IMG/VR virus record: IMGVR_UViG_3300046750_000065
Location: 1-24,150 of that record
Direction: 5' to 3' (one strand)
Length of the DNA: 24,150 bases
Source: a virus
Part shown: in pieces, positions 1-24,150 of the stretch
Position numbering within the stretch: position 1 is the first letter of the stretch
Layout: each line of letters begins with the position of its first letter
Position numbers and translations under genes: made by a program
Notes under the pieces: generated by a model
The model's input: the letters and a program-made list of their open reading frames with translations, nothing else
Told to the model about the DNA's origin: nothing
Database searches by the model: none

Positions 1-120
1 ATAATAAATCTCTGCGATTGGCAAGGGATTATTTTTCTGTTGTTCAGAACCTGTCTCCTTTATCAACCGCAGTATTTCTAAGCGAATTTCTTTATCATTA
101 AGATGATTATCATTTTGCAT
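1..120 (-). CDS. Small conserved phage protein, N-terminal part (runs off the window)
   Basis: The ATG is at 120-118 and the frame stays open for 40 codons to the window edge, so only the N-terminus is visible. It overlaps the last 11 nt of the scaffold gene (the scaffold stop TGA lies just inside), the tight coupling seen across this operon. The visible part reads EIRLEILRLIKETGS, then a turn and IAEIYY. This resembles a family of roughly 50-80 aa phage proteins of unknown function with an ETG(S/A) turn and a helix ending near a YY pair. The family placement is from memory. No function can be assigned. Confidence 0.7.
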   Translation of the reverse strand, partial: MQNDNHLNDKEIRLEILRLIKETGSEQQKNNPLPIAEIYY

Positions 121-976
121 TTAACATTTCTCTTAAAGTATAAACTTGTTGTACTACCTTATCATGATCTGGATGATTTCTATTCCAATATGGACCATTC
201 TTGTCATTAGATAATGCAGAAATTTCAGACTCAATATCTTTAGTAGTGTTTGTATTTTCACTTTCAGTACCAAGAATTTTATCTTCTGACATCATGTTTG
301 CAATCTTTGCAAAACCTTTTATGATTTCTGGATGATCTCCAACTCTAGTACCATTTGATAAAGTCATATCTAAAACTTCTGGATTAATATTAGCTTTAGC
401 TAATGCACCAGCTTGTTTAACTTTACCTTCAAAGTCTCTACCCCACTCTTGTCTTAACTGTTGTTCAGCTTGAGCTTGAGCAGTTTCAGTATCAATCTTT
501 GATTGTTGAGCTGTGCCTTCCATATTATTTTTATAGAACTCTAAGATACCTTGAGCTTGTTTATTATTTAAACCAAGTTGATGAGCATTTTCTGTAAAAG
601 ATTTAATTGCACCTTCATCTAAATTTACTACTTCAGATTTTACATCTAAAGCATATTTATCAGCAGATTCTGGTCTGCCAAGTTTTGCATAGACTTCGTT
701 CCATTGATCGTCTGTAGAATTATTATTTGGTATAGCAACTTTATCTTGACCAATCATTTTAGTTGCGTTGATATAACTTTTAGCTAACGCATCTATCTCA
801 GTAAATTTTTCTATATTAGGATCAGCTCTGTACTCTTCACTAATAGAATCTTTCCAAGATGATATGGGTGTGTCTGCTTTTGCAACTGTTGTTGGTTGTG
901 CTGTTGGTGGTGTTACTGTTTCTGTAGTCGTTGTTTCTACAGGCACAGTTTCCTGTGTTATCTGTTCGCTTGACAT
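110..976 (-). CDS. Capsid scaffold/assembly protein
   Basis: This 288-aa acidic, mostly helical protein starts with a Thr/Pro/Val-rich low-complexity segment (about residues 1-40). A conserved-looking segment follows with SISEEYRADPNIEKFTEIDALAKSYINA at 44-71, then long Gln/Ala-rich helices (about 125-185) and an acidic C-terminal part. SWKDSISEEYRADPNIEKF resembles the LP(x)xxRxdpsLxkf opening of podovirus scaffold proteins. Scaffold proteins fill the inside of the procapsid and leave before or during DNA packaging. The position supports this: it is downstream of the portal and Bbp19-like genes and the capsid gene would follow off the left edge. It starts 3 nt after the Bbp19-like stop. Confidence 0.82.
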   Translation of the reverse strand: MSSEQITQETVPVETTTTETVTPPTAQPTTVAKADTPISSWKDSISEEYRADPNIEKFTEIDALAKSYINATKMIGQDKVAIPNNNSTDDQWNEVYAKLGRPESADKYALDVKSEVVNLDEGAIKSFTENAHQLGLNNKQAQGILEFYKNNMEGTAQQSKIDTETAQAQAEQQLRQEWGRDFEGKVKQAGALAKANINPEVLDMTLSNGTRVGDHPEIIKGFAKIANMMSEDKILGTESENTNTTKDIESEISALSNDKNGPYWNRNHPDHDKVVQQVYTLREMLNAK

Positions 977-978
977 AT

Positions 979-1209
979 TTATTTTCCTTTATCCTTTCGT
1001 AGCATTGATTTGATAAACAGAAGAACACTACGCTGTCCTTCCATATATGCACTCTCATGACTATCCCCTTTGACGTTAGTGGTAGAATGATAATGACATC
1101 TTTTTTCAAGATCGACCAAGACTTCTTTGCCTTCATCTGTATTGAATATGTATTCGTAATTTTTTCTTAACCCTTCTATAAGTTTCTCTAGTTGTTTATT
1201 TGGTTCCAT
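979..1209 (-). CDS. Bbp19-like phage protein
   Basis: The product is 76 aa if translated from the ATG at 1209; an in-frame ATG at 1227 would add six residues inside the portal gene. I prefer 1209 because it directly follows the portal stop and has GGA about 8 nt upstream. The core, FNTDEGKEVLVDLEKRCHYH then SAYMEGQRSVLLFIKSML, matches the Bbp19-type domain (F-x-T-x-x-G-x-x-V-L-x-D-L and the EGQRxVxxxI segment). That domain usually lies between portal and scaffold in T7-like marine phages, as here. Its function is unknown. Two histidines and one cysteine sit close together (residues 38-41) but I would not call a metal site. Confidence 0.8.
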   Translation of the reverse strand: MEPNKQLEKLIEGLRKNYEYIFNTDEGKEVLVDLEKRCHYHSTTNVKGDSHESAYMEGQRSVLLFIKSMLRKDKGK

Positions 1210-1210
1210 A

Positions 1211-2839
1211 CTATTCCACTTCAGCATTTGCTAGAGCTTGTGCCTCTTGAGGCAACGCTTTCGCTAGTGGTGCTACATCTCCTGCGGCTTGTGCAACTTG
1301 TTGCATCTGTGCCATTTGTTGTTGTTGTTCTGCAGCTTGTGCTGCTTCTTGTCTTTGAGCATTAACTTCGTTTTGTGATTTTAATAATTTCTGTGGCATA
1401 CCAACTATGTCTGCCAAGTGTTTCACAAGATTGTCAAAGTTAACATAGTCAAATACTGGTGCTACGTTAGCCAATGATCCTAATATTTCTATTGCTCTCA
1501 TAATAGATTGTAGCTCTGAAGATTTTTGTGCTTTAGCAAGTGGAGATACATATTCTATTTCTACATCTCTACCAGATAAAAACTCTGGTGCTTGTGGTAA
1601 CATATTGTTTCTAAGCAATATATTAAACACTCTATCAATTAATGGTTTTAATAATTCTGATTGTAGTCTACCTAATACTGGACCAAGTAACCTCATCTTC
1701 TCTTCATTTCTTTGGATAACTTCTGTCGCTGTCATTTGTGGACCTTGTTGCATCATCAATTGATTAACATAGAACACAGCTCTGATTGCATCTCTTCTTT
1801 GCTCTTCCATGTTTAATCCTAGTGGATTGTTTGCACCAATGTTTAATGGTTCAATTCTATCTCTAGTACCACTTCTATAAAAGTTTAGTCCACCAGGTAC
1901 AGTTCTTACAGGAAGTAAGAAGCCATCATCTGGAACTAATAGTGGTGGGTCGACTTGTTTCTGTGCAGCTTTAATTGTAGTCTTAGACATTTCGTTTAGC
2001 ATTTTAACGTCTGGCAAAGCTGTCATTGCTGGACTTCTTCCATAGATTTCATTTGATGCTTTTAAGTATCTTGGTACTACAAAAGGAAATTCTTTAAATC
2101 CAGAAACAGATAATTCATTTGCATTTTTATATTCTAAGTAAACAGATTCAAATGGCATATTGCTTTTATCTTTTTTCTTAGGATCGAAATCTGATCTTGG
2201 ATAAACTGCGTGTAGTATTTCTACTTCTTGGTATGGATCTTTTTTAAAGATACCTTGTATGTCTGATGAAACTGTTTCGCCAAATTTTTGTACTGCAGCT
2301 CTGGCAGATATTTTAAATCTTCTAAAGATTGTATCTATTCTACCTTTGTCATTCTCTGCAATAAATACTTCATTGATATGTCTTGTAGAAAATTTAATTA
2401 AATCTTCATCATCTTCTTCAATAAACATTGCAGCAGTTCCAAACGTAATTAGATCATGATACAATTCAAATATTTCTTGTTGGAAGTTTGATCTGTTAAA
2501 TGCTGTGTACATTGCTTCTGTTGCAGACTCTAACCAAATTTTTGCTTCATCTTCATTCTCAACATCTTCATCTTTAAATCTTAAAGTAAACCAAGGTGTG
2601 GATGGATTTGTTAACATACCATGTAATGATGCTGCTAATAATTCTACTGCTTGTATTGGAGATGAATCAAAGATCATCTCATTTCTTTTATCACCTCTAG
2701 CTCTAGTCTTAGTTACATCTGCTTTTCTTGGTTGCATATAATCTGCAACTTCCTGCCAATGCGTTTCCCAGTTTTGCCTTTGACCTTCTAGCTTTTCGTA
2801 TCTTGATAATAAATTTTTACTTAAATCTGTTCTTGCCAT
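1211..2839 (-). CDS. Portal (head-tail connector) protein
   Basis: This 542-aa protein is of the T7 gp8-type head-to-tail connecting family. The protein forms the dodecameric ring at one capsid vertex, through which DNA is packaged and ejected and on which the tail is built. Diagnostic features are YEKLEGQRQNWETHWQEVADY near the N-terminus, the FDSSPIQAVELLAASLHGML helix, and NPSTPWFTLRF. The middle includes FPFVVPRYLKASNEIYGRSP and MTATEVIQRNEEKMRLLGPVLGRLQSELL, all family landmarks. The length is typical of the family. The last ~40 residues are Gln/Ala-rich and low-complexity. The stop of the upstream 141-aa gene and this ATG share one base (TAATG). Confidence 0.97.
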   Translation of the reverse strand: MARTDLSKNLLSRYEKLEGQRQNWETHWQEVADYMQPRKADVTKTRARGDKRNEMIFDSSPIQAVELLAASLHGMLTNPSTPWFTLRFKDEDVENEDEAKIWLESATEAMYTAFNRSNFQQEIFELYHDLITFGTAAMFIEEDDEDLIKFSTRHINEVFIAENDKGRIDTIFRRFKISARAAVQKFGETVSSDIQGIFKKDPYQEVEILHAVYPRSDFDPKKKDKSNMPFESVYLEYKNANELSVSGFKEFPFVVPRYLKASNEIYGRSPAMTALPDVKMLNEMSKTTIKAAQKQVDPPLLVPDDGFLLPVRTVPGGLNFYRSGTRDRIEPLNIGANNPLGLNMEEQRRDAIRAVFYVNQLMMQQGPQMTATEVIQRNEEKMRLLGPVLGRLQSELLKPLIDRVFNILLRNNMLPQAPEFLSGRDVEIEYVSPLAKAQKSSELQSIMRAIEILGSLANVAPVFDYVNFDNLVKHLADIVGMPQKLLKSQNEVNAQRQEAAQAAEQQQQMAQMQQVAQAAGDVAPLAKALPQEAQALANAEVE

Positions 2840-3264
2840 TATGATCCTAATAAACTTGGTTTGCCTAATGTTAATTTGTCATCCTGTAATAAACCTCGTG
2901 GACCAGTTAATGCCATCATTGATCTACCTCTTTTTTTTACTTTTCTTAAATCATATTCATCTGCGTCTGTTGCAGAACTTTGTGATAACTCAGATTCTGT
3001 AGGTGATGTATCTACCTTTGGTGTTTCTGTTACCTTAACTGTGGGTTGATTACCACCTCTATTTTCTCTTTGCATTTTTTCTGCATCTTCTAAATTTTGT
3101 TGATTTTTAGTTTTAGTTTTATTTTTTTTAGGTGGGTTTAAATCTCCTTGATAATCTGTAGCATATCCAGATTCATTAGCTTTTCTTTTTTTTTCTTCTT
3201 CTGTAAGAAAAAATCCTTGATCAGCTCCTGTGTTTCCATTTCCTCCTGCTGGTGTTGCTCCCAT
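2839..3264 (-). CDS. Hydrophilic protein with C-terminal GRxxxxLTxPxG motif
   Basis: This 141-aa protein is charged and low-complexity. It has a Gly-rich N-terminus, a Lys/Asn-rich middle (47-70) and a Ser/Thr/Pro-rich linker. A compact C-terminal motif at 111-125 reads KRGRSMMALTGPRGL, and the chain ends in LLGS. A similar motif, RKGRKSTILTSPLGV followed by a terminal LLGK, closes the 72-aa protein two genes upstream, so the pair probably share a binding partner. Similar small proteins sit between terminase and portal in marine podoviruses; I know no proven role. Its position makes a head-assembly or packaging accessory plausible, which is inference. Confidence 0.75.
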   Translation of the reverse strand: MGATPAGGNGNTGADQGFFLTEEEKKRKANESGYATDYQGDLNPPKKNKTKTKNQQNLEDAEKMQRENRGGNQPTVKVTETPKVDTSPTESELSQSSATDADEYDLRKVKKRGRSMMALTGPRGLLQDDKLTLGKPSLLGS

Positions 3265-3265
3265 A

Positions 3266-3445
3266 CTATTCTCCGAATGTTAGTGATGAAGTTGTTTCTG
3301 ATTTTGTTTCTCTTGTTTCATTCACTTGTGGTTTTTTAATTTCATTTTCAAAAGTCATATCTTCAGCTAATACTAAAACTTCTTTCTCAACTTCTACTTT
3401 TGCCTTTTGTTTTTTTTTAAAAATTTTTTTAATTTTTTCAAACAT
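3266..3445 (-). CDS. Small charged protein of unknown function
   Basis: This 59-aa ORF fills the gap between its neighbours, starting 1 nt after one stop and ending 1 nt before the next ATG. It opens with a short, very basic amphipathic helix (MFEKIKKIFKKKQKAK), continues with a Glu/Val/Lys stretch, and ends in a Thr/Ser/Glu-rich tail. It is too small and low-complexity to assign. The exact fit between coupled genes is the main evidence that it is real. Confidence 0.62.
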   Translation of the reverse strand: MFEKIKKIFKKKQKAKVEVEKEVLVLAEDMTFENEIKKPQVNETRETKSETTSSLTFGE

Positions 3446-3664
3446 TTATTTACCTAGTAAAGTTTCTAACTGTTCTTCCTTATCTTCCTGTACTCCAAGA
3501 GGTGAAGTAAGTATGGTAGACTTTCTACCTTTTCTTCTTCTTTCAACTGCTGCCTGTTCTTTTGCAATCGCTTCTTTTTCCTCTGATGATAACTCAGCAC
3601 TTGGCGGTTCTGGTGCTGGAGGTGGTGGTGGTAATACTGGTGGTTTTGGTTTTAAAAATCCCAT
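3446..3664 (-). CDS. Proline-rich small protein with RKGRxxxxLTxPxG motif
   Basis: The 72-aa product has a polyproline N-terminus (nine prolines between residues 7 and 20), a charged helix (24-47) and a C-terminal RKGRKSTILTSPLGV (44-58) ending in LLGK. The R-R-K-G-R-x-S-T-I-L-T-S motif is one I associate with small conserved proteins next to the terminase in marine podoviruses. It starts 2 nt after the terminase stop and is surely co-transcribed. It has no enzymatic signature and could be a structural peptide or packaging accessory. Confidence 0.75.
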   Translation of the reverse strand: MGFLKPKPPVLPPPPPAPEPPSAELSSEEKEAIAKEQAAVERRRKGRKSTILTSPLGVQEDKEEQLETLLGK

Positions 3665-3666
3665 AA

Positions 3667-4938
3667 TTAAATAATCCTATAACTATTATCTGCTATACTT
3701 TGTGGAGCAGTTTGTCTAGTGTTAATTTCTTGTAGTCCAACAGCAAGGTAACGCATTGCATCACAAGCGTGTGAACTCCAATCATGTACAGGTTTTGATC
3801 TGAACATTCTATTCTTATCAATATACTTCCTGTGGTAATGTCTTAATGCATCTATTAACTTTTTGCAATGGTCTGTATCAATCCAGCATCTAGGCAAAGT
3901 CATTGTGGTTGCGTGTATGCCATCCTCTAGTGGAATTTTTGGAACTACCTTGAACCTAATTCCTAATTGGTAGGCGACCTCTCTCCTGGTTTTGCCATTG
4001 CCAAAATCGGTAACTTCAATGTCGTGTGGTGCAAAGTGATCCTTGTAGACATACTCCTTTTCTTTAACAAGCTGGATATAGTAAGGTAAACCTTGACCTC
4101 TCTCTTCATGATAATCTATTATACTTATGCTTCTGCCTAACTGCTGATAAAATATAATAGCACTATGGTCGGAGACCCCGAGATCCCATGCGGTAGATAC
4201 TGGTAGTGATGGATCGTAGGGAACTCTGGATAATTGTTTTTGATCATCTAGTTTACCTATTACATCTCCATATACTGCACCTTCTATATTTGCTATCCAA
4301 TCGCACTCAAACTCCTGTAGGTACTTCTTATCACCCATAACTTCTTTTGCCTTAACCAACTCATCCTCATCTACAATCTTAGTATCTGATGCTTTAGCCT
4401 TGTAATTAAACCAATCTTCCGCACCTTGTGCGTGTTGGTACAACTCATAGAAGTTGTTGTTCATTCCCATTGGAGTTCCAATAAAGACACAATAACCTTT
4501 ACGATCTGATAATGCTGGTCTAATAATTTCTGGGAATAGCTTACTGTTGACGTTTGCATATTCATCAATCACACATCCGTCAAGGTAAATCCCTCTTAAT
4601 CCATCTGGAGATTCAGAGCCTAGCAAAGTGATACGAGAACCATTTGGTAAATCAACTCTAAGTTCTGTTTCGTTAAATTTAGTGTGGGGTATTTTGGCGG
4701 TGAACTGTTTCATGTAATCCCATGCAATAGACTTAGCTTGTTTGAAGGTTGGAGCAATGTAAGCAAATCTTGGGTTCTTGAGTTTGGACAGTAATGCTGA
4801 CCTAATTAGGTGGTTGATCATACATACTGTCTTTCCAAATCTTCTGTGACAAACTAGCACATTCCATCTATGCTTATCTATTTGTCTATGTAAGTGAGCT
4901 TGGTGCTTCCTAGGTGTATAGGGTATCTTAATATCCAT
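3667..4938 (-). CDS. terL: Terminase large subunit
   Basis: This 423-aa packaging motor combines an N-terminal ATPase that pumps DNA into the procapsid with a C-terminal RNase H-fold nuclease that cuts the concatemer. The P-loop is CHRRFGKT (30-37), with the RR variant common in this terminase group. The Walker B segment is GCVIDEYA (121-128, D125-E126) and the coupling motif is IGTP (153-156). In the nuclease domain, AWDLGVSDHSA gives D252 and HACDAMRYLA gives D393, with further acidic residues around 275-310. Both domains look intact. The small subunit is not adjacent; a terminase-small-like gene lies about 4.7 kb away at 9612-10076 on the same strand. Confidence 0.97.
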   Translation of the reverse strand: MDIKIPYTPRKHQAHLHRQIDKHRWNVLVCHRRFGKTVCMINHLIRSALLSKLKNPRFAYIAPTFKQAKSIAWDYMKQFTAKIPHTKFNETELRVDLPNGSRITLLGSESPDGLRGIYLDGCVIDEYANVNSKLFPEIIRPALSDRKGYCVFIGTPMGMNNNFYELYQHAQGAEDWFNYKAKASDTKIVDEDELVKAKEVMGDKKYLQEFECDWIANIEGAVYGDVIGKLDDQKQLSRVPYDPSLPVSTAWDLGVSDHSAIIFYQQLGRSISIIDYHEERGQGLPYYIQLVKEKEYVYKDHFAPHDIEVTDFGNGKTRREVAYQLGIRFKVVPKIPLEDGIHATTMTLPRCWIDTDHCKKLIDALRHYHRKYIDKNRMFRSKPVHDWSSHACDAMRYLAVGLQEINTRQTAPQSIADNSYRII

Positions 4939-4940
4939 AT

Positions 4941-5141
4941 CTAGTGAATTGATTTACTGTGATTATCTCCATCAAAAGGTATGTATTCAAATCCTAGCTT
5001 CATCATAATGTAAGATGTAAATAGTTCTGCAGACTCATTGTTAGGCATACCAAAGAATTTAATTACTACATTGTTGGTTTTTTCTTCAATAAAGCAAACA
5101 CAATCTAAATCTTCTGATGAAAAATAGTTCATATACCACAT
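4941..5141 (-). CDS. Small protein at the head of the packaging operon
   Basis: This 66-aa ORF is the first gene of the leftward packaging/head operon, ending 2 nt before the large terminase start. The first ATG is at 5141 and a second in-frame ATG is at 5132; neither has a clear Shine-Dalgarno. It has a beta-like core (CVCFIEEKTNNVVIKFFGM) followed by a helix (ESAELFTSYIMMKLGFEYIP). The alternating hydrophobic strand and helix suggest a small alpha/beta fold. I associate similar short proteins with the gene before terminase in pelagiphages. Function is unknown. Confidence 0.65.
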   Translation of the reverse strand: MWYMNYFSSEDLDCVCFIEEKTNNVVIKFFGMPNNESAELFTSYIMMKLGFEYIPFDGDNHSKSIH

Positions 5142-5169
5142 ATAGTTTATTTTAAGTTTATTGAAAGTA

Positions 5170-5209
5170 AAAGCTGTGGGTGTGTATAAAGCTGTCTGTG
5201 TAAAGGTGT
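5170..5209 (+). repeat. Three short direct repeats AAAG(C/G)TGT
   Basis: AAAGCTGT occurs at 5170-5177 and 5188-5195, with AAAGGTGT at 5202-5209. The first two copies are each followed by a GTGT-containing tail. Spacings are 18 and 14 nt. They lie just upstream of the first packaging gene. Iterated short sites like these can be protein-binding sites, for example for a small terminase or an initiator, but none is shown. Confidence 0.5.
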
Positions 5210-5233
5210 CCTGAAGTTCGGTGTATATATATT

Positions 5234-5276
5234 AATAAAGAAGCGGGTGCGTTGGCGGGTATACCCCCTCTTTATT
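5234..5276 (+). repeat. G/C-rich imperfect inverted repeat next to the packaging genes
   Basis: The left arm AATAAAGA (5234-5241) pairs with TCTTTATT (5269-5276). Inside it, GCGGG partly pairs with the CCCCC run, leaving a loop that holds half of the perfect palindrome GGGTATACCC (5257-5266). This is one of the most G/C-rich spots in an otherwise very AT-rich region. On the plus strand the right arm runs into a TTTTT(A) stretch, so it could act as a terminator. A packaging or origin site is equally possible. Confidence 0.5.
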
Positions 5277-5331
5277 TTTAAAAAAAAGGCAAAATTACAA
5301 AGCAAAAATTATTATTAATCTATAAATTATT

Positions 5332-5354
5332 AGTAACGATAATAATGCGTTACT
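5332..5354 (+). repeat. 7-bp inverted repeat (hairpin)
   Basis: AGTAACG (5332-5338) and CGTTACT (5348-5354) are perfect reverse complements around the 9-nt AT-rich loop ATAATAATG. A second, weaker pair (ATAGGT at 5379-5384 and ACCTAT at 5396-5401) follows. These may be operator or origin structures, or chance pairing in AT-rich DNA. Confidence 0.4.
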
Positions 5355-5456
5355 GATATTGATAATGATTCTCAATAGATAGGTCAATACTACTTACCTA
5401 TTCCGTTTGCTATATCGCATAAAATATTTTTTGACGTTGCTATTAATACTATACAA

Positions 5457-5513
5457 CTTTTAAACCCTCTAATTTTTTAACACTCAATCTTTTAAACCTT
5501 ACAACCTTTTAAA
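5457..5513 (+). repeat. Repeated CTTTTAAA(CC) elements
   Basis: CTTTTAAACC occurs exactly at 5457-5466 and 5489-5498, and a third CTTTTAAA at 5506-5513. The spacings are 32 and 17 nt, in a pyrimidine-rich AT stretch about 120-180 nt upstream of the first rightward gene. The core contains the palindrome TTTAAA. They could be regulatory or origin iterons. The low-complexity background weakens the case. Confidence 0.35.
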
Positions 5514-5634
5514 TTATACATTAGAATTATTATAAACTATTTATTTTTAGGTGTGACGTTTTGTCATCTATTCAATTAAAGCTACAAATACTATATTGAT
5601 CTTATAAGTTAAATTAACAATAGAAGGGTTAACA

Positions 5635-5808
5635 ATGACAATACAAGTAACAATTAAAAACGTTTACGGCAATGAGAGAATATATCCAATCAATCAAAAA
5701 GCAATTTGGTTTACTTCTCTTACTAACAAAAAAACACTTGACCGAGCAGAAATCGATATAATTAAAAAACTAGGTTATCAAGTCGAAGTTGTAAGTGAGC
5801 AATTATAA
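5635..5808 (+). CDS. Small conserved phage protein (KNVYGNE type)
   Basis: This 57-aa protein is the first gene of the rightward cassette, with AGAAGGG about 7 nt before the ATG. It has a beta hairpin-like N-terminus, TIQVTIKNVYGNERIYPI, then KTLDRAEIDIIKKLGYQVEVV, a helix plus strand. The pattern of V-x-VKNVYGNE-x-IYP followed by TLTR-x-x-IxxIKxLGF/Y is a short family I recognise from many marine phage genomes, always of unknown function. Position as the first gene after the divergent region suggests early expression. Confidence 0.75.
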   Translation: MTIQVTIKNVYGNERIYPINQKAIWFTSLTNKKTLDRAEIDIIKKLGYQVEVVSEQL

Positions 5809-5809
5809 T

Positions 5810-5896
5810 ATGATTTATAAAATATTATTTTTTGTATTTACTACAACTTTTTTAATTTCATTAATGCTTTATATCTTGCATTTATGGTCAATCTAA
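5810..5896 (+). CDS. 28-aa membrane mini-protein
   Basis: The ORF starts 1 nt after the preceding stop. The product is almost entirely one hydrophobic helix: MIYK, then about 20 residues of Ile/Leu/Phe/Thr, ending HLWSI. It looks like a single-pass membrane peptide. Tiny ORFs like this can be chance, but the placement directly behind a real gene and the clean membrane profile support it. Confidence 0.45.
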   Translation: MIYKILFFVFTTTFLISLMLYILHLWSI

Positions 5897-5963
5897 TATG
5901 CGACAATATGACCAATTATAAAAACTCAATGATAGTATTACAAATAAAAACAAAAAGGAAAAT

Positions 5964-6731
5964 ATGACACTAAAAAAAACAAAGCCTACTTATCATGACT
6001 TAAAAAAGTTAATGTTTACAGACGGCAACCCAAAAACAGACAAAAACAAACATATAAAAGATTTAGATCAATATCTAATTAAGCGTTTAAATCTTGCACC
6101 GGCAAAAATATCCGGTTTCGAAACTTGTGCAAGTAGGTCCGAAGGTTGTACTGACGCTTGTTTGCATGAAGCCGGTAACCCGGTCCATATGCCACAAAAA
6201 ACACTAGGCAGGGTTAATAGAACTTTATTATTGTTTAAAGATACGGCAAAATTCATATCAATGGCAACTAGGGAAATTCGAAACCATGAGATCTATTGCA
6301 AAAAACATAATTTAAAACCGGTCATTAGATTAAATACTACTAGCGATGTCATGTTTGAAAAGCAAAAATTCTCATTTATGCAAAACTTTCCAAACGTACA
6401 ATTTTACGACTACACAAAACATTTTAACAGAATGATTAAATATTTAAGGGGTCAATTACCGGCTAATTATCATTTGACATTTAGTCGTAATGAAAAAAAT
6501 GATTTCAACGCTACACAAGTTCTTAAAGCTGGTGGCAATGTTGCTGTAGTTTTTAGAGATAAACCACCGGCAACATATAAAGGTTTTAAAGTTATAAATG
6601 GCGATTTACATGATTTACGTTTTTTAGATAAAAAGAACGTGGTTGTAGGTCTTAAAGAAAAATTAACTTTAAATGAAGATACCGGAAAATTAGAGAGAAA
6701 TTATTCCGGGTTTGTGGTTGATCTTAAATAA
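5964..6731 (+). CDS. GP88-family protein (putative cysteine-cluster protein)
   Basis: This 255-aa protein matches the pattern of the phage Gene product 88 family, whose function is unknown. Landmarks are LAPAKISGFETCASRSEGC (45-62), then TDACLHEAG, giving three cysteines C55-x6-C62-x3-C66. Also present are VIRLNTTSDVMFE (120-132), NVQFYDYTKHFNRM (144-157), NYHLTFSRNE and NGDLHDLRFLD. The layout of an N-terminal Cys triad followed by RLN..SD, FYDYTK and LTFS strands resembles radical-SAM-like barrels (as in the phage Gp37/Gp68 family). A metal or Fe-S centre is possible but unproven, and the spacing is not the classic CX3CX2C. The ATG follows AAAAAGGAAAAT. The gene has nine CCGG tetramers, unlike its surroundings, which hints at separate ancestry. 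Confidence 0.82.
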   Translation: MTLKKTKPTYHDLKKLMFTDGNPKTDKNKHIKDLDQYLIKRLNLAPAKISGFETCASRSEGCTDACLHEAGNPVHMPQKTLGRVNRTLLLFKDTAKFISMATREIRNHEIYCKKHNLKPVIRLNTTSDVMFEKQKFSFMQNFPNVQFYDYTKHFNRMIKYLRGQLPANYHLTFSRNEKNDFNATQVLKAGGNVAVVFRDKPPATYKGFKVINGDLHDLRFLDKKNVVVGLKEKLTLNEDTGKLERNYSGFVVDLK

Positions 6732-6751
6732 ACAATAACAAAAAGGGAAAT

Positions 6752-6943
6752 ATGACAATACAATTATACTATAAGACAAAAAAAGAGCTTAAAAACAATA
6801 TAGGGTCTGAGCTAGATTATTCGGAAACTAATATTTTTAAGGATGAGTACACGCAAAACGGGGTTGTGATTGGTTGCGATGTTGATCGTAAATGGTTCGC
6901 AAAAATTACAATTAAAAACAACATAATTGAGAGGGTCCAATAA
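6752..6943 (+). CDS. Small protein of unknown function
   Basis: This 63-aa ORF begins after the leader AACAATAACAAAAAGGGAAAT. It opens with TIQLYYKTKKELKNNIGSEL and ends with a strand-rich part, NRKWFAKITIKNN-like (DRKWFAKITIKNNIIERV). The beta-helix-beta layout resembles a small phage family with a YYKTKKEL motif that I recall from pelagiphages. Its stop overlaps the next ATG by one base (TAATG), so the two are translationally coupled. Confidence 0.65.
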   Translation: MTIQLYYKTKKELKNNIGSELDYSETNIFKDEYTQNGVVIGCDVDRKWFAKITIKNNIIERVQ

Positions 6944-7227
6944 TGAAAAAACAAATAAACAAATATAGTTTAAAAAAATATCTTGAGCATTTAAAAATAG
7001 ATATTGATCGTCAACTACCTTGCGATGTTGTTGAATTTAGCAATCAAGATTATTATTCAACATCAAAAAAGCAATGGATCAAATATAAAGATATGGATAT
7101 GATCCACGTTTTAAGATCCTTATTAAAAGATAGAAAGTATCTTGAAATTAGAGAAGAGCTTTTAATGAATAGAAATTTTAAATTGCAAGATAAATATAAT
7201 AAACTAGCGAGGGTATTCGATGAGTAA
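6943..7227 (+). CDS. Hypothetical protein, 94 aa
   Basis: The protein is basic and helical, with no motif I recognise. A central tyrosine-rich segment (QDYYSTSKKQWIKYKDM) is flanked by helices, the last being LKDRKYLEIREELLMNRNFK. It is translationally coupled to the gene before it, and the next ATG at 7220 lies inside its last codons. Composition and A/T-rich codon use match the surrounding cassette. Confidence 0.6.
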   Translation: MKKQINKYSLKKYLEHLKIDIDRQLPCDVVEFSNQDYYSTSKKQWIKYKDMDMIHVLRSLLKDRKYLEIREELLMNRNFKLQDKYNKLARVFDE

Positions 7228-7384
7228 TTGGAAGGATGAGAGGATCAAAGAAATAAACGAAATAAGTAAAAAAAATAATTGGGATTGTAGCGACAACAAT
7301 AAATACTTTGAAGAGGTCCAATTAATATACAAATCAGATGCTAAAAGTTTGGACCAATTTAAAAAAGAAAGTGTGACATCATGA
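7220..7384 (+). CDS. Small charged protein, 54 aa
   Basis: The ATG at 7220 overlaps the last 8 nt of the previous gene. The product starts MSNWKDERIKEINEISKK and is rich in Lys/Asp/Asn. It is short and hydrophilic, and no family is recognised. It is supported by tight coupling on both sides: the TGA stop overlaps the following ATG as ATGA-type coupling at 7381-7384. Confidence 0.5.
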   Translation: MSNWKDERIKEINEISKKNNWDCSDNNKYFEEVQLIYKSDAKSLDQFKKESVTS

Positions 7385-7449
7385 CAAGTATTAATTTTTA
7401 TTGCTACGTAGTAATTTTATTTGTGATGATAGTATTAATAATAACGTAA
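7381..7449 (+). CDS. 22-aa membrane mini-protein
   Basis: The ATG overlaps the preceding TGA (ATGA). The 22-residue product is MTSINFYCYVVILFVMIVLI followed by two residues, a single hydrophobic helix with no charged residue. It is the second such membrane peptide in the cassette (compare 5810-5896). The coupling suggests it is translated, but at this length the call is tentative. Confidence 0.35.
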   Translation: MTSINFYCYVVILFVMIVLIIT

Positions 7450-7464
7450 AACAAAGGGGAATAA

Positions 7465-7662
7465 ATGTTAGAAGATAAACATTGTCAAGTAATATTAAAA
7501 AATGAAGATGATACAGTTAATAATATTCTTATGGATTATGATATAATTTTAAGAACAAATGACCGCAGAACTTCATATGATTATTTTGATATTTATGATT
7601 ATAAAAATCATAATATAGTTGCAAGTGGAATAGAAATAAAAAAGAAAGCGAGGAATAAATGA
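7465..7662 (+). CDS. Hypothetical protein, 65 aa
   Basis: It follows the leader ACAAAGGGGAATAA, a strong purine-rich ribosome site. The product begins MLEDKHCQVILKNEDDTVNN, has a tyrosine/aspartate-rich centre (YDYFDIYDYKNH) and ends with a basic tail. Alternating hydrophobic residues suggest a small beta fold. The stop overlaps the next gene's ATG (ATGA at 7659-7662). Unrecognised. Confidence 0.6.
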   Translation: MLEDKHCQVILKNEDDTVNNILMDYDIILRTNDRRTSYDYFDIYDYKNHNIVASGIEIKKKARNK

Positions 7663-7841
7663 GTAAAGAAAAATGGATAGGTTTTAAGAAACCTAAATTT
7701 ATAGGTATTGACTTTGATTGTAAAGGCAATCCTTTAATAGATTGGCAAGAACAATTAAAATTAAAAATTGATAGAGACACCATTGGTTATGATTTTAAAG
7801 TTGTTGCTTATAAAAAAGTACAAACTTGTATGGAGGAATAA
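7659..7841 (+). CDS. Hypothetical protein, 60 aa
   Basis: This starts in the ATGA overlap with the preceding gene and ends in the TAATG overlap with the next, so it sits in a coupled chain. The sequence has KWIGFKKPKFIGIDFDCKGN near the start and a basic helix behind it. No family is recognised. A GGAGG inside its end serves as the ribosome site of the next gene. Confidence 0.6.
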   Translation: MSKEKWIGFKKPKFIGIDFDCKGNPLIDWQEQLKLKIDRDTIGYDFKVVAYKKVQTCMEE

Positions 7842-8080
7842 TGGCAGTAGATTTTGAAGCATTAGACTTTGTAAGAACTAGGAACAGAGCAAAAATACAT
7901 GAACAAAAAATGAGTGAGCAACAAAAAAAACATGAGTTGTTTATAGACGGCAGAAAACAATTAGACAGTTTGGTAAATGCTTATAACAGAGCAACCAATG
8001 AGGAGTTTAAAAAGGTTTATAAGCAAAAATGGTTTGAGTTAATAAAAGTATATGCAAACAAAATAGAAAGAAAACAATAA
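7841..8080 (+). CDS. Small helical protein, 79 aa
   Basis: I choose the ATG at 7841 rather than an in-frame ATG 15 nt upstream. GGAGG lies 4 nt before it (7832-7836), and the start shares a base with the previous stop. The product starts MAVDFEALDFVRTRNRAKIH and is strongly helical and charged throughout (EQKMSEQQKKHELFIDGRK then NEEFKKVYKQKWFELI). It looks like a coiled-coil or helical hairpin. Function unknown. Confidence 0.65.
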   Translation: MAVDFEALDFVRTRNRAKIHEQKMSEQQKKHELFIDGRKQLDSLVNAYNRATNEEFKKVYKQKWFELIKVYANKIERKQ

Positions 8081-8081
8081 T

Positions 8082-8252
8082 ATGCAAGATGAATCAGAAA
8101 TAAGAGATGACTATTGTAGAGAAAAATTTGGTCATAGTAATTGGGGTTATTTATCAACCTATACAAAGAAAGAATTAGCCAACAAAGATGAATATGTTTT
8201 GCAAGGTGGCATAGTTTATTGGTTAAATGATTTTGATGAGGAAGATGAATAA
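8082..8252 (+). CDS. Small acidic protein, 56 aa
   Basis: The ATG follows the previous stop by one base. The product starts MQDESEIRDDYCREKFGHSN and ends in an acidic tail, WLNDFDEEDE. Aromatic residues cluster around WGYLSTYTKKEL and YVLQGGIVYW. Its net negative charge contrasts with the basic neighbours. No family is recognised. The next gene starts inside its last codons. Confidence 0.55.
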   Translation: MQDESEIRDDYCREKFGHSNWGYLSTYTKKELANKDEYVLQGGIVYWLNDFDEEDE

Positions 8253-8412
8253 ACAACTGAGCAAAAGAGAATTGACAAAAATATTATTCAATACTCTTAA
8301 AGATGAAAACAAACTAGCAATTAGAATGATTGTTAGAGATTATAACAATAAACAAAAAGAGGTAAAAAATGTTAAGCAAATACGAAACATGGCTACAAAC
8401 AGCACAATCTAA
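8245..8412 (+). CDS. Small basic helical protein, 55 aa
   Basis: I take the ATG at 8245 (MNKQLSKRELTKILFNTLKD) because GAGGAAG lies just before it and because it overlaps the preceding stop; an in-frame ATG at 8227 would lie deeper inside the upstream gene. The product is Lys/Arg-rich and helical. Its last 44 nt overlap the next gene in another frame, so the C-terminal part after about residue 40 may be unconstrained. Confidence 0.5.
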   Translation: MNKQLSKRELTKILFNTLKDENKLAIRMIVRDYNNKQKEVKNVKQIRNMATNSTI

Positions 8413-8599
8413 CGAATCAATAACATATCATGAGGGTTATCTTGCAAGAGATAGATTCTTTAATAATACTACAAGAGATATTGCAAATCTTTTTATGAGG
8501 TGTGCAGAGAATAATTCAGTAGTATTATTTCAAAAAAGATTGAAACATGGGTCCACAAATCATGATCCTGTTTTTCAATATGTGGCTAAGAAAATATAA
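8369..8599 (+). CDS. Hypothetical protein, 76 aa
   Basis: AAAGAGGTAAAAA precedes the ATG, a good ribosome site. The protein starts MLSKYETWLQTAQSNESITY and contains YHEGYLARDR, then a helical stretch and a C-terminal HDPVFQYVAKK. The arrangement resembles short phage proteins with a YH-x-G-x-L-x-x-DR motif near the front. I know no function for them. It overlaps the previous gene by 44 nt. Confidence 0.62.
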   Translation: MLSKYETWLQTAQSNESITYHEGYLARDRFFNNTTRDIANLFMRCAENNSVVLFQKRLKHGSTNHDPVFQYVAKKI

Positions 8600-8621
8600 C
8601 AACAAACAGAAAGGGAACTAA

Positions 8622-8777
8622 ATGAACAAAGAAAGCAAATTAACAGAACATGAATTAATCAAAAGACTTGATAATGAGTTTGATGATGTAGATTTTTCAA
8701 TAAGAGATTGTGCAACAAAAGGTGTTGTTGCTACAGTTTATTTTTATGAAAAAAAACTAGAACAAGAACAACAATAA
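8622..8777 (+). CDS. Small acidic protein, 51 aa
   Basis: The ORF follows the recurring leader AACAAACAGAAAGGGAACTA. The product starts MNKESKLTEHELIKRLDNEF, continues DDVDFSIRDCATKGVVATVY and ends in a Glu/Gln tail. A helix followed by two strands is suggested. No family is recognised. A well-placed AAAGGG and the match to the cassette's leader pattern support it. Confidence 0.55.
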   Translation: MNKESKLTEHELIKRLDNEFDDVDFSIRDCATKGVVATVYFYEKKLEQEQQ

Positions 8778-8793
8778 ACAAGAAAGGGAAAAT

Positions 8794-9003
8794 ATGTACA
8801 TAGATAAATACACAATTAATTCTTATGGAAATGAATATAAAGGAAATAAGACATTAAAAAATCAATTGCTTACAACAGTTAAAAGTAAAGACGGAAATAG
8901 ATTAAAGAAAATGATTTCTTTTTTAGAAGAGTATGAGGAATTAAATCATCCTTATAGTTCTGAAATAGAATTAATTATTAATATAAAAAGATCAGAAGAT
9001 TAA
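8794..9003 (+). CDS. Hypothetical protein, 69 aa
   Basis: It is preceded by AAACAAGAAAGGGAAAAT, the same leader type as four other genes of the cassette. The sequence starts MYIDKYTINSYGNEYKGNKT and ends in a helix with EEYEELNHPYSSEIELIINI. It is Lys/Asn/Glu-rich. No family is recognised. Confidence 0.58.
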   Translation: MYIDKYTINSYGNEYKGNKTLKNQLLTTVKSKDGNRLKKMISFLEEYEELNHPYSSEIELIINIKRSED

Positions 9004-9012
9004 TCTTTATTA

Positions 9013-9615
9013 ATGGGTGTCAAAATTTACTTGGCACTCATAAAAAATATTATGCCAGAAAGTTTAGAACTAAAAGAAATTTTTATTTACTTTGTAATTA
9101 ATAAAAAATCTAAAAAGATTGTTTATATAGGAGAAAGTCAAAATGGAAGATCAAGAGTACAGTTAAGAAGATTTGATGAAAGAGTTTGTGATGTTAAGGT
9201 AATTACATCTAAGAAAATAAAATGTTTAGAAAATTTTTATTTCAGAAGATATTATGAGGCAAGGTGGATATATAAATTTAAACCAGAATATAATAAACAA
9301 ATTAATACACCACCTAATCTAAATACTTTCTTAATGAAAATGTTTTTATGGAATGAGAACCCTCAAGCAGATTGGATAGTTCCTTTTTCACAAAATTGTC
9401 CATTCAAATGTAAGTTTTTAAATCACATACAAAAACAAAATAAATATATTTACAATGATTATTCAAGGGTTTGGAATGAAATTGATTTAGATAAACAGCT
9501 TTTTATTAATGGTAAAAAAGCATTTGATTATATATTAAACAATAAAATTGAAAAAACTTTAGGAACAAAAACTAGAAAAACATTTAGAAAAAGAACAGAA
9601 AAATTACACAATTAA
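9013..9615 (+). CDS. GIY-YIG-like nuclease domain protein
   Basis: This is a 200-aa protein. Residues about 24-97 look like a GIY-YIG fold: IYFVINKKSKKIVYIGESQN carries the first tyrosine (Y26) and the YIG (Y38-G40). R46/R48 follow on the next helix, and E82 lies in YYEARWIYKFKPEYN, ending in the typical kPxYN (N94). Such domains nick or cut DNA and are common as homing or free-standing phage endonucleases. The C-terminal ~100 residues are unrecognised and contain two cysteines (CPFKC). The start could also be the ATG at 9052. The stop codon overlaps the small terminase stop of the opposite strand in a shared TTAA, so the two genes converge with no terminator gap. Confidence 0.68.
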   Translation: MGVKIYLALIKNIMPESLELKEIFIYFVINKKSKKIVYIGESQNGRSRVQLRRFDERVCDVKVITSKKIKCLENFYFRRYYEARWIYKFKPEYNKQINTPPNLNTFLMKMFLWNENPQADWIVPFSQNCPFKCKFLNHIQKQNKYIYNDYSRVWNEIDLDKQLFINGKKAFDYILNNKIEKTLGTKTRKTFRKRTEKLHN

Positions 9616-10076
9616 TCTTTAACATCTTCAGCAGTTACATCAATCAAATCATCTTGATTATCTTCCCAAGAAATTTTTATACTTTGATCTGTCTTAACAT
9701 TTTGTACTTTGTTATCAGAATAAAGATCAGTTAATTTATTAGCAAGGAAAGTTATAAATTTAGTTTTCTCTCTTATCCACAAGATAGCATTTGGATCTTC
9801 TATTTCTTGATACTTAAAGACTTGCAGTAGTTTATCAATAAGAGTTTGAACTCCATACTTTCTAGCTTCCGTTATTTTTATTTCTAATTCTGGATTTTTT
9901 TTTAAGTACGCATAAAACTTCATCAAGCTGAACGGATATTCCTTTGGGTCCTCCAGAATTTCGGTAAGGGTTTTTCCATTTGCTAGTTGCTCTAATATTG
10001 TATCTACTTGGTTTGTTGTTATCAATTCCTGGTTTGATTTTTTGGTAGTAATATTCTTTGAGTTTTTCGTTATCAT
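9612..10076 (-). CDS. terS: Terminase small subunit-like protein (Sf6 type)
   Basis: The product is 154 aa. The N-terminal part has a helix-turn-helix pattern (QVDTILEQLANGKTLTEIL, then SLMKFYAYLKKNPELEIKITEAR, residues 23-72). The C-terminal half has ILWIREKTKFITFLANKLTDLYSD, like the R-x-k-x-x-x-x-W-L-A-x-K-L-x-x-x-Y-G-(D) stretch of Sf6/P22-group small terminases. These bind the packaging start site and present DNA to the large subunit. The match is by motif only. It lies 4.7 kb from the large subunit. The ATG at 10076 has no recognisable Shine-Dalgarno and sits 215 nt inside the preceding gene, so start and expression mode are uncertain. Confidence 0.72.
   Translation of the reverse strand: MITKNSKNITTKKSNQELITTNQVDTILEQLANGKTLTEILEDPKEYPFSLMKFYAYLKKNPELEIKITEARKYGVQTLIDKLLQVFKYQEIEDPNAILWIREKTKFITFLANKLTDLYSDNKVQNVKTDQSIKISWEDNQDDLIDVTAEDVKD
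9773..9781 (+). other. Exact DnaA-box sequence TTATCCACA inside the small terminase gene
   Basis: TTATCCACA, the strict DnaA box, occurs once on the plus strand within the coding sequence for the small terminase. It could be a binding site for host DnaA or for the phage DnaA-like protein. A single 9-mer is also expected by chance at a modest rate in a window this size, so this is a low-confidence entry. Confidence 0.25.
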
Positions 10077-10299
10077 AATTTTTAAATTGTATTAGTTTGG
10101 ATAGCTGTTTAATCCTAGTTTCATCTGTATAGTTTTTCTTTTTAAATCCCTTAACATTTTGATAGCCATGATATTTACACTTGTAAACATTATTTGCAAG
10201 TAGATAACCCTTCATTTTACAGGGTATTTTTTTACCTACTCTTAACCCAGCACGAGTAAACCCTTGACAAAACACCTTACGCATTGGTCTACCTGGCAT
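9862..10299 (-). CDS. HGG-type zinc-binding protein, overlapping the small terminase gene
   Basis: The 145-aa ORF has a strong ribosome site (AGGAG, 7 nt spacing) before its ATG at 10299. The N-terminal part, CQGFTRAGLRVGKKIPCKMK, then GYLLANNVYKCKYHGYQNVKG, gives C11, C27, C41 and H44. This is like the small phage zinc-binding family that ends in C-x-x-HGG-x-x-x-G, and this protein has HGY instead of HGG. From about residue 75 the frame overlaps the small terminase gene (9862-10076). That tail is rich in Lys/Arg/Asn and may be unconstrained. Genes of this family often stand next to small terminases. Confidence 0.65.
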   Translation of the reverse strand: MPGRPMRKVFCQGFTRAGLRVGKKIPCKMKGYLLANNVYKCKYHGYQNVKGFKKKNYTDETRIKQLSKLIQFKNYDNEKLKEYYYQKIKPGIDNNKPSRYNIRATSKWKNPYRNSGGPKGISVQLDEVLCVLKKKSRIRNKNNGS

Positions 10300-10322
10300 A
10301 AATTAACTCCTATTAATTACTT

Positions 10323-10359
10323 GTTTACTGAATTTATGAAGTAAACCTGGCATTTACTT
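10323..10359 (-). promoter_or_regulatory. Clustered GTAAA inverted repeats (possible operator)
   Basis: GTTTAC (10323-10328) and GTAAAC (10341-10346) form one inverted repeat. AAGTAAA (10339-10345) and TTTACTT (10353-10359) form a perfect 7-bp pair around the loop CCTGGCA. They lie between the winged-helix gene and the HGG-type gene and overlap the winged-helix stop codon. They could be an operator for the neighbouring regulator or an RNA hairpin tuning expression of the two downstream genes. No poly-T follows, so it is not a typical terminator. Confidence 0.4.
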
Positions 10360-11028
10360 ACTTTCCCAGGGTTTAATCCCATTACGAATATTATATGCCT
10401 TTTTTTCTTTGTATCTATGATTTGTTTCTTTCTTTATTTTGGACAATGCCGACAATATTTTATCAGCATTTACATATGTTGCACTCTTCTCTCTCTCATT
10501 ATCTTGTTTACGTTCAATAGCTAGTTTGCATAAATAGATATTAGTTTTATCTTCTTTTAAATCTTCAATAGGGAGCTTAGATAATTCATCTAATATCTTC
10601 TCCCTATCCCCTGCAAAACTCTTAACTATTTTACCTATAGTATTAATGGATAATGTTTCTTTAAATGTAGTCGTAATACGGCTATCTGGTGTCGATGAGA
10701 CGGCTATCTGGGTTGGCTCGTAAAGTTTTTCAGCTCTTAAAAATACTTCATTAACAATATAAGTTTTACCAGATCGACCGCGGATAGATTTAATAATATT
10801 TAATTTATTTAAAGTTTCCAAACACTCTTTGATTGTAGTTCGGCAAAGTCCGGTGTCTTTATGGATTGTTTCATGCCTTAGTCCTGCCTTATATCCATTT
10901 TTCTTCCAAGCATATTTCATTACAGATAAGAATACATTTAAACAATAAGACTTCTTAACTCCGTCAATAATATCTAAGTGGTGGTATAGTTTATAGGTAA
11001 TATGTAAAAATCCCCTAGATGTATTCAT
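10354..11028 (-). CDS. Winged-helix DNA-binding protein (RepA-like/regulator)
   Basis: The product is 224 aa. Residues about 1-95 look like a winged helix: FLHITYKLYHHLDIIDGVKK, FLSVMKYAWKKNGYKAGLRH, ETIHKDTGLCRTTIKECLETLNKLNIIKSIRGRSGKTY. That is, a helix, a recognition helix around T75 and a GRSGK wing. This is the layout of phage replication-initiator and MarR/helix_turn_helix_36-type proteins. The remaining ~120 residues are helical and charged, without a recognised domain. It is ATGA-coupled to the nuclease-like gene before it. It could start replication or regulate the small divergent operons; the sequence does not decide. Confidence 0.68.
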   Translation of the reverse strand: MNTSRGFLHITYKLYHHLDIIDGVKKSYCLNVFLSVMKYAWKKNGYKAGLRHETIHKDTGLCRTTIKECLETLNKLNIIKSIRGRSGKTYIVNEVFLRAEKLYEPTQIAVSSTPDSRITTTFKETLSINTIGKIVKSFAGDREKILDELSKLPIEDLKEDKTNIYLCKLAIERKQDNEREKSATYVNADKILSALSKIKKETNHRYKEKKAYNIRNGIKPWESK

Positions 11029-11420
11029 TTATTTTCCTTTTTTTTATTTGATTTACAATTTGGTAAGTGGTGGTTGTGCAAGTCTAGTAAAACAGAGACC
11101 CATTCTTGCTCAGACATAGCGATTAAACGTCCATTGGTAGTGCTTAGACGCTGAACTTTAAAGGTTAGGCTATCCTGGGTCGTTTTTTTATAAAACACCA
11201 AGAATACAGGAAGATTAGCAGATTTTCCTAGAGCTTTAATAACATTAGTATATTTAACATAGTTACCCGTATCATAAACGTGTTCAATCAAAGCAAGTGG
11301 TTTCCAACAACCTTTATTTTTGCAAATTTCAACAGAATCTATATCGACCATTGCTAAATTGTCGATTGTTCTATGCCATTTTGAATATAAGTCTTTATCA
11401 AAATACTTTGCGTATCTCAT
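11025..11420 (-). CDS. PD-(D/E)XK-like protein with a changed third motif
   Basis: The product is 131 aa. The segment MVDIDSVEIC (24-33), followed by PLALIEHV (41-48) and SANLPVFLVFYK (67-78), follows the D-x-D-x-V-E / p-x-a-L-I-E-x-K / P-x-F-x-V-x-Y layout of a small phage family I read as PD-(D/E)XK-fold. Here the usual E-x-K reads E46-H-V48, so the catalytic lysine is missing or displaced, and activity is doubtful. It is ATGA-coupled to the genes on both sides. Alternatives are an inactive binding fold or a similarity too weak to mean anything. Confidence 0.5.
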   Translation of the reverse strand: MRYAKYFDKDLYSKWHRTIDNLAMVDIDSVEICKNKGCWKPLALIEHVYDTGNYVKYTNVIKALGKSANLPVFLVFYKKTTQDSLTFKVQRLSTTNGRLIAMSEQEWVSVLLDLHNHHLPNCKSNKKKENK

Positions 11421-11578
11421 TTATCTTTTTCTTTTTTATCTGTATAAATTTCGTACCATGCACCACAACTTTTGCAATCGTAGTATGAAATTATGTTGTG
11501 AGTTGAATCTGGATCAATATCTTCCATATCATAATCGTTTTGCCAAATCACATCATCATTACAATAAAAGCATTTCAT
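11417..11578 (-). CDS. Small zinc-ribbon protein
   Basis: This 53-aa protein has two CxxC knuckles, CFYC (residues 3-6) and CKSC (35-38), separated by an acidic linker (YDMEDIDPDSTH) and followed by GAWYEIYTD. Two CxxC pairs with an aromatic strand after the second is the zinc-ribbon pattern. Such small ribbons are common in phages, often of unknown role. Its stop overlaps the next ATG and its own ATG overlaps the previous stop (ATGA both times). Confidence 0.72.
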   Translation of the reverse strand: MKCFYCNDDVIWQNDYDMEDIDPDSTHNIISYYDCKSCGAWYEIYTDKKEKDK

Positions 11579-11739
11579 TTTTTTTTTAACCTTTCTTTTA
11601 GTTTTTGTATTTCATAATCTTTAACTTCAATATCCATTTCAAGAGCCAGAATTATACCAGATTGTTTTTCTATAAACTTCTTAGCTCGTTTTAATTCTTC
11701 CATACATTCAGTTTCTTCAAATATTCCAGAGTATGTCAT
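11575..11739 (-). CDS. Small coiled-coil protein, 54 aa
   Basis: The protein is a single charged helix (ECMEELKRAKKFIEKQSGII, then EMDIEVKDYEIQKLKERLK) with heptad-like Leu/Ile spacing, ending in KKK. It is ATGA-coupled on both sides. Likely a short coiled coil; no function is evident. Confidence 0.58.
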   Translation of the reverse strand: MTYSGIFEETECMEELKRAKKFIEKQSGIILALEMDIEVKDYEIQKLKERLKKK

Positions 11740-11996
11740 TTTTCGTATATAATTTTCTTTACAACTTGACGTGGGTATGCAGTTATGTTTCCAATAGACA
11801 ACTTATCCTCATCATAAGAATAAGAAGTAAAAATTTTTAGAACTTTAGAATCTTTATAATAAAGATAACCTATATCTTCACACCAAGAATAGCTGAACTT
11901 ATCAACATCTGTTAGATCATCATACCATTGGGAAGAGGAGCAAATATCTTGCCAAATTATACGCACCTTTTTATAGGGTAATTTTTTCTTAGTCAT
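11736..11996 (-). CDS. Conserved small phage protein (KVRIIWQDI type)
   Basis: I take the ATG at 11996 (MTKKKLPYKKVRIIWQDICS, 86 aa). The longer frame would need a TTG at 12041, which lies inside the predicted promoter. The N-terminal strand KKVRIIWQDICSSSQW is a motif I recognise from a family of ~80-aa phage proteins of unknown function, with a beta-rich body ending in NITAYPRQVVKKIIYEK. It is the first gene of the leftward operon. With a TATAAA box ending at 12007, the transcript leader would be only a few bases long. Confidence 0.65.
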   Translation of the reverse strand: MTKKKLPYKKVRIIWQDICSSSQWYDDLTDVDKFSYSWCEDIGYLYYKDSKVLKIFTSYSYDEDKLSIGNITAYPRQVVKKIIYEK

Positions 11997-12006
11997 TTTA
12001 GTGTCT

Positions 12007-12034
12007 TTTATATACCTTTTAGAGCTATTGACAA
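12007..12034 (-). promoter_or_regulatory. Sigma70-like promoter for the leftward operon
   Basis: Read on the minus strand, TTGTCA (12034-12029) is followed after 16 nt by TATAAA (12012-12007), close to the sigma70 -35 and -10 consensus. Transcription would begin near 12000, about 4 nt before the ATG at 11996, implying a leaderless or near-leaderless mRNA. The -35 overlaps a plus-strand TTGACA. Confidence 0.55.
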
Positions 12035-12065
12035 TAGACAATAACGGGTGTAATTACAGTATAAA
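12028..12065 (+). promoter_or_regulatory. Possible promoter for the recombination operon
   Basis: TTGACA (12028-12033) is a perfect -35 hexamer on the plus strand, inside the tandem GACAATAGACAATA. The matching -10 is unclear: TGTAAT at 12049 gives a short 15-nt spacer, and TATAAA at 12060 is too far unless TAGACA (12035-12040) is the -35. A GGAAAGG ribosome site follows before the ATG at 12081. The overlap with the leftward -35 would make the two promoters compete. Confidence 0.4.
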
Positions 12066-12080
12066 AACGGAAAGGTATAA

Positions 12081-12998
12081 ATGGAAAACGAAAAAATACA
12101 AAAAGCATTTTCAATATTTAATGGTGGAGAAGGATTAGATCATTGGTCTTACTCATCAACATCAACACCCTTTGCAAAAAATATTCTTGGTTATAGTTTC
12201 CCTCAAGAAGTTAGAAGGAAGTTTCCATTTAGATACAAAGCAAACTTTGGCAACCTAGTTAACAATGTGGTCCAAAAACAAATAGCAGATGTAATTTATA
12301 AAACCAAAACAATTAAAGAGACAGAGTGGGATCGAAACTTTAATGTTTGTTTTAAAGCTGAACAAGAAGCAATTAATAAGAACCCACCAGTAGATGCTAA
12401 AGATAAGTTCGGCAGAGAATCTATGATTAAGTTTGCGATGGATTGTATTCCTATTACAAAAAAAGTTGTGCAAGAAATTATAGGTAAAGATAAATTAGTT
12501 TGCGAAAGATACGTTGAACTAAAAGAGTTTGACATGATCAAGCCTGTCATTGGTCGTATCGATTATGAAACTAAAACAAAATTTATAGAATTAAAAACTA
12601 AGCCACCTAATTTAAGGAAGGTTAAAGGTAAAGAAGATTGGAACATGATCACTCAAGATTTACCTACAGAGCCTACGATTGAAAACCTTACACAAACTTC
12701 GTTCTACTATATGGCAACAAAGAAGATACCATACTTGGTATATGTTAATGACAAAGACTATGTCATCTTTGATAAGAGCCATGAGTTGATGAAGGCAGAT
12801 CACTTGCAATATCTTTATAACAAAATGATTGATAAGATTTTGTTGTGGGAAAAGATGATTATGTTTTGTGAGGGTAGCATAGAGAAGTTAGCTTTAATGT
12901 GTGAGCCACCAGACTTAAATCATTTCTTTTACTATAAAGATTTAGCAGATGAACAAAAACAACTAATCAATAAACTATGGGGTATTAAATATGAGTAG
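12081..12998 (+). CDS. RecB-type PD-(D/E)XK exonuclease-like protein
   Basis: This 305-aa protein has a nuclease core: VIGRIDYE (156-163, D161), KFIELKTK (167-174, E170-x-K172) and TQTSFYYMATKK (204-215), where Q205-x-x-x-Y209 is the RecB motif III pattern. All expected catalytic residues are present. Such nucleases chew duplex ends so that a recombinase can anneal the strands. The next gene encodes an ERF annealing protein, overlapping by 8 nt, which forms a typical two-gene phage recombination module. GGAAAGG lies before the start. The ~100 N-terminal residues before the core are family-specific. Confidence 0.88.
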   Translation: MENEKIQKAFSIFNGGEGLDHWSYSSTSTPFAKNILGYSFPQEVRRKFPFRYKANFGNLVNNVVQKQIADVIYKTKTIKETEWDRNFNVCFKAEQEAINKNPPVDAKDKFGRESMIKFAMDCIPITKKVVQEIIGKDKLVCERYVELKEFDMIKPVIGRIDYETKTKFIELKTKPPNLRKVKGKEDWNMITQDLPTEPTIENLTQTSFYYMATKKIPYLVYVNDKDYVIFDKSHELMKADHLQYLYNKMIDKILLWEKMIMFCEGSIEKLALMCEPPDLNHFFYYKDLADEQKQLINKLWGIKYE

Positions 12999-13665
12999 CG
13001 AAAACAACAACGTATATAGAATGGGAAATAACAATATGACAAACATACATAAGAAGTTACACAACGCTTGTAATCATGCAAGTGGTGTAAGAAAAGCAAG
13101 TAAGGTTAAAGGTATGCCTTTTAATCCTTTACTTCATGATGATGTACAAAGAGTTGCAATGGAAGCTCTATTAAAAAATAATTTATATCCAACCTGCAAT
13201 TACATTACAGATGTGACAGATAAATTTGTCGTAGTGACTTGTACTATGAGAATAACTGACATTGATGATCCAGCAAGTTTTGTTGTGATTGACGGATGTA
13301 CTGCCATGGGTGGTTTAGATAAATACGGAACGGGTCAAGCAATGTCATACAGTAAAAAGTATGCGTTCTTAAATGCACTCAATCTAAAAACAGGAATGGA
13401 TTTAGAAGATGGTTATAATGCAAAACCATTTGAGCAAAATTCTGTGGAGCAATCTACAGAACCTACCTATCTTGATGATGAGATAGATGTAGAAGAGATC
13501 ATTAACAGGATCGAACAAACTAAAACTGAAAAACAATTAGCTTCGGTTAAAAGTCAAGTGAGATCAGTTGTTAATCATCTCAAAAATAATAACTTCAAAG
13601 CATACGAACAGATCAGAGATGTAAGTAGTAAGCATGAAGTCAAACTAACAAATAATCAACAGTAG
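12991..13665 (+). CDS. erf: ERF-family single-strand annealing protein
   Basis: This 224-aa protein fits the ERF annealing family. The N-terminal half runs from KLHNACNHASGVRKASK through VTCTMRITDIDDPAS. The family signature is at 111-124: KYGTGQAMSYSKKY, the G-x-G-x-A-x-(S/T)-Y-x-x-(R/K)-Y segment, followed by FLNALNLKTGMDLEDG. The C-terminal ~75 residues are acidic then basic and helical. It would anneal single strands made by the upstream nuclease, aiding recombination-dependent replication and concatemer formation. The ATG at 12991 (GGGG 5 nt upstream) lies within the nuclease gene's last codons. Confidence 0.88.
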   Translation: MSSENNNVYRMGNNNMTNIHKKLHNACNHASGVRKASKVKGMPFNPLLHDDVQRVAMEALLKNNLYPTCNYITDVTDKFVVVTCTMRITDIDDPASFVVIDGCTAMGGLDKYGTGQAMSYSKKYAFLNALNLKTGMDLEDGYNAKPFEQNSVEQSTEPTYLDDEIDVEEIINRIEQTKTEKQLASVKSQVRSVVNHLKNNNFKAYEQIRDVSSKHEVKLTNNQQ

Positions 13666-13687
13666 TTGATATAACTAAGGAGTAAAC

Positions 13688-13990
13688 ATGGATAATCAAT
13701 CCGACAAGATATACATCAACCTAACCAAGAATAAAGATTGGAAGTCTCCAACAGATAAACTTCCAGTTTATATTGGTCCTAAAAATATGAAACATCCAGA
13801 TAAGAACTGGACTATTGGGGTCAATATTGGTGGCAAGTGGTATAACCAAGCTGCGTTCCCGTCAAAAGATCAAGACGGCAATGTCAAGGAAGGAGAATTG
13901 ACAGTAATTTTAACACCGAGTGGAGCAGGAGCAAGTAAAAATGCCTTTGCAAAACCAAGTGAAGGTGCTAATAACGAATATACCTTTTAA
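13688..13990 (+). CDS. Beta-rich protein next to the annealing gene, 100 aa
   Basis: AAGGAG precedes the ATG by 6 nt. The sequence has KLPVYIGPKNMKHPDKNWTI, GVNIGGKWYNQAAFPSKDQD and GELTVILTPSG, suggesting a small beta fold with Gly turns, ending in a Gly/Asn-rich tail closing with EYTF. I do not recognise the family. A single-strand DNA-binding role would fit the place (right after ERF) and the aromatic C-terminus, but the tail lacks the usual acidic -DDxxPF. This is a guess only. Confidence 0.72.
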   Translation: MDNQSDKIYINLTKNKDWKSPTDKLPVYIGPKNMKHPDKNWTIGVNIGGKWYNQAAFPSKDQDGNVKEGELTVILTPSGAGASKNAFAKPSEGANNEYTF

Positions 13991-14009
13991 CTTAGGCTAA
14001 AGGGTATCC

Positions 14010-14058
14010 AGCAGGGTGGGGTTTTTTTTCCCTTTCTAATCGTTTTCCCCACCTTGCT
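14010..14058 (+). repeat. Long inverted repeat with T-rich loop
   Basis: AGCAGGGTGGGG (14010-14021) and CCCCACCTTGCT (14047-14058) are complementary over 12 positions with one G-T pair. The loop of 25 nt starts with eight T. This G/C-rich structure is exceptional in an AT-rich genome and fills the gap between the 100-aa gene and the DUF3310-like gene. The T run lies in the loop and not after the stem, so it is not a standard intrinsic terminator as read; a smaller GGGG-T8-CCC hairpin could form instead. It may be a structured RNA, a transcription pause or terminator variant, or a DNA element. Confidence 0.68.
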
Positions 14059-14073
14059 AAAACAGGATTTAGT

Positions 14074-14283
14074 ATGACAGATAATATAAAAGAACCATCA
14101 CACTACACAGCAAACAAGATTGAACCTATTGATTTTATAATTAAAAATGAATTTGATTTTTGTGAAGGCAATGTAATTAAGTATATTTCTAGATACAAAA
14201 GAAAAAATGGTATCGAGGATCTTAAAAAAGCTAAACAGTATATAGATTTTTTGATCAAAAAAGAAGTTGAAAAAACTAAATAA
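14074..14283 (+). CDS. DUF3310-like protein
   Basis: The 69-aa protein starts with EPSHYTANKIEPIDFIIKNE and continues CEGNVIKYISRYKRKNGIED, then LKKAKQYIDFLIKKE. This is the full DUF3310 pattern: P-x-H-Y, IEpiDfI, GNviKYi-x-R-(y/h)-K-x-K-x-G-x-e-DLkKA-x-x-Yl-x-x-l. The family is very common in phages and sometimes described as nucleotide-kinase related, but its function is not established. It lies in the replication operon, 2 nt before the next gene. Confidence 0.9.
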   Translation: MTDNIKEPSHYTANKIEPIDFIIKNEFDFCEGNVIKYISRYKRKNGIEDLKKAKQYIDFLIKKEVEKTK

Positions 14284-14285
14284 GT

Positions 14286-14540
14286 ATGACAAAATTTAAA
14301 AGAATTATCAATGGAGAGTGTCATTTTGAAATGATCGAACTCTTTGATGATGTACAGAAAGCTGCAAACAACTCGAACAGAGGAGAGTTTGTAGAATGTA
14401 AGATCAACAATTTAAAGTTTGATTTTGCAACAGTAAAAAAGGAGCATGATGGAAGACATCAAGATGCGTCTGCAGAAGCTAAAGGATCAACAAGAGAAGA
14501 AACACTCAAAGTATCTGGAAGCAAAACACAAAGTAAATAA
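14286..14540 (+). CDS. Hypothetical protein, 84 aa, overlapping the next gene
   Basis: It starts 2 nt after the DUF3310-like stop. Residues 1-53 (TKFKRIINGECHFEMIELFD, then NRGEFVECKINNLKFDFATV) look like a strand-helix-strand fold. From about residue 55 onward the frame overlaps the next gene by 92 nt and becomes a Gly/Ser/Lys/Glu-rich, low-complexity tail, probably unconstrained. No family is recognised. Confidence 0.52.
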   Translation: MTKFKRIINGECHFEMIELFDDVQKAANNSNRGEFVECKINNLKFDFATVKKEHDGRHQDASAEAKGSTREETLKVSGSKTQSK

Positions 14541-14613
14541 GTATCAACAAGATTCTTATAAATTACTTTGGCAAATAGAGCAGACAAAAGAACAGTTAAT
14601 GGCATATAAATAG
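14449..14613 (+). CDS. Small coiled-coil protein, 54 aa
   Basis: AAAAAAGGAGC precedes two adjacent in-frame ATGs (14446 and 14449), and I use the second. The product is one long charged helix: MEDIKMRLQKLKDQQEKKHS, then KHKVNKYQQDSYKLLWQIEQ, ending KEQLMAYK. It resembles short helical phage proteins with an LLWQIEQ-like core. It overlaps the previous gene by 92 nt in another frame, and its strong ribosome site argues that it is real. Confidence 0.6.
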   Translation: MEDIKMRLQKLKDQQEKKHSKYLEAKHKVNKYQQDSYKLLWQIEQTKEQLMAYK

Positions 14614-14661
14614 TCATTAACGTAATGATTGAAAAAAAAGAAAGGAAACTGTAGGGGATCT

Positions 14662-15195
14662 ATGACCATAAATGTAAGTCAACACTATAATAAACACATA
14701 AAACACTTAGACCAAAACACATTTGTATACAAAGTTAAGAAAGCATTTTACCTTCTTACGAACCAAGAAGAAAGATTATATGAGGTAGGGTTCTCGGAAG
14801 GATTTTTATATGCTGCAAAACTTTTACAGAAACAATCTATTGATGATAGTAATAAGAAAATAATTGGAGTTGTTTACAAAAATGCAAACTTAAAAACTGT
14901 TAATACAATAGTAGATAAAGTTTGTGAAAAATATCTTGTAAGTAAACATGATGTGTTTGGTAAAGGTAGAACTAGAGATGTAGTTAGAACAAGAAGCATA
15001 CTTTATAATCTTTTACATGAAGAATATAATGTAAGTATCTCGTCTATTGGAAGAGTGTTTGGTCAAGATCACACTACAGTTTTACATTCACTAAACAATA
15101 AACAAAACAAGTCTAGATATTGGGGTAGCGAATATTCTATCTGGAAAGAGTATGAAAATTTAAAAACAGAATTGTTGCCAATAACTACTTCTTAA
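14662..15195 (+). CDS. DnaA domain IV-like DNA-binding protein
   Basis: The start is the ATG at 14662, with AGGGGA 4 nt upstream, giving 177 aa; a TTG at 14629 is less likely. Residues 75-150 form a DnaA C-terminal-type helix-turn-helix: KNANLKTVNTIVDKVCEKYL, then DVFGKGRTRDVVRTRSILYN, and IGRVFGQDHTTVLHS (129-143), very close to the DnaA signature G-x-x-F-(G/N)-x-(R/Q)-D-H-(T/S)-T-V-x-x-(A/S). No AAA+ ATPase domain is present, and the N-terminal ~70 residues (FYLLTNQEERLYEVGFSEGF) are different. In DnaA this domain reads DnaA boxes, so this protein could bind such sites or compete with host DnaA. It ends convergently, overlapping the opposite gene by 11 nt. Confidence 0.82.
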   Translation: MTINVSQHYNKHIKHLDQNTFVYKVKKAFYLLTNQEERLYEVGFSEGFLYAAKLLQKQSIDDSNKKIIGVVYKNANLKTVNTIVDKVCEKYLVSKHDVFGKGRTRDVVRTRSILYNLLHEEYNVSISSIGRVFGQDHTTVLHSLNNKQNKSRYWGSEYSIWKEYENLKTELLPITTS

Positions 15196-15346
15196 ATCCA
15201 GACTTCATATTCTTATAAGCCTTTGCAGATATAGTAGACTTCTTTTTAGAGTTTGATGTACCAGCTCGTTTTTTCTTATTAATATTATAGTACAAACCTT
15301 TTTTAGCGATCTTACCAGATTTAGTTTTGTGATAACCTTTTTTCAT
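15185..15346 (-). CDS. Basic mini-protein (MKKGYHKTKSGKIAKKG type)
   Basis: This 53-aa, very lysine-rich protein begins MKKGYHKTKSGKIAKKGLYY and continues RAGTSNSKKKSTISAKAYKN, ending MKSGFKK. The KAGTS-S-K-STIS-AYxNM layout is one I recall from small proteins of pelagiphages. It is TAATG-coupled to the gene before it. A DNA-binding or virion-DNA-condensing role is plausible from charge alone and not shown. Confidence 0.7.
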   Translation of the reverse strand: MKKGYHKTKSGKIAKKGLYYNINKKKRAGTSNSKKKSTISAKAYKNMKSGFKK

Positions 15347-15447
15347 TACTTCTTCTTTTTAGATTTTTTAATTTTTTTTTGTAAAAATTTTGGCAGAGTT
15401 TTCTGCTTAGCTGTTAGCTTACTTTTACCTTTTGACTTACCATACAT
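15346..15447 (-). CDS. Basic mini-protein (LTAKQKxLPKxLQ type), 33 aa
   Basis: AAAGGAGAA lies just before the ATG at 15447. The product starts MYGKSKGKSKLTAKQKTLPK, continues FLQKKIKKSKKKK and ends. The LTAKQKxLPxxLQ core is a short motif I recognise from small proteins of many marine phages. The TAA overlaps the next ATG by one base. The clear ribosome site and motif make it more credible than its length suggests. Confidence 0.65.
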   Translation of the reverse strand: MYGKSKGKSKLTAKQKTLPKFLQKKIKKSKKKK

Positions 15448-15649
15448 AATTGTTCTCCTTTTGTTGATTCATTTTTACCACACAATGTTTATCAAAACAA
15501 CTACCATCTTTACCATCATGGCAAAAGTATTGTTTCTTATGGGTTACAATCCAACCTCCTGCATCACTCATGAGCATCTTCTTGCACCACACACAGTAGC
15601 CACAGATTAATGATTGTTGTATTGGTTTCTTCCAACCTTTTTTCTTCAC
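15437..15649 (-). CDS. Cysteine-rich small protein (zinc-binding-like), 70 aa
   Basis: It starts at a GTG (15649) that overlaps the preceding TGA (GTGA), so translation is probably coupled. The sequence has CGYCVWCKK (16-24), then HKKQYFCHDG and CFDKHC: six cysteines and three histidines in 70 residues, arranged as CxxCxxC plus C-x(n)-C-x3-HC. A metal-binding fold is likely. No family is recognised. Confidence 0.65.
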   Translation of the reverse strand: MKKKGWKKPIQQSLICGYCVWCKKMLMSDAGGWIVTHKKQYFCHDGKDGSCFDKHCVVKMNQQKENNYVW

Positions 15650-15765
15650 TTCTTTTTCTTTTTTCTCTTACTAAAGTTAGTAAAGTCAAAGGTAAATAAA
15701 TCATCTACCTTTTTAAATTGATTATCCATCCAACCAAATAACTTGTAAACTAATTTGTCTAGCAT
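15646..15765 (-). CDS. Small protein with basic tail, 39 aa
   Basis: The ORF runs from an ATG inside the end of the DUF6321-like gene to a TGA that overlaps the next gene's GTG. The sequence starts MLDKLVYKLFGWMDNQFKKV, continues DDLFTFDFTNFSK and ends R-K-K-K-K-K. The N-terminal half is an amphipathic helix. It fills exactly the gap between two likely genes. Confidence 0.5.
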   Translation of the reverse strand: MLDKLVYKLFGWMDNQFKKVDDLFTFDFTNFSKRKKKKK

Positions 15766-16040
15766 TTCCATCTTCGTCTTGCCTGTCTTATTCTTGAATT
15801 AGGATCGTTCCTAGTTTTAGCTGATGATCTTTTAAGTTGACCTGCACTTCTTGCACAATATGACTTACGTCTTTTAGCAGCTTTAGATCCTGCTTTTACT
15901 TTACCAGTTACTGCTGTCTTTAATTTAGAACCTGGATTAGCACGTCTATATCTTGCAACACCTTTAGCGGTCATACCAGCTCCAGACTTTGTGGGTCTGT
16001 AGTTTGCGTTCTTACCTTTGGTAGTTTTTCTGATAGCCAT
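15759..16040 (-). CDS. Highly basic DUF6321-like protein
   Basis: This 93-aa protein begins MAIRKTTKGKNANYRPTKSG and continues AGMTAKGVARYRRANPGSKL, with a tail of GSKAAKRRKSYCARSAGQLK and DPNSRIRQARRRWKC. This is nearly the whole DUF6321 pattern (NYRPTKSGAGMT..GVxxYRRxNPGSKLKTAVT, then RRKSxCARSAGQ, then DPNSRxxxARRRWxC), a family widespread in marine phages. It has more than 25 Lys/Arg residues. Binding of nucleic acid, perhaps in the virion, is the obvious guess, but I know no experiment. Confidence 0.9.
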   Translation of the reverse strand: MAIRKTTKGKNANYRPTKSGAGMTAKGVARYRRANPGSKLKTAVTGKVKAGSKAAKRRKSYCARSAGQLKRSSAKTRNDPNSRIRQARRRWKC

Positions 16041-16042
16041 AA

Positions 16043-16264
16043 TTATTCTTCTACTATTTTTTTAATAGCTTTGCTACCATCAATATTTTCTTCAAGTTCT
16101 GCTTTTACTTTGCCACACTTATATTCAATATTACTATTCGCATCACGTTCAGCAACACGTTTACCTTTTAGGCAATCAGACATAGCAGGTTGTATTCTGT
16201 GTTCAGTTAATTCACCTGCCACAAACATACATAAAGCAACCACGCTACTAATGACTGTTTCCAT
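16043..16264 (-). CDS. Small membrane-anchored protein (ELTEHRIQPAMSDC type)
   Basis: The 73-aa product starts METVISSVVALCMFVAGELT, a signal-anchor or short transmembrane helix, followed by EHRIQPAMSDCLKGKRVAER and then NSNIEYKCGKVKAELEENID. Two conserved-looking cysteines flank a charged region. I recognise the ELTEHRIQPAMSDCLKGKR stretch from marine myo- and podoviruses, of unknown function. It lies in the lysis-side part of the late operon, so an envelope role is plausible. Confidence 0.75.
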   Translation of the reverse strand: METVISSVVALCMFVAGELTEHRIQPAMSDCLKGKRVAERDANSNIEYKCGKVKAELEENIDGSKAIKKIVEE

Positions 16265-16610
16265 TTTGTCTTACCTTATCTTTTAAATGCTCAACATCAG
16301 CTAACGCTTTATCTAATTGATCTCTTAAAAATTGTATATTAACTTTATTCGTCATGTTTTGTTCTTGAGTCAATTCTAATTTTTCTGTTGTCTTATATAA
16401 ATCTTCTATCAACATATATTGTTCTTGATCAGTTGGTAGTTGTTCAGATTTTTTAAGTAGATCAGCTTGGAATAATTCTCTTGATGTCTCTAAACTTGTA
16501 AGTCTGGCAGTAACTTCTGTGTATGCAAACACACCCATAGCAACAGCTACAACGATACCAACCATATTTTTAATTGGCATAGCAACAGATGTACTTTCTG
16601 ACAATTTCAT
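16248..16610 (-). CDS. Membrane protein with coiled-coil tail (MKLSESTSVxMPIKN type)
   Basis: This 120-aa protein has MKLSESTSVAMPIKNMVGIV at the start, a single transmembrane helix (about 12-30) and then a long heptad-like coiled coil (SLETSRELFQADLLKKSEQL through ADVEHLKDKVRQ). PTDQEQYMLIEDLY sits in the middle. I recall the KLSESTSVSMPIRN start from cyanophage and pelagiphage proteins of unknown function. A spanin-like or holin-associated role is possible from topology but unproven. It overlaps the next gene by 17 nt. Confidence 0.78.
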   Translation of the reverse strand: MKLSESTSVAMPIKNMVGIVVAVAMGVFAYTEVTARLTSLETSRELFQADLLKKSEQLPTDQEQYMLIEDLYKTTEKLELTQEQNMTNKVNIQFLRDQLDKALADVEHLKDKVRQNGNSH

Positions 16611-16696
16611 CTAGGTGGTCCTCCAAAGAAAGCAAGAAGTATAAACATAATAATTAATGCTCCTGTAAAATAATAATTCATATAGGCGTACTCCAT
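16607..16696 (-). CDS. 29-aa membrane mini-protein ending GGPPR
   Basis: The sequence starts MEYAYMNYYFTGALIIMFIL and ends LAFFGGPPR. It is one hydrophobic helix with a charged last residue. The stop is ATGA-coupled to the next gene. The GGPPR end is a pattern I recall from short phage membrane peptides. A holin-accessory role is possible but not supported by sequence. Confidence 0.5.
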   Translation of the reverse strand: MEYAYMNYYFTGALIIMFILLAFFGGPPR

Positions 16697-16698
16697 TA

Positions 16699-16836
16699 TT
16701 ATCTACCTTGACCTAAATATCGATTAGTATTTTTTTGGCGTTTCTCATGCTTATTCATAGACTTTTTGTGTTGACCTGGTCCACGCTTCTTAGGTTTATC
16801 TCTAGGTATAAAATGTGTAAACTTTTGCTTTGCCAT
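16699..16836 (-). CDS. Basic mini-protein (KFTHFIPRDKPKKRGPGQHK type), 45 aa
   Basis: The product begins MAKQKFTHFIPRDKPKKRGP, then GQHKKSMNKHEKRQ and ends RYLGQGR. The KFTHFIPRD..KKRPGxHKK..NKHEK motif is conserved in many marine phages, in my memory, without a known function. It is TAATG-coupled to the gene before it. About half the residues are Lys/Arg/His, consistent with nucleic-acid binding. Confidence 0.75.
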   Translation of the reverse strand: MAKQKFTHFIPRDKPKKRGPGQHKKSMNKHEKRQKNTNRYLGQGR

Positions 16837-16949
16837 TACTTCTTCTTCTTTTTATATTTCTTTTTCTTCTTACCTGTTTGTTGTGAAAGAAGTGTGGGTT
16901 TCTTTTTACTATACCTTGATACCATCATTGTAGATATTCGATTGCTCAT
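16836..16949 (-). CDS. Basic mini-protein, 37 aa
   Basis: The sequence starts MSNRISTMMVSRYSKKKPTL and ends with a run of lysines split by one tyrosine. The stop overlaps the next ATG by one base. The first 20 residues look specific; the tail is poly-lysine. It is coupled in a chain of small basic genes. Confidence 0.55.
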   Translation of the reverse strand: MSNRISTMMVSRYSKKKPTLLSQQTGKKKKKYKKKKK

Positions 16950-16951
16950 TA

Positions 16952-17047
16952 CTATATAATAATTGCAATGATCAAAATAACAACAACAACTGCTATTGCT
17001 TTTTTATGCTCTTCCACAAAATGTGGGATATGATCTTTTAAGTTCAT
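16952..17047 (-). CDS. 31-aa membrane mini-protein
   Basis: The product starts MNLKDHIPHFVEEHKKAIAV and ends with a run of Val/Ile/Leu, giving a charged amphipathic N-terminus and one short transmembrane helix. The ATG overlaps the previous stop (ATGA), directly behind the holin-like gene. It could be a holin partner or antiholin by position, but there is no sequence evidence for that. Confidence 0.5.
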   Translation of the reverse strand: MNLKDHIPHFVEEHKKAIAVVVVILIIAIII

Positions 17048-17427
17048 TTCTTTCCTCCTTTAAATATTTGTGTTCCTTTTATACCATAGATACTTGCCAC
17101 GACAAGAATCCATAAATTTGTAAACCAGCTAGGAAGCGATTGGAAATGTTCAAAAAAAATTTTAATTTTATCCATAGCTTGAGCATCATCTGAAAAAACT
17201 CCATACGCTAAAACCAAAATTGGAAGTGTCAATATTACGAGAACCGCTTCATCCTTGTAATCTGATTGTCTAGCTTCTAAAAGTTTACCAGAATATTCTA
17301 GCTCACCACTAGCCATTTTCTCTGCGTGTTTAGCTTGTGCATTAGCCATCATCATTTTAGTTTCTTGTTTCTTTTTATAAATATGACTACCAGCATTTAC
17401 CGCTAATTTAATTGCACTTAACCACAT
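17044..17427 (-). CDS. Two-transmembrane protein, probable holin
   Basis: The product is 127 aa. After a basic helical N-terminus (IKLAVNAGSHIYKKKQETKM), there is a charged helix containing EARQSDYKDEAVLV, then two membrane helices (about 61-78 and 102-117) and a basic tail ending FKGGKK. The E-x-R-x-x-D-x-x-DE before the first helix resembles the gene-transfer-agent-type holin family. It lies next to the endolysin gene, overlapping by 10 nt, the usual place for a holin. The call rests on context and topology. Confidence 0.72.
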   Translation of the reverse strand: MWLSAIKLAVNAGSHIYKKKQETKMMMANAQAKHAEKMASGELEYSGKLLEARQSDYKDEAVLVILTLPILVLAYGVFSDDAQAMDKIKIFFEHFQSLPSWFTNLWILVVASIYGIKGTQIFKGGKK

Positions 17428-17891
17428 CTTATGTCTCCTAGTATTGGTTTGTATTTCGTCTTACCATCTTCTTTAAAAGCTCTCAAGAATTGTTTTCTAG
17501 GTTTATCTGCAACACTACAATGCACCCAACCACTTGAAGGCTCACCAATCGTATAAAACTCAAGGATCATTTGATCCCAACCCTCTATATTATCTTTTAT
17601 CCAATAAGCAAGTTCAGCATTATCTGTGCCTGGACATTCAAAATCAACCGCTTCAGCTTTGCTATGTTGGCTATTAATTGAGCTACCTATCTTAACGCAT
17701 AGCTGCTCACTACGAAATCCAGAAGTTATTATAACAACACCAAACTTATCTCTAACTGGTTGCAATAAAGTCTCGCAAAGGTTTTGTAGTTTAGCAATCT
17801 GATCTGAGTTAGGTTCATTAGGTATACCCAATCTAATTGCTGTGTCTGATTTAGTTAGTTCTTGTAGTGTAAAATTTTCTGATAATTTCAT
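17418..17891 (-). CDS. Endolysin, M15-type peptidase
   Basis: This 157-aa protein fits Peptidase_M15_3, zinc peptidases that cut peptidoglycan peptide bridges. The motif is complete: TSGFRSEQLCVKIGSSINSQ leads to SQHSKAEAVDFE with H76 and D83, and GWVHCSV gives H124; E111 in LEFY may be the general base. The start MKLSENFTLQELTKSDTAIR is typical of the family (F(T/S)L.EL..S.tA...gI.N.P). No signal peptide is visible, so it would need a holin for export, which fits the overlapping two-TM gene. It is ATGA-coupled to the nuclease-like gene upstream. Confidence 0.92.
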   Translation of the reverse strand: MKLSENFTLQELTKSDTAIRLGIPNEPNSDQIAKLQNLCETLLQPVRDKFGVVIITSGFRSEQLCVKIGSSINSQHSKAEAVDFECPGTDNAELAYWIKDNIEGWDQMILEFYTIGEPSSGWVHCSVADKPRKQFLRAFKEDGKTKYKPILGDIRCG

Positions 17892-18190
17892 TCGTATATA
17901 ATCCTTACGTTAAGTTTCTTTTGCTCTTTGGTTGTACCTCTACATATAAATGATCCTTTAAGGTTTCTTTTATATCCATCTTTTGCAACATAACTGTCAA
18001 CTTTTCTATAGTTCTTAGATTTAACATCGTAAGCAGTATACTCACCTGTGGTCATATTTAAAGTAACAATATCTACTGGACCAAGACCACCAACTGGTGC
18101 AAATACTATTAAATTAGGATCTTCAGCAAGACGCAGCTGTGCTTTTAATTCTGAGGTTAGACCAGTAACTGCTTTCTTTCTTCTAGCCAT
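17888..18190 (-). CDS. Small PD-(D/E)XK-like nuclease
   Basis: The product is 100 aa. LTSELKAQLRLAEDPNLIVF is followed by APVGGLGPVDIVTLNMTTGE (D40) and YTAYDVKSKNYRK, where D55-V-K57 supplies the (D/E)-x-K. The G-P-x-D-I-V-x-(x)n-x-D-V-K layout is that of small resolvase- or Hjc-like nucleases, and I recall this family from marine phages. All three catalytic positions are present. It lies within the lysis region but is not a lysis gene by sequence; DNA repair, resolution or packaging are all possible. Confidence 0.65.
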   Translation of the reverse strand: MARRKKAVTGLTSELKAQLRLAEDPNLIVFAPVGGLGPVDIVTLNMTTGEYTAYDVKSKNYRKVDSYVAKDGYKRNLKGSFICRGTTKEQKKLNVRIIYE

Positions 18191-18203
18191 AAAGACCTCA
18201 AAG

Positions 18204-18398
18204 TTAAAGTTTTTGAAATAGTATAACTATAATTGTAAACATACCACCTATTAAAGCTGACATAGCATAGTATAGATGTTTCTTAATATCTTTAATTTCT
18301 GATTCTATATTGTTAATTTTTTGGTGGGTTTGTTTCTGCATGATACGACATAATTTCTCGTGTGATTCTATTTTTTCTAACGCAATATTCTTAGGCAT
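18204..18398 (-). CDS. Coiled coil plus one transmembrane helix (XhlA-like)
   Basis: I choose the ATG at 18398 (MPKNIALEKIESHEKLCRIM, 64 aa), preceded by GGTGA, over an upstream ATG at 18416. A helical segment HEKLC...QKINNIESEIKDIKKH leads to one C-terminal membrane helix, AMSALIGGMFTIIVILF. The HEk(i/l)Cxx...i...ik.i...L then TM layout resembles haemolysin XhlA-type phage proteins. Those can work with holins. The short length makes the family call tentative. Confidence 0.6.
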   Translation of the reverse strand: MPKNIALEKIESHEKLCRIMQKQTHQKINNIESEIKDIKKHLYYAMSALIGGMFTIIVILFQKL

Positions 18399-18606
18399 CT
18401 TCACCTTTAACTTCATTGCAGAAATAAGTTACATATAATTTATCTTTGTTAAATGCTTCTATGTTTTCGTTAGTAACTTTAATCGTTGCTATCGCACCTG
18501 CTTTAGTACAATCTGTCCAGGTTTTAAAATGTATTGGTGGTACTGATGTGTTGTTACACAAACCTGTGATCGCTGAACAGATCGTATAAGCCAACACAAA
18601 TTTCAT
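18391..18606 (-). CDS. Small secreted cysteine-containing protein
   Basis: The 71-aa product has an N-terminal signal-like hydrophobic stretch, MKFVLAYTICSAITGLCNNT, then a mature-like part with TWTDCTKAGAIATIKVTNEN and YVTYFCNEVKGED. Four cysteines are present, two of them in the exported part. It looks like a small periplasmic protein. No family is recognised. Its start overlaps the preceding stop in TAATG. Confidence 0.65.
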   Translation of the reverse strand: MKFVLAYTICSAITGLCNNTSVPPIHFKTWTDCTKAGAIATIKVTNENIEAFNKDKLYVTYFCNEVKGEDA

Positions 18607-18902
18607 TATGGTTTAGGTGTATCTGCTTTCACTTTAGCAATAGCATCTTCCCAGTTAGTAGTACCATTAACCTTATCCCAGTATTGCATATCTAACTGTT
18701 CTTGTATTGATGGATAAACTCTATCTCTTTGATATTGGTTAGCATCATACTCTGCTTGTAGTTCTGTCATCTTAGCTTCTATGTCAGCTACTGGTATAGG
18801 TGTTGTTCCATTTAACCAAGTTATTTGATTTATGTCATCTGCATTAACAACAACTTCTGCATTAGGATTTATTTTTAATATTGCTTTTGTTATATTGCTC
18901 AT
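18606..18902 (-). CDS. Tail assembly chaperone-like small protein (Phage_tail_APC type)
   Basis: The product is 98 aa. The second half has YDANQYQRDRVYPSIQEQLD, then MQYWDKVNGTTNWEDAIAKV, ending KADTPKP. The Y-x-R-x-R-x-x-x-YPS-I-x-(D/E)QLDM-x-(Y/F)WD-x-x-x-GTxxW-x-x-x-I-x-x-VKa-x-(x)PKP pattern is that of small tail-fibre-associated phage proteins. It follows directly on the tail adhesin genes, consistent with helping fibre folding. The ATG shares a base with the preceding stop. Confidence 0.82.
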   Translation of the reverse strand: MSNITKAILKINPNAEVVVNADDINQITWLNGTTPIPVADIEAKMTELQAEYDANQYQRDRVYPSIQEQLDMQYWDKVNGTTNWEDAIAKVKADTPKP

Positions 18903-19399
18903 TATCCTACTACCTCAAATGCTGTTAATGTTGATGTACCTCTTGCTGTATAACCAGCATCGGTATCGTCTGCAGAACCATTTATATAAGATGTACTTCC
19001 ACTTGTACCCATACGAAATTGTACAGTATATGTTAATTCTGAAGTAGATGATGGAGAATCTAAAAAATGAGAACCTTCTCCAGAACTATTATTTGCATCA
19101 GTACCATCATAAAAATTTCCAAAAGTAGTAGCAGTTCTACTACCAGAATTTGTTCCTAAACAAATACCAGTACCACCTCTAGCAAATCTTATCATTAAAG
19201 CATTACTTCTATTAGTACCAAGAATACTCATAATTAATAAAATTTTGTTTGAAGTTGATGAAGGAGTAATATTAACTGATAATCCTGGTATATTAGCAAA
19301 AGTTGTTGAAGTAGTGTTTGCTAAATCTACTTTAGTTGCACTTACAACTTGCAAAATCTTTCCTTTACCAGAGTTTGCTCCTAATGTAATTAATGCCAT
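18902..19399 (-). CDS. Beta-rich tail-fibre-type protein, 165 aa
   Basis: The sequence is Ser/Thr/Gly-rich with alternating strands: ILQVVSATKVDLANTTSTTF, GLSVNITPSSTSNKILLIMS and TSELTYTVQFRMGTSGSTSY. It ends in ARGTSTLTAFEVVG. This resembles a jelly-roll-type domain seen near the tips of marine phage fibres (the N-terminal VVxxxK, middle SNKILI..., and final tLtaxEV(a/g) strand). It probably is a receptor-facing piece of the tail, but it has no known partner. Confidence 0.7.
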   Translation of the reverse strand: MALITLGANSGKGKILQVVSATKVDLANTTSTTFANIPGLSVNITPSSTSNKILLIMSILGTNRSNALMIRFARGGTGICLGTNSGSRTATTFGNFYDGTDANNSSGEGSHFLDSPSSTSELTYTVQFRMGTSGSTSYINGSADDTDAGYTARGTSTLTAFEVVG

Positions 19400-19403
19400 A
19401 TTG

Positions 19404-19619
19404 TTATACTCCTAAATTTAAAATATCTATTCCTTGTTCTATTGGAGGATTAGTAAATGTTTCGTCTTGATTATAAGTAGCACCCATTTGAGCATCATTA
19501 CTTGCTACACAAATATAATGATTTTCAAATCCTAAAGGTACACCACTTTTAATTTCTTCATACTCAACAATATTTTCTACTAAATTTGTTGTTGTGTTAA
19601 TAATACAATGTTTATACAT
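19404..19619 (-). CDS. Small tail-fibre-associated protein, 71 aa
   Basis: I place the start at the ATG at 19619, behind GAGGAA that lies in the last codons of the glycine-rich gene; the longer frame needs a TTG at 19631. The sequence is MYKHCIINTTTNLVENIVEY, then PLGFENHYICVASNDAQMGA and a final FTNPPIEQG. The pattern of I-(v/n)-x-x-N-x-x-V-x-N-x-(V/I)-x-(Y/W), then C-x-x-x-D-x-x-(x)G-x-x-(Y), is like that of tail-fibre assembly or accessory proteins. Function unproven. Confidence 0.65.
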   Translation of the reverse strand: MYKHCIINTTTNLVENIVEYEEIKSGVPLGFENHYICVASNDAQMGATYNQDETFTNPPIEQGIDILNLGV

Positions 19620-20574
19620 AAAATTCCTCAATAATAATTATTCCACTTGTTCCTGTACTTCCAGCTCCACCATCTGTACCAGCACTTCCACCACTTCCTC
19701 CAGAACCAACAGCATAAGAATAACTTGATGATGGTTGAGTTATTAATTGTTTTAGTGAGCCACCAGCTCCTCCTCCTGTGCCACCATATCTTAGTGATGA
19801 AGAAGAACCTCTACTTCCTCCTCCTCCACCAGCACCATATCCTACTGGAGAACCAGCACCTCCTACATAATTTCCACCAATTGCACCTACACCTAAAAAG
19901 CTATTACCACCAGCACCACTATCTATTGAAAAAGAAGTGCCAGATGAACCAAAATTTGCAAAGCCACCTTGACCTCCTGTAAAATTAAAAAAAGTATTAT
20001 CTCCTGTTGCAGAAGCTATTGATGTTGAGCCTCCAACTCCACCACTACCCCAATTTGTTCCACCACCACTTCCTCCATTAGAAGTTAAATAAGATGAACC
20101 AAAAGTTGTATTACCACCAGCACTACCAGAACCCATTGTTCCAGCACTTCCACCACCAGCACCTCCACCACCAGCACCTATTAATGTTACTTGAATATGT
20201 TTTGCACCTGATGGTAAATTATAAGTTCCTGTGCCTGAAGTGTATCTAGTTATTGTTGGTTTAGTAAAAGATGTTTTAACATCTGTAACAGAGCCATCAC
20301 TAGGTACTGTCATAACTCCTGTTCCATAATGTAAAAAGAAATTACAAGTAGATGTACTAGCAACTGCAACGCCAAAGTTTATTGTAGAACTAGAAACTGT
20401 AAAGTTAGTAGCTTGAACCACACCATCAATACTAATCAAACATGATTGAGCAGAGTTTGGTGTAAATGCTACTGAACCTTTTGTAATAGAATAAGAACTA
20501 GAACCATCAAAGGTAATATTATCTAGTACCTCTATGTTTGATATTTTATCTAATCCTCTGCCAAGATAAGCCAT
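19612..20574 (-). CDS. Glycine-rich tail adhesin-like protein
   Basis: This 320-aa protein opens MAYLGRGLDKISNIEVLDNI and has a beta N-terminal region (to ~115) that I recall from pelagiphage tail proteins. From ~125 (GAKHIQVTLIGAGGGGAGGG) to ~310 it is extremely glycine/serine-rich with repeated GG(x)G runs, ending IIIIEEFYV. The VtliGAGGGG start and closing I-I-I-E-x-Y strands mark the Gly_rich-type domain of fibre tips. Similarity to the polyglycine-helix adhesins of T-even phages is possible but only by composition. It probably binds a receptor. Confidence 0.78.
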   Translation of the reverse strand: MAYLGRGLDKISNIEVLDNITFDGSSSYSITKGSVAFTPNSAQSCLISIDGVVQATNFTVSSSTINFGVAVASTSTCNFFLHYGTGVMTVPSDGSVTDVKTSFTKPTITRYTSGTGTYNLPSGAKHIQVTLIGAGGGGAGGGSAGTMGSGSAGGNTTFGSSYLTSNGGSGGGTNWGSGGVGGSTSIASATGDNTFFNFTGGQGGFANFGSSGTSFSIDSGAGGNSFLGVGAIGGNYVGGAGSPVGYGAGGGGGSRGSSSSLRYGGTGGGAGGSLKQLITQPSSSYSYAVGSGGSGGSAGTDGGAGSTGTSGIIIIEEFYV

Positions 20575-20753
20575 TACTCTGAACCTCCATTATCTATTAT
20601 TTCGTTACCTTCTATTGCGACCCATTCTTGAATTGCTTGGTAATCTGTGTTTGCTTCGTCTAGTGGTACTGACCAAGCTGTACCATTAGATAAAGTCATT
20701 TTGTAACCAGTAAATTCATTTATAAAATATTCTTTTTTTACGCTATTAATCAT
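20574..20753 (-). CDS. Small tail-associated protein, 59 aa
   Basis: The ORF fits between the fibre genes. The ATG is at 20753 and the TAA overlaps the next ATG by one base (TAATG). The sequence starts MINSVKKEYFINEFTGYKMT, continues LSNGTAWSVPLDEANTDYQA and ends NEIIDNGGSE. The segment with GTxWSVPxDExNxDYQxIQEW is a pattern I associate with short proteins downstream of phage tail fibres. Confidence 0.72.
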   Translation of the reverse strand: MINSVKKEYFINEFTGYKMTLSNGTAWSVPLDEANTDYQAIQEWVAIEGNEIIDNGGSE

Positions 20754-20755
20754 GG

Positions 20756-21832
20756 CTATAACTCCGAATTAAAAATTAAAATTGAATCATTACTATGTCT
20801 TGTAAAATATGGTTTTGCTGGTGTCATAGTAGAATTAAAATTTGCTAAATAAATCATAAATGAACTTGGGTCTGCATTATTTCCATATCTAGTAATATCA
20901 TTAGATGATTGTGTATAATCATTTGTGTAACCATCTGTAACTACAAAATTACCATTTTGACTAGCAGATGGTGTTGACCTCATCTTAACTCTAAGTGTTG
21001 TTTCTCCAATAACAGCACCAGAGGTAGAATGACCTGCACCAAAAAATGCTTGTGTTGTTTGATAGTATCTTTCGCATCTCTGTAAATTTACATCAGGTGG
21101 CAAGAACTCAAAATCAGATGCAGTTGTTCCAGCTTCTAATTGTACGCCTGTAACATACCATTCGTTTGATGTGCTATCTGCAAGATTGACTTGACCTACT
21201 TGTCTATTAGCTTGTGTACTACTACCCCAAGAAGTTTGTAAAGTTCCAGAAGTCCAATTTGAGCCACCACCTAACCAAAAATTTAATTGAAAACTATTTC
21301 CATTGTCATTATCTAATGTTCCTGTGGTATCTCCATCATAAGTTATAGTTTTTTTCTCCCAAGTATTAGATGAATTTATTGTATAAGATTTATTTATAGT
21401 TCTATTGTTATCAACATCTTTTAATTCAGCTATATAAGTTCCTGTTTTATTAGATTTAACCCAAAATGATGCAGTTAAACTTTCAGCGTTTGATGTTCCT
21501 TTTTTTAAATACTGTAAGTTTTGACCTTCAATACTTTGTGTGAGAACTATTAAATCATCAGCAGATGGAGAAGCATCAGCAGTAGTACAATCTAACTTTA
21601 AAGATTTTGCAAATCCTTGACCAGTAGGTACATCTGTATCTTGTGAAATTGTCCAAGTACCTAAACTAGATACTTCAACATTAAATCTATCTACACCAAA
21701 ATTTGCACTACCAGAAGAAATACTGCTAAATGAAGTTCCTCTTTGTGCTATGTCCATTGAACCATTGATGATGATGTTTCTGAACTTAACATTGTCTTGA
21801 AAGCCAGCACTTGGTATTTTTGATATTGCCAT
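20756..21832 (-). CDS. Tail fibre protein with carbohydrate-binding-like domain
   Basis: The product is 358 aa. NIIINGSMDIAQRGTSFSSI (about 20-39), then VDRFNVEVSSLGTWTISQDT, LTASFWVKSNKTGTYIAELK and FLPPDVNLQRCERYYQTT are landmarks of a common marine phage fibre domain: N-(G/S)-x-(M/F)-x-(I/V)-(A/W)QRG-T, then a carbohydrate-binding-module-like beta sandwich ending L-x-R-C-x-R-Y-(Y/F). The domain is thought to bind saccharide receptors. The 80-residue C-terminal part is variable-looking. It follows the S74 fibre with one shared base, so the two are probably produced together. Confidence 0.85.
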   Translation of the reverse strand: MAISKIPSAGFQDNVKFRNIIINGSMDIAQRGTSFSSISSGSANFGVDRFNVEVSSLGTWTISQDTDVPTGQGFAKSLKLDCTTADASPSADDLIVLTQSIEGQNLQYLKKGTSNAESLTASFWVKSNKTGTYIAELKDVDNNRTINKSYTINSSNTWEKKTITYDGDTTGTLDNDNGNSFQLNFWLGGGSNWTSGTLQTSWGSSTQANRQVGQVNLADSTSNEWYVTGVQLEAGTTASDFEFLPPDVNLQRCERYYQTTQAFFGAGHSTSGAVIGETTLRVKMRSTPSASQNGNFVVTDGYTNDYTQSSNDITRYGNNADPSSFMIYLANFNSTMTPAKPYFTRHSNDSILIFNSEL

Positions 21833-22875
21833 TATTTATTCTCCAACTCTGTTATTCTAGCTTCTAATTCTTGAATTGTTTTAACCAGTAAAGGTACTAA
21901 TTTAGCTTGGTCGATACCTTGATAGTTTGGTGTACCATCTTCTTTAACTGCATCTTTTTCTCCACAGATTGCTTCTGGTACTACTGATTGAACTTCATGT
22001 GCTAAGAAACCATCAACTGTTTTATCTGTATCTGTTATAAAATTAAATCTCTTTGGTTTTAATTGTTTAAGTCTTGTTGTTGCATCTTCAATATCAACTA
22101 CATTTTCTTTTAATCTGTAGTCAGATGAAGTGTTATAAGAAACACCACTTCCACCACTTCTTCTAATTGAACCTACTTGACCACCATCATTTAGAAATTC
22201 AATATAGTCTGCTTGATTTTGAATTGAAAACATAGCTGAACAATAATCGCTAGTTCCACAATGTGATTGAAGTTTAGCTGTTCCTTCAGCAGTTGAGCCA
22301 TTTACTAACATTTGTCCACTACCTAAATCAATATTAACGCCATAAGTTCCATCTTCGCCAATTTTGAAACTTCCAGAAGAACCTATACCTTCAAGATAAA
22401 GTTCATCTCCATCTGAGTGAATTTTATAATTTCTACCAGAAGCACTAGTTGAATCAATCCGTATCTCTGGTGTATCTGCTTTAATCTCAAGTTCTGCATT
22501 AGGAGATGTTGTTCCAATACCAACTCTATTATTTGTGTCATCTAAATAAAAAGTTCCACTATCGTAGTTAAAAGGTTTTGAAAGCATATCGCCTGTAACT
22601 GAATTATTAGCAGGTGTTACAGTTTGAACAGCTTTACCTAAATACACACAGTACATATCATCACTTGATGATGTAGCTTCTGTTAGTGTCAATGTAGTTC
22701 CACTTGCAGAATATGCAGTTGTAGGCTCTTGTCTTACAAAGTTAATAAACAATGCTAACTCATTTGCATTAGCAACTGGATTATCCAATGTGTAAGATGT
22801 AGTCGCACTTGTACTAAAGTCTTGTTTAGCAAAACTTGTGTAACTTAATGCTGGTTGATTACCAATAAAAGGCAT
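21832..22875 (-). CDS. Tail fibre with C-terminal S74 intramolecular chaperone
   Basis: The product is 347 aa. The N-terminal ~90 residues (MPFIGNQPALSYTSFAKQDF and VRQEPTTAYSASGTTLTLTE) are a common marine phage fibre start. A beta-rich stalk with NRVGIGTTSPNAELEI follows. The Peptidase_S74 chaperone covers 250-347: SDYRLKENVVDIEDATTRLK (S251 and K256, the Ser-Lys pair used for self-cleavage), LKPKRFNFI, VDGFLAHEVQSVVPEAI, and a C-terminal coiled coil ELEARITELENK. S74 domains trimerise and fold the fibre, then cut themselves off at the Ser. All key residues appear present. Confidence 0.92.
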   Translation of the reverse strand: MPFIGNQPALSYTSFAKQDFSTSATTSYTLDNPVANANELALFINFVRQEPTTAYSASGTTLTLTEATSSSDDMYCVYLGKAVQTVTPANNSVTGDMLSKPFNYDSGTFYLDDTNNRVGIGTTSPNAELEIKADTPEIRIDSTSASGRNYKIHSDGDELYLEGIGSSGSFKIGEDGTYGVNIDLGSGQMLVNGSTAEGTAKLQSHCGTSDYCSAMFSIQNQADYIEFLNDGGQVGSIRRSGGSGVSYNTSSDYRLKENVVDIEDATTRLKQLKPKRFNFITDTDKTVDGFLAHEVQSVVPEAICGEKDAVKEDGTPNYQGIDQAKLVPLLVKTIQELEARITELENK

Positions 22876-22887
22876 TAATTATTCTCC

Positions 22888-23214
22888 TTAACTACTAATT
22901 GCATCTACTGCTGATACCCAAACATCTAAAGATGAAGCTGTATCTGATACAACTTTTAAAGCATCACCAGATTGAACTACAAATTTAGCTCCACCATCTA
23001 ATACTTGTAAAGATGAACCAGTTGGTATTGGTGCATTTTTAACAAGATAGATGTCGTTAGATCCATCATTGATATAAACAGATGCTATAACACTTGATGT
23101 TGTAACATTTGAAACTGAAATACCAACAACAGTATCATAACTGTTTGCAGTAAATAGTGTTGCTGCAGATGTACCTACATCGTTGCTTGTGTATCGTCTA
23201 AAGTTTTGTGCCAT
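22888..23214 (-). CDS. Beta-rich small tail protein, 108 aa
   Basis: The sequence starts MAQNFRRYTSNDVGTSAATL and goes through SVSNVTTSSVIASVYINDGS and LQVLDGGAKFVVQSGDALKV to VWVSAVDAISS. It is a single beta-sandwich-like fold with hydrophobic/polar alternation. Similar proteins, with the R-x-x-x-x-x-V-G-x-x-x-x-x-(L/V)-(F/Y) opening, appear next to tail fibres in marine phages as small virion proteins. Position between two fibre genes supports a tail role. Confidence 0.75.
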   Translation of the reverse strand: MAQNFRRYTSNDVGTSAATLFTANSYDTVVGISVSNVTTSSVIASVYINDGSNDIYLVKNAPIPTGSSLQVLDGGAKFVVQSGDALKVVSDTASSLDVWVSAVDAISS

Positions 23215-23226
23215 ATTACTCCTTTA

Positions 23227-24150
23227 TTATAAAGCTATCGCCATTGCAATAGCAAATCCATTAGATGCTAAACTTGATGCGTCTACAGCAGCATCTTGCC
23301 AAGATGATCCATTATACACACGAAGTACATTGTTTGTTGTATTAAAATATAAATCTCCTGCAGTTAAAGCGTCTCCATCATTATCTACTGTAGGATCACT
23401 AGATTTAGCTCCTAAATAAGTATCATCAAAATTATCAGCTGCGGCTTCGGCAGCGGCTTGAGCTGCTTGAGCAGCTGTTTTAGCTGTGTCAGCAGAGGTA
23501 GCACTTGATGCAGAGTTAGTTGCTGAAGTAGCTGCTTCACTAGCTTTAGTAGTAGCAGTTGATGCACTAGATGCAGCATTGGTAGCTGATGTAGCGGCTT
23601 CTGATGCTTTAGTTGTTGCAGTTGATGCAGAACTTGTAGCTGATGTAGCTGATGAAGCTGCATTGGTTGCAGATGTACTAGCAGCACTAGCTTGTGATGT
23701 TGCTGTTGTAGCTGAACTAGCAGCACTCGTTGCAGATGTTGCAGCATTTGTTTCTGAAGTCGAAGCATTAGATTCTGATGTTGATGCTTCACTAGCTTTT
23801 GTGGAAGCAGTTGAAGCAGATGAAGCTGCGGCAGTTGCAGAATTTGCACTTGCAGTAGCAGATGTTGCACTAGCTGTTGCGGATGTTGCAGCGGCAGTAG
23901 CACTAGAAGCGGCAGCTGTAGCACTTGTTGCTGCTGTAACTGCGTCTACCAAAAGTTCAAAGTGATCTGTGTCTGTTAATGAATCTCCTACAACAGCGTC
24001 TGCTATACAAATGTAAACATTATTAAGTTGAGCTGTAGTAGTTGATTTAATTATATCTCTAACATTATATGCTTCTGTAGTTACTGTTGTGTCTGTACCT
24101 TTGTATGTACCTAATTCTTGTGTTACTGAAATTTCTCCTGCACTATCAAA
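23227..24150 (-). CDS. Tail fibre protein with Ala/Ser/Thr repeats (N-terminus outside window)
   Basis: The frame is open from 24150 to the TAA at 23227, and no start is needed inside the window (a TTG at 23952 is only an internal codon). The first ~66 visible residues include DIIKSTTAQLNNVYICIADA, then DTDHFELLVDA, like a carbohydrate/chitin-binding-type module common in phage fibres. Residues from about 23950 to 23440 are a long Ala/Ser/Thr repeat stalk, as in the Phage_fiber_2-type repeat. The end, GDLYFNTTNNVLRVYNGSSW, is a common fibre segment. It is probably the main tail fibre; its N-terminal tail-attachment part lies to the right. Confidence 0.85.
   Translation of the reverse strand, partial: FDSAGEISVTQELGTYKGTDTTVTTEAYNVRDIIKSTTTAQLNNVYICIADAVVGDSLTDTDHFELLVDAVTAATSATAAASSATAAATSATASATSATASANSATAAASSASTASTKASEASTSESNASTSETNAATSATSAASSATTATSQASAASTSATNAASSATSATSSASTATTKASEAATSATNAASSASTATTKASEAATSATNSASSATSADTAKTAAQAAQAAAEAAADNFDDTYLGAKSSDPTVDNDGDALTAGDLYFNTTNNVLRVYNGSSWQDAAVDASSLASNGFAIAMAIAL
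23506..23631 (-). repeat. Two 63-nt tandem repeats coding 21-residue units in the fibre stalk
   Basis: Two successive units begin with SASTATTKASEAATSATN and differ at one residue near the end (AAS against SAS). At DNA level the units have drifted, with different synonymous codons, while the protein is almost identical. This suggests selection on the protein repeat instead of a very recent duplication. Confidence 0.65.

Follow-up and report, generated by a model that had tools for sequence, protein, structure and literature searches.

SAR11 bacteria, the commonest bacteria of the sea, are the hosts of the HTVC010P-type phages. DnaA is listed as one of the proteins that every HTVC010P-related genome contains (PMC6811365), and in most isolate records the corresponding gene is labelled "DNA replication initiation (DnaA)", "DnaA-like" or "Bac_DnaA_C". 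The closest described counterparts of the protein analysed here are the orthologues HTVC024P gp26, Skadi-1 gene 28 and Greip gp42, which share 38–72% identity with it over 77–100% of the length and are encoded in the same operon. No material difference distinguishes it from the DnaA-like proteins of HTVC010P-type phages and, as these relatives are already annotated as DnaA or Bac_DnaA_C, it does not represent a new kind of protein. Stand-alone DnaA C-terminal proteins are also common in uncultured Caudovirales (tailed phages). Those found in BFVD and in PHROG 27829 ("DnaA-like replication initiation protein") are likewise short and consist of domain IV without AAA+; they align with the present protein mainly over domain IV and differ in their N-terminal parts. 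Domain IV of bacterial DnaA (1j1v, 3pvp) has the fold, the HTH signature and the main DNA-contact residues in common with the phage protein, whereas the latter shows no recognisable domain I, II or III, has replaced P423/R432 and possesses another N-terminal module. A further reference system is phage lambda, whose O protein binds iterons located mid-way in its own gene (PMC3985674). For Skadi-1, genes for a DNA polymerase, a helicase and a primase of its own are reported to be absent, and a "helicase loader" is named but not linked to an origin (PMC10504331).

The window, i.e. the whole stretch of 24,150 nucleotides analysed, represents part (24 kb) of the genome of an HTVC010P-type pelagiphage. 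Its recombination operon and the DnaA-like gene comprise the following features:

12081–12998, plus strand: first gene of the recombination operon, "putative nuclease" in relatives, without a match in Pfam or PHROGs
12991–13665, plus strand: ERF-family single-strand annealing protein (Pfam ERF 4.2e-7, PHROG 1.1e-13)
14074–14283, plus strand: DUF3310 protein of the same operon, from a family profile match
14662–15195, plus strand: stand-alone DnaA domain-IV protein of 177 amino acids, with an ATG at 14662 and a stop codon ending at 15195
14662–14886, plus strand: N-terminal phage-specific module (residues 1–75), predicted to be helical at residues 5–16 and 34–57
14893–15189, plus strand: complete DnaA domain IV including the C-terminal helix (residues ca. 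78–176), from Pfam and model superposition
15049–15090, plus strand: DnaA signature GRVFGQDHTTVLHS (residues 130–143)

The Pfam family Bac_DnaA_C (PF08299) matches residues 81–145 of the DnaA-like protein with E = 5.6e-17 and 62 bits (63.3 bits in a second run), which exceeds the curated cut-off of 31.5 bits, and the DNA-binding domains of E. coli and M. tuberculosis DnaA are the top matches of a sequence search in the PDB. The AlphaFold2 model has a mean pLDDT of 75.7, with mostly 82–90 for the blocks of domain IV and block means of 48–81 for the N-terminal module. Its residues 78–176 superimpose onto the DnaA-DNA structures of M. tuberculosis (3pvp; Z 13.4) and E. coli (1j1v; Z 12.8), and all structure matches are confined to residues 76–176. 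Because the superposition spans residues 78–176, domain IV is whole, the last helix included, and only the first ca. 75 residues are foreign; they match nothing in Pfam, PHROGs or NCBIfam. An AAA+ ATPase domain III was not detected in the protein, whose 177 residues are too short to accommodate one. The model for full-length DnaA (TIGR00362) covers the domain IV end only and scores 61.6 bits, below its cut-off of 343.9, and the 140–151-residue models NF004687 and NF004686 of NCBIfam match the same domain weakly, far under their curated cut-offs. The gene product is thus a complete DnaA domain IV without AAA+ behind an N-terminal module of no known family, and its identity with the full chromosomal replication initiator DnaA is excluded by the absence of AAA+. 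An earlier note on this DNA had described a stand-alone domain-IV protein with an unrelated N-terminus and no AAA+ domain at the end of a recombination operon; the Pfam match (5.6e-17), the Z scores of about 13 and the lack of a family match for the N-terminal part bear out the description of the protein, and the ERF annealing protein at 12991–13665 that of its genomic position.

An in-frame TTG is present upstream at 14629, and the methionine encoded at 14662 is conserved in at least 90% of the relatives (37 aligned). Values of dN/dS between 0.06 and 0.29 against 13 relatives of 71–98% identity indicate that the protein is under purifying selection. Nineteen Pelagibacter phage records and numerous IMG/VR stretches contain orthologues, and in the isolates read the gene occupies a fixed place closing the nuclease/ERF operon; it belongs to the core gene set of the HTVC010P-type pelagiphages. 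The 100-residue protein encoded between the ERF and DUF3310 genes (13688–13990, plus strand) has no family match and might, judged by its position, be a single-strand-binding protein.

Eight host DnaA proteins were recovered from SAR11, and three of them, together with E. coli DnaA, served as references for the residues facing the DNA in 37 phage relatives (E. coli numbering). R399, R405, R407, D433, H434, T435 and T436, whose roles are established from the structure of E. coli domain IV with DNA and of which R399, D433, H434, T435 and T436 read bases, are retained in all 37 phage relatives, as is the DHTT signature. Since the box-reading residues are conserved, the protein likely reads DnaA-box-like DNA. 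In every relative, P423 is replaced by S or T and R432 by Q, so that the binding specificity may have shifted, and the position of H439 is variable (H in 20, N in 10 and Y in 7 relatives). SAR11 host DnaA carries a canonical domain IV.

The label "DnaA" suggests an initiator acting at the origin, and the earlier note had considered the protein capable of recruiting the host replisome to a phage origin. The distribution of DnaA boxes does not back this reading. The proposed check for clusters in complete genomes was negative: in ten complete relative genomes and the window, neither a cluster above shuffled sequence nor an enrichment was detected, and boxes with at most one mismatch are even rarer than the Markov expectation in these 11 genomes (24 versus 47 expected in the window). 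When 6- to 8-mers were screened for clustering without bias, the top candidates were mostly coding repeats in structural genes, but the screen also led to repeats inside another gene of the window:

10354–11028, minus strand: lambda-O-like replication initiator, "putative transcriptional regulator" in relatives
10700–10711, minus strand: iteron 1, CCAGATAGCCGT, candidate phage origin in the linker-coding part of the O-like gene
10678–10689, minus strand: iteron 2, CCAGATAGCCGT, 22 bp from iteron 1
10667–10674, minus strand: half-site ACGACTAC, in relatives an inverted copy of TAGCCGT (ACGGCTA)

In the model of the O-like protein, a winged helix at the N-terminus is followed by a disordered linker (residues ca. 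102–128) and a helical C-terminal part. The PHROG "replication initiation O-like" matches 21 of 24 O-like proteins, and O-like or other replication initiator families are found for 20–21 of the 24; the match of the window's own protein is weak (0.0017), that of the best member 1.2e-6. The O-like profile found no sequence match in the PDB, and a fold search with the model returned generic winged-helix matches only. In most loci the best 14-bp repeat of the gene has a spacing of 22 bp and lies at codons 103–114; the same spacing recurs in 23 of 27 loci of another set, and the preference is absent in codon-shuffled O-like genes. Since 22 cannot be divided by 3, the copies are translated into different peptides, and the selection thus acts on the DNA. 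The inverted half-site often follows the iterons in relatives. The DnaA-like proteins of HTVC010P and Lederberg are only ca. 40–45% identical to that of the window, yet these phages have the same type of iteron and winged helix, which links the iteron to the O-like protein. The 19 Pelagibacter phage records with the DnaA-like gene also contain the O-like gene.

The product of 10354–11028 has the layout of a lambda-O-type initiator, with winged helix, linker, C-terminal domain and in-gene repeats; O and ori-lambda likewise combine a winged helix with a flexible linker and have repeated sites within the gene (PMC3985674). The arrangements differ in that lambda has four 19-bp repeats and the O-like genes a 22-bp spacing with mostly two to three copies; a P-like loader was not identified. 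The iterons are likely a phage origin in HTVC010P-type pelagiphages, where the O-like protein would bind the 22-bp iterons within its coding sequence and recruit host replication enzymes. With boxes unclustered and a separate initiator having iterons in its own gene, the origin reading for the DnaA-like protein is weakened; most likely, it is not by itself an origin-marking initiator, and this job belongs to the lambda-O-like protein. Within the operon of the O-like gene, the product of 9612–10076 (minus strand), a "putative DNA binding protein" in relatives, matches an Sf6-type terminase small subunit (Pfam PF20901, 3.8e-7); this candidate is located far from the large subunit gene at 3667–4938.

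A single DnaA-box-like element, which the earlier note had not noticed, is conserved in its position, and it is found in front of the late genes:

5181–5189, minus strand: DnaA-box-like element TTATACACA, preceding the late (terminase) operon by ca. 50 bp
4941–5141, minus strand: leading gene of the late operon, preceding that of the terminase large subunit (3667–4938)

A TTWTNCACA box is present at −35 to −110 in 43 of 61 non-redundant late loci, compared to a mean of 2.5 and a maximum of 7 after shuffling, a test which overstates the significance owing to the relatedness of the late-region sequences (three groups at 70% and 15 at 80% identity, with the exact box in 7 of the 15). In the 43 loci the box is always on the strand of the late operon, and its fifth base varies (A in 35, G in 7 and C in 1) as in true DnaA boxes. 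No other syntenic box was found except a codon-constrained match in the O-like gene. The late region is CA-rich, and one clade has degenerate sites only (TTATTCAAT); co-variation between the box and the DNA-reading residues was not seen. Consensus searches identified no promoter at the box, the matches being equal to chance. An interpretation of the box as a sigma-70 −10 element was rejected, as TTATAC fits but the variants TTTTGCACA, TTCTCCACA and TTATCCACA at the same place do not. Beside the box, upstream of the late operon, the region of ca. 5190–5330 contains the strongly conserved blocks CCCCYATACCCC, TATATATATACATGG and GGACTCGAGGACTCC, possibly a packaging site, a promoter or the site of a regulator. 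The gene at 5964–6731 (plus strand) encodes a GP88 family protein conserved in phages (Pfam PF17338, 1.3e-46; PHROG 1617).

As the O-like protein better explains the marking of the origin, a regulatory role is more likely for the DnaA-like protein, and on the grounds of sequence and models we tentatively favour an action at the late-region site. Domain IV would bind DnaA-box-like DNA, and the N-terminal module would take the place of the helicase-recruiting and ATPase domains and may contact the host RNA polymerase or another protein; made together with the recombination genes, the protein would regulate at the single conserved box upstream of the late operon. We infer both the direction of this regulation and the binding of the box by the DnaA-like protein rather than by host DnaA; against such a regulator, the SAR11 DnaA itself could bind the site. 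The full scenario, in which domain IV serves as a late-gene switch at one box and replication is left to the separate O-like protein at its in-gene iterons, is put forward as a rather doubtful proposal. A different target, also named in the earlier note, would be the host chromosome, where the protein, as an ATPase-less competitor, might occupy the SAR11 DnaA boxes and thereby block initiation or alter DnaA-regulated genes. Retention of the box-reading residues combined with the loss of AAA+ and apparently of domain I is the layout expected of a competitor, and the few DnaA boxes in the phage genomes would not titrate it. However, a search for oriC in eight partial SAR11 genomes gave no canonical tandem or inverted DnaA boxes except two isolated TTWTNCACA pairs, so that it located no host targets and is uninformative in this respect, and a pure competitor would have no need of a conserved N-terminal module; such a takeover of the host is considered unlikely.

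Just as unlikely appears a role as accessory replication factor, binding the late-region box or a shifted motif and helping the O-like initiator to open the DNA or to load host DnaB; in a variant, a second origin could reside in the late intergenic region. The protein is produced together with the recombination genes, the late region is rich in AT and contains TATATATATA as well as conserved blocks, lambda has DnaA sites near the O gene (PMC3985674), and these phages need to recruit host functions because they have no DNA polymerase, helicase or primase of their own (PMC10504331). On the other hand, a cluster of boxes exists nowhere in the genomes analysed, the late region having one or two only, the parts of DnaA for DNA opening and helicase recruitment seem to be missing, and the iterons are ca. 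5.5 kb apart from the late-region box. The exchanges of P423 to S or T and of R432 to Q in 37 of 37 relatives, and of H439 to N or Y in 17 of 37, are compatible with an ordinary phage transcription regulator whose DnaA-derived HTH has drifted to another target, the late-region box then belonging to host DnaA or being a packaging or promoter element. A DnaA_C-like domain of TnpA-REP relatives is reported not to be associated with DnaA boxes (PMC6006769), and other strongly conserved motifs are present in the late region. The principal base-reading residues are nevertheless invariant, and we judge such a drift to be distinctly improbable.

Despite the "DnaA" label, the evidence points to the O-like gene for the role of origin initiator, and a candidate pelagiphage origin has been hidden in a gene annotated as "putative transcriptional regulator". 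With the iterons of the O gene and the box of the late region, two short candidate DNA targets are available for addressing the start of replication and the switch to late genes. If the proposed regulatory role is true, one of the most abundant phage groups of the ocean would have converted the DNA-reading domain of DnaA to a late-gene switch.
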